Positions 1 through 64,000 of a DNA stretch of 64,000 nt are shown in pieces. Location: assembly GCA_024640045.1 (NCBI GenBank), contig JAHEFS010000001.1, positions 38,395-102,394 of the forward strand, written 5' to 3'. This DNA is from Chromatiales bacterium. GTDB lineage: Bacteria; Pseudomonadota; Gammaproteobacteria; Xanthomonadales; SZUA-36. The notes under the pieces are model-generated. The model was not told the origin of the DNA, ran no database searches, and worked only from the letters and a program-made list of their open reading frames with translations. Both the position numbers and the translations under genes were made by a program. Numbering within the stretch: position 1 is the stretch's first letter; each line of letters begins with the position of its first letter.

Positions 1-1441
1 TACTGTCGCGGAAGGGAAAAAATGCGTCGGAACCCATGACTGCGCCATCCAGTGGGAGCTTGGCTTCGGAAGCCTTCCAGGCGGCGATGCGGGCAGAATC
101 CACGCGGCTCATCTGACCGGCGCCGACACCGAGGGTGCGCCCGCCGCTGGCGTAGACAATGGCATTGGACTTGATCATGCGCACCAGCTTCCAGGCAAAC
201 AGAAGATCGAGCCATTCCTGGTCCGTAGGTGCCCTGTCGCTGACGCATCGGCAATCAGAACGCTCGATCCGGCCCTGGTCGTACTGTTGAATAAGCAGGC
301 CGCCAGCCACCTTGTGGTAGCTGAGCCGATTGCCGGCATCGGCCGCGGGCTGGCCGCGAAGCACGCGCACGTTGGGCTTTGCCGCCAGCACGGACAAGGC
401 GTCCTCGGCGTAGGAGGGCGCCGAAATGACCTCGACGAACTGCTTTTCGATGATGCTGGCAGCCGTCTCGGCATCAAGTTGCTGGTTGAATGCAATGATG
501 CCGCCGAAGGCGGAAACGGGATCCGTTTCGAAAGCTCTCAGGTAAGCCTCGAGTGCGGTATCGGCCTGGGCGGCACCGCATGGATTGGCATGTTTGACGA
601 TGACGCAGGCCGGGTCTCCATGGAACTGGTGGACACACTCGATGGCGGCGTCGGCGTCGGAGATATTGTTGTACGAAAGCTCTTTGCCCTGGAGTTGCTC
701 AGCCCAGCCGGGCAGGGTTCCGCCGGCATCGCCAGCGACAAAAAAGGCGGCCTTCTGGTGCGGGTTTTCGCCGTAGCGCATCGTCTGCACACGGTTAAAT
801 TGCGGTGTATGGATGACCGGCAGACCGTCCGGGGCTTTGCCCTCGGGTCCACGCTGACTGAGGTAGTCGGCCACCATGCCATCGTAGCGAGCTGTGTGGG
901 CGAAGGCGCTGACCGCCAGGCGATAACGGGTGGACTCCGACACCGCGCCTGCGGACTGCAGTTCAGACAGCACGGCCTGGTAGTCTGACGAATCGGTGAC
1001 GATACTGACCCGAGCGTGATTCTTAGCCGCCGCCCGCACCATCGTCGGCCCGCCGATATCGATATTCTCGATGGCGTCAGCCAGGCTGCAGTCGGGGTTG
1101 GCGGTTACCTCGGCAAAGGGGTACAGGTTGACGATGACCAGTTCGAACGGCTCGATACCATGCTCAGCCATCACTCCGGCGTCCTGATCGCGGCCCAGAA
1201 TACCGCCGTGTACTTTCGGATGCAGGGTCTTGACCCTGCCGTCCATGATCTCGGGGAACCCGGTATGTTCACCGACCCCGGTGACGGCAACGCCACCGTC
1301 TCTTAGCAGGCGCGCGGTTCCACCCGTGCTGAGCACGGTGAAACCGAGACTTTCGAGGCCTTGGGCAAACTCCAGGATACCGGTCTTGTCGGAAACACTG
1401 ATCAAAGCGAGACGCCTTTCAGGCGCGGCTGAAGGGTTCAT
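1..1441 (-). CDS. purH: Bifunctional phosphoribosylaminoimidazolecarboxamide formyltransferase / IMP cyclohydrolase (3' end truncated by window edge)
   Basis: Manual minus-strand translation from ATG at 1441: MNPSAAPERRLALISVSDKTGILEFAQGLESLGFTVLSTGGTARLLRDGGVAVTGVGEHTGFPEIMDGRVKTLHPKVHGGILGRD..., characteristic PurH. It is absent from the ORF track because it has no stop inside the window. Confidence 0.96.
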   Translation of the reverse strand, partial: MNPSAAPERRLALISVSDKTGILEFAQGLESLGFTVLSTGGTARLLRDGGVAVTGVGEHTGFPEIMDGRVKTLHPKVHGGILGRDQDAGVMAEHGIEPFELVIVNLYPFAEVTANPDCSLADAIENIDIGGPTMVRAAAKNHARVSIVTDSSDYQAVLSELQSAGAVSESTRYRLAVSAFAHTARYDGMVADYLSQRGPEGKAPDGLPVIHTPQFNRVQTMRYGENPHQKAAFFVAGDAGGTLPGWAEQLQGKELSYNNISDADAAIECVHQFHGDPACVIVKHANPCGAAQADTALEAYLRAFETDPVSAFGGIIAFNQQLDAETAASIIEKQFVEVISAPSYAEDALSVLAAKPNVRVLRGQPAADAGNRLSYHKVAGGLLIQQYDQGRIERSDCRCVSDRAPTDQEWLDLLFAWKLVRMIKSNAIVYASGGRTLGVGAGQMSRVDSARIAAWKASEAKLPLDGAVMGSDAFFPFRDS

Positions 1442-1528
1442 AGTCTATTAGCTCCGGCTCTTTGGTACGTCAGGTAACGGGTGTCGAAAACCCGCCGTGG
1501 TCGATCCTGCGTGCACCATTATACGCAG

Positions 1529-1807
1529 TCACCGAAGCCGTGTGATGGTCTGCTTTTTCCCTTGGCGAATGTTGTAACGGCGAATCCGGGTGCGCAGGGT
1601 ATTGCGGGTCATACCCAGAATCCGCGCGGCGCGTGACTGGTTGCCCCGGGTAAACTTGAGCACCTCCTCGATGAGAGGGGGTTCAACCTCCGAGAGCAGC
1701 TTACGATAGACATGTTCCGGTTCCGTGTTGCCCATGTCGAGCAGGAACTGGTTGATCGTTTTCCGGACCTCTTCCTTCAGCGGGGTGCTTTGTGATTTCT
1801 TCACCAT
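1529..1807 (-). CDS. fis: Fis family DNA-binding protein
   Basis: C-terminal Fis HTH (EEVLKFTRGNQSRAARILGMTRNTLRTRIRRY). Start chosen at MVKKSQS, downstream of the ORF-track start. Adjacent to purH as in other gammaproteobacteria. Confidence 0.93.
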   Translation of the reverse strand: MVKKSQSTPLKEEVRKTINQFLLDMGNTEPEHVYRKLLSEVEPPLIEEVLKFTRGNQSRAARILGMTRNTLRTRIRRYNIRQGKKQTITRLR

Positions 1808-1891
1808 GACGGTTTTGCGTGCATTTTCAGTCCGGGTAGCCTGGGCGGGAAAAGGTAGCACACTGAAAGCGCCCGCGCACCATTGGACAAA

Positions 1892-2611
1892 TCAGAGAAA
1901 GCGGATTTCGAAACCGACGGCCCGCTCTCCCGGACTGGCGAACTCCAGCAGAACGGGCACATGCACCCTTGACCTGAGGAGGTCCGAGTCTGACCCGCGC
2001 CCAGGCAGATATTCGGTGGCGGTAAAGTCACGCCGAGCGACTGGTTTTCCTGCCAGGTCCAGTAACGTCAGCTCCAGCACAGGCCAGGATTGCGCCCGCT
2101 CGGCATGATTGACGAACGTGGCGCTGAGTACCAGGACGCCGGCCCGCGTCGGATGGGCGTGTAAATCTCGACTGACGACGTGTAACTGGCCCGTATCCCT
2201 GAACGACAAATCCGGCTCTGCCTGAACGAGTTGAAAATGCTGCAGCAACGCCTGCGCCTGCGGCCATGTGTCGATATCGGCCCTGAATGTCCAGCCCAGG
2301 TGCACCAGCGTGCCCAGTGCCAGGAGCAAGCTCAACGCCAGCCAGTGGCCCCGTTTTTCATCCCCCCTGAAATGGACGTGGGCAGGCCCGAACGGCGCGG
2401 CCAGTTCCTGCTTGCTACCCAGTACCGGAGGCCGGTAACGCGTGCCAGCCGGTGGCGGAGTGTCGCCCGTATCAGGCCACTCATCGAACAGTTGCTCCAG
2501 GGCATCGAACTTCTGCCCGCAGCGCCCGCAGCGCACGGTGCCGCGCGAGTGGGCCAGGGTGACGGCATTGAGGACGTGAGCAGAGTCACATTCCGGGCAG
2601 CGTGTGTACAT
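1892..2611 (-). CDS. Zinc-ribbon (MJ0042-type) and DUF3426 domain protein
   Basis: N-terminal MYTRCPECDSAHVLNAVTLAHSRGTVRCGRCGQKFDAL zinc ribbon, one TM segment, DUF3426-like C-terminus; located near fis. Confidence 0.85.
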   Translation of the reverse strand: MYTRCPECDSAHVLNAVTLAHSRGTVRCGRCGQKFDALEQLFDEWPDTGDTPPPAGTRYRPPVLGSKQELAAPFGPAHVHFRGDEKRGHWLALSLLLALGTLVHLGWTFRADIDTWPQAQALLQHFQLVQAEPDLSFRDTGQLHVVSRDLHAHPTRAGVLVLSATFVNHAERAQSWPVLELTLLDLAGKPVARRDFTATEYLPGRGSDSDLLRSRVHVPVLLEFASPGERAVGFEIRFL

Positions 2612-2678
2612 GGCTCAGGGTGAGGGCAGGCTGGCCCAAAAACGAAACCGGACGAGTCGGTTCAGGTAAGGCACTGGC

Positions 2679-3365
2679 TCAGGTATTGTTCTCACCGGTC
2701 GCCGTGTCCGCTGTGGCCTCATCCTCGGGTCCGTCACCGTTCAGGTAACGGTAGCGGTTCAGTTCCGACATGAAGATTTCTCGGATTTGCGCCTCCCTCT
2801 TGTCCAGATTGGCTTTCGAGCGCGCACCCTGGCGCAAGCGCCCCCGCAATTGCTTGATCTCATCGCTGATGGTGGCATCAATGGGTAGGCCGGCGCGTTG
2901 ACGATCAGCGGCTTCGCGGATCTGGCCGTTGAGAGAAGCCACGACGCTGAGACGGCTTTGTTCGATCAGGCGGGCGTCGTAGGCGAGATTGTCGACCTCG
3001 ACCTGCATGGCGTCCAGAATCTCTTCTTCCGAGCGATACTTCAGCACCAGCAAACGGTCCGCACGCATCTGTTTTTCATGGGCGGCAATTTCGGGGTCAA
3101 CCTTGTTTTTTTCCTTTTGGACCTGTTCCAACGTCGGCTCGGGCGCGGTCGGGTCATCAATGGACCTGATGACTATTCCGTTCTGGAGGATTTGGTGCGG
3201 GCGGTTGGCGTACTCCGCTGGCAAAGTGCTGTCGTAGTGCACCTCACCTTTCTCATCGACCCAACGGTAAACGAGTTGCGCCATCGCCGGGGCGGCGGGC
3301 AGCAACAGGCACGCCGCGAGTGCCGCAAACATCCATGGCCGGTAGGCCTTGCTAGGTGCAACCAT
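2679..3365 (-). CDS. DUF4124 domain-containing exported protein
   Basis: Signal peptide followed by AQLVYRWVDEKGEVHYDSTLP (DUF4124 signature) and a coiled-coil region. Start taken at MVAPSKAYRP. Confidence 0.8.
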   Translation of the reverse strand: MVAPSKAYRPWMFAALAACLLLPAAPAMAQLVYRWVDEKGEVHYDSTLPAEYANRPHQILQNGIVIRSIDDPTAPEPTLEQVQKEKNKVDPEIAAHEKQMRADRLLVLKYRSEEEILDAMQVEVDNLAYDARLIEQSRLSVVASLNGQIREAADRQRAGLPIDATISDEIKQLRGRLRQGARSKANLDKREAQIREIFMSELNRYRYLNGDGPEDEATADTATGENNT

Positions 3366-3996
3366 AACGATCACGATAGCGCCGAATCGCCGCGATGTCG
3401 AACTCTTCCCGGCCATTGCGTTCCAGGTAAACGATGAGGTCATTGAGCCCGGCGATGGCGATGACGTCAATACCGAATTCAGCCGTTACCTCCTGCGCGG
3501 CCGATTGATCGCTCTGACCACGTTCCTGGCGGTCCAGCGCGATGGCGACAGCTGCCGTGTGCGCACCTGCGCCTTCGATCCAGCCGATCGACTCGCGGAC
3601 CGAAGTGCCGGCGGAAATGACATCGTCGATGATCATGACGCGCCCACTGAGCGGCGCGCCGACCAGGAAGCCACCTTCGCCATGGTCTTTTGCCTCCTTG
3701 CGGTTGTAGGCGTAAGGCACGTTGCGGCCATGCTGGCTGCTGAGAGCGATGGTGGCCGCTGCAGCCAGCGGTATGCCTTTGTATGCTGGCCCGAACAGCA
3801 TGTCGTAAGCGATACCGGAGGCTTGGATCGCGGCTGCGTAGCAGTCGCCCAGGCGCTTGAGTGAATCGCCGTCGTCGAAACCGCCCGCATTGAAAAAATA
3901 GGGGCTGACCCGGCCCGATTTCAGGGTGAATTCGCCGAATTTGAGATTGCCCTTGGCCAGCGCCAAGTCAAAGAATTTTTCCTGGTGGTCCTGCAT
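3352..3996 (-). CDS. pyrE: Orotate phosphoribosyltransferase
   Basis: MQDHQEKFFDLALAKGNLKFGEFTLKSGRVSPYFFNAGGF... and PRPP motif RVMIIDDVISAGTS. Start MQDHQEK preferred over the ORF-track start. Confidence 0.95.
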   Translation of the reverse strand: MQDHQEKFFDLALAKGNLKFGEFTLKSGRVSPYFFNAGGFDDGDSLKRLGDCYAAAIQASGIAYDMLFGPAYKGIPLAAAATIALSSQHGRNVPYAYNRKEAKDHGEGGFLVGAPLSGRVMIIDDVISAGTSVRESIGWIEGAGAHTAAVAIALDRQERGQSDQSAAQEVTAEFGIDVIAIAGLNDLIVYLERNGREEFDIAAIRRYRDRYGCT

Positions 3997-4100
3997 GTCT
4001 TCTCGTCGAGGGTGCGGTTTCCTGAGTATCGCCCCGTACAGGCCGCTATGCAACGCAGCCACCATGACAAGGCGGGCGGGGGCGGGTATGCTCACGGCCC

Positions 4101-4895
4101 ATGAGAATTATCACGCTCAATGCCAATGGAATCCGCGCAGCGGCCCGTAAAGGTTTCTTCGACTGGATGGCCCGCCAGGATGCGGATGTGGTCTGCATCC
4201 AGGAAACCAAGGCCCAGGTTCACCAGTTGACTGATCCGGTCTTCCGGCCCGAGGGCTATCACTGCTACTACCACGATGCGCTGAAACCCGGTTACAGCGG
4301 TACGGCGGTCTATTCTCGGCATGAACCCGACGCAGTACAACACGGCCTCGGCTGGGACGTGATGGATAACGAAGGCCGCTGGTTGCAGGTCGATATCGGC
4401 GGCTTGAGCGTGGTCTCCCTGTACCTGCAGTCGGGGTCCTCCAGTGATGAGCGCCAGCAAGTCAAATATCGCGCCATGGATTACCTCGAGCCCCTCCTGC
4501 GCAAAATGGCCAGCGACGGCCGGGAGTACCTGATCTGCGGTGACTGGAATATCGCGCATAAGAAGATTGACCTGAAAAACTGGCGGGGCAACCAGAAGAA
4601 CTCGGGCTTTCTGCCGGAAGAACGTGCATGGATGAGCGAGCTGTTTGGGAAGTTCGGTTGGGTGGATGCCTTTCGGGTGGTCGACCCGCGGGAAGAACAA
4701 TACACATGGTGGTCCAACCGCGGACAGGCGTGGGCCAACAATACCGGGTGGCGTATCGATTACCAGGTGGTCACCCCTGGGGTGGCGGCCGCCGCCAGGG
4801 CAGCTGACATCTACCGGGACGAGCGCTTTTCCGACCACGCGCCGCTGACGTTGGATTATGCGTTTGACATCAGAGCCGGCAGGAAGCCTGCTTGA
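4101..4895 (+). CDS. xthA: Exodeoxyribonuclease III
   Basis: MRIITLNANGIRAAARKGFFDW...ADVVCIQETKAQ...YLICGDWNIAHKKIDLKN...FSDHAPLTLDY. Confidence 0.95.
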   Translation: MRIITLNANGIRAAARKGFFDWMARQDADVVCIQETKAQVHQLTDPVFRPEGYHCYYHDALKPGYSGTAVYSRHEPDAVQHGLGWDVMDNEGRWLQVDIGGLSVVSLYLQSGSSSDERQQVKYRAMDYLEPLLRKMASDGREYLICGDWNIAHKKIDLKNWRGNQKNSGFLPEERAWMSELFGKFGWVDAFRVVDPREEQYTWWSNRGQAWANNTGWRIDYQVVTPGVAAAARAADIYRDERFSDHAPLTLDYAFDIRAGRKPA

Positions 4896-6148
4896 TTCAG
4901 AAATCACGCCCCTGGCAGGAGGTTTTGTTCACGCGCAGAATGCTGACCTGCGTGTTCCTGGGTTTCAGTTCGGGTATGCCGCTTTTCGTGTTGGTCTCGC
5001 TGGTCCCGGCCTGGCTGAGAAGCCACGAGGTGGACCTCGCCACCATCGGCCTGTTTGCGCTGGTTGGATTGCCCTATACCTGGAAGTTCCTGTGGTCACC
5101 CTTGATGGATCGCTACAAACTGCCGTTCCTGGGCAGACGACGCGGCTGGGCCCTGGTGACGCAGCTGGGCCTGTTGTTGTCCATTGGCGGACTGGGACAC
5201 TTCAACCCGGCGGTTTCCCTCGACAGCATCGTAATCGTGGTTTTCCTGGTGGCCGTTTTTGGCGCCAGCCAGGATATCGTTATCGATGCCTACCGCCGTG
5301 AATTGCTGGCTGATGACGAGTTGGGCACTGGCACCTCGATCTGGGTCAATGCTTACCGTTTGTCAGGGCTGGTGCCCGGGTCGTTGGCGCTGATCATGTC
5401 CGACCACTTTTCCTGGATCGTGGTTTACTGGACGACCGGTGCGTTCATGGCCATTGGGGTCATCACGACCCTGATGATTCCGGAAGTCAGCGACGACCGT
5501 CTCGCACCGCACTCATTGCGACAAGCCGTAGTCGAGCCTTTCGTCGAGTTCTTCCAGCGCGACGGCATCCGCAGTGCTCTGGCGATCCTGGCCTTCCTGT
5601 TCCTGTACAAGTTGGGGGATAACATGGCCACGGCCCTGGCAACGCCGTTCTATCTCGATATGGGCTACTCGCGCAGCGAGATCGGTTCCGTGGCAAAAAT
5701 TGCAGGGCTTTGGGCCAGCATTGCCGGTGGCGTGTTGGGCGGGATCGTCATGCTACGGCTGAGTATCAACCGGGCTCTGTGGCTGTTCGGATTCGTCCAG
5801 CTGGCGACCATCCTGCCCTACGTATGGCTCAGCCAGGCGGGGCATACCCTGGTCGGACTGTTCGTTGTCGTCAGTGGTGAGTACCTTGGCGTCGGTCTTG
5901 GCGCCATCGCGCTGACCGCTTACATGGCGCGGGAAACGAGCCGCGCTTTTACCGCCACGCAGTTCGCGCTGTTCAGCAGTTTTATCGCGGTGCCGCGGAC
6001 CATTGCCAACGCTTCCACGGGATTTATCGTTGAAGCGCTGGGCTGGACCGTGTTTTACGTGATGTGTGCCCTGGTCGCGATTCCAGGCATGTTGTTGCTG
6101 CTCAAGGTCGCGCCATGGCGCGACCCGGGATTGGGCAAAAGGCCCTAA
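4892..6148 (+). CDS. ampG: AmpG-like muropeptide MFS permease
   Basis: 12-TM MFS protein with AmpG signature: LGFSSGMPLFVLVSLVPAWLRSHEVDLATIGLFALVGLPYTWKFLWSPLMDRY. Confidence 0.88.
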   Translation: MIQKSRPWQEVLFTRRMLTCVFLGFSSGMPLFVLVSLVPAWLRSHEVDLATIGLFALVGLPYTWKFLWSPLMDRYKLPFLGRRRGWALVTQLGLLLSIGGLGHFNPAVSLDSIVIVVFLVAVFGASQDIVIDAYRRELLADDELGTGTSIWVNAYRLSGLVPGSLALIMSDHFSWIVVYWTTGAFMAIGVITTLMIPEVSDDRLAPHSLRQAVVEPFVEFFQRDGIRSALAILAFLFLYKLGDNMATALATPFYLDMGYSRSEIGSVAKIAGLWASIAGGVLGGIVMLRLSINRALWLFGFVQLATILPYVWLSQAGHTLVGLFVVVSGEYLGVGLGAIALTAYMARETSRAFTATQFALFSSFIAVPRTIANASTGFIVEALGWTVFYVMCALVAIPGMLLLLKVAPWRDPGLGKRP

Positions 6149-6522
6149 CGGGCCATGCGCGCCTCGAAGCCAAACGGTAACAGGGCCAGTCGTGTCATTT
6201 TCAGGTGTTGCGCCGCGAACGGCAGCCCAATGATGGTGATGGCGAAAAACAGCGCCATGATCAGGTGAAAGACAGCCAGTTCCAGACCGGGCAAAAGGAT
6301 CCAGATAATGTTCATCAGGACCGCAACGGCGCCGCCTGGGGGTTCCTTCTCACGAATTTCGCGGCCGAAGGGCGCTGCGGCCAGCCCGGCCAGCCGGAAA
6401 CAGGCAATGCCGAATGGAATGCCGATGATGGTGATGCACAGGATGAGGGCACCCAGCAGGTAGAGAAAGAACAGGACAAACCCGCCAAGCAGAAACCAGA
6501 GTATGTTCAGGGGGAGTGACAT
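6145..6522 (-). CDS. YccF domain-containing membrane protein
   Basis: MSLPLNILWFLLGGFVLFFLYLLGALILCITIIGIPFGIACFRLAGLAAAPFGREI, with a duplicated YccF motif. Confidence 0.88.
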   Translation of the reverse strand: MSLPLNILWFLLGGFVLFFLYLLGALILCITIIGIPFGIACFRLAGLAAAPFGREIREKEPPGGAVAVLMNIIWILLPGLELAVFHLIMALFFAITIIGLPFAAQHLKMTRLALLPFGFEARMAR

Positions 6523-6539
6523 GGGGCCTCCTGGCATGT

Positions 6540-7655
6540 TCACGTGTGATTGGGGTGGTGGACTTCGCCCAGCAGTACCGGTTCGCGCGCCCCGGTGATC
6601 AGGCGGGTGTCCTGCCGGCGTTCAGCCAGTCGTTCGCGTGCCAGCCAGGCGAACAGCACGGCTTCCACCCAGTCGGGGTGCATGCCGTGCTGGCTGGTGG
6701 GCTCGACCCGAGTATCCGGAAGGAGCGCAGCAATCCTGCCCAACAGGTCGGTATTATGGGCGCCGCCCCCGCAGACCAGCAGGCGCGCCACGGACCCGGC
6801 ACTCTCACTGACAGCCTGGGCGACCGTTCGCGCAGTCAGTTCGGACAGGGTGCACTGGACGTCTGCTGGCAATGCGGGGTGATTCCGCAGGAAGGGCTCC
6901 AGCCAGGCGCGGTTGAAGTATTCCAGCCCCGTGCTTTTGGGGGCGGCGCGGGCGAAGTAGGGATCGGACAAAAGGTCACGCAACAAGTCGGGCACCGGGC
7001 GGCCGCTGGCGGCCCACTCGCCATTCTCGTCGAAATCCAGGCCACGTTCCTGGCGGATCCACAAATCCAGCAGGCAGTTGGCCGGCCCGCTATCGTGCCC
7101 CCGCGTGCGGCCGTCGGCGGAAATGAAGGTGATGTTGGCGATGCCGCCCAGATTGAGAACGGCGCGCTCCTCATCAGAACGGAAGAACAACCTGCGGTGC
7201 AGCAGCGGCGCCAGTGGCGCCCCCTGGCCGCCTGCCTCCAGATCAGCCTGGCGAAAGTGGCTGACGACCGTGGCCCGTGTACTGCGCAGCAGAACCTGTG
7301 GACTGCCCAGCTGGATGGACCGAGGGGGATCCGCGTCGGGCGCGTGCCAGACCGTCTGGCCGTGGGAACCGATCGCGCTGATGTCCCGCATTTCGATGCC
7401 GGCCTCCTCGCTGACTTTTCGGGCAGCCTTGGCGAAATGGCGGCCGAGAAACTCGTCCAGCATTCCACCCGCGGCCTCCCTGGGTTCACGGCCGGAAGCC
7501 AGCAGATCTTCAAGTTCGGATGCAATGGGCTCCCCGTAAGGCAGCGTCAGCGCATGCAGTAATCGCGGCTCTTCGTCTTCGAACAGCACCAGGGCGGCGT
7601 CGACACCATCGCGACTGGTACCTGAGATCAACCCAATGAAGTAGCCCTGTGTCAC
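6540..7655 (-). CDS. anmK: Anhydro-N-acetylmuramic acid kinase
   Basis: YFIGLISGTSRDGVDAALV...AIGSHGQTVWHAP...VLNLGGIANITFI. Confidence 0.95.
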   Translation of the reverse strand: MTQGYFIGLISGTSRDGVDAALVLFEDEEPRLLHALTLPYGEPIASELEDLLASGREPREAAGGMLDEFLGRHFAKAARKVSEEAGIEMRDISAIGSHGQTVWHAPDADPPRSIQLGSPQVLLRSTRATVVSHFRQADLEAGGQGAPLAPLLHRRLFFRSDEERAVLNLGGIANITFISADGRTRGHDSGPANCLLDLWIRQERGLDFDENGEWAASGRPVPDLLRDLLSDPYFARAAPKSTGLEYFNRAWLEPFLRNHPALPADVQCTLSELTARTVAQAVSESAGSVARLLVCGGGAHNTDLLGRIAALLPDTRVEPTSQHGMHPDWVEAVLFAWLARERLAERRQDTRLITGAREPVLLGEVHHPNHT

Positions 7656-8989
7656 TCGGAGCGCGCGTAGAGCGAAGCCGACTCCAGCCGGCTCAACTGC
7701 GTCAGGAAGGGCGCTGCATGTTGTTGGAAAGCCGCCAGTTGCTCCTTCTCCAGCGGTTGCACCGCAGGCAGGGAAACGGTCCGCGGATTGCGGTGCTTGC
7801 CGTTGACGACAAATTCGTAGTGCAGGTGTGGCGCCTGTGCGAGCCCGGTTGCACCGACATGGCCAATGACCTGGCCCTGGCGAACCCGGTCTCCCTTCTT
7901 GACGGTGCGCTTGGAGAAATGCAGGTATTTCGTGACGATGCTGTTGGCGTGCTGGATGAAAACATAGTTGCCATTGAATTTGCTGTAGGCCGATTCGGTC
8001 ACACGGCCATCGCCGGCAGCGTAGACCGGTGTCCCTGTTGGCGCGCGGTAGTCAATGCCATTGTGCGCCTTGAAGCGTTTCAGAATGGGGTGAAACCGCT
8101 TGGGATTGAAGTTGGAGGAGATATAGGAAAAGTTGAGCGGTGCGCGCAGGAAGGCCTTGCGCATGTGGCGCCCGTCCGGGGCGTAATATTGGGGCCCATT
8201 GTCGGCTTCGTAGCGAATAGCCTGGTAGCGGTCACCCTGGTTGACGAAAGTGGCGGCCAGGACGTCACCGTCACGTAGATACTCGCCATCGCGATAGACT
8301 TTTTCATAGAGCAGGAAAAACCGGTCGCCGCTCCGTATATCCAGCACGAAATCGATGTCCCAGCCAAAGATGTTGGCCAGTTTCATCACCATGGCGTCGC
8401 TCAGGCCGGCGGCCTTGCCTGCCAGGAACAAAGATGAGTCGATGCTCCCCTCGGTTTCCACCATTTCCGTGGTGATCTGGCGCTCCTGGATCCAGGCAGA
8501 AGGCGCGCCTGCAACCATGTCCACCATCAGGTAACGCTCGTCATCGAGCGTGTAGCGCATGTGCTCTAACGATCCGTCCATTGCTTGCCGGAACGCGAAT
8601 TCGTCTCCCGGCCGAATCGTCTTGAGACTGCGGGTTTCATCGTTCAGCGCCAGAATTTCATGCAGGGTGCCCACGCTGAATCCCTGGGAGCGGAAAATGG
8701 TATCCAGTGTCTGCCCGGACTTGACCTTCATGCTGATCCATGGCGATTGATCAGTTGCGGCCAGTGGCGCGGTGGTGGTGTCGCCAGCACCCGTGGCTGT
8801 TCGCGTGGGCAGTGCCAGGTCGACCACCCGATCGAACGCGGGTGCAGTCGACGAGGGAGTCGGATTCAGGCCGCCCAGGGCGACACCGAACACGATCAGC
8901 GTGACCGCAAACAAGGCCGCCCGTGACCGGCTGATACCGATGTGCAAGTGTCGCAGGCGATGCAGCATTTGATTGGGAAATGTATCCAT
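7652..8989 (-). CDS. Peptidoglycan DD-metalloendopeptidase, LysM/OapA-type N-terminus plus M23 domain
   Basis: M23 motifs AHNGIDYRAPTGTPVYAAGDGRV and APHLHYEFVVNGKHRNP; 4-nt overlap with anmK. Confidence 0.92.
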   Translation of the reverse strand: MDTFPNQMLHRLRHLHIGISRSRAALFAVTLIVFGVALGGLNPTPSSTAPAFDRVVDLALPTRTATGAGDTTTAPLAATDQSPWISMKVKSGQTLDTIFRSQGFSVGTLHEILALNDETRSLKTIRPGDEFAFRQAMDGSLEHMRYTLDDERYLMVDMVAGAPSAWIQERQITTEMVETEGSIDSSLFLAGKAAGLSDAMVMKLANIFGWDIDFVLDIRSGDRFFLLYEKVYRDGEYLRDGDVLAATFVNQGDRYQAIRYEADNGPQYYAPDGRHMRKAFLRAPLNFSYISSNFNPKRFHPILKRFKAHNGIDYRAPTGTPVYAAGDGRVTESAYSKFNGNYVFIQHANSIVTKYLHFSKRTVKKGDRVRQGQVIGHVGATGLAQAPHLHYEFVVNGKHRNPRTVSLPAVQPLEKEQLAAFQQHAAPFLTQLSRLESASLYARSE

Positions 8990-9111
8990 TAACGGGAGGC
9001 AGCTGAATCCAGGGTCAGGCGTTCGGGCCAGGCAGGCATAACCTTAGCCAGACAAGGCCTGCCGGTCAATTGTGATCGCCGGGGTGGTGGATAAGGGGGT
9101 GAGGCAATACA

Positions 9112-10341
9112 ATGCCCGATCTGGCCAAAATCCTGAAGCAAATGAGCGATCTTGAACAGTCCCTGGCATTAATTGCACGGGGCACCGAAGAAATTATCAA
9201 GCTGGAAGACCTGGAGGCGCGGCTCAAGCTGGAGCGCCCGTTAAAGGTCAAGGTGGGGTTTGACCCGACAGCTCCTGACCTGCACCTCGGTCACACCGTT
9301 CTCATCAATAAAATGCGCCAGTTCCAGGACCTCGGCCACGAAGTCACGTTCCTGATCGGGGATTTTACGGGCCTGATCGGTGACCCGACAGGCAAGAATG
9401 TCACCCGCAAGGCCATGACGGTGGAAGAGGTCAAGGCCAATGCCGAGACCTACTCGACCCAGGTATTCAAGATTCTCGACCCGGATAAGACCCGGATTCG
9501 TTTCAACTCCGAGTGGCTGCACGCGCTGGGTGCCGAGGGCATGATCCGGTTGGCGGCCAAGTACACTGTTGCCCGCATGCTCGAGCGGGACGATTTTGAG
9601 AAGCGCTACAAAAGTAACCAGCCCATCGCCGTGCACGAGTTTCTGTATCCACTGGCGCAGGGCTATGACTCGGTGGCGCTCAACGCCGACGTCGAGTTGG
9701 GCGGCACCGACCAGAAATTTAACCTGCTTGTGGGCCGGCACCTGCAGCAGCACTATGGCCAGCCGCCGCAAGTGGTGATCACGCTGCCGCTGCTGGAAGG
9801 CACAGACGGCGTGCAGAAAATGTCCAAGTCACTGGGCAATTACATTGGCATCGTCGAAGCGCCCGCGGAAATGTTCGGCAAGCTGATGTCGATTTCAGAT
9901 GAGCTCATGTGGCGCTACTTCGACCTTCTGAGCTTCCGCAGCAACGAAGAGCTGGCTGGGCTGCGGCAATCGGTCGAGGAAGGAAAGAACCCGCGGGATG
10001 TGAAATTCCTGCTTTGCGAAGAAATCATTGCCCGTTTTCATGGCGCCACCGCCGCGCAGCAGGCGAAGGAAACCTTTATTGCGCGATTCCGCGAAGGCGC
10101 CATGCCCGAGGATATTCGTGAACAGACTCTGGAAACGGCGGGTGAGGGTATCGGTATCGCTGCGGCGCTGAGCCAGTGCGGGCTCACCTCCAGCAATTCG
10201 GAGGCTTTCCGCATGATTCAGCAAGGCGGGGTCCGCATCGATGGCGAGCGAGTGGAGGATCGGGGGCTGATGTTGCCAGCCGGCTTCAGTGGCGTGCTGC
10301 AGGTGGGCAAGCGCAAGTTCTGCAAAGCCGATGTCGAGTAA
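9112..10341 (+). CDS. tyrS: Tyrosyl-tRNA synthetase
   Basis: HLGHT motif ([48 protein letters not shown]), KMSKS motif ([11 protein letters not shown]), C-terminal S4 domain. Confidence 0.97.
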
Positions 10342-11461
10342 AGATCATCAGGATAGTGAATCCGTCGAGACCTTGCGCGATCGGCTGGACACCGTCGATC
10401 ACCAGATTCTGCAGCTGATCGCCGAGCGCCAGGACCTGGTCACCAGAATCGGCGAGCGAAAACACCTCGATGGCAGGGCCCTGCGCGATTTTCGCCGTGA
10501 GCGCGAAGTCATCGAACTGGGCATGGACCGGGCCGGTCGGCTGGGGCTGAATCCGGATATCGCCCGGGATATTCTCGAGCGGTTGATTCACCACTCCCTG
10601 AGCAAGCAGGAGCAACGCCAGTTGGTCAGCTCCGGCCATGGCGCAGGCATGTCCGCGCTGGTCATTGGCGGTCTTGGCCGTATGGGTGACTGGCTGGCGC
10701 GTTATCTCGATACCCTCGGCTATGCGGTGGAGGTGGCGGACCCAGGTCCCGGTGACAGCCTGTTTCCCAGGATTCATGACTGGCGTGACTCATCGCTGGA
10801 ACATGACCTGGTGGCGGTGTGTGCACCACTGCGTGCCAGCAATCAGATACTGGAAGAACTGGCTGGCCACAAGCCGCGCGGACTGGTGTTCGACATTGGT
10901 TCGTTGAAGGGTCCCGTGGCCGCCGGTCTGGAGGCTATGCGCAAGGCGGGTTGCCGCATCGCCTCGGTACACCCGATGTTCGGGCCAAGGGAGTTGATGC
11001 TTTCCGGGCGTCATATTCTGCTGGTGGATGCGGGTCACGCCGAGGCACTGCTCGAGGCGAAGGCACTGTTTGCCCACACGGCCGCCGAGTGCGTCGAACT
11101 GGGTCTGCGTGACCATGACGAGGTGATGGGGTGGGTGTTGGGGCTGTCCCATCTGCTGAATATCGCGTTCGCCGCGGCCATCAGTGAATCGGGCGAGGCT
11201 GTGCCACTGTTACGTAAAATTTCCAGCACGACGTTCAATTCGCAATTGCAAGTCGCGGCACAGGTGGTCTCCGAAAATCCCCACCTGTATTTCGAGATTC
11301 AGACTGGAACGCTACCGGTCACGGGGGCGGTAGAGACCTTTTCGCGGTCGCTCGACCAGTTGGTGGATGCCATTTCCACATGCAACGAAGGACGTTTCGT
11401 CGAGATCATGCAGCACGCTCGCCAGTCACTTTCCGAGGTATCGGAGGGGCCGGCCAAGTGA
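10331..11461 (+). CDS. tyrA: Bifunctional chorismate mutase / prephenate dehydrogenase (T-protein)
   Basis: AroQ-type chorismate mutase N-terminus ([32 protein letters not shown]) followed by an NAD-binding prephenate dehydrogenase domain. Start MSSKDHQD overlaps the tyrS end by 11 nt. Confidence 0.93.
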
Positions 11462-11976
11462 CCCTGAATGACATCGATTGGGGCACGTGGAAGGCCAGGG
11501 ATCCGGCGACGCTGGTGTTCGTGATCGAGGATGACAAGGTCTTGCTGATTCGCAAGAAGCGGGGCCTGGGGCTTGGCAAGATCAATGGTCCCGGAGGCAA
11601 GCTCGACCCTGGCGAGAACGCCGTCGACTGTGCCCGGCGCGAATGCCGGGAAGAATTGGGTATCGAGGTACATGATCTCGAATGCCTGGGCGAACACAAG
11701 TTTCAGTTCATCGACGGCTATTCGATTCATTGCTGGGTTTTCCGAACCTACCGATACGAAGGCGAACCGGTCGAGACAGAAGAGGCTGTACCCCTGTGGA
11801 CGAATATCGACCAGATACCTTACGAGGAGATGTGGGAAGACGACCGTCTGTGGCTGCCCATGGTGCTCGAGGGCAGGAGCTTCTCGGCCCGCTGGGTATT
11901 TGACGACGATCGCATGCTGGACCACGACATTCGCCACGTGGAACAGGTGATTCCCGGTGGCCCCCGGATTGACTGA
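11458..11976 (+). CDS. NUDIX hydrolase, 8-oxo-dGTP diphosphatase-like
   Basis: Nudix box GPGGKLDPGENAVDCARRECREELGIEV. GTG start overlaps the tyrA stop (GTGA). Confidence 0.88.
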   Translation: MTLNDIDWGTWKARDPATLVFVIEDDKVLLIRKKRGLGLGKINGPGGKLDPGENAVDCARRECREELGIEVHDLECLGEHKFQFIDGYSIHCWVFRTYRYEGEPVETEEAVPLWTNIDQIPYEEMWEDDRLWLPMVLEGRSFSARWVFDDDRMLDHDIRHVEQVIPGGPRID

Positions 11977-11987
11977 GGATTGAGCCG

Positions 11988-13193
11988 ATGGACAACAGAC
12001 TAACCCCGATACTCGCCAGCCTGATCTGTGCGGTGCTGCTCGTTCCGTCGGTCGAGGCTGAGGAAAACGCGCAGGCGCGTGCCCGGAATCTCGCACAGGC
12101 CAACATTCTGATCGATACCCATATTGACGTTCCTTACCGGATTTCAGAGAAGTGGGAAGATGTGACGCGGGCAACGGAGAAGGGTGAATTCGATCTGCCG
12201 CGCGCCCGCGCAGGTGGGCTGGACGTACCATTCATGTCAATTTACACGCCGGCCGAGATGGAGGCCGAAGGCGGCAGCTTCCAATTGGCAAACCAGTTGA
12301 TCGACATGGTGGAAGCCATGGTGGCGCGCGCGCCGGACGCGGCGGTCATAGTTCGTACCGCGGCCGAGGCCGAAGCCGCATTCAGGGCAGGCAAGCTCGG
12401 GCTGGCGTTGGGTATGGAAAACGGTTCACCGCTGGACCACGATATTGCCAACGTGGGCTATTTCCGCGATCGCGGCATCAGTTACATTACATTGACGCAC
12501 AGTCTGAGCAACCAGCTTTCCGATTCCTCTTACGACAAGAACCGCCCACTACAGGGCCTGAGTGACTTCGGGCGCGAGGTCGTGCGCGAAATGAATCGCG
12601 TGGGCATCATGATCGATATCTCCCATGTCTCCGACCAGGCGTTTTTCCAGGTCCTGGAGATCAGCCGGGTGCCGGTCATCGCATCGCACTCTTCCGCCCG
12701 GCATTACACGCCGGGATTCGAGCGCAACATGAGCGATGAGATGATCGTGGCTTTGGCGGAGCATGGGGGAGTCATCCAGATCAATTTTGGCTCTTCCTTT
12801 TTGACGAACGAAGCCCGCGAGTGGAGCGATGAGTTCTATGACAAGCTCGAAGTGTTCCAGGAAGCGGGCGACTTCGACGAACAAGACGTGGAAGTGGCCG
12901 CTTTCACAAAAGACTACCGCAAGGAAAAGCCCTTTCCCTTCGCCACACTGAGCGACGTACTCGATCATTTCGATCACGTGGTCAAATTGGTTGGTATCGA
13001 TTACGTTGGAATCGGTTCGGATTTCGACGGCGTTGGCGACAGCCTCCCCGTGGACCTGAAGGATGTGAGTGCATTCCCCGCCCTGGTCGAAGGCTTGCTC
13101 GGGCGCGGTTACTCCGAGCAGGACATCACCAAGATCATGGGCGGCAACCTGTTGCGCGTTTGGCGGCAGGTGGGGGAATTTACCGCGCTGTGA
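11988..13193 (+). CDS. Membrane dipeptidase (peptidase M19 family)
   Basis: Signal peptide; DTHIDVPYRI, MGMENGSPLDHDIANVGYFRDRGISYITLTHSLSNQLSDSS, MIDISHVSDQ, VGIGSDFDGVGDS. Confidence 0.92.
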   Translation: MDNRLTPILASLICAVLLVPSVEAEENAQARARNLAQANILIDTHIDVPYRISEKWEDVTRATEKGEFDLPRARAGGLDVPFMSIYTPAEMEAEGGSFQLANQLIDMVEAMVARAPDAAVIVRTAAEAEAAFRAGKLGLALGMENGSPLDHDIANVGYFRDRGISYITLTHSLSNQLSDSSYDKNRPLQGLSDFGREVVREMNRVGIMIDISHVSDQAFFQVLEISRVPVIASHSSARHYTPGFERNMSDEMIVALAEHGGVIQINFGSSFLTNEAREWSDEFYDKLEVFQEAGDFDEQDVEVAAFTKDYRKEKPFPFATLSDVLDHFDHVVKLVGIDYVGIGSDFDGVGDSLPVDLKDVSAFPALVEGLLGRGYSEQDITKIMGGNLLRVWRQVGEFTAL

Positions 13194-13201
13194 ACTGAGC
13201 G

Positions 13202-13810
13202 ATGGAGCAACTGCTTTCATTGGTTGAATGGCTGCAGGCCAACCCGGCACTGAGTGCGCCGCTGTTCGTGCTCGTTTTTTCCCTGATCATGGCAGTCGGC
13301 ATACCAGGTGGCTGGTTCTTGCTGCTCTCAGCCGGTTTTCTGTTCGGAACCCTCGGCGGCGCCATCCTGGTGACCGCGGGCGTTTTCCTGGCGGCATGGT
13401 TAACTCACATGGTCATCCGGACTGCCCTGGGGCGCTGGCTCGATCACCGGGCCGAGGCCTGGCAGGCCAGGGTTCGCACATTCATCGACCAGGGCAACAC
13501 ACTTTTGCTTATCGTCCCGCGCATGATTCCCGTGTTCCCGTTTTTTGCCCTGAACGTGGGCATGACAGCCTCTGGAATTCCGCTCGGAACCTACCTGTGG
13601 ACGACCACGGTCGGCACGATGCCCATTGCCCTGGTGATTTGCAGTATCGGGGCGCAATTCAAGGATCTGGAGGAGGTGGCCCAGGCCGGGGTCCTGGACA
13701 CGCTGCTGTCACCGGGTCTGCTGCTCCCCATCGGGGTCCTGCTCTGCATGACCCTGGGCGGCTGGTGGTTGCTCAGGAGAAATGCGGCCAGCCGGCAAGC
13801 GGCGGAATGA
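13202..13810 (+). CDS. VTT-domain (DedA/TVP38/TMEM64-like) membrane protein
   Basis: GAILVTAGVFLAAWLTHMVIRTALGRW...LLLIVPRMIPVFPFFALNVGMTASGIPLGTYLWTTTVGTMPIALVICSIGAQ. Confidence 0.85.
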   Translation: MEQLLSLVEWLQANPALSAPLFVLVFSLIMAVGIPGGWFLLLSAGFLFGTLGGAILVTAGVFLAAWLTHMVIRTALGRWLDHRAEAWQARVRTFIDQGNTLLLIVPRMIPVFPFFALNVGMTASGIPLGTYLWTTTVGTMPIALVICSIGAQFKDLEEVAQAGVLDTLLSPGLLLPIGVLLCMTLGGWWLLRRNAASRQAAE

Positions 13811-13856
13811 ACGTGAGATGACCGACTGAGGGGCCGTTGCGCCGGCAGCCTTGCCC

Positions 13857-13878
13857 GCCGCCAGCATCTGCTGGCGGC
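13857..13878. terminator. Candidate bidirectional transcription terminator between convergent genes
   Basis: GCCGCCAGCA-TC-TGCTGGCGGC, a 10-bp perfect inverted repeat in the convergent gap between the VTT gene and the DUF3501 gene; only a weak T-run follows. Confidence 0.5.
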
Positions 13879-13890
13879 CATTGACGAATT

Positions 13891-14496
13891 TTAAGAAAGG
13901 CGTCCGAGATCGCCCAGCAGCGATTGTCGAGTCGCTTCCGTTACGGCCAGCTGGTGGTTGTAGTAGTCGTGCTGAACGCCCATGCTGAGGCTGGCGCCCG
14001 CGTGCAGCGCGGTGATCATTTCATCACTCAGCTCGAAGCGCATGAAGTGAACCGCTGAGGTCTTTTCCTCGTTGGAGCGTTCCAGGTCTTCGTTGGCGAT
14101 GGCGTACACGCGCTCGAAGCCCTCGACCTGAATCCAGATCAGGTTTTCGACGCCCTTCAGATTGGCCAGCTGGCGCTTGCGCTCTTCCACGTCCTGGAAT
14201 TCCAGCATGGCGGTGCATTTCAGGTTACTGCCATCCGGGATTAGCGGGTTGTACGCATCCAGCTCTTCCTGGATGCCGTCGGCTTCGAAAATTCGTTCGA
14301 TGCGCAGCATTTCCTGGACCTGGTACTGGATGGTCAGGCGGTCCTCGAAGTACAGGTTGAGGTGTGGTCCGATGGAGACCCGGCGGTCTTTCTTATGGTC
14401 GATAACCCGGGCCCGAAATCCAGCGCGTTCGACGGCATAGGTTTCCAGGTTCATCAGGTCATTACGGGTCAGTGTTTTCATGGTCGTCATTTCCAT
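13891..14496 (-). CDS. DUF3501 family protein
   Basis: KTLTRNDLMNLETYAVERAGFRARVIDHKKDRRVSIGPHLNLYFEDRLTIQYQVQEMLRIERIFE, typical DUF3501; immediately downstream of an Fe-S oxidoreductase and a rubrerythrin. Confidence 0.88.
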   Translation of the reverse strand: MEMTTMKTLTRNDLMNLETYAVERAGFRARVIDHKKDRRVSIGPHLNLYFEDRLTIQYQVQEMLRIERIFEADGIQEELDAYNPLIPDGSNLKCTAMLEFQDVEERKRQLANLKGVENLIWIQVEGFERVYAIANEDLERSNEEKTSAVHFMRFELSDEMITALHAGASLSMGVQHDYYNHQLAVTEATRQSLLGDLGRLS

Positions 14497-14497
14497 T

Positions 14498-15844
14498 TCA
14501 GATTCCGTAGGCTTTTCTCAGCAGGGTTAAAGGACTGGTCTCGCCATTTTTTAACTCCAGTCCGTCGGCAATCTGCGAGGCGGCCATCGGGCAGTCAGAG
14601 ACCAGGTAGTCCGCCTCCATTTTTTTGGCCCGATTGATAACAGGCCGGGCAATTTTCTGTGATTTCGCGTACGTGCCTTTGCGCACGCCATAGGTGCCGT
14701 CATGCCCGGAGCAGCGTTCGATCACCTGGATGTCGGCGTTCGGCACCAACGACAGCACGTCCTTGGTTTTCGGCCCAATGTTTTGCACACGCTGGTGGCA
14801 GGGTACGTGCCAGGCCACGGTGCCGATCGGGTTCTTGAATTCGGTGTTCATCAGGCCGGCCTTATGCCGGTGCACGAGGTATTCGAAAGGATCGTAGATG
14901 TGTTGCCGGATTTTCTGCAGGTCGACATCGTCCGGGTACATCAACGGCAATTCCTGCTTGAACATCAGCACGCAGGAAGGAATGGCCGCGACGATGTCCC
15001 AGCCCTCATCAATCAGTCGGACCAGTTCTGGCACGTTCTTGCGCTTGTACTTGTCGACCGTCTCGAGGTCGCCCTGCTCGAACTTGGGCATGCCGCAGCA
15101 CTCTTCCTTCTCGGTCAGGCGAACCGGGATGCCGTTGTGCTCGAAAACCTTGATCAGGTCATCGCCGATATCCGGTGCGTTCACGTTGCAGTAGCACGTG
15201 GCGAACAGCGCCACTCGGCCGCGCGTCGGGCCGGCCTCCCGGGCTTCGACGGCTGCCGGTGCACGGTTCTTGTTGCGGCGGCGAATGGTGTCGCTGTGAT
15301 ATTCGGGCAGGTGCGCGTCACGGTGCAGATCGAGCGTCTTTTCCAGGATCTTGCGTAATGCCGGACTGCGGTTGGCCGCGTTGATGGTCTGGCTGACAAC
15401 CGGCAGGCTACCGACCGTTCCGGTAATCTTGGTGTTGCTGATCAGTTTGTGGGCCAGCTTGCGCTCACCTTTCTTGAACTGGATTGCCTTGGCCCGCAGC
15501 ATCAGGTGCGGGAAATCGATGTTCCACTCGTGCGGCGGAATGTACGGGCACTTGGTCTGGTAACAGAGGTCGCACATGAAGCACTCGTCTACGACCTTCC
15601 AGTAGTCTTTCTTGTCCACCCCATCCACTTCCATGGTGGATGATTCGTCCACCAGGTCGAACAGCGTGGGAAACGCGTCACATAATGAAACACATCGCCG
15701 GCAACCGTGACACAGATCGAATACGCGCTCCAGTTCGTCCAGCAGGGGCGCTTCGTCATAAAACTCGGGCTCTTGCCAGCCCAGGGGGTGGCGAGTGGGT
15801 GCTTCGAGGCTGCCTTCTCGGTTGCTGCTGATGGGTCCGGACAT
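14498..15844 (-). CDS. GlpC/HdrD-like (Fe-S)-binding oxidoreductase with two ferredoxin motifs and CCG domains
   Basis: CHGCRRCVSLCDAFP and CFMCDLCYQTKCPYIPP ferredoxin motifs; CCG motifs (EECCGMP, ERCSGHDG). Confidence 0.9.
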   Translation of the reverse strand: MSGPISSNREGSLEAPTRHPLGWQEPEFYDEAPLLDELERVFDLCHGCRRCVSLCDAFPTLFDLVDESSTMEVDGVDKKDYWKVVDECFMCDLCYQTKCPYIPPHEWNIDFPHLMLRAKAIQFKKGERKLAHKLISNTKITGTVGSLPVVSQTINAANRSPALRKILEKTLDLHRDAHLPEYHSDTIRRRNKNRAPAAVEAREAGPTRGRVALFATCYCNVNAPDIGDDLIKVFEHNGIPVRLTEKEECCGMPKFEQGDLETVDKYKRKNVPELVRLIDEGWDIVAAIPSCVLMFKQELPLMYPDDVDLQKIRQHIYDPFEYLVHRHKAGLMNTEFKNPIGTVAWHVPCHQRVQNIGPKTKDVLSLVPNADIQVIERCSGHDGTYGVRKGTYAKSQKIARPVINRAKKMEADYLVSDCPMAASQIADGLELKNGETSPLTLLRKAYGI

Positions 15845-15878
15845 GTCGGTCTGCTCCGTGCTGGGGTTCAGGCTGAGA

Positions 15879-15898
15879 AGGGGCGCCGTAGCGCCCCT
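15879..15898 (-). terminator. Candidate stem-loop (attenuator/terminator) between rubrerythrin and Fe-S oxidoreductase
   Basis: AGGGGCGC-CGTA-GCGCCCCT, perfect 8-bp stem with 4-nt loop in the 84-nt gap between the two genes. Confidence 0.5.
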
Positions 15899-15928
15899 CT
15901 CATGAACAGCTAAGACTACTCCCTACGC

Positions 15929-16345
15929 CTAGTCCATATCGTCCAGTGCTTTCTGGAAACGATTGGCGTGAGAACGCTCCGCCTTGGCCAGGGTTTCGAA
16001 CCAATCGGCGATTTCATCGAAGCCTTCATCGCGCGCCGCGCTGGCCATGCCCGGGTACATATCGGTGTATTCGTGCGTCTCACCGGCGATGGCAGCCTTC
16101 AGGTTGTCGCTGGTCGGGCCGATGGGTAGTCCGGTGGCCGGATCGCCCGCTTCTTCCAGGTATTCGAGGTGACCGTGCGCATGGCCCGTTTCGCCTTCTG
16201 CGGTCGAACGGAAAACTGCCGCAACGTCGTTGTAGCCTTCCACGTCCGCCTTCTGTGCGAAGTACAGGTAGCGACGGTTGGCCTGGGACTCGCCTGCAAA
16301 AGCGTCTTTCAGATTTTGTTCGGTTTTGGTGCCTTTCAGTGACAT
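15929..16345 (-). CDS. Rubrerythrin-family diiron protein without C-terminal rubredoxin domain
   Basis: [65 protein letters not shown], with E...ExxH diiron motifs. The ORF ends after the four-helix domain with no CxxC pairs. Confidence 0.93.
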
Positions 16346-16388
16346 GATCTTTCAATCCTCCGTTAACTCATGGGCGTACAAATACTCA

Positions 16389-16441
16389 GAGATCATAGTC
16401 AATTCCAGCTGATAGTTAAAATTGAATATATATATGATCTC
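16389..16441. promoter_or_regulatory. AT-rich dyad region in the divergent rubrerythrin/tspO intergenic space
   Basis: Nested inverted repeats GAGATCATA(16389-16397)/TATGATCTC(16433-16441) and TCAATT(16399-16404)/AATTGA(16420-16425); locally AT-rich in a GC-rich window. Confidence 0.5.
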
Positions 16442-16563
16442 AATAGTTAAATTCAATCGTTAGTTTGCCGTAACTGGGCATTATCTCGCAGGCTGGTTGA
16501 TCGAATGTTGACCAGCCTCAATAATGGATGCGGTCGGTAGCCGCATATCACAAGGAGAATGCG

Positions 16564-17049
16564 ATGAAACGCTGGGGTTCACTGCTATTTTTTCTCGCTC
16601 TCGTGGTGTTGGTCTCCTGGTGGGGCAGCCGTTTTATGCCCGGCGAGTGGTACGCGGGCCTGACCAAACCCAGTTGGAACCCTCCTTCGTGGCTATTCGG
16701 GCCAGTATGGTCAACGCTTTACATTCTTATGGCAGTCGCGGCGTGGCAGATCTGGAACACCGATCATCCGCGAAAGGTACAGGCGATCGCGCTCTGGATC
16801 GGGCAGTTGGTTGTCAACGGCGCGTGGTCCTGGCTGTTCTTCGGGCTGCATCGGCCGGGCATCGCCATGTTCGAGTTGGCGGGCCTGGTGGTGCTCGTGC
16901 TGCTGACTATTCGAATGTTTCATGCCATCAGGCCCGTCGCAGCCAGCCTGATGGTTCCCTACCTGGTCTGGATCACTTTTGCGCTGGCGCTGAATGTCGC
17001 GCTGTGGCGGCTGAATGGCGGTGGCGTCGCCAGCTTGACCGGCGGTTGA
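16564..17049 (+). CDS. tspO: TspO/MBR family tryptophan-rich sensory protein
   Basis: 5-TM, Trp-rich: WYAGLTKPSWNPPSWLFGPVWSTLYILMAVAAWQIW ... NGAWSWLFFGLHRPGIAMFE. Confidence 0.93.
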   Translation: MKRWGSLLFFLALVVLVSWWGSRFMPGEWYAGLTKPSWNPPSWLFGPVWSTLYILMAVAAWQIWNTDHPRKVQAIALWIGQLVVNGAWSWLFFGLHRPGIAMFELAGLVVLVLLTIRMFHAIRPVAASLMVPYLVWITFALALNVALWRLNGGGVASLTGG

Positions 17050-17064
17050 CTCGAGGATCGGAAT

Positions 17065-17439
17065 TCAGCGCTCCACCGCGTTGAATTCGAGTCTATTGCC
17101 GGCCGGATCCTGACAGAAGACCTGGATCAGTCTGATCTCGTCGACGCGTGTGGTGTGGTACTTGATGCGACGTTGCCCCAGCTTTCGTGTCAACGGTTCC
17201 AGGCGCTCTACCCGGAAGGCCACGTGATCCAGGGTGGTGTGCCCGAGGCCTGGCTCGCAATCACGCTCAGAAAGATGAACCAGCGCACGGTCCCCCGAAT
17301 ACAGCCAGTAGCCTCCGCTCGAGAATGCGGGGCGGAAGCCTTCCTTCAGACCCAGGACGTCCTCGTAAAATGCCTTCACCTGCGCCAACAGGGCACGTGG
17401 AGCACAGACGTTGATGTGATCGAGGTTGACCTGCGCCAC
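17065..17439 (-). CDS. VOC (glyoxalase/dioxygenase-like) family protein
   Basis: VAQVNLDHINVCAPRALLAQVKAFYEDVLGLKEGFRP...LGHTTLDHVAFRV...FCQDPAGNRLEFNAVER. Likely GTG start at 17439; the longer ORF-track start is out of frame with any recognisable protein. Confidence 0.82.
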   Translation of the reverse strand: MAQVNLDHINVCAPRALLAQVKAFYEDVLGLKEGFRPAFSSGGYWLYSGDRALVHLSERDCEPGLGHTTLDHVAFRVERLEPLTRKLGQRRIKYHTTRVDEIRLIQVFCQDPAGNRLEFNAVER

Positions 17440-17444
17440 AGGGT

Positions 17445-18653
17445 TCAGCCTCCGATCAATTGGCCGAGCCGGCCGGTCAATATGGCCAGGTAGTTGCCTA
17501 GCGCATAGCCTATTAAGGCCATCAGGATAGATGCGGGTACCAGTGATTGGCGATGATGCGCAGCCACGATTGGCGCGGAGGCCGCTCCACCGATATTGGC
17601 GGCAGACGCGATGGCGAGGGTGTGGACGTCGACGCGGAACAGCCAGGCGCCGGCGAGGATGAAGGCGCCATGGACGGCAATCCAGACGTAAGCCATCAGC
17701 ACGAAGGCGCCCATGTCGGCCCAGTCCACGCCACTCAGATCCATGGTTGCCCCCACTCGCGCCACATAAACGTAAATGATGGCCATCGCGATGGGCTGGG
17801 CGGCGGGTAGTTTGCGAGCCGGTGTGACCGATGCCGCCAGGGCCAGCGTGGTCACCAGCAGGATCAACCAGGTGCTGGCAGTAATAACTGTGGCGCCTGC
17901 GACGACCACGGGTGGCAGCACTGCCGAAAGCTCCAGCGCGATCCAGGTGAAGCCCAGCGCCAACAGCGCCAGGTAAAGCAGGGAAGTCATGCTCGGGGCG
18001 GTTTCGCTGGTATCGAACTCGGATGCGGCCTGTTCCATTTGTGCAATTCGGTCTGGGGAAACGCGGGCCCACCGGTTGAATCGTTCGGCAAAAGCCTTGC
18101 TGCCCAACAGGATCGGCAGCCAGACGAGGTACACCATCTGGTCAGCGGCCGCGGCCATGGTCAGGTGTTCCGCCGTTCCTTCCAGGGCGGCGTGCGCCGC
18201 GGTCATGTTGCCGGTGCCCCCGATCCAGCTTCCGGCCAGCGTACCGAACGCGCGCCAGCTGTCCTGGGGCAGAGGGAACAGTCCGCCAAAACCCAGCTGC
18301 TGGCCGAGCCAGTAGGCCAGCACACCACCCAGGACCACACCGACGCTGCCGATCATCATCACGAACACCCCTTTGCCCATGATGCGAACGGCGCTCAGAA
18401 CATCGACCTTGATCAGCATCAGCACGATGAAAATCGGCAACCCGTATTGGCGCAAGAAGTCATAAGCCACACTCTGATAGGGGATCACGCCTGTGTTGGA
18501 CAGCAGTACGGGAGAGGCGTAGATGAATATCAGGGGGGGCAGAAACTCGAATATTCGCCAGCTGGTTTTGCGCTCCAACCAAAACCAGAACGTCACCACG
18601 GCCACCAGTACCGCCATGACGCCCACGGGCGAGTCGATCATTGCAGTGTTCAT
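17445..18653 (-). CDS. DUF819 family membrane protein
   Basis: Multi-TM; WRIFEFLPPLIFIYASPVLLSNTGVIP...GSWIGGTGNMTAAHAALEG...; start MNTAMIDSP. Confidence 0.85.
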   Translation of the reverse strand: MNTAMIDSPVGVMAVLVAVVTFWFWLERKTSWRIFEFLPPLIFIYASPVLLSNTGVIPYQSVAYDFLRQYGLPIFIVLMLIKVDVLSAVRIMGKGVFVMMIGSVGVVLGGVLAYWLGQQLGFGGLFPLPQDSWRAFGTLAGSWIGGTGNMTAAHAALEGTAEHLTMAAAADQMVYLVWLPILLGSKAFAERFNRWARVSPDRIAQMEQAASEFDTSETAPSMTSLLYLALLALGFTWIALELSAVLPPVVVAGATVITASTWLILLVTTLALAASVTPARKLPAAQPIAMAIIYVYVARVGATMDLSGVDWADMGAFVLMAYVWIAVHGAFILAGAWLFRVDVHTLAIASAANIGGAASAPIVAAHHRQSLVPASILMALIGYALGNYLAILTGRLGQLIGG

Positions 18654-19561
18654 GAATCTGAGTCCTCCAGGAATGTTCTTCGTAAGGTGTCCAGTTGGCG
18701 GCAAGCGACGAGGAAGCTGTCCAGGGTACGGCCAGTGGCACGGCTGATCTCGTTGGCGGGCAGCAGGATGAAGGCCTGGTTGCGCACGGCGCTCAATCGT
18801 GGCCACGCCAGCCAGTGCGCCAGCGGGTCGGCCTGGTCGGGAAGCACCGGTGCGATGAGCACGTCGGGGTCAGCGAGCAGCACGGCTTCACGAGAAACTT
18901 GCGGCGCCAGGACACCCTCCGCAGCGAAAACGTTGTGCGCACCGCAAATCGCCAGACCCTGGCTGACCAGGTGCTGTCCGTTTAATGTGAACAGAGGCTT
19001 TTGCGCCACCTGGTAAAAATAGCTGATCGTTTTCTTGCCGGCATAGGCGGCCTTCAGTTGCTCGAGTTTTTTCCGCGCTTCCATGGCGGCCGGCGGGCTG
19101 GGAAGTCCTGCAGCCGCTGCAATCTGATTCAGCAGGTTGGCAATATCCTCGGGGCGTTGAATCTCGGTTCGCCAGACCCGGATTCCGAGCGACTCCAGCC
19201 TGGACAACGCCGCCTCCGGATTACCGGAAGCCCAACCGATGACCAGGTCCGGTTCCAGCGCCATGATGCGTTCCAGGTCGAAGCGGAAGGCGTCGCCAAT
19301 GCGGGGGAGATTTCCCGCTTCATGGGGAAAGTCACTGTATTCCGCCGTTGCCAGGAGCCGCTCGCCTGCACCCGCGGCATAGGCCAGCTCTGCCAGGTGG
19401 GGTGACAGGGTGATAATTCGCTGTGCCGGTTGCTCGAGTGTGATCAGCGAGCCGTCCGCCTGCTTTAGCTCCGGCCCTGCAAGAGCGCTAGCCGAGGTCA
19501 GCAGGCCGAGGGAAATCGCGAAAAAACCGGCTTGGCGGCGCCTCGAAAAAGCCCGGATCAT
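18650..19561 (-). CDS. BtuF-like cobalamin/corrinoid periplasmic-binding protein
   Basis: Signal peptide; RIITLSPHLAELAYAAGAGERLLATAEYSDFPHEAGNLPRIGDAFRFDLERIMALEPDLVIGW (helical-backbone metal receptor/BtuF signature). Confidence 0.87.
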   Translation of the reverse strand: MIRAFSRRRQAGFFAISLGLLTSASALAGPELKQADGSLITLEQPAQRIITLSPHLAELAYAAGAGERLLATAEYSDFPHEAGNLPRIGDAFRFDLERIMALEPDLVIGWASGNPEAALSRLESLGIRVWRTEIQRPEDIANLLNQIAAAAGLPSPPAAMEARKKLEQLKAAYAGKKTISYFYQVAQKPLFTLNGQHLVSQGLAICGAHNVFAAEGVLAPQVSREAVLLADPDVLIAPVLPDQADPLAHWLAWPRLSAVRNQAFILLPANEISRATGRTLDSFLVACRQLDTLRRTFLEDSDS

Positions 19562-20439
19562 GCAATGACGTTGACGAGCAACAGCAGCGCCAGGACGGTC
19601 AGCCAGACACCCAGGTTTCTCCAGACCAGGTCCATCGCCTGCTTGAGGCAACTCAGCGGCCCGTCGAGTTGGTCCGCGTAGCCGTCACGAGCGGCCCGGC
19701 CACTCAAAACCACCTGCCTGGCTGCCATCAGCAAAAAGCCATTATCACCTTCAAACCAGCCGTGCTGCTGCTCATCGTGATACTGCTTCCAGCTTTGGTA
19801 AACAGAATCGAAATCGGTCGCTATAGCGAGTGAAAGGGTCATCAATTGAGCCACCGGCCAGTCGAGCACCTGCCGCAGTCGCCGGAACAGGCCCGCTTGT
19901 TCGCTGTCGAGCTCGAGGTCGCCCTCGTTCATGCGGTCCGCGATCCGGTACAGCAAGGCACCATAGATGCCAAGAACAGCGAACCAGAAAATGGTTCCAA
20001 ACCATCGTTGCAGTGCCTCGCGGAATACAAATTCAACGGCAGTTGCCTGGCACGCGGCTTCCTCTTCGGGCGGGTTTTCACCCATCAGGCTGGTCAGTGC
20101 GCGTCGTTGCTCTTCGTCATCATCGGCGTGGATGATGGCCTCGATGTCGGTATCCAGGTCGTGTGGGCCGAAGGTGTAAATCAAAACGGCCAGCGCGAGC
20201 AGGAACCCGCCCAACACACCCAGGGCCGAGACCAGTATGGAGTCGACCAGGCCCAGCAGCAGCAGGGGCACGCCAAAGTAGAACAGGAACCCGGTCACGC
20301 CTGACCAGCCAGGCAAATGACCGCACCGGTCGGAGCACCACTCGGTGACAGGCTTGATCCACTCAAACCGGTGCAAGCGGCCCAGGTCGCGCACGAAATA
20401 GCACAAGGCGAACGCAATGAGAATCGAAATGATGGTCAT
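19558..20439 (-). CDS. ampE: AmpE-like membrane protein (related to the CbiB/CobD fold family)
   Basis: MTIISILIAFALCYFVRDLGRLHRFEWIKPVTEWCSD...TEAVEFVFREALQRWFGTIFWFAVLGIYGALLYRIAD-type pattern of AmpE (actual residues QATAVEFVFREALQRWFGTIFWFAVLGIYGALLYRIADRMNEG). Confidence 0.85.
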   Translation of the reverse strand: MTIISILIAFALCYFVRDLGRLHRFEWIKPVTEWCSDRCGHLPGWSGVTGFLFYFGVPLLLLGLVDSILVSALGVLGGFLLALAVLIYTFGPHDLDTDIEAIIHADDDEEQRRALTSLMGENPPEEEAACQATAVEFVFREALQRWFGTIFWFAVLGIYGALLYRIADRMNEGDLELDSEQAGLFRRLRQVLDWPVAQLMTLSLAIATDFDSVYQSWKQYHDEQQHGWFEGDNGFLLMAARQVVLSGRAARDGYADQLDGPLSCLKQAMDLVWRNLGVWLTVLALLLLVNVIA

Positions 20440-20509
20440 CGGGCAATTTCCTGACGCCGCCATCCTTCGCGGCATGCCTGGAATTCTACCACGGCGGCCT
20501 GCTCAGCCC

Positions 20510-21499
20510 TCACGCGGGACGGTGATGCCGGTGTTCGCGGCATAGCGCCTCGAGGTCTTCACCGCAGCGCTGACGGAACCAGTCAGCCAGCAGGCGGAAA
20601 GCAATCGATACCGGAGGTGAGAGGAGAACCGAGCGGTCTTTCACGACCTGGACCAGGTCGTCCACCGTGAACCATCGCGCCTCTGCCAGTTCGTCGGATA
20701 TTTCGAATTCCTGACTGACCGCTTCAGCGTAGAAACCACACATCGAGGAGGCCGGAAAAGGCCAGGGTTGGGAAGACACGTAGCGGATGTTCGACAGGCG
20801 GATTCGTGATTCCTCGTAGACTTCCCGCACGACGGCGTCTTCGAGACTCTCACCAGGCTCGACAAAACCGGCCAGGGTTGAATAGCGACGGGGTGGCCAG
20901 TTCGGGTTCCTGCCCAGAAGGCAGGTGTCCTGGTGGGTCACCAGTACGATGATCGCCGGGTCGATGCGCGGAAACGACTGGCGCGCACACTCCTCGTTGC
21001 TGCAGACCAGCCGGTGGCCGGATGAGTTCAGGCGGTTTGGGGACCCGCATACGCCGCAGAAACGATGCCGGTGCTGCCAATAGTGGAGCGCCTTTGCATA
21101 GGCAAGAATGCCGGCATGTTTGGCATCCATGTCGATGGAAGCCCTTCGCAGATCGGTGAATGCCGCCTCCGGGTAAAGCTCCAGAACGTCATCTTTTTGC
21201 CGGTCCGTCACGGCTACCGTGAAATAGGTTCGCTTATGATCAGACCCCAGTAACGTTGGCGGTTGAATGAGGTCCGGTTCCGCCAGTTCCGAGGGTTTCA
21301 GGTAGACCGCCAGTGTTCCATCGGCATTGCGTGACAGCAAACTCCGGCTGCGCCACATCGGTACCAGGCGAGCATCGTCGCGGGCCAGCGCCTGTTCTAC
21401 CCACTCCGCATCATCGCGCCGCTCCACCAGGCGGTCCAGGCGGACCGATGTAAATCGATTGTTCTGGGAGCGTGTCAGTTGATCAATGTTGAGAGTCAC
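20510..21499 (-). CDS. nudC: NAD+ diphosphatase / NADH pyrophosphatase (NUDIX)
   Basis: Zn-ribbon FCGVCGSPNRLNSSGHRLVCSNEEC, SFPRIDPAIIVLV, Nudix box GFVEPGESLEDAVVREVYEESRI, downstream SQPWPFPASSMCGFYAE. Confidence 0.95.
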   Translation of the reverse strand: MTLNIDQLTRSQNNRFTSVRLDRLVERRDDAEWVEQALARDDARLVPMWRSRSLLSRNADGTLAVYLKPSELAEPDLIQPPTLLGSDHKRTYFTVAVTDRQKDDVLELYPEAAFTDLRRASIDMDAKHAGILAYAKALHYWQHRHRFCGVCGSPNRLNSSGHRLVCSNEECARQSFPRIDPAIIVLVTHQDTCLLGRNPNWPPRRYSTLAGFVEPGESLEDAVVREVYEESRIRLSNIRYVSSQPWPFPASSMCGFYAEAVSQEFEISDELAEARWFTVDDLVQVVKDRSVLLSPPVSIAFRLLADWFRQRCGEDLEALCREHRHHRPA

Positions 21500-21511
21500 T
21501 GACGCCGCTGC

Positions 21512-21886
21512 TCAGATTGAGAAGGAAGAACCGCAGCCGCAGGTCGTGGACGCGTTGGGGTTGCGGATGATGAACTGCGATCCTTGCAGGCTCTCGGTGT
21601 AGTCCACCTCGGCGCCTGCCAGATACTGGAAGCTCATCGGGTCGACCAGCAAGGTGACGCCTTCATTGGTGAATGAAAGATCGCCGTCTTCGGCCATCTC
21701 GTCGAAGGAGAAGCCGTATTGGAAGCCCGAACAGCCACCGCCCTGGATGTAAACGCGCAGCTTCAGGTCGGGGTTTCGTTCTTCCAGAATCAGTTCCAGT
21801 GCCTTGCGGGCGGCAGCGTTGGTGAAAACGATGCCTGGTGGGGATGTCTGTGCTTCCATGAAGGTTTGGGGTGCTCTAATCGTCAT
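21512..21886 (-). CDS. erpA: Iron-sulfur cluster insertion protein (A-type carrier)
   Basis: [20 protein letters not shown]...[20 protein letters not shown], with the A-type carrier Cys triad. Confidence 0.93.
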
Positions 21887-21960
21887 TATGGTGACTTCAC
21901 TATGGCGGCAAAAGCAGTGACTTTCAATGAATTCCAACGGTTGCCAATGGATTGCGCAAA

Positions 21961-21986
21961 AAACAAAAAAGCGGCCGAGGCCGCTT
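21961..21986 (-). terminator. Intrinsic terminator downstream of cysQ (minus strand)
   Basis: Minus strand AAGCGGCC-TC-GGCCGCTT followed by TTTTGTTT; lies between the cysQ stop and the erpA start. Confidence 0.75.
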
Positions 21987-22151
21987 CCAGTCTTTCCGTT
22001 ATTGCTTTTTTTCTCTATTAGTTATCGTTGTTTTCGGCAAGGCCCCCAGAAGTTGGGATGCGGCTTTTATACCCTTCAGTCCGCAGTCCGTCAAGCCGTT
22101 GGTGAAATCTTTTTAGCTTTCAGTTCGCGCCGCATTAAAATTAGAAAAAAC

Positions 22152-22943
22152 TTATATATCAGTCACTTTCCCGGGCCAGTCCTGCCCGGCATCGCCGTAC
22201 ACCAGAAATTCGGGGTTGAGCACACTCTCGCGGCGGTTGTAGGCCAGGCGTTCGCCATCCAGGGTCACCACTGCCCCACCGGCTGCTTCTACCACGGCTT
22301 GTGCTGCCGCAGTGTCCCACTCAGAGGTCGGCCCGAAGCGGGGGTAGAAATCAGCCTTGCCTTCGGCCACCAGGCAGAATTTCAGCGAACTGCCCATGCT
22401 GACCATTTGGTGCGGACCAATCGCTGCCAGTCGGCGGGCCGTGTCGGGGTTGGCATGTGAACGGCTACCCACCACGATCGGTGGTGAGGCAGCGGGAATC
22501 CGCACACTGATGGACTCAGGGTGCGCTTCGCCCTTTTGTCTGAAGCAGCCCACATCCCGGGAGCCGAAATAGTCGAGCCCCTGAACCGGCACGTGGACGA
22601 CGCCGATGGCCGGATAATGGTCACGGATCAGGGCGATGTTTACGGTAAATTCGCCGTTTCGATTGATGAACTCCTTAGTGCCGTCCAGTGGATCGATCAG
22701 CCAGAATTCGCGCCAGGCACCACGTTCGGCAAAAGGGATGGCCGCCGATTCCTCCGACATCAGGGGAACCGAAGGGGTCAGTCGTCGGAGCGCATCCCGG
22801 ATCACACGGTGGCTGGCCAGGTCGGCCTGGGTCAAGGGCGAGTCGTCGTCCTTGATGGAAACCTCGAAGTCCCGCTGGTAGATATCGAGAATCGCCTTGC
22901 CGGCTTCGCGGGCAATGGCGACGAGTTCCTGCATCAGATCCAT
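22152..22943 (-). CDS. cysQ: 3'(2'),5'-bisphosphate nucleotidase
   Basis: IMPase-fold: SEESAAIPFAERGAWREFWLIDPLDGTKEFINRNGEFTVNIALI...; CysQ-type DPLDGTKEF motif. Confidence 0.93.
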   Translation of the reverse strand: MDLMQELVAIAREAGKAILDIYQRDFEVSIKDDDSPLTQADLASHRVIRDALRRLTPSVPLMSEESAAIPFAERGAWREFWLIDPLDGTKEFINRNGEFTVNIALIRDHYPAIGVVHVPVQGLDYFGSRDVGCFRQKGEAHPESISVRIPAASPPIVVGSRSHANPDTARRLAAIGPHQMVSMGSSLKFCLVAEGKADFYPRFGPTSEWDTAAAQAVVEAAGGAVVTLDGERLAYNRRESVLNPEFLVYGDAGQDWPGKVTDI

Positions 22944-22947
22944 GTGT

Positions 22948-23505
22948 TCAACCCCCTTGATTGATGTTGGCCAGGTAGTCGCGGGCAATGTACAGGGCCG
23001 CGATGGTTCGCCCCTCGGTGCAATCCTCGCGGACGGTCAGCTCCCGCAGGCGGTCCAGCCGCCAGGGCACGACCTCGAGCTGTTCGGGTTCGTCTCCTGG
23101 CAAACGGCTTGGATAGAGATCGCGGGCCAACACGATGTGGGTCAGATGCGTCATGTAACCTGGGGCGAGGCTGAGGCGGTTGAGCAACACCAGTTCCCGT
23201 GCAGCGAATCCTGCTTCTTCTTGCAGCTCACGTTGTGCGGCTTCGAGCACGGACTCGTCCCGTTCCAGTCGTCCCTTGACCAGCCCGATCTCGTAGTGGT
23301 GCAGCCCGACGGCGTATTCCTTGACCAGCAGCACGGTATCGTCGTCCTGCATGGGCACCACGATCACCGCACCCAGACCACGGCTGCGCAGGCGCTCGTA
23401 GGAGCGGCGCTCGCCATTGGAAAACTCGAGATCCACCTGCTCGATGGTGAACAGTTTGCCGGGGTCGAGCTCGCGCCGGTCCCTGATTTTGGGCAAGCGC
23501 GCCAT
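22948..23505 (-). CDS. nudE: ADP compounds hydrolase (NUDIX)
   Basis: MARLPKIRDRRELDPGKLFTIEQVDLEFSNGERRSYERL...Nudix GRLERDESVLEAAQRELQEEAGF; adjacent to cysQ. Confidence 0.9.
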   Translation of the reverse strand: MARLPKIRDRRELDPGKLFTIEQVDLEFSNGERRSYERLRSRGLGAVIVVPMQDDDTVLLVKEYAVGLHHYEIGLVKGRLERDESVLEAAQRELQEEAGFAARELVLLNRLSLAPGYMTHLTHIVLARDLYPSRLPGDEPEQLEVVPWRLDRLRELTVREDCTEGRTIAALYIARDYLANINQGG

Positions 23506-24284
23506 CAGCCTGTCTCGCGGCCCAGTTTTGCATGCAGGGCCGCGTGCAGGGCAGGGTTTGCCGCCAGTACTGAGCGGGTGTCGAGGCAAATCGCCTGACC
23601 ATCCAGATCCGTAAAGATACCCCCGGCCTCGGTGACGATAAGGCTGAGGGCCGCGATGTCGAGAATGTTGACATCGGATTCGATGACCGCGTCGATTTGT
23701 CCCGAGGCCAGGCGATGGTAATGATAGAAATCACCATAGCCGCGCGTGCGCCCAGCCTCTGACAGCAATTTGCCCAAAGCGGCCCAACGGGATGACGAGG
23801 CCAGTGAGCCGATGTTACCGGTTGACAGGCTGGCGCCGGCACTGCTTTCAGTTTGGCTTACTGCCAGGCGTTGTCCGTTCAACCAGGCGCCGTCGCCGAG
23901 GGCCGCCCAGGCGACTTCGTTCATGGCGGGCGCGCTGGAAACACCGACGATGATCCGGCCCCGGTGCATCAGCGCAATCTGTGTCGAAAACATGCCATAA
24001 CCGCCAACAAAGCTCTTGGTGCCATCGATGGGGTCAACCAGCCACAGGTAATCGGAAATCTTGTCAGAGCGGCCATATTCCTCGCCAAAAATTCCGTGAT
24101 CCGGAAAGGCCTCGTTAATGACGCCGCGGATGCACTGTTCAGCCTCGCGATCAGCGATGGTCACCGGCGTTTGGTCGGGCTTGGTCTCGATCTCGAAGCG
24201 CCCGTGGTAATAATGCAGTATGGGTACCGTCGCTGCATCAGCTGCGGCCCGGGCCACTTCCAGAAAGCTTTCGTATTCACCCAT
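23505..24284 (-). CDS. Inositol monophosphatase / histidinol-phosphatase family protein
   Basis: GEEYGRSDKISDYLWLVDPIDGTKSFVGGYGMFSTQIALMHRG, IMPase motif. Confidence 0.88.
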   Translation of the reverse strand: MGEYESFLEVARAAADAATVPILHYYHGRFEIETKPDQTPVTIADREAEQCIRGVINEAFPDHGIFGEEYGRSDKISDYLWLVDPIDGTKSFVGGYGMFSTQIALMHRGRIIVGVSSAPAMNEVAWAALGDGAWLNGQRLAVSQTESSAGASLSTGNIGSLASSSRWAALGKLLSEAGRTRGYGDFYHYHRLASGQIDAVIESDVNILDIAALSLIVTEAGGIFTDLDGQAICLDTRSVLAANPALHAALHAKLGRETG

Positions 24285-24286
24285 GT

Positions 24287-24646
24287 CTAGAAGTTCCCCT
24301 GCCAGTTGTAGCGATAGGTATGGGGCGAGACTTCGCCGCCCAGTTGCTGCATGAAGCTCTCCAGGTCCCCGCGATCGCTCGCGATTTTCAGCTGTATCGA
24401 CAGCTCATAGTCACGCAGGTAAGAGGTGCCGTGCCCTTCGGTAAAAATGTCAGCGGGACCCCGTGACCGGAAATCGAAGTCGATCCCTTCGTGTGCGGGC
24501 ATTCGCCAAACCAGTATGACCGCCGCAACGAGCACAACACCAAAGATGATCAGAACTTTGCGCAAGTGGCGGATTCCTTCAAGGTGGTGATTCTTTTCGG
24601 CAGGTGTTCGGGTCGTTCGCTTGCATGGGTCCGGGTGACACTCCAT
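24287..24646 (-). CDS. Small single-TM hypothetical protein
   Basis: Core LRKVLIIFGVVLVAAVILVWRMPAHEGIDFDFRSRGPADIFTEGHGTSYLRDYELSIQLKIASDRGDLESF. Start uncertain (ATG 24646 or TTG 24565). Confidence 0.5.
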   Translation of the reverse strand: MECHPDPCKRTTRTPAEKNHHLEGIRHLRKVLIIFGVVLVAAVILVWRMPAHEGIDFDFRSRGPADIFTEGHGTSYLRDYELSIQLKIASDRGDLESFMQQLGGEVSPHTYRYNWQGNF

Positions 24647-24737
24647 GATACCAGACTGCCCGGCAGGCGACGTTGGTGGGTTGGCAACGATTCCTTGCGT
24701 CAAGGGCATTCAATTCAGGCTTCCAGGGTGTGGAAAA

Positions 24738-26084
24738 TTGTCCGAAAACCAGCGATTGAGAGAACGCGACCTGGCGGTTTTGTGGCACCCCACCACCCAG
24801 ATGAAAGACCATGAATCGCTGCCGTTGTTGCCTGTGCGCAAGGCCTCGGGTGTCTGGCTGGAGGACATGGAAGGCGGGCGTTACCTCGACGCCATCAGTT
24901 CCTGGTGGGTCAACCTGTTCGGCCATGCCCATCCGGCGATCAGTGAACGCGTCGCTGAACAGGCACATCAGCTGGAGCACGTGATTCTCGCCGGGGCGAC
25001 CCATCCCGGGGCCGTAGAACTTGCAGAGCGCCTGGTTGCGATCACTCCCCCGGGTCTCGATCGGGTTTTTTATGCCGACAGTGGATCTTCCGCTGTCGAA
25101 ATTGCGCTGAAAATGAGTTTTCACTACTGGTGCAACCAGGGTGAGCACCAGCGTAAGCGTTTCGTCACGTTGACCAACAGTTATCATGGCGAAACACTGG
25201 GCACGCTGAGTGTCGGTGACGCCGGTTTGTTCAAAAAGACCTATGAGCCTTTACTGCTCGAATCGATACTGGCGCCGAGTCCTGACTGTTTTGGTCTGCC
25301 GCCCGAGGCCTGGGACGATCACGCGGCCACCAGGCTGGAAGAGTTGGCCGTGTTGCTCGAGCGGCATTCCCAGGAGGTTTGTGCAATCATCATCGAACCG
25401 CTGGTGCAATGCGCCGGCGGTATGCGTATGTATCCTCCATCATGGCTCAGCGGGCTACGTCGGCTTTGCGATCGGTTCGGCATACACCTCATCGCGGATG
25501 AAATCGCGGTCGGCTTCGGTCGGACCGGCACCATGTTTGCCTGTGAGCAAGCGAACATCACCCCGGATTTCATGTGCCTCTCCAAAGGACTGACGGGCGG
25601 TTATTTGCCGATGTCAGCCGTCATGACCCGCGAGTCGATCTACCAGGCATTTTACGATGAGTACACCAGCCTGCGGGGGTTCCTGCATTCCCACAGCTAT
25701 ACGGGCAACGCGCTGGCGTGTGCCGCTGCCCTGGCGACGCTCGATGTCTTCGATGAGCAGCCATGGCTGGAGCGAAACCGGGAAACTGCCCGATTGATGA
25801 GGGCGGCCGTGGAGTCGCTTACCGACCACCCGCATGTGGGTGAAATACGCCAGTGCGGGATGATCCTGGCGATGGAAATGGTGGAGGACCGCGCATCGAT
25901 GAAGGTCTACGACTGGCGTGAGCGACGCGGGATGACGGTCTATCGACACGCGCTCGAGAATGGGGTGCTACTGCGCCCGATAGGGAACGTGGTCTATTTC
26001 ATGCCGCCTTACGTCATCGATGCGGGCGGGATCGAACTCATGGCCCGCGTGGCTTCCGAAGGCATCGACCTGGCGACTCGGTGA
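24738..26084 (+). CDS. bioA: Adenosylmethionine-8-amino-7-oxononanoate aminotransferase
   Basis: LSENQRLRERDLAVLWHPTTQMKDHESLP...ISSWWVNLFGHAHP...SLSKGLTGGYLPMSAVM-type PLP motif (CLSKGLTGGYLPMSAV). Start inferred at TTG 24738 by homology pattern; the ORF track extends to 24645. Confidence 0.92.
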   Translation: MSENQRLRERDLAVLWHPTTQMKDHESLPLLPVRKASGVWLEDMEGGRYLDAISSWWVNLFGHAHPAISERVAEQAHQLEHVILAGATHPGAVELAERLVAITPPGLDRVFYADSGSSAVEIALKMSFHYWCNQGEHQRKRFVTLTNSYHGETLGTLSVGDAGLFKKTYEPLLLESILAPSPDCFGLPPEAWDDHAATRLEELAVLLERHSQEVCAIIIEPLVQCAGGMRMYPPSWLSGLRRLCDRFGIHLIADEIAVGFGRTGTMFACEQANITPDFMCLSKGLTGGYLPMSAVMTRESIYQAFYDEYTSLRGFLHSHSYTGNALACAAALATLDVFDEQPWLERNRETARLMRAAVESLTDHPHVGEIRQCGMILAMEMVEDRASMKVYDWRERRGMTVYRHALENGVLLRPIGNVVYFMPPYVIDAGGIELMARVASEGIDLATR

Positions 26085-26812
26085 TGCGTATTTCCCGTTT
26101 TTTCACGGATCAGCCGCTTGCCGCTGGGCATTTGGTGACTCTGGGTGGATCCACCAGTCACTACATTCTGCGGGTGCTGAAGCTACGGTCCGGGGCACCC
26201 CTGGTCCTGTTCAATGGTGACGGGGCTGATTATGCGGCGGAGATCACGGAACTCGATCGGCAACAGGTCTCAGCCCAGGTCAACACTCGCCTCCCCGCCG
26301 CCGCCGAGTCACCTCTGGCTATTCACCTGGTCCAGGGCATCAGTCGTGGCGAGCGGATGGACCTGACACTGCAAAAGGCGACGGAGCTGGGTGTTGCCGG
26401 CTTGCTTCCTGTTTTTACCGAGCGTGTGGAAGTCCGGTTGCGAGGGGAGCGACTCGACAAACGGTTGCGGCACTGGGTGTCTGTTGTAAGGTCCGCCTGC
26501 GAGCAATGTGGCCGGGCGCGTATTCCTGTCGTCTCTGAGCCGCTGGACTTATCGGATTGGCTGGCGCGACCTTCGGGACGCCTGCGCCTGGTGCTGGACC
26601 CTGAGGCGGAAAAAAACCTTTCAGCACTGACGCTTCGGGGACAGGAAGTTGAGCTCCTGGCAGGACCGGAAGGCGGATTGTCGGAACCGGAACTGAAGCA
26701 AGCCCGGATTGCAGGGTATATTCCCGTGAAGTTGGGTCCCCGAGTGTTGCGGACCGAAACGGCTGGGCCCGCGGCGATCGCTGTGTTGCAGGCGCTGGCT
26801 GGGGATTTCTGA
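26084..26812 (+). CDS. rsmE: 16S rRNA (uracil(1498)-N(3))-methyltransferase
   Basis: MRISRFFTDQPL...HYILRVLKLRSGAPLVLFNGDG...LLAGPEGGLSEPELKQAR...LGPRVLRTETAGPAAIAVLQAL. Confidence 0.94.
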   Translation: MRISRFFTDQPLAAGHLVTLGGSTSHYILRVLKLRSGAPLVLFNGDGADYAAEITELDRQQVSAQVNTRLPAAAESPLAIHLVQGISRGERMDLTLQKATELGVAGLLPVFTERVEVRLRGERLDKRLRHWVSVVRSACEQCGRARIPVVSEPLDLSDWLARPSGRLRLVLDPEAEKNLSALTLRGQEVELLAGPEGGLSEPELKQARIAGYIPVKLGPRVLRTETAGPAAIAVLQALAGDF

Positions 26813-26843
26813 ACAGGCGGACGACTGTGTCCGGCGGGGCAGT

Positions 26844-27311
26844 CTATTGATCGTACAAGGCGTCTGTGACGCTTCGGGTCACTTCTTCCAGTTCGGGTAC
26901 CATCACTTCCAACTCGTCCATCGTGGCGAGACAATAGACAACGGATGAGTCACTGCTTTTTTCGAGTGGCGTGAGGGCATCCGGCGACAGTTTTTTCAAT
27001 TTGGGCAGGCCTTTGATCAGAACACCCAGGTAGTTGAGGCTGGTTTCCTCGGTCAGTGTCTTCAAGATCAGGATACGACTGTCAGAAGTGACCGGGTCCC
27101 GGCGGGTAATGTCCGCGAGCAGCGCGTAGCTGATAATCGGCACCTGCCAGGCATTCCATTCCAGTTCACCCAGCAACCACGCTGGCCCATGCTCGTAGGG
27201 CATCGGCTTTGAGTACTCGATGACTTCGGCCACCACATTGCTGGGTACCAGGATGTGGCTTTGAATGAGCGGGGCGAGGATGGCGCGAATCTCGGGCGCT
27301 TCGCTTTTCAT
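26844..27311 (-). CDS. chpC: CheW-like protein of the Pil-Chp cluster (ChpC-like)
   Basis: CheW-domain pattern (LVPSNVVAEVIEYSKPMPYEHGPAWLLGELEWNAWQVPIISY); directly follows chpA. Confidence 0.75.
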   Translation of the reverse strand: MKSEAPEIRAILAPLIQSHILVPSNVVAEVIEYSKPMPYEHGPAWLLGELEWNAWQVPIISYALLADITRRDPVTSDSRILILKTLTEETSLNYLGVLIKGLPKLKKLSPDALTPLEKSSDSSVVYCLATMDELEVMVPELEEVTRSVTDALYDQ

Positions 27312-30300
27312 TTACGACTCCTCCGTGTTGCCGAGCAGGCGGAAGACGGTCGCGATCAATTCCGTTTCCTTGTAGGGCTTTGTCAGATAAGCGCTCGCGC
27401 CGGCTTCGGTTGCCCGGTCGCGGTGCTTCTGGCCGGAACGGGAAGTGATCATGATGATTGGGATGTGTCTCAGGCGAGCATCCCCGCGTACATATTCGGC
27501 GAGCTGGTAGCCATCCATGCGCGGCATCTCGATGTCGAGCAGCAGGATGTCGGGAACGCGGTGCTGCATCTGTTCGACCGCATCCTGTCCGTCCTTGGCG
27601 GTGATCGCTTCAATTTCCTGGCCCTCCAGAACGCGGGAGTTGACCTTGCGCATCGTGATCGAATCGTCCACCACCATGGCCAAGGTGCGATGAGGTTTGT
27701 GCTGAACCTGGCGTTCCGGAATAACCGGTCGCACCCCATGCAGTAAAGCCTGTCGGATGATAGGGCCGGGGTCCAGAATTACGACGACGCGGCCATCGCC
27801 GGTCACCGTGCCGCCCAGGATGCCGGATACGCTGGTGATCTGCGGGCCGACAGGCTTGATGACCACCTCGCGGTGGCCCAGGAGTTCGGGTACGCGGAAC
27901 GCGGCGCGTTGATCACCAGCACGGATCATCAGCAATGAGATATTGTCATTGCCCAGCGCCCGCGCCGGTTCTCCCAGCAAGGGTTCCAGTTCCAGTATCG
28001 GATACGACTCATCAGCGAAGCTGTAAGTTGGCCGGTCTTCCTGCAGCATCGCCTGGTAGTCGGCAGGCGGTACGCGCGCGACGCCGGCGACGCTGGTCAG
28101 AGGGATGAAGTAACGCTGCTGGCCCGCAGTCACGCCGATGGCCTGCATGACCGCCAGGGTGAAAGGTATACGGATCGTGAACCTGCTTCCCTGGCCCTCT
28201 TCAGATTGAATCTCGAGGGAACCGCCGATCTGTTTGACTTCGCTGCTGACGACGTCCATACCCACTCCGCGGCCAGCCAGCCCGGTAACCGTGGCCGACG
28301 TGCTGAAACCGCTGCCCAGGATCAGTTCGAACAATTGCTGGGGCGGTGGGTGCGCGGACCCGTCGATCAGGCCGCGCTCGATGGCGCGCTGGCGGATTGC
28401 CTCGCGGTTGATGCCGGCACCGTCGTCTTCGATCTGGATCACGAATTCGGTCGCCTCGGCTTCTACCGTGATGCGGATTTCGCCCTCGGGATCCTTGCTG
28501 GCCAACTTTCGCTCAGCAGGCGCCTCGATGCCATGGGCAATGGCATTGCGCAGCATGTGCTCCAGCGGCACGGTGATGTGCTCCAGCACATTGCGATCGA
28601 GTTGATCGCTACCGCCTGCCATTAACAGCTTCAGCCGCGCCTTTTTCCCGGTTTCCGTGGCGGCGGTTCTGACCAGACGCCGCAGACGAGGCGCAATCGA
28701 CCCGAACGGCACCATGCGGGTTTGCATAAGGCCTTCCTGCAACTCCGTACTGACCCGGGATTGCTGACCCAGCAGATGGTCGGCCTGGCGCGCGGATTCC
28801 TCCAGCAGTTCCTCCAGGTTGAGCAGGTCAGCGACCGATTCCGACAATCCACGTGAGAGCTGCTGCATGGAAGAGAAGCGGTCCAGTTCCAGTGGGTCGA
28901 ATTCCTCGTCACCGGTCGAGACCGCATCGCGGTAGCGTGAACGAATCTGGGTTTCGGTCTCGATCTCGAGCTTACGAAATTGCTCCCTGAGTCGCGAGAT
29001 CGTTTCGGTGAACTCCCCCAGGTTGCCGCGCAGGCCTCCGATCTGTCGCTCCATCCTGGCCCGGAAAATGTTGATCTCTCCGGCGGACTTGATCAGGTTG
29101 TCCAGCAACTCGGAGTCGACCCGGATGTGCTGTTGGCTTTGCGTGTCCTCCGCCTTGGTGGTTGTCTGCGCCTCGGTTTCCGGGATGTCCGTGAAGACTT
29201 TCGGCTCCACGGGTGGCAGTTCTATGTCTGGCAGCGACGATCCGTCGTCCGGCTGCGAACTGATTTCTTCGATGTGCTGTTTGAAAATCTTAAGCGCTTC
29301 GCCCGGTTCCGTCGACTGGCCGCGGCTGATCTGCTCGACCCACAGATTGAGGCGGTCGCAGCCTTGCTCGAGTGCGGTGACCGAAGCGATCGATGGCCGA
29401 ATTTCGTGGCTGGCTGTGCGCTCGAGTAGCTCTTCCATGGCATGGCTGAGGTCGCCCAATGCTTCCAGGCCGGCCATGCGCGCACCGCCTTTGAGCGTGT
29501 GAATTTCGCGCTGCAGATTCTGCACCAGCGGCATGGTATGGAGGTTGTCGCGCCAGGTGTTGAGCAGGGAATCGCAACGTCCCAGCACTTCCCGGGCCTC
29601 ATCCAGGAAGATGCGCGTTATCTCGTCCTGAAGCGTCTCTTCGACTCGTGCGGGCTCTTCTGATGGAGCGGGAACCGTTTCGACGGCGGGTGAATCCCAC
29701 CCGGCATCTTCTTCTAATTTGCTTTCCGGGGGCGGCTCGGATGGTGTTGCGACGGCTACGGCAGGTATCGGGTCGGCTGTTTCGAACCAGTTTTTCAGGT
29801 CAGCCAACTGTTTCAGCAGGCTTTCTTCGTCCTCGGGGTACTGCGCGTCAGCATCGCCTTCCAATTGCTCCAGGCGTACCTGTAAAAAGGCGAAACTGCT
29901 GCCCAAGGCCCATAGGGCTTCGTTGTTGAACGGCGTATTCCGGTCCTGCTGGGTTTCCAGGGCGGATTCCAGCGCGCGTGCCACCTCCACATCTTGTCCC
30001 TGCGGCTTTAGCGCCAGGACTCCGGCGATGGTGTGCGCTGCACGAACATGCTCGGCACTGGCAAGCGTGTTGCGGTCCAGTGACACCGAATCCAGGAGGG
30101 TTTCGACCGTTCGCAGATTCTCCTGGAGTTCGTCGCGCATTGCGACATCAATGTCTTCCTCGACTGGGACTTCTGCTTTTGCCTCGGGCCGCCGGGTTTC
30201 CGGCAACATGCCAGCCAGAAAACCAGGCAGCTCGCCACGCAGCTCATCCCAATCCGCTGGTCGGGCATTCGCCAGTGATTCCGCGTGCTTGCCAATGGCT

Positions 30301-32468
30301 TCGATCACTTCATGGGTCAGCCCCGAGGGTTGGTTCATGAGGCGTTGTTTCAGTGCTGGCAGTGCCGCTTGCGCCAGCCGCACCGTCAATGCAGCGTCGG
30401 CGAACGAGCTGATGCGGGCTTCCAGCAGCGAATTGAGGAGCTCCTCTATTTCCCAGCAAAAATCACCCAGCTCGAGGGCACCGACCATACGGCCGCTTCC
30501 TTTGAGCGTATGGAAGCAGCGGCGCACCTCCGTCAGGCTTTTCACGTCTTCCAGGTTTGAATGCCATTCGGGCAGCTGTTGCTGCAAGGTTTCGGTCACG
30601 TCCTCGTATTCTTCCAGGAACACCTCGAGCAGTTCCGGGTCGATCACCACCGCTTCGGAAGAGATGGTTTCCGAGGGCGTCTCCACGGTGGGAGGCTCAT
30701 CCTCGGCTATTGCTTGTGAATTGGCGGCGGTTTCAGGTTCCGGGATTGTTTGCTGGACCGGTGCTTCGTGACCCTGCTCCAACCACTCGAGGCGTTTCTG
30801 CAGCACCCGGAAAAAATGTTCTTGCTGGTCCTGTTGGTCTCGTACTGCGGCCAGGTACAACTCCAGCGCCGCGACCGCATCCGTCAGCCACTCGAGTTGC
30901 TCGGGGGGGAGTGCGCTGTCGGTGTAGACGCTTCCCAGCAGACGTTCGCTTAATTGCAGCAAGCGCTTGGTCAGGGCTGCAGTCTTCTCATCGCCCAGCA
31001 ACTCCAGGGCGCCTGCGACCTCCATGATCGGACCCGTGAAGTTGGCTTCGCGCTCACCATCCAGTCTGGATTTAAGCGCGTCCTGGAACTGGTGCACGCT
31101 GTGAACAATTTCACTCAGCAGGTGTTGGGTGATTTTGCGGAACTCGTGCCGGGGCAATTCAGTGAGCATCGGCTCATCGTCCGCGCCGACGGGCTCACCC
31201 AGGGTGTCGATCTGTTCCAGCACTTCAGACTCGACCATCAGCACGTCTTCCGCCAGCTTCAGTAGCGCAGTTTCATGTTCGGAGTTTTCTGCCGCTGCGC
31301 TGGCATCAAAATCGGGCAGCAAGGCTTCGACAGTTTCTGCTGTCGTCGTCAGCGCCAGCATCCGCAGAGTATCCCGCAGGCGAAGCAAGGCTTCCCGGCA
31401 GAGTTCCCGCCGGTTTGCATCGACCTTGCCGGTGCGCAGTTCGAGGTCCAGTGCGTCCTTGATCAGGGTTAGCTCATCCCCGACTGCAGCGCCGAGGGAC
31501 TGGTACATGTCCCGGTCTTTTCCGCTGACGGATCCCTTGGCTTTGAGCAGGGTTTCCTGATCGGGCATCAACTCATTTAGTCGGAATCTCTTTCGCAGCA
31601 GGTCGAGGCCGGCGTGGCCGGGTTTGGTGATTGCCGCGCGATAGAGCAAGGCCTGGCTCAGGGCGTTTGTCGATGCAGTGCTGATGGCATCCTCGCCCTC
31701 TTCGGAGAGTTTTTTCAGGTTCAGGTGCAGCCGCGCCAGCAGTCGTCGCATGTGGGTATCGTTACGAATGCGTCGTTCCAGCAAGCCGCCCAAAACCTCG
31801 GATGCGATCCACCAGGTCCGTTTCAGGTCTTTGCGCTGCAACCGGTGAAGCAGGGTTTCGCACACACCCTGGAGCGGTGACAACAAGTCCCGGCTTTCCT
31901 GATCGTTGAGCCAGTTGAGCAATGCGCTTTCGTACTGCTGGCGGACTCGCTGGGAAAATTCGGAGAACGACTCCTGGTCTGCGTCCTCGGTGGTGCCGGC
32001 TTCCAGTTCGGGCAGTTCGACATCCAGCGGTGGAGTGAAAAGCGCGGCTTCCTGCAGCTTGGTTGTGCTGTGCGCCGCCCGTAACTCATTGATGACCGGC
32101 AGCAGCAGCAGCGGCAGATCATGATGCCCGGCCTGCAGGCGGTCGAGGTAGGCCGGTAGGATCACGATGGCATCCATGAGCGCTGAGAAGCCCTGTTCAC
32201 GCTTGGCGACGTGACGCTGGCCCAGCAGCCGGCAAAGTTCCGTCATTTCGTCGGCCAGCATTGCTGCGCCGGTCAGATTCAGAACATGCAGTGTCAGACG
32301 CAAATCGTCCAGTCTGCCCGCTGCCTCGAGGATCGCCTCATCCCGGACTCCAGAAACGCTGGCCAGGTGCTCGAGTTGAGCGCGCATTTGCCCGAGCTGC
32401 TTGTCGAGGTCTTCCCTGACCCAGGACAACGCAGTGGCCGGATGTTGACCGCGGGCGTTCAACGGCAC
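27312..32468 (-). CDS. chpA: ChpA/PilL hybrid CheA-type histidine kinase with Hpt domains, CheW domain and C-terminal REC
   Basis: 1718 aa; Hpt boxes HTLKGSGRMVG and HTLKGGARMAG; ATPase H-(N/G) boxes (LEHMLRNAIAHGIE...GRGVGMDVV); C-terminal REC MVVDDSITMRKVN...LLLDIEMPRMDGY...TKPY. Confidence 0.93.
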   Translation of the reverse strand: MPLNARGQHPATALSWVREDLDKQLGQMRAQLEHLASVSGVRDEAILEAAGRLDDLRLTLHVLNLTGAAMLADEMTELCRLLGQRHVAKREQGFSALMDAIVILPAYLDRLQAGHHDLPLLLLPVINELRAAHSTTKLQEAALFTPPLDVELPELEAGTTEDADQESFSEFSQRVRQQYESALLNWLNDQESRDLLSPLQGVCETLLHRLQRKDLKRTWWIASEVLGGLLERRIRNDTHMRRLLARLHLNLKKLSEEGEDAISTASTNALSQALLYRAAITKPGHAGLDLLRKRFRLNELMPDQETLLKAKGSVSGKDRDMYQSLGAAVGDELTLIKDALDLELRTGKVDANRRELCREALLRLRDTLRMLALTTTAETVEALLPDFDASAAAENSEHETALLKLAEDVLMVESEVLEQIDTLGEPVGADDEPMLTELPRHEFRKITQHLLSEIVHSVHQFQDALKSRLDGEREANFTGPIMEVAGALELLGDEKTAALTKRLLQLSERLLGSVYTDSALPPEQLEWLTDAVAALELYLAAVRDQQDQQEHFFRVLQKRLEWLEQGHEAPVQQTIPEPETAANSQAIAEDEPPTVETPSETISSEAVVIDPELLEVFLEEYEDVTETLQQQLPEWHSNLEDVKSLTEVRRCFHTLKGSGRMVGALELGDFCWEIEELLNSLLEARISSFADAALTVRLAQAALPALKQRLMNQPSGLTHEVIEAIGKHAESLANARPADWDELRGELPGFLAGMLPETRRPEAKAEVPVEEDIDVAMRDELQENLRTVETLLDSVSLDRNTLASAEHVRAAHTIAGVLALKPQGQDVEVARALESALETQQDRNTPFNNEALWALGSSFAFLQVRLEQLEGDADAQYPEDEESLLKQLADLKNWFETADPIPAVAVATPSEPPPESKLEEDAGWDSPAVETVPAPSEEPARVEETLQDEITRIFLDEAREVLGRCDSLLNTWRDNLHTMPLVQNLQREIHTLKGGARMAGLEALGDLSHAMEELLERTASHEIRPSIASVTALEQGCDRLNLWVEQISRGQSTEPGEALKIFKQHIEEISSQPDDGSSLPDIELPPVEPKVFTDIPETEAQTTTKAEDTQSQQHIRVDSELLDNLIKSAGEINIFRARMERQIGGLRGNLGEFTETISRLREQFRKLEIETETQIRSRYRDAVSTGDEEFDPLELDRFSSMQQLSRGLSESVADLLNLEELLEESARQADHLLGQQSRVSTELQEGLMQTRMVPFGSIAPRLRRLVRTAATETGKKARLKLLMAGGSDQLDRNVLEHITVPLEHMLRNAIAHGIEAPAERKLASKDPEGEIRITVEAEATEFVIQIEDDGAGINREAIRQRAIERGLIDGSAHPPPQQLFELILGSGFSTSATVTGLAGRGVGMDVVSSEVKQIGGSLEIQSEEGQGSRFTIRIPFTLAVMQAIGVTAGQQRYFIPLTSVAGVARVPPADYQAMLQEDRPTYSFADESYPILELEPLLGEPARALGNDNISLLMIRAGDQRAAFRVPELLGHREVVIKPVGPQITSVSGILGGTVTGDGRVVVILDPGPIIRQALLHGVRPVIPERQVQHKPHRTLAMVVDDSITMRKVNSRVLEGQEIEAITAKDGQDAVEQMQHRVPDILLLDIEMPRMDGYQLAEYVRGDARLRHIPIIMITSRSGQKHRDRATEAGASAYLTKPYKETELIATVFRLLGNTEES

Positions 32469-32517
32469 CCAATATATGCGAGAAGAGGAAAGGAAGCTCT
32501 GTCCATGGGCGCTCGAC

Positions 32518-34575
32518 TCAGCCGTCCGGGTCTTCTTGCTCAGAACGTGTCCCTGGAACCTTGAAATCGCTGACGGACTCGCTCAATTGGAGGACCAGAT
32601 CGGCCAGTGTATCTACCGTTTCCGCGGTGGCCTTGCTCCCCGTGGAGTTTTTGACGGATACATCACGCACGCCATGCATTAATTCGGAGATCCGCGTGGC
32701 CGCTGCGCTTTGTGCCTGTGCTTCTGCCGAAATCTCCTGAATCATGGAAGAGAGGTCATTGGAAACTGTCTCGATTTTTTCCAGTGCTGCACCCGCATCT
32801 TCCGCCTGGTTCGCTCCGCGCACGACTTCCGTGGTCGTCGACTCCATGGAGTGGACGGCTTCCGAGGTGTCAGCCTGGATTGTCTGGACCAGGGATTCGA
32901 TTCTGCGGGTTGCCTGGGTGGCGCTTTCAGCCAGTTCCTGCACTTCATCTGCCACCATGGCGAACCCCTTGCCGGCGCCACCCGCCGAGGCGGCCTGAAT
33001 GGCAGCGTTCAGGGCCAGAACATTGGTTTGCTCGGCGATGCCGTTGATCAGGCCGATGATGTCTCCGATTTCCTGTGACGACTCTCCCAGCCGCTTGATG
33101 CGTTTCGAGGTCTCCTGGATCTGCTCGCGGATCAGGTCCATGCCAGCGATGGTTTGTCGAACTTTCTGAGCGCCACTGTGGGCAATTTCCACGGACTTGT
33201 GGGCTACTTCACTGGAATCCCGCGAGCGCTTCGCCATGGAATCGAATGCGTTGGCGATGTTGCGAACGTCATCGGTAGCGGAATCCATCTGCTCGGCCTG
33301 TTCACTGGCAGCCTTGGCCAGGCTGGCGGCCGAAGATCGTGTCGTCTCAGCACTTTGCGCGACCGCGTGGGACGTTTCATTGATGCCGGCGACAATTTCA
33401 CGCAGCCGCTGGACGGCGTAATTCACTGCCGTGGCTATGTCGCGCGTCACTTCCTCGCTGACCGATGCCTGTACGGTCAAATCGCCTTTGGCGAGTGAGC
33501 CGAGTTCATCCAGCAGGCGCTTGATGGCCTGTTGATTCTTGCGGTCTCGACTCGTAGCGACGCTCGCCCGCTCCCGTTCCGCGAAAACGACGGAGCGAAC
33601 CAGCAGGGCCACGATGACGAACAGGATCAGCAGGCCCGTTACCCCGCTGAGAATGGATGGCCAGATTCTGGTGTGCGGCAAATCCACGATGGCAGCCGCC
33701 AGGTTGCCCGCTTTGTTGAAAACCAGGCGGGCGTCCAGGAATATCTCGTCTGCCGCGCCCCGTATTTCGAAGAGCGCGGTGGCCGAATCAAGGATGGTTT
33801 GCAATTGCTCCCGCGCTTCATCGAAGCCGCTCCGCATCCGGTTCAGCGCCGACAGCGCACGTGCATTGCGCACCGCTTCGATCCCCAGGCTGTTACTGCC
33901 GCCTTGCAGCGCCGACAGGGTTTGTTCGAAGTCGCTGACCTCAAGCTCGAGGGCCTTCGCTGCATTGACGGCATTGCTGCCGCCGCCAAGAATTTCCGAA
34001 ACCCGGCGCAGCATGCGTTCGGCGTGAACGGGTTGCCGGCCAGCCGCAGCGACTTGCGCCAGTGGTGCGCCACTCTGGGTGAGTGCCGACACCATGTCCT
34101 CGGCTTCTTTCTGAATAGCCGGGGTTGCGGCGGAAAATGCGTTGCTCGCCTCACTCAGCGCCCGCACCAGTCCTTCGCGTTGACGGATCCGGTCGGCATT
34201 GGCGCTGACTCGCCTCCAGGTCATGGCGAGCTGGTCATAGGGCTCGCGCACATCCCCGGCGAGGGCGCGCGCGCCCTCGGCTTTCGAGCCGGAGCCGAGT
34301 ACCTGCATGGCGTGGCTCATCCGGTCATGACTGGCCGAGAGTTCCTCGAAAGCCTCGAGCTTGATGCTGGCGGCTTCGCCAGCCGATTTCGATAGCTGTT
34401 GAGACGAAACCTGAATATCCGTTGCCATCCGGACCCAGGCCTGCTCGTGCATCGCGTCCCGGGCTAGCAGAAAAAAGGTCACGGCCACAAAGGCCAGCGA
34501 TATCATCAGCAGGCCCGTCATGAGCAGGAGATTTTGCGATTTACGGCTTTTGGGTTGGGTGGCTGTCTGATTCAT
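32518..34575 (-). CDS. pilJ: PilJ-type methyl-accepting chemotaxis protein
   Basis: Two TM segments, HAMP, MCP hairpin IIGLINGIAEQTNVLALNAAIQAASAGGAGKGFAMVADEVQELAESA. Confidence 0.93.
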   Translation of the reverse strand: MNQTATQPKSRKSQNLLLMTGLLMISLAFVAVTFFLLARDAMHEQAWVRMATDIQVSSQQLSKSAGEAASIKLEAFEELSASHDRMSHAMQVLGSGSKAEGARALAGDVREPYDQLAMTWRRVSANADRIRQREGLVRALSEASNAFSAATPAIQKEAEDMVSALTQSGAPLAQVAAAGRQPVHAERMLRRVSEILGGGSNAVNAAKALELEVSDFEQTLSALQGGSNSLGIEAVRNARALSALNRMRSGFDEAREQLQTILDSATALFEIRGAADEIFLDARLVFNKAGNLAAAIVDLPHTRIWPSILSGVTGLLILFVIVALLVRSVVFAERERASVATSRDRKNQQAIKRLLDELGSLAKGDLTVQASVSEEVTRDIATAVNYAVQRLREIVAGINETSHAVAQSAETTRSSAASLAKAASEQAEQMDSATDDVRNIANAFDSMAKRSRDSSEVAHKSVEIAHSGAQKVRQTIAGMDLIREQIQETSKRIKRLGESSQEIGDIIGLINGIAEQTNVLALNAAIQAASAGGAGKGFAMVADEVQELAESATQATRRIESLVQTIQADTSEAVHSMESTTTEVVRGANQAEDAGAALEKIETVSNDLSSMIQEISAEAQAQSAAATRISELMHGVRDVSVKNSTGSKATAETVDTLADLVLQLSESVSDFKVPGTRSEQEDPDG

Positions 34576-34593
34576 GCGAGTCCCTTGAGGATT

Positions 34594-35136
34594 TCAGCTG
34601 GCGGCGCCGCTGAGGAAATCCGCGGTGGTAAACAGAATATCCAGGTCGAGTTCCTGCCAGGTTTCCGATCCCGACCGGAACTGACGCTTGATAAACCCGT
34701 GCAGGGAAGAGTTTGTTGCCAACCTGGAGGGTTGGGCGTCGCTTTCGACGAAGTTGCGTTGGCCAAAGACTTCGTCGACAAGCAGACCCACCGGCCGGCC
34801 GCGCAGGCTGGCCAGCAAAAGACGTGAACGCATGGTCGCCTTGGTTCGAGTTCCAAGCAGGAACCAGGCCAGGTCCACGATGGTGACGAGGTCGCCGCGC
34901 ACGTTGGCCAGGCCAAGAATCCAGGTCTTGGTTCCCGGAACCGGCGTGTAGGCGGGTAGGGGCAGGAATTCGTGGACTTGCTCGACGCTACAGGTCAGGT
35001 GATGCTCGTCGATCGCGAAGATGACGCCTGTCATTTCACCGTGTGCTTGTTCTCCACGGCCTTTGCCAGGATCGAAATCACGGGCGCGCGCTTCATACTC
35101 CAGGAGTTTGCTGAAAGCCGCGTTGAACGCGCTCAT
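34594..35136 (-). CDS. pilI: CheW-like adaptor PilI
   Basis: CheW fold; PVPGTKTWILGLANVRGDLVTIVDLAWFLLG...VGLLVDEVFGQRNF; precedes pilJ. Confidence 0.88.
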   Translation of the reverse strand: MSAFNAAFSKLLEYEARARDFDPGKGRGEQAHGEMTGVIFAIDEHHLTCSVEQVHEFLPLPAYTPVPGTKTWILGLANVRGDLVTIVDLAWFLLGTRTKATMRSRLLLASLRGRPVGLLVDEVFGQRNFVESDAQPSRLATNSSLHGFIKRQFRSGSETWQELDLDILFTTADFLSGAAS

Positions 35137-35198
35137 GAGCCCTCCTTCAGCCTCGTTTGTCCGCGTTGACGATATTCCCGGTCAAAGACTGTGCCGGT

Positions 35199-35609
35199 TC
35201 AATGGCCATGTTGCTGGATGGCCGACATGAGTTCATCGCGCGTGAACGGTTTGGTCAGGTAGAGATCCGAGCCCACCACGCGCCCGCGCGCCTTGTCGAA
35301 CAGACCGTCTTTGCTGGTCAGCATGATGACGGGTGTGTCTCGGTAATTCGCATTATTCTTGATGATGGCTGTTGTCTGATAGCCGTCGAGGCGCGGCATC
35401 ATGATGTCGACAAAGATCACATCGGGGTTGTGACGGGCGATCTTTGATAATGCCTCGAAGCCATTTTCGGCAGTCACGACCTTGAAGCCCTCGTTGGCCA
35501 ACATGGTTTCGGCGGAACGCCGGATGGTGGCGCTGTCGTCGATCAGCAGAACACAGGCCGTTCTACTGGCCCCGTTGCTTGCCTGGTTGTCGGGTTGATT
35601 TTCGCTCAT
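35199..35609 (-). CDS. pilG: Single-domain response regulator PilG
   Basis: VLLIDDSATIRRSAETMLANEGFKVVTAENGFEALSKIARHNPDVIFVDIMMPRLDGYQT...IKNNANYRDTPVIMLTSKDGLFDKARGRVVGSDLYLTKPFTRDEL, PilG-type rather than PilH-type. Confidence 0.85.
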   Translation of the reverse strand: MSENQPDNQASNGASRTACVLLIDDSATIRRSAETMLANEGFKVVTAENGFEALSKIARHNPDVIFVDIMMPRLDGYQTTAIIKNNANYRDTPVIMLTSKDGLFDKARGRVVGSDLYLTKPFTRDELMSAIQQHGH

Positions 35610-35848
35610 GGTTCTTCCCTGTTTTTGTCAAGGCAGGGGTTCCGTCCCCTGCAGTCAGCCCGGGTTCTGGTCGACTCTAGGTCTTTATTCCCGGAAACTT
35701 AGTCTACCCGCTGCCCGAATGGTATTCCAGACGGAATCAATGGCGCTCCGTTTCCGTTCAGAGCTGGTACAGCCCGTGCCATGTGTTCATCCCTGCTGGA
35801 ACCCCGCCGCCTGGAGCGGGATAATGGTCTTTTACCCTGGAACCCGAA

Positions 35849-36826
35849 ATGACTGACTCCGAAAGCCAATCCGGTTCGATCGTGCGCACCGGCGTGGTGA
35901 TGGACCCCATCGCCGGCATCAAGATTCACAAGGATTCCACTTTTGCCATGATGCTGGAGGCCCAGCGCCGGGGGCATGAGCTCATCTACATGGAGCCCGG
36001 CGACTTGCGCGTGGAGAATGGTGAACCCCTGGCCATGATGCGCCGGGTGGTTGTACAGGACGATCCTGAGAAGTGGTTCAGGCTGGAAAAGCCCGAATTG
36101 CTGCCGTTGGAGTCGCTGGATATCCTGCTGATGCGACGGGATCCGCCTTTTGACATGGATTATATTTTCCTGACCTACATCCTGGAACTGGCTGAGCGGC
36201 GCGGGGTGTTGGTGATCAACCGGCCCCAGAGTCTTCGTGACGCCAACGAAAAGTTCTTCATCAGCATGTTTCCTCAATGTTGCGTGCCTGTCGCGATTAC
36301 GCGTGACTCGCGGTGCATCAAGGAGTTCGTCGAACAGCAGGGCCTGTCCGTTGTCAAGCCGCTGGACGGCATGGGAGGTGACTCCATTTTCCAGTTGCGG
36401 CCCGGTGATCCCAACCTGAATGTGATCCTGGAGGCCATGACCCAAAATGACAAGCGATTGGTCATGGCGCAGAAGTACATCCCCGAAATCAGCCAGGGAG
36501 ACAAGCGCATCCTGATGGTGGATGGCGAGCCGGTGCCTTACGCGCTGGCCCGGTTCCCCGGGGCCGGGGACTTTCGCGGCAACCTGGCCAAGGGCGGGCG
36601 CGGTCAAGGCGTGGAACTTTCCGAGCGGGACCGCTGGATTGCCGGGCAGGTCGCGCCTGAACTGAAACGCCGGGGCATTTTATTCGCCGGTCTTGACGTG
36701 ATCGGGGACTGGCTATCGGAGGTGAACGTCACCAGCCCCACCTGCATTCGGGAGCTGGATGCTCAGTTCGGACTCAATATCGCCGGGCAGCTGTTTGACG
36801 CAGCGGAGGCGAAATTACAGCGGTGA
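35849..36826 (+). CDS. gshB: Glutathione synthetase
   Basis: VVMDPIAGIKIHKDSTFAMMLEAQRRGHEL...KPLDGMGGDSIFQL...NLAKGGRGQGVELSERDRWI. Confidence 0.96.
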   Translation: MTDSESQSGSIVRTGVVMDPIAGIKIHKDSTFAMMLEAQRRGHELIYMEPGDLRVENGEPLAMMRRVVVQDDPEKWFRLEKPELLPLESLDILLMRRDPPFDMDYIFLTYILELAERRGVLVINRPQSLRDANEKFFISMFPQCCVPVAITRDSRCIKEFVEQQGLSVVKPLDGMGGDSIFQLRPGDPNLNVILEAMTQNDKRLVMAQKYIPEISQGDKRILMVDGEPVPYALARFPGAGDFRGNLAKGGRGQGVELSERDRWIAGQVAPELKRRGILFAGLDVIGDWLSEVNVTSPTCIRELDAQFGLNIAGQLFDAAEAKLQR

Positions 36827-37680
36827 TGGCCCATGTTGACTGGTTGAACGACCGGTTCACGATCAGCGTAATGCTGGCGCTTGCCCTGCACGCTTTCGTG
36901 TTGCTCGGACTGGGGTTCGTCATGGAAATGAATCCGCTGAGTGAAAGCGCGGATACCATCGATGTGGTGTTGGTCAACTTCAGTTCGGAAACCGCACCTG
37001 AGGAAGTCGACTTTTTGGCTCAGGCGAATCAGCAGGGTGGCGGTGATGCCACGGAAGTCGAGCGCCCTTCCCAGGAGATCACGAGCGTTTTACCGAGCGA
37101 AGGCGAAGGCCTGATGCCGGTCTCGGCCGAGCCCATGGCGGCCGAACCCACGCCGGACATGCGGGATCAATTGACGGTGGCCGGCGACGAAGAATACCTG
37201 CCGGATGAAACAAAGATCGAGCAACCCGAGCAGGCGCTGCCGAGTATGGCGGAGTTGATGCGTCAACGTATGCAGGTGGCCGAATTGCAGGCGCGCCTGC
37301 AGCGGGACAAGGCTTTCGAGTCACGGCTCAAGCGACGCCGTTTCATTTCCGCCAACACTCGCGAGTATGAATTTGCCAGTTACATGCAGGCCTGGGTCAG
37401 CAAGGTGGAGCGGGTGGGCAACCTGAATTACCCGCCGGATATCCGGCGTCGCAAGTTGGTTGGCGACCTGTTGCTGACAGTCGGTATCAACCATGACGGC
37501 AGTGTCGAGAGCATCGATATCAGGCGGTCGTCCGGAACCCCAGAACTGGACGAGGCTGCGCTGCGTATTGTGCGCCTGGCGGCGCCGTTTGCCCCGCTGC
37601 CGAACAACATCCGCTCGCAAGTCGACGTGCTGCACATCACCCGGACCTGGAAGTTTTCCACGGGACAAACCTTTCAGTGA
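36823..37680 (+). CDS. tonB: TonB family energy transducer
   Basis: N-terminal TM; C-terminal TonB domain YMQAWVSKVERVGNLNYPPDIRRRKLVGDLLLTVGINHDGSVESIDIRRSSGTPELDEAALRIVRLAAPFAPLP. Confidence 0.87.
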   Translation: MMAHVDWLNDRFTISVMLALALHAFVLLGLGFVMEMNPLSESADTIDVVLVNFSSETAPEEVDFLAQANQQGGGDATEVERPSQEITSVLPSEGEGLMPVSAEPMAAEPTPDMRDQLTVAGDEEYLPDETKIEQPEQALPSMAELMRQRMQVAELQARLQRDKAFESRLKRRRFISANTREYEFASYMQAWVSKVERVGNLNYPPDIRRRKLVGDLLLTVGINHDGSVESIDIRRSSGTPELDEAALRIVRLAAPFAPLPNNIRSQVDVLHITRTWKFSTGQTFQ

Positions 37681-37749
37681 CCTGATCTGCGGCGTTTTAC
37701 CGGGCATCGAGACTTGACTTGTGCAGTCTCAGCATCCAGATTCGGGGGC

Positions 37750-38331
37750 ATGAACAAAGAGTCGTTCAACACGCTAGACGGATATCTCGAACGCCAGTTG
37801 CTGATCGCGATGCCGGCCATGATGGATCCTAATTTCTCCCGCAGCGTCACGCTGGTTTGCCAGCATTCTGAAGCGGGCGCAATCGGTATTACGATCAATC
37901 GGCTGTCTCGATTCTCACTGGGGGAGATCCTTGAGCAACTCGACATCGCATGTGCCGATGTCGATCTCCGCGCCCTGCCGGTGCTGGAGGGGGGGCCTGT
38001 TCATGCAGACAGAGGTTTCGTCGTGCATACACCGCTGGAAGGGTTCGAGTCCAGCCTGGCCATCAATGACGAGATCATGGTGACTACGTCCCGCGATATT
38101 CTTGCTGCTATTGCCAGGGGGCAAGGGCCGGCCCGTTTCGTTGTGGCCCTGGGCTATGCCGGCTGGGGTGATGGCCAGTTGGAGTCGGAAATGCGCGAAA
38201 ACGCCTGGTTGTCGGTTCCCGTCGACAGCGCCATCGTGTTCGACCTGCCGTTGAAAGAGCGCTGGCAGCAGGCCGTTTCACGCTTGGGTATCGGGATCGA
38301 AAACCTGCATGGGTTCGGTGGGCATGCCTGA
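37750..38331 (+). CDS. yqgE: YqgE/AlgH family protein
   Basis: MNKESFNTLDGYLERQLLIAMPAMMDPNFSRSVTLVCQHSEAGAIGITINR...GGPVHADRGFVVH. Confidence 0.94.
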   Translation: MNKESFNTLDGYLERQLLIAMPAMMDPNFSRSVTLVCQHSEAGAIGITINRLSRFSLGEILEQLDIACADVDLRALPVLEGGPVHADRGFVVHTPLEGFESSLAINDEIMVTTSRDILAAIARGQGPARFVVALGYAGWGDGQLESEMRENAWLSVPVDSAIVFDLPLKERWQQAVSRLGIGIENLHGFGGHA

Positions 38332-38770
38332 ACGCGCGCTGCCCGAGGGCACGCTATTGGCATTTGATTATGGTTTGAGCCGTATCGGTGTGGCCGTTGG
38401 CCAGACCATGACCCGGACCGCGACCGCATTGGAAACGATTGCCAACAAAGGTGACCAGGCGCGGGAGCGAATTGCCGCCCTGATCAAGGAGTGGCGTCCC
38501 GTGGCGTTGGTTGTCGGCCTGCCGTTGGACGCCGAGGGCGCCGAAACGGACATGTCACGCAAGGCGCGGGCGTTTGCGAAAGACCTGGCCCTTTCGGCCG
38601 GACTCGAGGTTTATTTCGAAGACGAGCGCCTGACCTCCAGCGCCGTGGAATCGGACTTTGCCGCCTTGCGGGCCTCGGGGGCGCGCCGGCGCAAGGATGC
38701 CGCATTGAAGGATGCAATGGCGGCCAAAATCATCCTTGAAAACTGGTTACAATCACACCCGTGCAATTAG
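38324..38770 (+). CDS. ruvX: Holliday junction resolvase / pre-16S rRNA nuclease RuvX (YqgF)
   Basis: LLAFDYGLSRIGVAVGQ...VALVVGLPLDAEGAETDMSRKARAFAKDL...VYFEDERLTSSAVE. Confidence 0.94.
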   Translation: MPERALPEGTLLAFDYGLSRIGVAVGQTMTRTATALETIANKGDQARERIAALIKEWRPVALVVGLPLDAEGAETDMSRKARAFAKDLALSAGLEVYFEDERLTSSAVESDFAALRASGARRRKDAALKDAMAAKIILENWLQSHPCN

Positions 38771-38792
38771 CCTCTGCGCTGGAGTCAGACTG

Positions 38793-39740
38793 ATGGCCAA
38801 GCCATTGGACCACCTGCTGGACATCGCCTCGCTGGACGATGACCAGATTCATTCCCTGCTGCGCATGGCGCGGCAAATCAAATCCGAACCCGGGCGCTTC
38901 CGGAACCTGTGTTCCGGGCGCCTGATGATCAACCTTTTCTACGAATCCAGTACACGGACCCGATTCTCTTTCGAGATTGCAGCGAAGCGACTGGGTATGG
39001 ACGTGGTGAACTTCACGGCCGCCGGCAGTTCGGTCAGCAAGGGGGAAACCCTGCTCGACTCTTTCAGAACGCTGGCCGCGATGGCGCCGGACATCATCGT
39101 GGTTCGCCACCCGGACGATGGGGCGGCAGCCGGGCTCGCCGCGGTGGCCCACTCCGGACTGCGCGTGGTCAACGCCGGTGACGGCTGTCACGCCCACCCA
39201 TCACAGGCAGTACTCGATGCGCTGACCTTGTCTGAGCACTTTGAGGATTTCTCGCAGCTCCGCATCCTGATTGCGGGCGACCTGCACCATTCACGTGTGA
39301 CTCGATCGGATGTCGAGATGCTGCGGCGGCTGGGTGCGGGGGAAATTCGACTGGCTGCGCCTGAGCCCCTTCGCCCGGGGCCGGAAACAGCACGCGGCAC
39401 CATTCAGTTCGACGACCTGGACCGCGCCATCGAGGGCGTCGACGTGGTCATGATGCTGCGCATCCAACATGAACGGCAGTCTGGGCTCGACCTGCCCTCG
39501 GCTGAGGACTATCACCGTGCCTGGGGTCTGAACGCCGAGCGTCTGAGCCGTGCGGCGCCCGGTTGCCGAGTCATGCATCCTGGCCCTATGAACCGTGGGG
39601 TTGAGATATCTTCTGAAGTGGCCGACGGGCCGCAGTCGCTGATCCTCGAGCAGGTCGCCAACGGTGTGTTTGCCCGTATGTCGATCTTGCTGTCGCTCCT
39701 GGGTGGCGAAATGCCCGCGCGTTCCGGGACCCAGGCCTGA
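38793..39740 (+). CDS. pyrB: Aspartate carbamoyltransferase catalytic subunit
   Basis: NLFYESSTRTRFSFEIAAKRLGMDVVNF...SSVSKGETLLDSFRTLAAM...VMMLRIQHERQ...VMHPGPMNRGVEI. Confidence 0.95.
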   Translation: MAKPLDHLLDIASLDDDQIHSLLRMARQIKSEPGRFRNLCSGRLMINLFYESSTRTRFSFEIAAKRLGMDVVNFTAAGSSVSKGETLLDSFRTLAAMAPDIIVVRHPDDGAAAGLAAVAHSGLRVVNAGDGCHAHPSQAVLDALTLSEHFEDFSQLRILIAGDLHHSRVTRSDVEMLRRLGAGEIRLAAPEPLRPGPETARGTIQFDDLDRAIEGVDVVMMLRIQHERQSGLDLPSAEDYHRAWGLNAERLSRAAPGCRVMHPGPMNRGVEISSEVADGPQSLILEQVANGVFARMSILLSLLGGEMPARSGTQA

Positions 39741-39751
39741 CTCGGGTTGGC

Positions 39752-40465
39752 ATGCGGGATAAGCGCAACGACAGTTCAAGCCACAGACCCATCCGTAGCT
39801 ACGTCCTGCGCCAGGGCAGGCTGACGCCGGCACAGAAGCAGGCGCTGGATGAATCCTGGCCGAGATTCGGGATCGAACCGGGCGATTCGCCGCTGAATCT
39901 TCGCCAACTTTTCGGGCGCGAAGCACCGGTGATCGTCGAGATCGGTTTCGGCAACGGCGATGCCCTGGCCACGATGGCCGTGCAGGCGCCCGATCACGAC
40001 TTCATCGGCATCGAGGTGCATCAACCCGGTGTCGGTCACCTGCTGCGCCTGCTGGAAGCTGGGTCAATCAACAACGTCCGGGTGGCCATGACGGATGCCG
40101 TTGAGTTTCTGCGGGACCGGATACCCGCTGGTAGCCTGGCCGGGGTGCGCATTTGGTTTCCTGATCCATGGCCAAAAAAACGCCATCACAAGCGACGCCT
40201 CATCCAGCAGGCGTTCGTTCACTTGTTGGCGGGCAAGATCGCGCCCGGCGGCATCCTGCACCTGGCGACTGACTGGGTGCCCTACGCGGAACACATGCTC
40301 GAGGTGCTGTCCGCCGATCCTGATTTTGAGAATCTCTCTTCATCCGGCGATTACTGCAATCGACCAGCCTGGCGGCCGCTGACCCGGTTCGAACAGCGCG
40401 GCGAGCGCCTGGGGCACGAAACGCGTGACTTGTTGTTTAGACATTTAGAATACAATCAGGCCTGA
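39752..40465 (+). CDS. trmB: tRNA (guanosine(46)-N7)-methyltransferase
   Basis: IVEIGFGNGDALATMA...FIGIEVHQPGVGHLLRLLE...VRIWFPDPWPKKRHHKRRLIQ. Confidence 0.95.
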   Translation: MRDKRNDSSSHRPIRSYVLRQGRLTPAQKQALDESWPRFGIEPGDSPLNLRQLFGREAPVIVEIGFGNGDALATMAVQAPDHDFIGIEVHQPGVGHLLRLLEAGSINNVRVAMTDAVEFLRDRIPAGSLAGVRIWFPDPWPKKRHHKRRLIQQAFVHLLAGKIAPGGILHLATDWVPYAEHMLEVLSADPDFENLSSSGDYCNRPAWRPLTRFEQRGERLGHETRDLLFRHLEYNQA

Positions 40466-40514
40466 ATTCTCAGACCTTCATTGACCAGAACAGGGGAGAG
40501 CGAGCGTAACCGTC

Positions 40515-42353
40515 ATGGAAGCAGGCCTGACACTGACTGGAGACATGATGCTGACGCTCTCGGTGCTGGCTGTCACTATCTGCCTGTTTGTCTTTGAAGT
40601 GGTGCGGGTTGATATCGTCGCGATCTGCGTGATGGTGATGCTGGGGCTGTTGGGGCTGGTTCCCGGTTCCGAACTTTTCGACGGATTTGCTTCCAACGCG
40701 GTCATTTCCATCATCGCGGTCATGATCCTGGGGGCGGGGCTGGACCGGACCGGGGTCATGTCGGTGGTAGCGAAGTTCATTCTCAAGGTGGGGGGGCGCA
40801 CAGCACGAAAGATCATTCCCCTGACTTCGGGCATGGTAGGCGGAATTTCGGGCCTCATGCAGAATGTCGGCGCCGTCGCGCTTTTTCTGCCAGTCGTATC
40901 GCGGATATCTTCACGGACCGAAATCCCGCTCTCGTACCTGCTGATGCCGCTCGGGTTCTGCGCGATCATGGGGGGTACGTTGACCATGGTCGGTTCCTCA
41001 CCGCTCATCCTGCTCAATGATTTGATTGCCGCCTCAAACGAATCGCTGCCGCCGGGCGCGGAGACGATGGAGGCCTTCCACCTGTTCGACGTGACCCTGA
41101 TCGGACTCGCACTGCTGGCCTCAGGCATCACCTATTTCCTGTTGCTGGGCAAATGGTTGTTGCCGGTGCGCGGGGAGCAGTTGCATGGTTCACCCGCACG
41201 GACCAAGACCTATTTCAAGGATGTCTACGGGATTGAGGGCGACGTATTCGAGTTGTTGGTGACCGTCGACAGCCCGATGGTCGGGATGACTGTTGGCGAT
41301 GCTGAGCGCTTGCCTGGTGCGCCCCGCCTGCTGGGCATCCGCAACACCGAAGAACCCCGCCTGGCGCCCCCCTCCGACGAAATGATCTGGGTCGGAACCG
41401 TTTTGGGCGTGATGGGTACACGTGAGGTTGTCGGGCGTTTTGCGCTGGATAACCAGTGCCGTGTGCAGCCGCACCTGAGGACTTTCGGTGGCCTGTTCAA
41501 CCCGAGTCGCGCGGGGATTTCTGAAGTGGTAATTCCACCGGGATCGAAACTGATCGGCCAGTCGATTGGCGAGGCCCGGCTACGAAAACGTTACGGCATT
41601 AGCGTGCTTGCGATTAACCGCCGCGGTGAAATCCTGACCGATGATCTGCGCGACCAGGTCATGGTGACCGGGGACTGCCTGGTGAGCCACAGCACTTGGC
41701 GGGACCTTTCTGCGGTGCAGAAAGAGCGGGACTTTATCGTTGCCACCGATATCCCCAAAGAAGAGCAGCGCCCGCAAAAAGTAAAACCGGCACTGTTGTT
41801 TTTCGCGATCTCGATCAGCATGATCATTTTCACTGATTTCCGGTTATCCATCGCGTTGCTCGTCGGGGCGGTGGGTATGGTGCTGACGGGTGTGCTGAGC
41901 ATGGATGAAGCCTATGAGTCGGTCAGCTGGAAGACAGTTTTCCTGCTGGCCAGCCTGATCCCGCTGGGGCACGCCATGGAGCGGACCGGTACCGCGGCCT
42001 GGATTGCGCAGGAGGCCCTGGACATCCTCGGTAACATGCCGGACCTGGCGATCCAGATCATGCTGGCCATCCTGGCCACCGTGTTCACATTGGTCATGTC
42101 GAATGTCGGGGCCACGACCATCCTGGTGCCCATCGCCATCAGCATTGCCCTGGCAACCGGCGCGAACCCGGTGATGTACGCGCTGATCATTGCGCTATCG
42201 ACCTCGAACGCTTTTATTCTGCCCACCCACCAGGTGAATGCCCTGATCATGGGTCCGGGCGGGTACACGGTGGCGGACTTTATCAAGGCCGGCACCGGCA
42301 TGTCGGTGGTGTTCCTGGTGGTGATGCTGACGATGGTGAACCTGGTCTTCTAG
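40515..42353 (+). CDS. SLC13 family permease with central TrkA-C (RCK-C) domains
   Basis: Two hydrophobic halves flanking soluble RCK-C-like segments (VPLDSPMVG-type region VTVDSPMVGMTVGDAERLPG); C-terminal TFTLVMSNVGATTILVPIAISIA. Confidence 0.88.
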   Translation: MEAGLTLTGDMMLTLSVLAVTICLFVFEVVRVDIVAICVMVMLGLLGLVPGSELFDGFASNAVISIIAVMILGAGLDRTGVMSVVAKFILKVGGRTARKIIPLTSGMVGGISGLMQNVGAVALFLPVVSRISSRTEIPLSYLLMPLGFCAIMGGTLTMVGSSPLILLNDLIAASNESLPPGAETMEAFHLFDVTLIGLALLASGITYFLLLGKWLLPVRGEQLHGSPARTKTYFKDVYGIEGDVFELLVTVDSPMVGMTVGDAERLPGAPRLLGIRNTEEPRLAPPSDEMIWVGTVLGVMGTREVVGRFALDNQCRVQPHLRTFGGLFNPSRAGISEVVIPPGSKLIGQSIGEARLRKRYGISVLAINRRGEILTDDLRDQVMVTGDCLVSHSTWRDLSAVQKERDFIVATDIPKEEQRPQKVKPALLFFAISISMIIFTDFRLSIALLVGAVGMVLTGVLSMDEAYESVSWKTVFLLASLIPLGHAMERTGTAAWIAQEALDILGNMPDLAIQIMLAILATVFTLVMSNVGATTILVPIAISIALATGANPVMYALIIALSTSNAFILPTHQVNALIMGPGGYTVADFIKAGTGMSVVFLVVMLTMVNLVF

Positions 42354-42685
42354 CCAACCAATGCCTGGTCGGCTAATTTCACCTTTCCTGCTTCGATCGA
42401 AACGGGTACGGCGGTCAATCGGCTGCCCTTGCAGGGACCCGAAACACAAGCGCCGGTGACCAGTTCGAAGCAGGCGCCGTGGTGTGGGCAGATCAGTTTG
42501 CCGGTGTTTTCCAGCAGGAATTCATCCGGAGCGAAAGTCAGTGAACGGCCCTGGTGCGGGCATGCGTTGACGTAGACGCGGACACCCTGTGCGGTCAGGA
42601 ATACGGCGAGGTCGCGGTCGTCGGCGCGTCGTTCCAGGCCGTTATCCGCCGGAATCTCGGCAAGGTCACATAAGTCCACTGCCAT
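42350..42685 (-). CDS. Rieske [2Fe-2S] protein
   Basis: NACPHQGRSL...LICPHHGACFELVTGACVSGPC, canonical CxH-x(n)-CxxH. Confidence 0.92.
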   Translation of the reverse strand: MAVDLCDLAEIPADNGLERRADDRDLAVFLTAQGVRVYVNACPHQGRSLTFAPDEFLLENTGKLICPHHGACFELVTGACVSGPCKGSRLTAVPVSIEAGKVKLADQALVG

Positions 42686-42743
42686 TGACTCCCCAGCGCT
42701 CTGGCCGCATGTTTACCACTCTGAATTGCCCGGAACCTGTCTC

Positions 42744-43049
42744 ATGCCATTGTATATCAGTCCGCCACCCGCTAATCCCATCGTCCGCTTACTGATGGCG
42801 CTGGTGGGCGTGTTGGTGCTGGTCGGTTCATTCATGCTGGGACTGGCTGCGCTGGCCGTCGTTGCCGTAGTTGGCCTGATCGCCGGCCTGGTCTTGTGGG
42901 CACGCATTGCCTGGATTCGTCGGCAGTTGCGCAGGCAGGGCTTCAGCATGCCTGGCGAGGCCGCTAAACAGGATCGCTCCAGGAGCGGGGATCAGTCGGA
43001 GGTGATCGAGGCCGAGTACACCGTGATCAGGCGTCATCGCGAACCGTGA
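42744..43049 (+). CDS. Small two-TM hypothetical membrane protein
   Basis: MPLYISPPPANPIVRLLMALVGVLVLVGSFMLGLAALAVVAVVGLIAGLVLWARIAWIRRQL. Confidence 0.65.
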   Translation: MPLYISPPPANPIVRLLMALVGVLVLVGSFMLGLAALAVVAVVGLIAGLVLWARIAWIRRQLRRQGFSMPGEAAKQDRSRSGDQSEVIEAEYTVIRRHREP

Positions 43050-43122
43050 AATGATTGACTTGTAATTACCCTTACGCAGTCTAGACTTAACAGCAGGTCA
43101 ATATACTAAGGGCGGAAAGGCA

Positions 43123-43557
43123 ATGACGGCAATTTCAAAAATCATCGAAGACAAGGGTGCGTTGGTGCTATCTGTTGAGGACGATGCATCCGTACTGGAT
43201 GCCATCAGCCTGATGGCGGAGGTGAACGTGGGGGCCGTCCTGATCAAGAAGGGCGATACTGTTGCCGGTATTTTTACGGAGCGGGATTACCTGCAGAAAA
43301 TCGCGCTCAACGCGCGCTCCTCGAGCGAGACACCGGTCAGCGAGGTGATGTCGTCGCCGGTGATCACGGCTGCTCCCGGCGATTCAATTCAACAATGCCT
43401 CGAGACGATGACCCAATGCCGCTGTCGTCACCTGCCGGTGGTGGATGATAACGAACTGCTGGGAATCGTTTCGATCGGTGATTTGGTCAAGCGCCTGCTG
43501 GAGGAAAAAGAGCTCGAAGTCCAACAGCTCAGCGGTTACATCAGCGGGAGCTACTGA
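43123..43557 (+). CDS. CBS domain-containing protein (tandem CBS)
   Basis: VLDAISLMAEVNVGAVLIKKGDTVAGIFTERDYLQKI...CRCRHLPVVDDNELLGIVSIGDLVKRLL. Confidence 0.93.
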   Translation: MTAISKIIEDKGALVLSVEDDASVLDAISLMAEVNVGAVLIKKGDTVAGIFTERDYLQKIALNARSSSETPVSEVMSSPVITAAPGDSIQQCLETMTQCRCRHLPVVDDNELLGIVSIGDLVKRLLEEKELEVQQLSGYISGSY

Positions 43558-43570
43558 GGCCCCCAGCAGT

Positions 43571-43996
43571 CTAGATTTCCTGGTCTCGCTCTGCAGAGGG
43601 ACGATCGTCCCTCTGCGAAGCATGCTGGCCGGCCTGCAGGGTTTTTTCGACCGCCTTTGCCGCATTCTCGGTAATGCCGCCCGCCCGGGTCTGCTCGCGG
43701 ACTACTTCCTCGGCCCGATTCAATATTGCGTCCAGCGAAGCAGCCTGGCCGGCATTGGCAGTCTCTTCATGGTTGCCGAACAGGTTTATCCACACTTCTG
43801 TTTTCTTGCCCAGTGCGATGACCTGGCGGAATTCGCGGTCGGGTTCTGTGCCGCCGCGCAGCAACCCTGCCAGGGTGGCAATCAGGGAGACCGGGACCAG
43901 CACCAGATCCCGAAAACCGTCGGCCATCAGTTTTAGCTGGAACACCAGCGATTCACGGAAAAGTGCGCCGCGGGGGTTGGTTTCTTTTTCATTCAT
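43571..43996 (-). CDS. Hypothetical protein
   Basis: [74 protein letters not shown]...; one hydrophobic segment; start adjusted to MNEKETN. Confidence 0.7.
43593..43616. repeat. 24-bp perfect palindrome
   Basis: GCAGAGGGACGATCGTCCCTCTGC is identical to its reverse complement; sits in the 3' coding end of the minus-strand hypothetical gene, just downstream of the CBS gene. Confidence 0.85.
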
Positions 43997-44046
43997 GGCA
44001 ACAGCTACGAGTAAACTACCTTCAGAATATTGCCTGGAGGCCAGAA

Positions 44047-44466
44047 ATGAAATACTTGCACACAATGGTTCGGGTCAGTGACCTGGATGCTTCCATCGAT
44101 TTTTACTGCAACAAACTCGGCCTGGTCGAGCTTAGGCGCAGGGAAAACAAGGCAGGCCGGTTCACGCTCGTTTTTCTTGCAGCGCCTGGTGATGAGGACG
44201 CGCAGGTAGAGTTGACCTACAACTGGGATCCGGAAATCTTGTCTGGAGGAAGGAATTTTGGCCACCTGGCTTACGCGGTAGACGACCTCTATGGCTTGTG
44301 CCAGCGGCTGAGGTCACAGGGCGTAACGATCAACCGTCCCCCCCGTGACGGCCACATGGCCTTCATTCGCTCGCCGGACGGGATTTCGATCGAGTTGCTG
44401 CAGAAAGGCGAGGCTCTGCCGGTCGAGGAGCCCTGGGCCTCCATGCCCAATGAGGGTACCTGGTAA
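44047..44466 (+). CDS. gloA: VOC family protein, lactoylglutathione lyase-like
   Basis: [47 protein letters not shown]...[49 protein letters not shown]. Confidence 0.9.
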
Positions 44467-44589
44467 GTGGTCAGGGCCCTGTCAGAACGGGAGGTTCATG
44501 TAGCTCGGGCCGCCTACAGTTAAATTGTGCAGTTTGCCCTTTACGGAGCGGTATTTGCCGGCCTGCATGAGGTGATCTGAGCGCCGGGC

Positions 44590-45981
44590 TCAGTGACCGG
44601 GCGCAAGCAATGATTCAGCACCGGCCACGGTGACAAGCGGGTTGTTGTAGAAGTCGAAAAACAGCCAGAACACCAGGCTGCAGACCACCAGGGTTGCCAG
44701 CATGACTGGCGTGCCGTAGCGGAACCAGACCCAGGGCGTAATGGCCAGCGAAGGATTGTTCTCGGCCTTGGCCAGTCGTTCCGAAATCGTGACGATGTAA
44801 ACGTTGGCTGTTGAGCCGATGTGTGTACCGTTGCCACCCAGTCCAACACCCGCTGCCAGTGCCCACCACAGTGGTGAGACATTGATTCCTTGTGCCTCCA
44901 TGCCCAGCAGGATCGGGATCATGGCAGCGGTGAAGGGTATGTTGTCAATTGCGGCAGAAAGAAGCGCGGCCACCCACAGCAGCACCAGCGTGGCGGTCAT
45001 CAGATCTTGCTGGACGAAGGGGATGATGAACTGCCCCAGCCAGCGCAACAGGCCGCTGTGTTCTGCCCCGCCAATCACGATGAACAGGGAAATAAAGAAG
45101 ATCAGCAAGGGAATTTCAACGTCTTCCATGGCGTGGTCCATTTCCACGTGCCGGGCGATGAACAGCAGGAGTGCCAACCCCACCGAGGACACCATCCAGG
45201 GCTCCCAGCCAATCGAATGGTGGATCATGAACAGCACGACCATGATGCCGAGCACGATCAGGCATTGGTTCCAGAGCGTGCGGTTCTGGTAGGTCGCTTT
45301 CTCGTGGAGCTCCCCTGTGGGGGTGGCTGCCAGTTCCTTGCGAAACAGGAAACGCAGGGCCACCAGGACGGTGATCCAGGCAAGCATCACCACGCCGCCC
45401 ATGTGGTAGAAAAAGGTATTGAAGTCGATTCCCTTGGCCGAGCCGATCATCAGGTTGGGAGGATCACCCACCAGCGTTGCAACCCCGCCCGTATCTGACA
45501 GCAAGGCTGCGGCCAGCAAGTAGGGAATTGGTGAGACCTTCATGGTTCGAGCGATCAGAATGATCAGGGGGCCAAAAATGACCACCGTGGTCACGTTATC
45601 CAGCAATAGCGACAGTAGCGTGACGGCGGACCCGATCAGCACCAGCAGTTGAAACTGGCGCCCCTTGCTCATCCTGGCCATGGTGTGGGCCATCACCTGG
45701 AAACCGCCCGTCGGAATCATGATGGACACGATGGCCATCATGCAGCCCAGCAGGAAAACCACGTTCCAGTCGACTGCCGCGATGGCCTGGAACGAGGTAT
45801 AGAAACCGTAGTATTGACCGGCGATGATCATCAGCAGTGCGCCCATCATCGCGAACTTTGCCCGGTGAAACCCGTGCAGTGTTTCGGTGAAGATGCCGAT
45901 GAAGGTGATGGCGAGAATAAAACCCGAAACCTGCATCTCGTGGGAAAAGTCGAGCATCTCAACCGCCATGTCTTGTTCCAT
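44590..45981 (-). CDS. NhaD/ArsB-type (SLC13-like) sodium:proton antiporter family protein, copy A
   Basis: Ion-transporter pattern: GILVVLFMIHHSIGWEP-type; LSDTGGVATLVGDPPNLMIGSAKGIDFNTFF, AIDNIPFTAAMIPILLGMEAQG, GGNGTHIGSTANVY. Confidence 0.85.
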   Translation of the reverse strand: MEQDMAVEMLDFSHEMQVSGFILAITFIGIFTETLHGFHRAKFAMMGALLMIIAGQYYGFYTSFQAIAAVDWNVVFLLGCMMAIVSIMIPTGGFQVMAHTMARMSKGRQFQLLVLIGSAVTLLSLLLDNVTTVVIFGPLIILIARTMKVSPIPYLLAAALLSDTGGVATLVGDPPNLMIGSAKGIDFNTFFYHMGGVVMLAWITVLVALRFLFRKELAATPTGELHEKATYQNRTLWNQCLIVLGIMVVLFMIHHSIGWEPWMVSSVGLALLLFIARHVEMDHAMEDVEIPLLIFFISLFIVIGGAEHSGLLRWLGQFIIPFVQQDLMTATLVLLWVAALLSAAIDNIPFTAAMIPILLGMEAQGINVSPLWWALAAGVGLGGNGTHIGSTANVYIVTISERLAKAENNPSLAITPWVWFRYGTPVMLATLVVCSLVFWLFFDFYNNPLVTVAGAESLLAPGH

Positions 45982-46048
45982 GCGCGCTGCCGCTCCGGAT
46001 TCGGAGGGTGGCGTATTTTACGCCCCTGAAGAGGGTCGCGGCGATACT

Positions 46049-46076
46049 AAAAAAAAAGCCCGGCAGGCGCCGGGCT
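46049..46076 (-). terminator. Intrinsic terminator of antiporter copy B (minus strand)
   Basis: Minus strand AGCCCGGC-GCCT-GCCGGGCT followed by TTTTTTTTTAG, located between copy B stop (46096) and copy A start (45981). Confidence 0.9.
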
Positions 46077-46095
46077 ACGTTTGGTGTGAGCGTGT

Positions 46096-47541
46096 CTAGT
46101 GACCCGGTGCCGAGGTTGCGGTGTGAGCCGCGCCGATGGTCGGAATCGGGTCGTTGTAGAAATCGAAGAAGAAATAGAACACCAGGCTGCACACGATCAG
46201 GGTGGCGAGCATGGCTGGTGTTCCGTACCGGAACCAGACCCAGGGGGTGATGGCCAGTGACGGATCGTTTTCGTTCTTCGCCAGGCGCTCGGATATGGTG
46301 ACGATGTACACGTTGGCCGTAGAGCCGATGTGCGTGCCGTTGCCGCCCATGCCGACGCCTACCGCCAAAGCCCACCACAGCGGCGCCACGTGAATGCCCT
46401 GCGCCTCCATCCCCAGCAATATGGGGATCATCGCTGCGGTGAATGGAATGTTGTCGATCGCGGCCGAAAGGATGGCAGCTACCCACATCAGTACCAGGGT
46501 GGCGGTCACGAGGTCTTCCTGCACGAAGGGAATGATGAACTGACCCACCCAGCGCAGAAAGCCGCTGTGCTCCACGCCACCGACCACGATGAACAGTGAG
46601 ATAAAAAAGATCAGCAAGGGAATTTCAACGTCTTCCATTGCGTGGTCCATTTCCACGTGGCGCGCGATGAATACCAGTAACGTGAGGCCGACGGCCGAGA
46701 CCATCCAGGGTTCCCAGCCGATGGAGTGGTGCATCATGAACAGCACGACCATCAGGCCCAGCACGATGATCGACTGATTCCAGAGCTTCTTGTCCTTGTA
46801 CTCGACCTTTTCGTGGAATTCCCCTTGCGGCGTAACCGCCAGTTCCTTGGCGAACAGCACGCGCAACACGAACAGCACCACGATCCACGCCAGCAGAACG
46901 ATGCCGCCCATGTGGATGAAGAAGGTGTTGAAATCAATGCCCTTGGCAGATCCGATCATCAAGTTAGGCGGATCACCCACCAGCGTTGCCACACCGCCGG
47001 TATCGGACAGTAGCGCCGCAGCCAGCAGAAACGGGATGGGTGTGACCTTCATGGCTCGCGCGATGAGAATGATCAGCGGGCCGAAAATGACCACTGTCGT
47101 GACATTGTCGAGCAGCAACGAAAGGCCGGTAACGGCTGAGCCGATCAGGAACAACAGGTAGAATTGTCGCCCTTTGCTGATCCGGGCCATGTAATTGGCC
47201 ATGGCCTGGAACCCCCCGGTGGGGATCATGATCGAGACGATCGCCATCATGCAGCCCAGCAGGAAAACCACGTTCCAGTCCACGGCATCGACGGCCTGGA
47301 AAGAATTGTAGAAACCGTAATACTGACCGGCGACGATCATTAACAGCGCGCCCATCATGGCGAACTTGGCGCGATGGAAGCCATGCAGGGTCTCGGTAAA
47401 AATGCCGACGAAGGTAATCGCCAGAATAACGCCTGAGATGACCATTTCATCGGTTAAGGGCATAGTTTCGACCATTTCGGATAATGCTCCCGGTTTAGTT
47501 ATCAGTTTAGTCCATCCCGGATTTGGGGAGTGGTCCGGCAC
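46096..47541 (-). CDS. NhaD/ArsB-type (SLC13-like) sodium:proton antiporter family protein, copy B
   Basis: Nearly colinear with copy A: IFTETLHGFHRAKFAMMGALLMIVAGQYYGFY..., LSDTGGVATLVGDPPNLMIG, AIDNIPFTAAMIPILLGMEAQG, C-terminus also ...APGH. Confidence 0.85.
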   Translation of the reverse strand: MPDHSPNPGWTKLITKPGALSEMVETMPLTDEMVISGVILAITFVGIFTETLHGFHRAKFAMMGALLMIVAGQYYGFYNSFQAVDAVDWNVVFLLGCMMAIVSIMIPTGGFQAMANYMARISKGRQFYLLFLIGSAVTGLSLLLDNVTTVVIFGPLIILIARAMKVTPIPFLLAAALLSDTGGVATLVGDPPNLMIGSAKGIDFNTFFIHMGGIVLLAWIVVLFVLRVLFAKELAVTPQGEFHEKVEYKDKKLWNQSIIVLGLMVVLFMMHHSIGWEPWMVSAVGLTLLVFIARHVEMDHAMEDVEIPLLIFFISLFIVVGGVEHSGFLRWVGQFIIPFVQEDLVTATLVLMWVAAILSAAIDNIPFTAAMIPILLGMEAQGIHVAPLWWALAVGVGMGGNGTHIGSTANVYIVTISERLAKNENDPSLAITPWVWFRYGTPAMLATLIVCSLVFYFFFDFYNDPIPTIGAAHTATSAPGH

Positions 47542-47653
47542 CAGTCTGTGGGTCCCGGATTATTATGCACAGAACCGGTGGGGACTCAATTCAACAAGGC
47601 GATCGGAGCCAAACAATCGGTGGGGGTGTGCAATTATTAGAAGCCTGAAGTAC

Positions 47654-47687
47654 AATATATCTCTCAATCTTTATAGAAAGATATATT
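47654..47687 (+). promoter_or_regulatory. Overlapping/competing inverted repeats in metK leader (operator or RNA switch candidate)
   Basis: AATATATCT(47654-47662)/AGATATATT(47679-47687) and ATCTTT(47667-47672)-ATAG-AAAGAT(47677-47682); the two pairings share 47679-47682. Confidence 0.55.
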
Positions 47688-47707
47688 AACCCGGAGAACT
47701 ACGCGAA

Positions 47708-48874
47708 ATGAGCGAATACCTGTTTACTTCGGAGTCGGTTGCGGCCGGCCATCCCGACAAGGTTGCAGACCAGATTTCTGATGCCGTCCTCGACGCCATC
47801 ATTGCGCAAGACCCTGCAGCCCACGTGGCATGCGAGACCTTTGTCAAAACCGGTGTGGCCATCGTCGGCGGTGAGATCACGACTTCCGCCTGGGTCGACC
47901 TGGAAGAATTGATCCGGGGCGTGATCTGCGATATCGGCTACACCTCATCGGCGGTTGGCTATGACGGTCACACCTGCGGTGTCATCAACATCATCGGCAA
48001 ACAGTCTCCCGACATTGACCGCGGCGTCAGCCGCGAGCGTCCGGAAGACCAGGGTGCCGGTGACCAGGGGCTGATGTTCGGTTACGCCACCAACGAAACC
48101 GACGTGCTGATGCCCGCACCTATTTACTACGCACATGAACTCATGAAGCGGCAGAACGAAGTGCGTACGGCCACGGATGATGGCCGCCGCCACCTGCGGC
48201 CTGATGCCAAAAGCCAGGTCACGTTCCGTTACCAGGACGGTCGGCCGGCGGGTATCGATGCGGTCGTGCTGTCGACCCAGCACAGCCCGGATTCCACCCA
48301 GGAGCAGTTGCGCGAGTTGGTGATGGAAGAAATCATCAAGCCGATTCTGCCTACGGAGTGGTTGAACGGGAACACCAAGTACCACATCAACCCGACCGGG
48401 CGCTTCGAAATCGGTGGCCCGGTGGGCGACGCTGGTTTGACCGGCCGCAAAATTATCGTCGACACCTACGGCGGTATGGCGCGTCACGGCGGCGGAGCAT
48501 TTTCCGGCAAAGATCCCTCCAAAGTGGACCGTTCAGCAGCATATGCTGCCCGCTACGTGGCCAAGAACCTCGTTGCAGCCGGATTCGCTGACCGAATCGA
48601 AATCCAGGTGAGCTACGCCATCGGGGTAGCGGAGCCGACCTCGATCAGTGTTGACTCTTTCGGCACCGAGAAGATTCCGGTGCGCAAGATCGAACAGATC
48701 GTACGCCAGGAATTCGACCTCAGGCCCTACGGGATTATCCAGATGCTGGACCTGATCCGCCCGATCTATCGTGCGCTGTCGGCCTATGGCCACATGGGCC
48801 GCGAGGACCTGGGCGTCAGCTGGGAGCGCCTGGACCGGGTGGAGTCGTTGAAGGCTGCAGCCGGCCTCGACTGA
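47708..48874 (+). CDS. metK: S-adenosylmethionine synthetase
   Basis: [28 protein letters not shown]...[14 protein letters not shown]...[27 protein letters not shown]. Confidence 0.98.
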
Positions 48875-48886
48875 AACGAATTTCCA

Positions 48887-48969
48887 CGCCCGCCGAGGAG
48901 CGTTGCGACCCGGTCTCCAGATAGACCGGGCCAGGCTCGGTGGGTGGCTCGAATGTAACAACCGCGCTC
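48887..48969 (+). promoter_or_regulatory. S-adenosylhomocysteine (SAH) riboswitch
   Basis: CCGAGGAGCGTTGCGACCCGGTCT..AGACCGGGCCAGGCTCGG...CAACCGCGCTC matches the SAH riboswitch consensus. P1 48887-48897/48936-48946; P2 CCCGGTCT/AGACCGGG 48909-48916/48923-48930; pseudoknot GAGCG 48898-48902 with CGCTC 48965-48969. Immediately upstream of ahcY. Confidence 0.93.
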
Positions 48970-48975
48970 GTTTGA

Positions 48976-50424
48976 ATGACAGGAATGAAAACGATGAGTG
49001 CTGCTATTGAAGATATGAAAAAACACGATTACCACGTTGCCGATATTTCACAGGCGGATTTCGGCCGCCGTGAAATCGCCATCGCCGAAACTGAAATGCC
49101 GGGCCTGATGGATGTTCGCGACGAATTCCGGGGCGCGCAACCTCTGAAAGGTGCGCGCATTGCCGGCAGCCTGCACATGACCATCCAGACTGCAGTTCTG
49201 ATCGAGTCATTGCAGGCACTCGGCGCCGATGTCCGCTGGGCCTCGTGCAACATTTACTCCACCCAGGATCACGCCGCGGCCGCCATCGCGGCAGGCGGCA
49301 CGCCGGTATTCGCATTCAAAGGCGAGAGTCTGGACGAGTACTGGGAGTTCACCCACCGCATATTCGAATGGACCGATGCAAACGGTCAGCAGACCTTTGC
49401 CAATATGATCCTGGACGACGGTGGTGATGCCACCCTGTTGCTGTACCTGGGCGCACAGGCTGAGAAAGACGCCAGTGTGCTGGACAACCCGGGCAGCGAG
49501 GAAGAGGTAGCATTGTTCCGGGCTATCCGTAAGCGGCTGGACACGCGTCCGGGCTGGTATTCCAAGGCGCTCGCAGCCATCCAGGGTGTGACCGAGGAAA
49601 CCACCACTGGTGTCAAGCGGCTATACACGCTGGCCAAGGAAGGTACGCTGCCGTTCCCGGCCATCAACGTCAATGATTCCGTTACCAAGTCGAAGTTCGA
49701 CAACCTTTATGGTTGCCGCGAGTCACTGGTCGATGGCATCAAACGCGCCACCGACGTCATGATTGCAGGCAAGGTCGCGCTGGTGGCCGGTTACGGCGAT
49801 GTGGGTAAAGGGTGTGCTCAATCGCTGCGGGGCCTGGGAGCGACCGTGTGGGTGACCGAGATCGATCCGATCTGCGCTCTGCAGGCGGCGATGGAGGGTT
49901 ACCGCGTAGTGACGCTGGAGGAAGCTGCCGACAAGGTCGATATTTTCGTGACCGCTACCGGTAATTACCACGTGATCGAGCATGACCACATGGCGCGTAT
50001 GAAACACCAGGCCATCGTCTGCAACATCGGCCATTTCGACAACGAAATCGACGTGGCCAGCCTCAAGCAGTACGACTGGGAAAACATCAAGCCGCAGGTC
50101 GATCACATCATCTTTCCTGACGGCAAGCGCATCATCCTGCTGGCCGAAGGCCGCCTGGTGAACCTGGGCTGTGCGACCGGTCACCCGAGCTTCGTGATGT
50201 CCAATTCCTTCACCAACCAGGTGCTGGCGCAGATTGAATTGTTCTGCCACGGCGACCGTTACGAAAATCAGGTCTACGTCCTGCCCAAACACCTGGATGA
50301 GAAGGTGGCCCGTTTGCACCTCGACCGCATCGGGGCGCATCTCACCGACTTGTCGGACCAGCAAGCCAGATACATTGGTGTTGAGGTTTCGGGCCCATAC
50401 AAGCCGGATCACTACCGCTACTGA
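48976..50424 (+). CDS. ahcY: Adenosylhomocysteinase (start may be at 48985 or 48994)
   Basis: [33 protein letters not shown]...[42 protein letters not shown]...[38 protein letters not shown]...KPDHYRY. Confidence 0.98.
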
Positions 50425-50555
50425 GCCGGCGGAGCACGCATGGAACTGGCTGCGGCGGTGAACTTTGCAGGGACGCCGCCGCGGCCCCCTTTCCCACTGG
50501 CTGTCAGAACGGTGGGATTGGATGTTTTTGTCACCATTGAGCGATTGACCCAAAC

Positions 50556-51401
50556 ATGACCCGCGACGGCACCCCCATTTCCTTCGAGTTTTTTCCGCCC
50601 AGGACGCCCGAACAGGAATCCTTGCTGGAAACGACCTGGCGCCGGCTGGTGCGCTTCGACCCCGAGTATTTTTCGATGACGTTCGGGGCCGGAGGATCCA
50701 GTATCGATGCTACCCACCAGGCAGTGTTGAAGCTGTCTTCGGATTCCGGCGTGCAGGTAGCGCCGCACATTTCCTGCCTCATCGACAGTGAGGCCCATTT
50801 GCGCCACTTCCTTGAGGAGTACCGCGCGGCAGGCGTCGACCGCCTGGTGCTGCTGCGGGGAGACCGTCCACCCGGTTCGGTTAATGCGGGCCCGTTCGAG
50901 CACGCCAACGAATTGGTCGGGTTCGTGCACGAACGCTACGGCGAGCAATTCACGATTGAAGTCGGCTGTTATCCGGAGTTTCACCCCGAATCGACATCTC
51001 CCCAAACCGACCTCGCATTCTTCAGGCAGAAAGTGGATGCCGGTGCCAGTGGGGCGATCACGCAGTATTTCTACAATGCCGACAGCTATTACCGCTTCGT
51101 TGAGGATTGTCGGCAGGCCGGGATCAATATCCCGATTCGTCCGGGCATCATGCCGATTACCAACTATCGCCAATTGGCCCGGTTTTCAGCGATCTGCGGT
51201 GCGGAAATTCCGCAGTGGATCATGCGGCGACTGGAAGCCTGGGGCGACGATCTCGAGTCCATCCGTGATTTCGGTCTCGACGTGGTTTCCCGGCTGTGTG
51301 AGCAGTTGCTTCGCGATGGTGCCCCGGGTCTGCACATCTACACGTTGAATCGGGCGCATGCGACCGAAGACTTGCTGGAGCGCCTGTATCCGGGTTCGTG
51401 A
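50556..51401 (+). CDS. metF: 5,10-methylenetetrahydrofolate reductase
   Basis: ISFEFFPPRTPEQESLLETTWRRL...FSMTFGAGGS...VLLRGDRPPG...ITQYFYNADSYYRFVEDCRQAGINIPIRPGIMPI. Confidence 0.96.
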   Translation: MTRDGTPISFEFFPPRTPEQESLLETTWRRLVRFDPEYFSMTFGAGGSSIDATHQAVLKLSSDSGVQVAPHISCLIDSEAHLRHFLEEYRAAGVDRLVLLRGDRPPGSVNAGPFEHANELVGFVHERYGEQFTIEVGCYPEFHPESTSPQTDLAFFRQKVDAGASGAITQYFYNADSYYRFVEDCRQAGINIPIRPGIMPITNYRQLARFSAICGAEIPQWIMRRLEAWGDDLESIRDFGLDVVSRLCEQLLRDGAPGLHIYTLNRAHATEDLLERLYPGS

Positions 51402-51562
51402 GGGAAGGCGTTAGACGTGAGTCGATCGCCCGTGCGTCCGCCTGCCAGGATGGGGTGGTCGAAATCGTTGCCGATCCAGCGTCAAGGTACCTGGCTGCAC
51501 CAACAGCCCACCGAGTACGTCCAATGTGAGAACAAGCGGTGCAATGGGATTCTTTTTCCGGC

Positions 51563-52552
51563 TCACGAATCCTCGCCGTAAATGCCGATGAACAGTTCGC
51601 CCTGCGTGTTGATACTCGCCCGGTACATGCCGGCCGTGTTGTGGGGCATCGCGATCGATCCGTCTCCTCCCATGATGATGACGCCGCCGTCGCCGCCTGC
51701 CTTGACCAGGATGTCATTGATGACCGCGTTGCCCGCTTCGGCAACACTGGCACCTGCCGCAACCCGCGTGCAGATATTGCTGGCGACCACGTAGCGGATG
51801 AAGAATTCACCGTGCCCGGTAGCGCTGACCGCGCAGCTGTCGTTGTTGGCGTAGGTGCCTGCGCCGATAATGGGCGAATCACCGACACGGCCGAAACGCT
51901 TATTGGTCATGCCGCCGGTAGAGGTGCCCGCCGCCAGGTTGCCGTTCTGATCACGCGCCACGGCGCCCACGGTCGAGAAAAAGCTCTGTGGCTGGAAAAT
52001 CCCTGCAGTTTCCTCAGCCTTGGCCTGCTGGAGTTGTTCCCAACGGTGTTCGGTGCGGAAGTAGGAAGGGTCAACGAACTCGAAACCCTGTTCCTGGGCG
52101 AACAGCTCAGCGCCGTCTCCGATCATCATGACGTGCCGGGACTGGTTCATGACGGCAATGGCGAGGTCGATGGGGTTGCGAATGCGATGGATCGCGGCAA
52201 CCGCTCCGGCGTTGAGGGTTGCCCCATCCATGATCGACGAGTCGAGCTCGTTTTGCCCCGCGGCATTGAATACGGCCCCCTTACCGGCGTTGAACAGGGG
52301 AGAGTCCTCCATGATGTTGATGGCAGCCCTGACTCCTTCGATACTGGTCCCGCCCTCCGACAACACTCGGTGGCCTGCACGGATGGCTTCCTCCAGTTTT
52401 TCCCGGAAGGCTTGTTCACGCTCGGGTGTCATGGCTTCGCGGGTGATGGTGCCAGCACCGCCGTGAATCGCGATGGCGACTTCGGCAGCCTCGGCAGGCG
52501 AGGCCAGCAACAGGCCGATGCAGGTAGTCCAGAAGAAAATTTTGGCTTTCAT
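51563..52552 (-). CDS. iaaA: Isoaspartyl peptidase / L-asparaginase (Ntn-hydrolase) with signal peptide
   Basis: AIHGGAGTITREAMTPE...ILEDSPLFNAGKGAVFN-type motif (IMEDSPLFNAGKGAVFNAAGQNELDSSIMDG), catalytic AAGTSTGGMTNKRFGRVGDSPIIGAGTYA. Confidence 0.92.
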   Translation of the reverse strand: MKAKIFFWTTCIGLLLASPAEAAEVAIAIHGGAGTITREAMTPEREQAFREKLEEAIRAGHRVLSEGGTSIEGVRAAINIMEDSPLFNAGKGAVFNAAGQNELDSSIMDGATLNAGAVAAIHRIRNPIDLAIAVMNQSRHVMMIGDGAELFAQEQGFEFVDPSYFRTEHRWEQLQQAKAEETAGIFQPQSFFSTVGAVARDQNGNLAAGTSTGGMTNKRFGRVGDSPIIGAGTYANNDSCAVSATGHGEFFIRYVVASNICTRVAAGASVAEAGNAVINDILVKAGGDGGVIIMGGDGSIAMPHNTAGMYRASINTQGELFIGIYGEDS

Positions 52553-52589
52553 GGGAGTCCTCTTTCGATTCGCTTGATTTGGCGAGCGG

Positions 52590-53132
52590 TCAGGGGCAAG
52601 GCGCCAGCGACTGTGCGCGGCGCTCCAGCCAATAAAGTGCGGTATAGACTTTGGGGTCGAGCAGCAGGCCTTTCCGGTGTTGTACGCCCAGCCACTCTGC
52701 TACCTCGTCGAGGGGGACGCAGTGCACCTGGATATCTTCACTGTCATCACCCCCTCCCGGACCGATTTTGCTGAGGTCTTCGGCGAGAAAGAAAGTGATG
52801 ATCTCGTCGCTCATGCCGGCTGAACTCGGGCACTCGAGCAGTTGTGTGATCCGGCCAGCCGCGTAGCCGGTTTCTTCGATCAGTTCCCGCCGTGCCGCCT
52901 GCAGGATTGGCTCATCCGGATCACCCTGGTCGCCGACCAGTCCAGCGGGCAATTCGACAACCCGGCTGCTCACCGGCACCCGGTATTGTTCGACCAGGAT
53001 GATTTCGTTGTCGCCCGTGACCGGAATCAATACCGCGACGCTGCTGGCATTGGTGCGGGTGGCGAATTCCCAGCCACCGGATTCCACCAGGCCCAGGTAG
53101 CGCCCGCGAAACAGAAACGAAACATCATTCAT
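52590..53132 (-). CDS. NUDIX hydrolase (ADP-ribose pyrophosphatase-like)
   Basis: ELPAGLVGDQGDPDEPILQAARRELIEETGYAAGRITQLLECPSSAGMSDE; start at MNDVSFLF. Confidence 0.88.
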   Translation of the reverse strand: MNDVSFLFRGRYLGLVESGGWEFATRTNASSVAVLIPVTGDNEIILVEQYRVPVSSRVVELPAGLVGDQGDPDEPILQAARRELIEETGYAAGRITQLLECPSSAGMSDEIITFFLAEDLSKIGPGGGDDSEDIQVHCVPLDEVAEWLGVQHRKGLLLDPKVYTALYWLERRAQSLAPCP

Positions 53133-53289
53133 CTGCCAAACCACCCCGCCTTTGGTAAACTGCTGCGATTGTATCCCTGCAGCGGTGCCGGGGGCCAACC
53201 GCGCGACGCGCCCGTCGCCGGCTGGCCAATCAATCTGAACCAAACACCTGCGAGCGGCTCAAAGCAGCAGGTTTCGAGGGAAGAACAAA

Positions 53290-54729
53290 ATGTCCGTGAT
53301 CAAGAAAGCAGGCCTGGCCCTGTGCCTGATGTTGTCCATTGGTTTGTCGGTGGCCCAGGAAGCGAACGAGCTTTCGGAAAATGTGGCCGAACTGCGCAAT
53401 TTGGCCAACCGCGCCCATGCCCAGGGCGACCAGGAAACATTCCGTTCGGTCGTCGCTCGCTTACATGAGCTGAGACCAAACAACAGCGAGTACATGTACC
53501 AGTTGGTGCTGGCACATGCGGTGCTCGGGGAGTTGACCGAAGCGTTCAATATCATGCTGTCCATGCAGCGTCAGGGCCTTTCCTATGACTTCGACAAGTC
53601 GCCCGACTCGATGAATCTGCGCGAGAAGAAGGTCTACTCATATCTCAACGACCTGATGATCCGCGCGGGACAGCCGATGGGCGAAGCCACCGAGGTGGCC
53701 ACTCTCGACGCCGGAATTGGCCAAGTCGAAGCGATTGACTGGGATCCTGGCCGTGAGGCTTTTCTGGTAGCGACGATCACCGACGGGCGTTTGCTGGCCG
53801 TGCGCCGGGATGGCAGTTTCACAGAACTCTTGCGGGCGGATCGCGAAAACGGCCTTTGGGGAATCTACGATCTGGCTGTCGATATCGATCGAAACCGGTT
53901 GTGGCTGACCAGTTCAGCAACCCCGTCCTTTGCGGGCTTCGACCCCGTCGACAAGGGGCTTTCCGCCCTGTATGAACTGGAGCTGGATACCCTGAAAGTA
54001 GTCAATCGCTACCCGGTGCCGGTCGATGGTCTTCCCCACAACCTGGGCAGCATGTCCCTGGCGACGACCGGCGATCTGTTTTTCGCCGACCGCAGCCTGC
54101 CAATACTCTACGTGCTGAAGTCCGGTGAGGATCGGCTGCGGCCCGTATTCGCGACGCGGAAACTGGTCAACCTGAGGGGGATCGCGGTCTCTGCCGATGG
54201 TAGCCAGATTTACGTGTCCGACTACGAAATGGGCATTATCCGTGTCGATCTCGAAACGGGCCAGATCAGCACGCTGGCCAAGGCTGAGACGCTCAACCTG
54301 GGCGGAATCGATGGCCTGGAGTATGTGGATGGCGCATTGCTGATCATCCAGAACGGTATACAGCCACAGCGGATCATGCGCCTCACCCTGGATGTGACTG
54401 GCACAATGGTCGCGGAGGTGGCGCCGGTTGCCGTCGCGCTGGAAGTGTTCGATAAACCGAATTACGGCACCGTGGTCGGCGACGAACTGGTCTTTTTCGC
54501 CAATAGCTTTGGCAGAAACAATGGTCAGGAAACAGACCGGCCATTGAAAATCGTCAGCGCAAATTTGGCCGGCGTGCAAAACATCGTTCCGCCCGACATG
54601 CAAAAATTCCTGGACGACCAGGCGCGGAGACGCATGCAAAGACCGGGGCTCGAAGAGGCCGGGGCTGGCGACAGCACCGGGCAGGGGACAGCGGACGACT
54701 CAAACGTGGACGAGGATGATGGTGGCTGA
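53290..54729 (+). CDS. Exported protein with TPR-like N-terminus and SMP-30/NHL-like beta-propeller
   Basis: Signal peptide MSVIKKAGLALCLMLSIGLSVAQ; helical repeat ~30-130; propeller-like repeats (WDPGREAFLVATITDGRLLAVRRDG, LRGIAVSADGSQIYVSDYEMGIIRVDLETGQ); acidic/Gly C-terminus. Confidence 0.7.
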   Translation: MSVIKKAGLALCLMLSIGLSVAQEANELSENVAELRNLANRAHAQGDQETFRSVVARLHELRPNNSEYMYQLVLAHAVLGELTEAFNIMLSMQRQGLSYDFDKSPDSMNLREKKVYSYLNDLMIRAGQPMGEATEVATLDAGIGQVEAIDWDPGREAFLVATITDGRLLAVRRDGSFTELLRADRENGLWGIYDLAVDIDRNRLWLTSSATPSFAGFDPVDKGLSALYELELDTLKVVNRYPVPVDGLPHNLGSMSLATTGDLFFADRSLPILYVLKSGEDRLRPVFATRKLVNLRGIAVSADGSQIYVSDYEMGIIRVDLETGQISTLAKAETLNLGGIDGLEYVDGALLIIQNGIQPQRIMRLTLDVTGTMVAEVAPVAVALEVFDKPNYGTVVGDELVFFANSFGRNNGQETDRPLKIVSANLAGVQNIVPPDMQKFLDDQARRRMQRPGLEEAGAGDSTGQGTADDSNVDEDDGG

Positions 54730-54742
54730 AGCGTTCGCCTGA

Positions 54743-55630
54743 TCAGGCGGTTTGCAGGCAGCGGTGGCGCAGCATGCCACCGAAAGAGAGTTCGTCGAAC
54801 AGGCGGTTCAGGCGCGCTTCATCCACCGTACCGCGGGTCAGGTCCGGGCGATCGAGTGCGGAAGGGACTTCGGTGTGGATAACGGTTAATTGCCGGGCCA
54901 ACTCGGCCGCCGCGCGGTGCATATCCAGCTTGCCATGCAGTGATTTTGCACCCCGAATACTGAGATGCGGAACTTCGGCCAGGCGCTCCCAGAGGGCGTC
55001 CAGGTCGTCGAAGTGAGCCAGCAACGCAGAAGCCGTCTTGGGCCCAACCCCGGGGATGCCCGGAATGTTATCCACCGAGTCCCCGGTCAGGGCCAAAAAA
55101 TCTGCCATCTGCTCGGGCCAGACACCGAAATGATCGCGGACGTGCTGTCGTCCCAGTTTGCGATTGCGCGCAAAATCCCACCAGTGATCACCTTCGCGAA
55201 TGACCTGGGCCAGGTCCTTGTCGCCTGTCACCACGCAGACCGGATGGCCGCGCGCGCGCCAGTATTCCGCCAGGGTTCCGATGAGATCGTCCGCCTCGTA
55301 ATACGGATCAGCAAAACACTTCAGTCCCATCGATTCCGAGATTTCCCGCGCCCAGGCGAACTGGCGTTTGAGATCCTCGGGCGCCGGGTCGCGGTTCGCC
55401 TTGTACTCGGGATAGATTTCGTTGCGGTAACTGGTGGTCAGGGATTCATCGAAGGCGATCCCGACATGGTTCGGGTCGGTCTGCTCCAGCAGGCTGCAGA
55501 GAAATCCCGTGAAGCCATAGGCCGCGTTGGTCGGCTCACCCGCCGGGTTGGAGAATTCGTCGGGCACGGAATACCAGGCCCGGAAGACGTAAATGCTGGC
55601 ATCGACCAGGTAGACGGGAGCGAGGCTCAC
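54743..55630 (-). CDS. xni: 5'-3' exonuclease (ExoIX/Xni-like, FEN family)
   Basis: VYLVDASIYVFRAWYSVPDEF...YYEADDLIGTLAEYWRARGHPVCVVTGDKDLAQVI...LALTGDSVDNIPGIPGVGPKTASALL. GTG start overlaps the upstream HNH stop. Confidence 0.9.
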   Translation of the reverse strand: MSLAPVYLVDASIYVFRAWYSVPDEFSNPAGEPTNAAYGFTGFLCSLLEQTDPNHVGIAFDESLTTSYRNEIYPEYKANRDPAPEDLKRQFAWAREISESMGLKCFADPYYEADDLIGTLAEYWRARGHPVCVVTGDKDLAQVIREGDHWWDFARNRKLGRQHVRDHFGVWPEQMADFLALTGDSVDNIPGIPGVGPKTASALLAHFDDLDALWERLAEVPHLSIRGAKSLHGKLDMHRAAAELARQLTVIHTEVPSALDRPDLTRGTVDEARLNRLFDELSFGGMLRHRCLQTA

Positions 55631-56244
55631 GAAATCAGTGATTCGCCGCGCTCAACACGCTTACGCAGTACGCTGTTACGCGGGAAGTGTGCCAGCAGAA
55701 AATCCATCTGGTCAGCGAGGATTCGACGGCCCTGGAGGTAGACGTATTCCGCATGTGTAGGAGAGAAAGGAATGGCCAGCAATTGGATGCCTGCCTGCTC
55801 TGGCGTTCTTCCGGCCTTGTAATTGTTGCAGCGTTTGCAGGCGGTGACCACGTTGGTCCACAAATCGCGACCGTCCTGGCTCAACGGTTTCACGTGGTCT
55901 CTCGACAACATGTAGTTGGGAAATTGCTGGCCGCAGTACAGGCACATGCCCTGGTCGCGGCGAAAAAGGGCCTTGTTACTGAGCGGGGGGACATAGCCGT
56001 CACTGAACAGGTGCTTGAGCGGATGCTGGCCCCAGGTAGCGACGATGGCGTTGACGTCGATCGAGCTGCGCAAGCCACTGACCGCATTGATGCCTCCGTG
56101 AATGGCATACAGTTTGCGTCCCAGGGTATAGCTGACCTGGCCTAGCGAGATCAGGCGCACCGCTTCCTGGTAGCCAATCCATTCCAGGGGCATCCCTGAA
56201 ACATCGGTTCGCAGTACCTGTTGTTGCAGATCCATGTTCATCAT
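55627..56244 (-). CDS. HNH endonuclease family protein
   Basis: CLYCGQQFPNYMLSRDHVKPLSQDGRDLWTNVVTACKRCNNYKAGRTPEQAGI, HNH with two CxxC pairs; start within MMNMDLQQQ cluster. Confidence 0.9.
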   Translation of the reverse strand: MMNMDLQQQVLRTDVSGMPLEWIGYQEAVRLISLGQVSYTLGRKLYAIHGGINAVSGLRSSIDVNAIVATWGQHPLKHLFSDGYVPPLSNKALFRRDQGMCLYCGQQFPNYMLSRDHVKPLSQDGRDLWTNVVTACKRCNNYKAGRTPEQAGIQLLAIPFSPTHAEYVYLQGRRILADQMDFLLAHFPRNSVLRKRVERGESLIS

Positions 56245-56333
56245 GATCGGGTCCAGTGACCCTCTGGACACAACATCTTGTGTCTGTGTGACTGCTCTGT
56301 GACTATATATCTGGATTTGAGCGACAAAGCAAC

Positions 56334-56373
56334 CATGCCCGGCCTGGTCTGAGGCTATGCCTCGACGGGCATG
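56334..56373. promoter_or_regulatory. Nested hairpin in divergent HNH/degQ intergenic region
   Basis: Outer CATGCCCG(56334-56341)/CGGGCATG(56366-56373), inner GAGGC(56351-56355)/GCCTC(56359-56363). Confidence 0.5.
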
Positions 56374-56454
56374 TCGGGCGGCAGGCTCAGTTCATGGGCG
56401 AACCTTGCCGCTACTGCGTGGTCGAAAGCTGTCGCCGAACCCCCGGAGGTGCAC

Positions 56455-57792
56455 ATGAAGTTCCTGTTGATTCTGCTGGCTTGTCTCCCCGTAACCCTGC
56501 AGGCGGCCTTGCCCACCTCGGTGGATGGTCAGCCCTTGCCCTCACTGGCGCCGGTGCTGAAAGAAGTCACTCCCTCAGTGGTTAATGTCTATACACAAAC
56601 CCGGGTTCGTGTGCGCAGTCCGTTGCTGGATGACCCGATTTTTCGCCGCTTCTTCAACGTGCCGGATGTTCCCAGGGAACGCGTTTCCCAGAGCCTGGGG
56701 TCCGGCGTGGTCGTGGATGCTGAAAAGGGCTACGTACTGACCAATAACCACGTCATCGAAGGTGCGGATGACATTGCCGTCACGCTCAAGGATGGTCGCA
56801 GCCTGGAAGCAAAACTGCTCGGCGCGGATCCGGATACGGATCTGGCGGTGATCCAGGTCCCGGCCGAAAATCTCCGGGCATTGCCGCTCGCGGACTCCGA
56901 CCAGCTCGAAGTCGGCGACTTCGTCGTCGCGGTGGGCAATCCATTCGGACTCGGGCAGACGGTAACGTCCGGTATCGTCAGTGCGCTGGGTCGCACCGGT
57001 GTTCGGGGGTTGGAGTTTCAGAATTTCATCCAGACCGATGCTTCGATCAACCCCGGCAATTCCGGCGGCGCGCTGATTAATCTGCGCGGAGAACTCGTTG
57101 GCATAAACAGTGCCATTTTTACCCCGAGCGGAGGAAATGTCGGAATTGGCTTTGCCATTCCTTCCGGTATGGCCCGTTACGTGATGGGTCAACTCATCGA
57201 GCACGGTGAAGTCCGCCGCGGGACCCTGGGCCTGATCGTACAAAATCTTTCCGGGGATCTTGCCGGCGCTTTCGGCGTGGCAAACGGCCAGGGTGCGCTG
57301 GTGGCGGAAGTGCTGGAGAGTTCGGCCGCGGAACGGGCCGGGCTGAAGCCGGGTGATGTTCTTATCACCATCAGTGGCCGAACTGTTCACAGTGCACAGG
57401 ACTTCATGAACGCCGAAGGCCAGGTGCCCGTCGGTGAATCCGTGCGTATTGGCTATCTGCGCGATCGCGAAACACGTTCAGCCGAACTGTTGATCGAAGA
57501 ACCTCCGCGGCTGGCAGGCGCAGAGGTGGACCAGCGCCTGGACGGTGCCGTGTTCAGCGAATTGCCGACACGCCTGCGCAATAGCAGTAGCTACGGCGTT
57601 CTGATTTCCGAACTCGATTCCCGTAGCCGACTGGCCTATGAGGGTCTGCGGCCGGGTGACATCATTACGGGCGCCAACCGTCAGCGTATTCGCAACCTGC
57701 GTGAACTGCGTGAAGTGCTCGGAAGTGTGCGGGGCTCGCTGGTGCTGCAGATCCGCCGTAATCGCGAGGTTTATATTGCCCGCATCGACTGA
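56455..57792 (+). CDS. degQ: Do/DegQ-type periplasmic serine protease with two PDZ domains
   Basis: Signal peptide; catalytic NNHVIEGADD, DPDTDLAVIQV, INPGNSGGALINLRGELVGIN; two PDZ regions. Confidence 0.93.
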   Translation: MKFLLILLACLPVTLQAALPTSVDGQPLPSLAPVLKEVTPSVVNVYTQTRVRVRSPLLDDPIFRRFFNVPDVPRERVSQSLGSGVVVDAEKGYVLTNNHVIEGADDIAVTLKDGRSLEAKLLGADPDTDLAVIQVPAENLRALPLADSDQLEVGDFVVAVGNPFGLGQTVTSGIVSALGRTGVRGLEFQNFIQTDASINPGNSGGALINLRGELVGINSAIFTPSGGNVGIGFAIPSGMARYVMGQLIEHGEVRRGTLGLIVQNLSGDLAGAFGVANGQGALVAEVLESSAAERAGLKPGDVLITISGRTVHSAQDFMNAEGQVPVGESVRIGYLRDRETRSAELLIEEPPRLAGAEVDQRLDGAVFSELPTRLRNSSSYGVLISELDSRSRLAYEGLRPGDIITGANRQRIRNLRELREVLGSVRGSLVLQIRRNREVYIARID

Positions 57793-57876
57793 CCGGCACT
57801 GGACCCTTGCCAGGGACTTCTATGGCCCGCCCGCATGTCCTAAACTGGCGTGAACGGAAGATCTAAGGACCTCGCC

Positions 57877-59244
57877 ATGAGCTATACCTGCGACCACGAA
57901 ACACCGACCATTCCGCTGTTGCCCGTGGCGGCGGCCGACTATGAGGCCTGGCTGAAAACCGTGCCCCAGCGACACCGCCGATGGCTTGAGAGCGCCGGTT
58001 TCAGCGCCAAACCGGGCAAATGGTGTGCTGTACCGGACGAAAATGGCCGGCTGGAGGCGGTGGTCTTTGGAATGGCAGAGGAGGGCTGGTTGTACCAGTT
58101 GGCAGCGCTGCCCCCGGAACTTCCCGAGGGCTGCTACCGGCTGGTTTCGGTCTGGAATGAAGATCAACGGATTCAGGCCAGCCTCGGTTGGGGGCTGGGT
58201 GCTTACCGCTTCGAGCGCTACCGGAAGCCGGGTACACCCCTGCCTGTGCTGCACCTGGATACCGATATCGCGCCCATCGTGAAGAAAATGCACACTGCCC
58301 AGTCCCTGGTCCGTGACCTCGTGAATACACCGACCGAAGACATGGGGCCGGAGGAACTGGCCGGCGCCGTGTTCAGGGTGGCCGATCGGCTTGGGGCCAC
58401 TGCCGAAGTCGTTCAAGGTGACGACCTGCTGACCCGGAACTACCCGGCGATTCATGCCGTGGGCCGGGCGGCAACCCGGGCTCCCCGTCTGGTCACCCTG
58501 TCCTGGGGCGACAAGGATGATCCGGTGCTGGCGTTGGTCGGCAAAGGCGTGTGTTTCGATACTGGCGGCCTCGATATCAAGCCCGCCGCCGGAATGAAAC
58601 TCATGAAGAAGGACATGGGGGGTGCAGCCCACGTGCTGGCTTTGGCCCAGCTCGTGATCGAGTACGAACTTCCGGTCCGTCTGCAGTTGTTGATCCCCGC
58701 CGTGGAAAACGCCATCAGTGGTAACGCTTATCGCCCCGGCGACGTTATTGAAACCCGCAAGGGCCTTAGTGTGGAAATCGGCAATACCGATGCGGAGGGC
58801 CGCGTCGTCCTGGCAGACGCCTTGTGCCGGGCTTGTGAGGAAAAACCAGATCTCGTCATTGATTTTGCGACCTTGACCGGCGCTGCCAGGGTGGCCCTGG
58901 GCACGGATCTGCCACCGGTATTCAGCAATCACCTGGAGATCGCGCAGTCGATTACGGCTGCCGGGGAACGGGTGGAAGACCCGCTCTGGACCATGCCGCT
59001 TTACCAGCCCTACAAGACCCTGCTGAAAAGCGAGATCGCTGACCTGAACAACATCGGCAGCACCTCTTACGGCGGCTGCATTACGGCCGCGCTGTTTCTG
59101 GAACATTTCGTGGAACCGCAAATCCCCTGGGTACACATCGATACTTTTGCCTGGAACCAGTCTTCCCGTCCCGGACGGCCGTTGGGTGGCGAGGCATTGG
59201 GCCTGCGCGCGGTGTTCAACTATTTACGTGAGCGTTACGGTTAG
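57877..59244 (+). CDS. Leucyl aminopeptidase family (M17) protein
   Basis: VGKGVCFDTGGLDIKPAAGMKLMKKDMGGAAHVLAL...EIGNTDAEGRVVLADAL...IDFATLTGAARVALG. Confidence 0.92.
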   Translation: MSYTCDHETPTIPLLPVAAADYEAWLKTVPQRHRRWLESAGFSAKPGKWCAVPDENGRLEAVVFGMAEEGWLYQLAALPPELPEGCYRLVSVWNEDQRIQASLGWGLGAYRFERYRKPGTPLPVLHLDTDIAPIVKKMHTAQSLVRDLVNTPTEDMGPEELAGAVFRVADRLGATAEVVQGDDLLTRNYPAIHAVGRAATRAPRLVTLSWGDKDDPVLALVGKGVCFDTGGLDIKPAAGMKLMKKDMGGAAHVLALAQLVIEYELPVRLQLLIPAVENAISGNAYRPGDVIETRKGLSVEIGNTDAEGRVVLADALCRACEEKPDLVIDFATLTGAARVALGTDLPPVFSNHLEIAQSITAAGERVEDPLWTMPLYQPYKTLLKSEIADLNNIGSTSYGGCITAALFLEHFVEPQIPWVHIDTFAWNQSSRPGRPLGGEALGLRAVFNYLRERYG

Positions 59245-59249
59245 CGGCG

Positions 59250-60437
59250 CTATAACAGCAGGAAGCCCAGGATGGCGACAATACTGGTTAATACGGCCAG
59301 CAGGCTCAGGTAACTCATGCCGATCAGGCTGAACTTGGAAAACGTCATCAGCCAGCCCTGCTGGTAAACCCGGCGTAACGAGATCAGCAGATACAGCGGA
59401 ATCCAGCTGCTGACCACCACGATCAATACCGTTGCCGTGGTACCCAGCCACGTGTATTCCGACGCCCAGGCGGAACCCTGCAACTGGGCCAGCAAAAGGA
59501 TCCCGATCAGGCTAATGAAGATGAATGCGTGGTTGTGCAGAGCGTAGATCAGGTGCTCGATGTAGAAACGCTTGGCGAACAGGTACCAGAACTTGAATAA
59601 CAGGGCGACAACCGGCAGCAGGACGAACATGGTGCCCGGAAGGATGTCAAAAACCTGGTCGATGATCAGGTTGGGGTTGTCATTGATTCGTTTGGCTTTC
59701 TCGGGTGACTCCTCTACTTCGTCATTGATCCAGTCATTCAGGAAATCTGGCAGGAATGGAATTACCACCGGGTTGGTCTCGCGGTTCCACGGTTCCCCGT
59801 CAATTGTGATTTCATCCGCAGTGAACGGTTCGAAATTATTTCCCGTGATATCAGCTGCGGCCTGGCCTTGCTCGTAGGTGCTGACCAGGCCTTCGACATC
59901 GGTCACGCCAGCGTCTTCCAGTTTTTTTCTCAGTTCGTCCGGAGCCATCATGCCAGGGCTTTCACCGGCCCCGGAGATGCGTATGTCGGGCTCCCCCGAT
60001 TCAGGGTTGACGTTCATTCCGATGTTGATGGCGTTGCTGGACAGGTTCGCGGCCAGCAGGAAGAATGCGATGGAGGCGAACAGGTACAACCGTAAGGGCG
60101 GTGTGTAGCGGAACCGCCGGCCGTCGAGGTAATCCCGGGTCAGTTTGCCGGGCCTGAACAGCAGCGGCTTCATGGTGCGAGCGAAGCGCGAGTCGAGATC
60201 GATAAATTCTTCGAGAAATTCACGCATCAGCGCGGGGAAAAATCGCATGAAGTTCCGGTCAGGCTGCCCGCAATAGTGACAGAAGGGCCCAGCGAGTTCG
60301 GTGGCGCAGTTGAGGCACTGCGGTGACCCAACCCGCCGCTTCTCTTTCATAGTCAGAGACGGGTCGGTTGCCGCATGGATTTCATCGGTCGGCTGCGCCG
60401 CCGGGGTAGCCGGTAACGAGGAATTCCGGTCTTTCAT
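59250..60437 (-). CDS. DUF3667 family membrane protein with zinc-ribbon-like motif
   Basis: QCLNCATELAGPFCHYCGQPDRNFMRFFPALMREFLEEFIDLDSRFARTMKPLLFRPGKLTRDYLDGRRFRYTPPLRLYLFASIAFFLL (DUF3667 signature). Confidence 0.88.
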   Translation of the reverse strand: MKDRNSSLPATPAAQPTDEIHAATDPSLTMKEKRRVGSPQCLNCATELAGPFCHYCGQPDRNFMRFFPALMREFLEEFIDLDSRFARTMKPLLFRPGKLTRDYLDGRRFRYTPPLRLYLFASIAFFLLAANLSSNAINIGMNVNPESGEPDIRISGAGESPGMMAPDELRKKLEDAGVTDVEGLVSTYEQGQAAADITGNNFEPFTADEITIDGEPWNRETNPVVIPFLPDFLNDWINDEVEESPEKAKRINDNPNLIIDQVFDILPGTMFVLLPVVALLFKFWYLFAKRFYIEHLIYALHNHAFIFISLIGILLLAQLQGSAWASEYTWLGTTATVLIVVVSSWIPLYLLISLRRVYQQGWLMTFSKFSLIGMSYLSLLAVLTSIVAILGFLLL

Positions 60438-61435
60438 TGTGCGGGACCTTCCCTGAGCATTGCCTGCCCACGCATCCAGTCGATGGTGTCTTCCAGCAGG
60501 GACCGGACAGGCGTAAAACGATACCCCAGTTCGCGCTGTGCCTTGGTGGAATCACAGTGAATGTGGCGGGTGATCATGGCGGCCGACTCTGGCGTCAGGT
60601 CTGGCTCTTTACCATCCAGCACCGCTTTGAGCCGATACAGCTGCGAAACGCTTTTCAGCAGCCAGGCCGGCGAGGCGCGGTTGGGCACCTTTCTACCCAG
60701 TAGTTCACCGGTTATTCGAACCACTTCCAGGAAAGGGGTCTCTTCCCCCCCCAGCAGATAGTTGTGCCCCGATCGGCCACGATGAAAGGCTTCGACGTGG
60801 GCCCTGGCCACTTCGCGGACGTCGGAAAATGCCCCGCCTCCCGGCGGCACGCCGGGCAGCTTGCCAGCGTCGACCAGCCGGATCATTCGCGACCAGTTGC
60901 GACGGTCGCCCGGACCGAGAATATGTGCTGGATTGAGTATGACCGCATCGAGACGTTTGTCCGCCATGGCCCGCCGCACGACGTTTTCCGCCTCGTGCTT
61001 GGTGCGCACGTAATTAATCCAGTCAGCATTGCCCAGCCGCTGGCTGTCCTCGGCGACCAGGGTAGGCTGAAAACCCCACACGATGAAACTGGAGGTGTGC
61101 ACGAAGCGGCTGGCTTCCCTGTGCAGCGCGGCTTCGATTACGTTGCGAGTGCCCTGGACGTTGATCCGAGTCTGTACTTCGTTGTTCCTGGACCACACGT
61201 TCGTGCTCGCAGCCACGTGAAAAACACAGTCGACCTTTGGCGGCATTGCAGACCGCACCGAATCGGCATCGGTGATGTCGCCTTGCTGCAAATCGATGTC
61301 CAGGCCCGCCAGGTCCTCCAGCGGTGAACTTTGCCGCACCAGCGCAGTGACCTGCCAACCGTTGCCCGCCAGTTCGCGGGCCAGGTTCATGCCGACAAAT
61401 CCGGTCGCGCCGGTGACAAAAGCGGTCAAACCCAT
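60434..61435 (-). CDS. NAD-dependent epimerase/dehydratase family (extended SDR, dihydroflavonol reductase-like)
   Basis: AFVTGATGFVGMNLARELAGNGWQVTALVRQSSPLEDLAGLDIDLQQGDITD...NYVRTKHEAENVV. Confidence 0.9.
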   Translation of the reverse strand: MGLTAFVTGATGFVGMNLARELAGNGWQVTALVRQSSPLEDLAGLDIDLQQGDITDADSVRSAMPPKVDCVFHVAASTNVWSRNNEVQTRINVQGTRNVIEAALHREASRFVHTSSFIVWGFQPTLVAEDSQRLGNADWINYVRTKHEAENVVRRAMADKRLDAVILNPAHILGPGDRRNWSRMIRLVDAGKLPGVPPGGGAFSDVREVARAHVEAFHRGRSGHNYLLGGEETPFLEVVRITGELLGRKVPNRASPAWLLKSVSQLYRLKAVLDGKEPDLTPESAAMITRHIHCDSTKAQRELGYRFTPVRSLLEDTIDWMRGQAMLREGPAQ

Positions 61436-61450
61436 GGATGCTGAACCCTC

Positions 61451-62872
61451 ATGTACAATGCAGCGTCCCTCCTGGGACCCGGGCCGGTGAACAGTATAAC
61501 CTCAAGCAAAAATCATCCCGCGGAGATCCGCCGCACCCTGCAACTGGCCGCTCCGGTCATGATCGGTCTGATTGCCAGTTTCGGTATGAATTTCGTCGAT
61601 ACCGTGATGGCGGGGCGCTTGCCGGAAAAGGATGTTGCCCTGGCGGCATTGGCCACCGGGGGTGCGGTGTGGTCCGCCATGCTGATGTTTATTCTCGGCA
61701 TATTGATGGCTTTGCAGCCCACGGTCGCGCAACTGGATGGCGCAGGCCTGCAGCGCCGGGCCGGTGAAATGCTGCGCCAGGGTTTCTGGATTGCGGCCGC
61801 GCTGGCCGTTCCATATTCGGGCATCCTGGTCCACAGCGAATCCATCCTGCGGTTTATGGCCATCGATCCTGCCATCGTGCCGACGGCCGTGGACTACCTG
61901 GATGCGATGGCTTGGGGCGCGCCCGCCATGTGTCTCGTTTTCCTGCTGCGGTTTTTCAGTGAGGGTACGGGGCACACGCGGCCCACGATGTACATCGGCC
62001 TGATCGGCATCATCGTAAACGTGCCGCTCAACTGGATTCTGATGTTCGGTAACCTGGGCGCTCCGGCGTTGGGCGCTAAGGGCTGTGGTTATGCGACCGC
62101 GATCGTGATCTGGCTGCAGGTTGCGGCGCTGGTGACCTATATCCGCTGGCATCATCATTTCCGCGACTTCAGGCCGTTTGGGCGCTGGGACTGGCCCCGG
62201 ATAAAAGTCATCCTGCACCTGCTGCGTGTCGGGTTGCCGATCGCGATAACGATATTCGTCGAAGGCAGCCTGTTTGTTGCCGCCGCCCTTTTGATTGGAC
62301 GCCTCGGCCCGATCCCGGCCGCGGGCCACCTGGTGGCGGTCAATTTTGCGGCCCTGTTGTTCATGATACCGCTGGGCCTGGCCAGTGCGATTACCACCCG
62401 CACTGGCAACGCGATTGGGCGTGGTGATCCTGAAGGAGCGCGTTATGCCGGTATGATTGGTATGGTCATCGTGCTGGGCACGCAAACCATCAGCGCCGCC
62501 ATCATGGTGCTGGCCCCGGGGTTGGTGGTGGGCCTTTATACGAATGACCCAGCCATTGCTGCGGTTGCAGTCACTCTGCTTTTCTACGCAGCGATCTTCC
62601 AGTTCCCCGATGGCATCCAGGTGTGTGCCGCTGGCGCGCTCCGGGGTTACAAGGACACCATTGTCCCGGCGTTCTACAACGTCATTTCATACTGGCTGAT
62701 CGGTCTTTGGTTGGGCTATCACCTCACCTTCGAACGACAAATGGGGCCTGCCGGCATGTGGATCGGCATGATCGCGGGTCTCACCAGTGGTGCGATACTG
62801 TTGTTGGGCCGGTTTCTGCGACGCAGCGAAAAATCCATAACGGATACCCGGACCCAGGCGCTCGATGCCTGA
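61451..62872 (+). CDS. norM: MATE family (NorM-type) multidrug efflux transporter
   Basis: APVMIGLIASFGMNFVDTVMAGRLPEKDVALAALATGGAVWSAMLMFILGILMALQPTVAQ...; 12-TM MATE. Start may be GTG 61487. Confidence 0.92.
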   Translation: MYNAASLLGPGPVNSITSSKNHPAEIRRTLQLAAPVMIGLIASFGMNFVDTVMAGRLPEKDVALAALATGGAVWSAMLMFILGILMALQPTVAQLDGAGLQRRAGEMLRQGFWIAAALAVPYSGILVHSESILRFMAIDPAIVPTAVDYLDAMAWGAPAMCLVFLLRFFSEGTGHTRPTMYIGLIGIIVNVPLNWILMFGNLGAPALGAKGCGYATAIVIWLQVAALVTYIRWHHHFRDFRPFGRWDWPRIKVILHLLRVGLPIAITIFVEGSLFVAAALLIGRLGPIPAAGHLVAVNFAALLFMIPLGLASAITTRTGNAIGRGDPEGARYAGMIGMVIVLGTQTISAAIMVLAPGLVVGLYTNDPAIAAVAVTLLFYAAIFQFPDGIQVCAAGALRGYKDTIVPAFYNVISYWLIGLWLGYHLTFERQMGPAGMWIGMIAGLTSGAILLLGRFLRRSEKSITDTRTQALDA

Positions 62873-62893
62873 GTCCGGGCCCATGCCGTGTTC

Positions 62894-63193
62894 TCACCTC
62901 GGACCGTTTTCGAGGTCCTTGAAGCGTCGTTCCAGTTCGGCGATCCGATGCTGACGCTCGTCCAGTTCGGGTGAGGCGAGATCGGACTCCTCGACTTCGT
63001 GGTTCCGGAGGAGCGGCATCACAAGGGCCATCACGATGTACAGCGCACCCGTGCCGAGCGCGTGAATGAACAGGCCGGCAATAGCCAGCGCCCGAATCGC
63101 CCAGACGTTCCAGCCCAGGCGTTGTGCAAACTCGGCGCAAACCCCGGCCAGTAAAGCGTCCTTGTGCCGATACGATGAGGCCTTGCCCGTCAT
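62894..63193 (-). CDS. pspC: PspC domain-containing protein
   Basis: YRHKDALLAGVCAEFAQRLGWNVWAIRALAIAGLFIHALGTGALYIVMALVMP followed by a short coiled-coil tail. Confidence 0.87.
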   Translation of the reverse strand: MTGKASSYRHKDALLAGVCAEFAQRLGWNVWAIRALAIAGLFIHALGTGALYIVMALVMPLLRNHEVEESDLASPELDERQHRIAELERRFKDLENGPR

Positions 63194-63197
63194 TGGC

Positions 63198-63899
63198 TCA
63201 AGCTTCCGCTGTTTCCGGTGTTGCAGTGCCCTGGTGGGCGATTGTGGACTTCAGTGACTCCAGTTCCGCTTCGATGGCGGGGTCGCCGGGTGCCTCGACG
63301 GCTTCCCAGGCGGCCGGCGCCATGCCGCCCACTTCATAAGAACGAACCCTGGCTTCCAGGCGCTCGACTTGCGACTGCAGGCGATCGAAGCGCCCCATCG
63401 CCTCGCGCATCTTCCGCTCACCGGGGGACACGCGCGACCGCGGTTGACTCGTCGTTGCGGGGCTGCCCGGTTCCGGCCGCATCATTTCCTTCAGCTTGAT
63501 CCTGGCTTCCGACAGCTTGGACTTGAGCGTTTTCATATCAGCCTCTAGCTGGGCAATACGATCGTTGAGCAGGACATGCTCATCCTGCGCGTTCTGCAGC
63601 GTTTGTGAAAGTTCGGATTTCGCCTTCAACGCCGTGCGGGCCAGGTCGTCGCGATCGGTGGCCACGGCCTGCTCGGCGCGTTCCTGCCACTCCTTGATTT
63701 CGCCTTCCAGTTGCCCTGAGACGCGCTCGAGGTGCTGTTGCTCCGCCAGCAGGTCTGCCACCGCCAGGCGCGCATCTTCACCAGCATCCTCCATTTCACG
63801 GATCAGTGCCCGCAACAGTTTCTCCGGGTTTTCGGCTTTTTCCAGCAAAGCGTTGACGTTGGCTGCGATCACGTAACGAACGCGAGTAAAGGCTCCCAT
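63198..63899 (-). CDS. pspA: Phage shock protein A (PspA/IM30 family)
   Basis: MGAFTRVRYVIAANVNALLEKAENPEKLLRALIREMEDAGEDARLAVADLLAEQQHLERV, PspA. Start 63899 with AGGAG upstream. Confidence 0.93.
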   Translation of the reverse strand: MGAFTRVRYVIAANVNALLEKAENPEKLLRALIREMEDAGEDARLAVADLLAEQQHLERVSGQLEGEIKEWQERAEQAVATDRDDLARTALKAKSELSQTLQNAQDEHVLLNDRIAQLEADMKTLKSKLSEARIKLKEMMRPEPGSPATTSQPRSRVSPGERKMREAMGRFDRLQSQVERLEARVRSYEVGGMAPAAWEAVEAPGDPAIEAELESLKSTIAHQGTATPETAEA

Positions 63900-63938
63900 C
63901 GATGAATCTCCTGTGTAATGTGGGTTTGCCCTAACAGA

Positions 63939-63954
63939 TGCAGTTTCCATGCCA
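63939..63954 (-). promoter_or_regulatory. Putative sigma-54 (-24/-12) promoter of pspA
   Basis: Minus strand TGGCATGGAAACTGCA vs consensus TGGCAC-N5-TTGCA: GG and GC dinucleotides conserved at correct spacing; ~40 nt upstream of the pspA ATG. Confidence 0.75.
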
Positions 63955-64000
63955 TTACCTGCATACATAACAAAAACAGCAGGTTAGATATATTTAGCCC

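Follow-up and report, generated by a model that had tools for sequence, protein, structure and literature searches.

A complete SAH riboswitch aptamer between metK and ahcY in an uncultured Lysobacterales lineage and its proposed role as a translational switch

A complete SAH riboswitch aptamer lies between metK and ahcY in a 64,000-nt stretch of DNA (the window) from an uncultured Lysobacterales lineage. Folding analysis and comparison with relatives further make it probable that this riboswitch turns on translation of ahcY, and probably of metF as well, from inside a metK-ahcY-metF transcript when SAH accumulates (Table 1). According to the proposed mechanism, in the absence of SAH the strand GCGCUCGUU at 48964–48972 would pair with GAUGAGUGC at 48993–49001 and bury the ahcY start codon, and SAH binding would allow P1 and the pseudoknot to form so that GAGCG at 48898–48902 captures the strand and frees the start codon for translation. 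Expression of metF would probably be switched along by coupling or co-transcription, and transcription of the whole operon would probably be set separately at the metK promoter through binding of a SahR/SamR-type ArsR-methyltransferase regulator.

Table 1. Features of the metK-ahcY-metF region, in window coordinates
Feature	Position	Strand	Remark
TACAAT –10 box	47651–47656	+	abuts palindrome
Palindromic operator-like site ATATCTCTCAATCTTTATAGAAAGATAT, 28 bp	47657–47684	+	metK-ahcY-metF promoter
metK, S-adenosylmethionine synthetase	47708–48874	+	upstream, same putative operon
SAH riboswitch aptamer, RF01057	48889–48976	+	full-length model match
P1 5′ strand	48887–48897	+	pairs with 48936–48946
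Pseudoknot 5′ strand GAGCG	48898–48902	+	pairs with CGCTC 48965–48969; covaries in relatives
P2 hairpin CCCGGTCT-CCAGAT-AGACCGGG	48909–48930	+	strands 48909–48916/48923–48930, 8 pairs
P1 3′ strand	48936–48946	+	pairs with 48887–48897
GCGCUCGUU, proposed switching strand	48964–48972	+	holds pseudoknot 3′ strand (48965–48969); MFE partner 48993–49001
ahcY Shine-Dalgarno (SD) AGGA	48981–48984	+	9 nt before ATG; counterpart CAGGAG in L053
GAUGAGUGC, start-codon segment	48993–49001	+	buried in alternative hairpin of MFE fold
ahcY, S-adenosylhomocysteine hydrolase, 476 aa	48994–50424	+	start corrected from 48976
metF, methylenetetrahydrofolate reductase	50556–51401	+	downstream of ahcY

SAH aptamer and its conserved pairings

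A cmscan search of the entire window against all 4227 Rfam families yielded one match above threshold, to the SAH riboswitch family RF01057 (64.0 bits against a gathering threshold of 37 bits, E 1.8e-9), which covers model positions 1–78 of 78 and is not truncated. This is the sole SAH element genome-wide, its score is the highest within its family, and only five are higher among the matches listed. A pair-by-pair check resolved 11 standard pairs in P1, two of them G-U; P2 contributes 8 standard pairs and the pseudoknot 5, and all stems and conserved segments are intact, including GCCAGGCTCGG. Across 76 SAH elements the pseudoknot columns are paired in 99.7% of cells compared to 29–61% when slid by 1–2 nt, and the two strands covary among the variants GAGCG/CGCTC, GGGCG/CGCCC and AAGCG/CGCTT. 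The original prediction had proposed a complete SAH riboswitch in the metK-ahcY gap, with an 11-bp P1 containing G-U pairs, an 8-bp P2, the conserved segment and the GAGCG/CGCTC pseudoknot, and had named a covariance-model search as the check; the search and the pairings bore out each of these elements. Together, these data confirm the element as an ordinary new instance of the known SAH riboswitch class (Wang et al. 2008, Mol Cell 29:691).

Riboswitches of this class bind SAH with a Kd of about 20 nM and SAM at least 1000-fold more weakly (PMC11188199). The SAM/SAH riboswitch RF01727 likewise binds SAH and acts on translation, and is reported to be an H-type pseudoknot that does not discriminate between SAM and SAH (PMC7367207); the cmscan search against all Rfam families found no match to it in the window. 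Elsewhere in the comparison, one genome carries a second, sub-threshold SAH-like element (G050:C7:41066–41145, locus L026; 35 bits) with no motif-recognised ahcY start after it.

Position within the metK-ahcY-metF cluster

The aptamer sits directly upstream of ahcY with metF beyond it, the encoded proteins match the TIGR00936 equivalog (AhcY, 610 bits) and TIGR00676 (MetF, 311 bits), and the gene order metK-ahcY-metF is constant in this Lysobacterales family. P1 begins 12 nt past the metK stop codon, a gap with no room for a promoter of the riboswitch's own, and a scan of the + strand of 47500–51500 found no sigma-70-like site, a scan that also misses the presumed metK promoter. SAH riboswitches elsewhere in the Xanthomonadales/Lysobacterales and in Burkholderia share the aptamer and the target gene but, unlike the window element, usually have a –10 box just before the aptamer (TATAAT-like or TACAAT in most of the order's other loci and in those of Burkholderia; TGCTACAAT in Burkholderia) and usually no adjacent metK. 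Because the window lacks a –10 box right before the aptamer and leaves no space for one, an intra-operonic position is most likely, which would make the riboswitch a control point inside the metK-ahcY-metF transcript.

The window element agrees with the RF01057 class in its full-length match, its P1/P2/pseudoknot architecture, its conserved segment and its position before ahcY-metF, and departs from it in lying 12 nt behind metK without its own promoter and in having a proposed platform that pairs with the start codon. SAH riboswitches precede ahcY in every genome studied, with ahcY-metF as the core regulon and metK outside SAH riboswitch control (PMC4239095), and the intra-operonic placement is consistent with this published absence of metK control. 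Control of both ahcY and metF had been predicted originally; the aptamer indeed stands directly before ahcY with metF downstream, while control of metF would depend on co-transcription across the 131-nt ahcY-metF gap.

We compared the 21 loci nearest the window by AhcY similarity (L053–L073) and found RF01057 in six (L053, L054, L055, L063, L069 and L070), where the model match starts 10–22 nt after the metK stop codon and the metK-ahcY gap measures 114–130 nt; the gap is 16–55 nt in the nearest loci without the element. On an AhcY tree, presence and absence of the element requires at least five changes on well-supported branches, and one locus without it (L056) nests inside a riboswitch-bearing group. 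Given its wide distribution in the order, where 195 of 299 genomes carry it, the SAH element is more simply read as having been lost repeatedly.

Candidate expression platform at the ahcY start

Three in-frame ATGs occur at the 5′ end of ahcY, at 48976, 48985 and 48994. The original prediction had the pseudoknot ending 6 nt before a start at 48976, which is simply the first ATG of the longest open reading frame and is ruled out by homology and the SD. In the sister locus L053, whose AhcY is 91% identical, the coding sequence starts at the codon corresponding to 48994, and the short L053 leader is without an in-frame ATG and carries CAGGAG in place of the window's AGGA. With ahcY starting at 48994, 24 nt therefore separate the pseudoknot from the start codon.

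In the MFE fold of 48880–49020, the proposed switching strand pairs with the segment containing the AUG, and because the pseudoknot and this start-codon hairpin both need strand 48964–48972, the two are mutually exclusive. A folding program that takes account of neither the pseudoknot nor SAH gave a mean start-codon openness of 0.14, increasing to 0.76 once the pseudoknot strand is blocked, and in this model the SD is not itself sequestered (openness 0.86 without the block and 0.52 with it). The competition energy in the window is 7.2 kcal/mol against a shuffle mean of 3.4, with 2.5% of 200 shuffles as high, and in L053 the start-codon helix extends to 11 bp, despite drift in the stretch between the pairing strands, with a competition energy of 9.7 kcal/mol that none of 200 shuffles attained. 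Strand competition is enriched, not universal, across the 76 loci, which are related and not independent: the shuffle test falls below 0.05 in 21%. A start-codon platform universal to the class is not supported, given this figure and the short pairing in many loci; in L055, L063 and L070 it comprises just 4–5 contiguous pairs. Riboswitch-less ahcY genes frequently open with codons like these (ATGAGTGC, ATGAGCGC), so complementarity at the start codon may partly reflect protein sequence, and for this reason we grade the start-codon hairpin as the likely ahcY expression platform rather than a shown one. Our comparison with the class covers aptamer and gene position.

Gene activation upon SAH binding would fit the alternative start-codon hairpin, and switching on in response to SAH makes sense for an enzyme whose role is to remove it. 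The best reading is an SAH-on translational switch. Translational control had earlier been judged plausible from the adjacency of aptamer and start codon; it remains so on a different basis, an alternative hairpin that pairs the pseudoknot 3′ strand with a start 24 nt away.

It is possible, though unlikely, that a working aptamer is accompanied by a coincidental start-codon hairpin and that the pseudoknot acts otherwise, for example sterically on the SD, which lies 11 nt downstream, or via an SD-sequestering hairpin. Several family members have little or no start-codon pairing, and in the leaders of L047, L032 and L034, from other families of the order, the flank of the pseudoknot strand appears to pair with the SD side; coincidence is harder to reconcile with window and L053 leaders that both exceed their shuffles, and with a helix that is longer in L053 despite the intervening drift. 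Riboswitches in general commonly control transcription, and SAH bound to the same riboswitch could instead act through a terminator/antiterminator or Rho access. Rho control is compatible with the sequence, but no intrinsic-terminator-like site was found in 47500–51500, on which ground transcription attenuation was rejected, and the alternative hairpin lies over the start codon and is not followed by a U-run, making a transcriptional mode of action improbable. We give very little weight to the explanation that this lineage depends on its operon repressor and the element is a remnant, decaying or without function. Its absence from the same metK-ahcY gap in many sister genomes and the state changes on the AhcY tree, suggesting repeated loss, would fit such decay, but the family-best score and the intact stems and conserved segments argue against it.

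Other leaders show pairings of their own. In L047 (CCGGTTA/TAACCGG) and L034 (CCGTT/AACGG), the complementary segments are the flank of the pseudoknot strand and the SD side, and pairings of this type suggest compensatory changes and SD sequestration. Leaders of the Burkholderia group (L074–L090, L102 and L111) have TTTCTAG...AGAAAGGAGGGCGTGATG in common, which could fold into a hairpin covering the SD; the base of this potential hairpin (UCACG/CGUGA) overlaps the sequence flanking the pseudoknot strand.

Operator-like palindromes and proposed layering of control

The nearest relatives, riboswitch-bearing or not, also keep the palindrome of the metK-ahcY-metF promoter in front of metK. A pattern search located it at two places in this genome, metK and an ArsR-methyltransferase-metH operon, where the second copy (G000:C86:4272–4299, locus L138) overlaps the start of an ArsR-type regulator gene encoding HTH_5 and Methyltransf_11 domains, with metH 15 nt downstream. 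All family genomes match the palindrome (39 of 39), mostly at about two places each, and a reversed-pattern control gave 0. The regulator gene (L138:3330–4286, – strand) has its likely ATG where its operator ends (GATATATGACTGCC...), an arrangement that suggests a leaderless or near-leaderless, autoregulated ArsR-methyltransferase transcript.

These sites resemble a compact two-operon regulon of the SahR/SamR type, with SAH or SAM as the putative effector. Published SahR/SamR regulons include metK among their targets and have samR as a neighbour of metH (PMC4239095). The likeness to SahR/SamR regulons extends to an ArsR-family regulator, to sites at metK and at the gene of the regulator itself beside metH, the pattern of Xanthomonas samR, and to a palindrome containing ATC-10 nt-GAT, the part of the motif that the comparison covered (PMC4239095). 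Differences are the 28-bp palindrome, the roughly two sites per genome and the presence of metK, ahcY and metF in one putative operon. We tentatively propose that these layers form an internal valve, in which a single metK-ahcY-metF transcript with a SahR/SamR-type promoter repressor would carry a start-codon-sequestering SAH riboswitch that uncouples SAH removal from SAM synthesis, the riboswitch layer having been repeatedly lost in sister lineages and the repressor layer kept.

These results confirm the known SAH riboswitch class in an uncultured Lysobacterales lineage, and the combination of a mid-operon riboswitch with a repressor-type promoter site is an unusual, modest and testable novelty. 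If the layering holds, the family would constitute a natural experiment in which the same operon and operator occur with and without an internal riboswitch, and could reveal what the riboswitch adds beyond a transcription factor possibly sensing the same metabolite.
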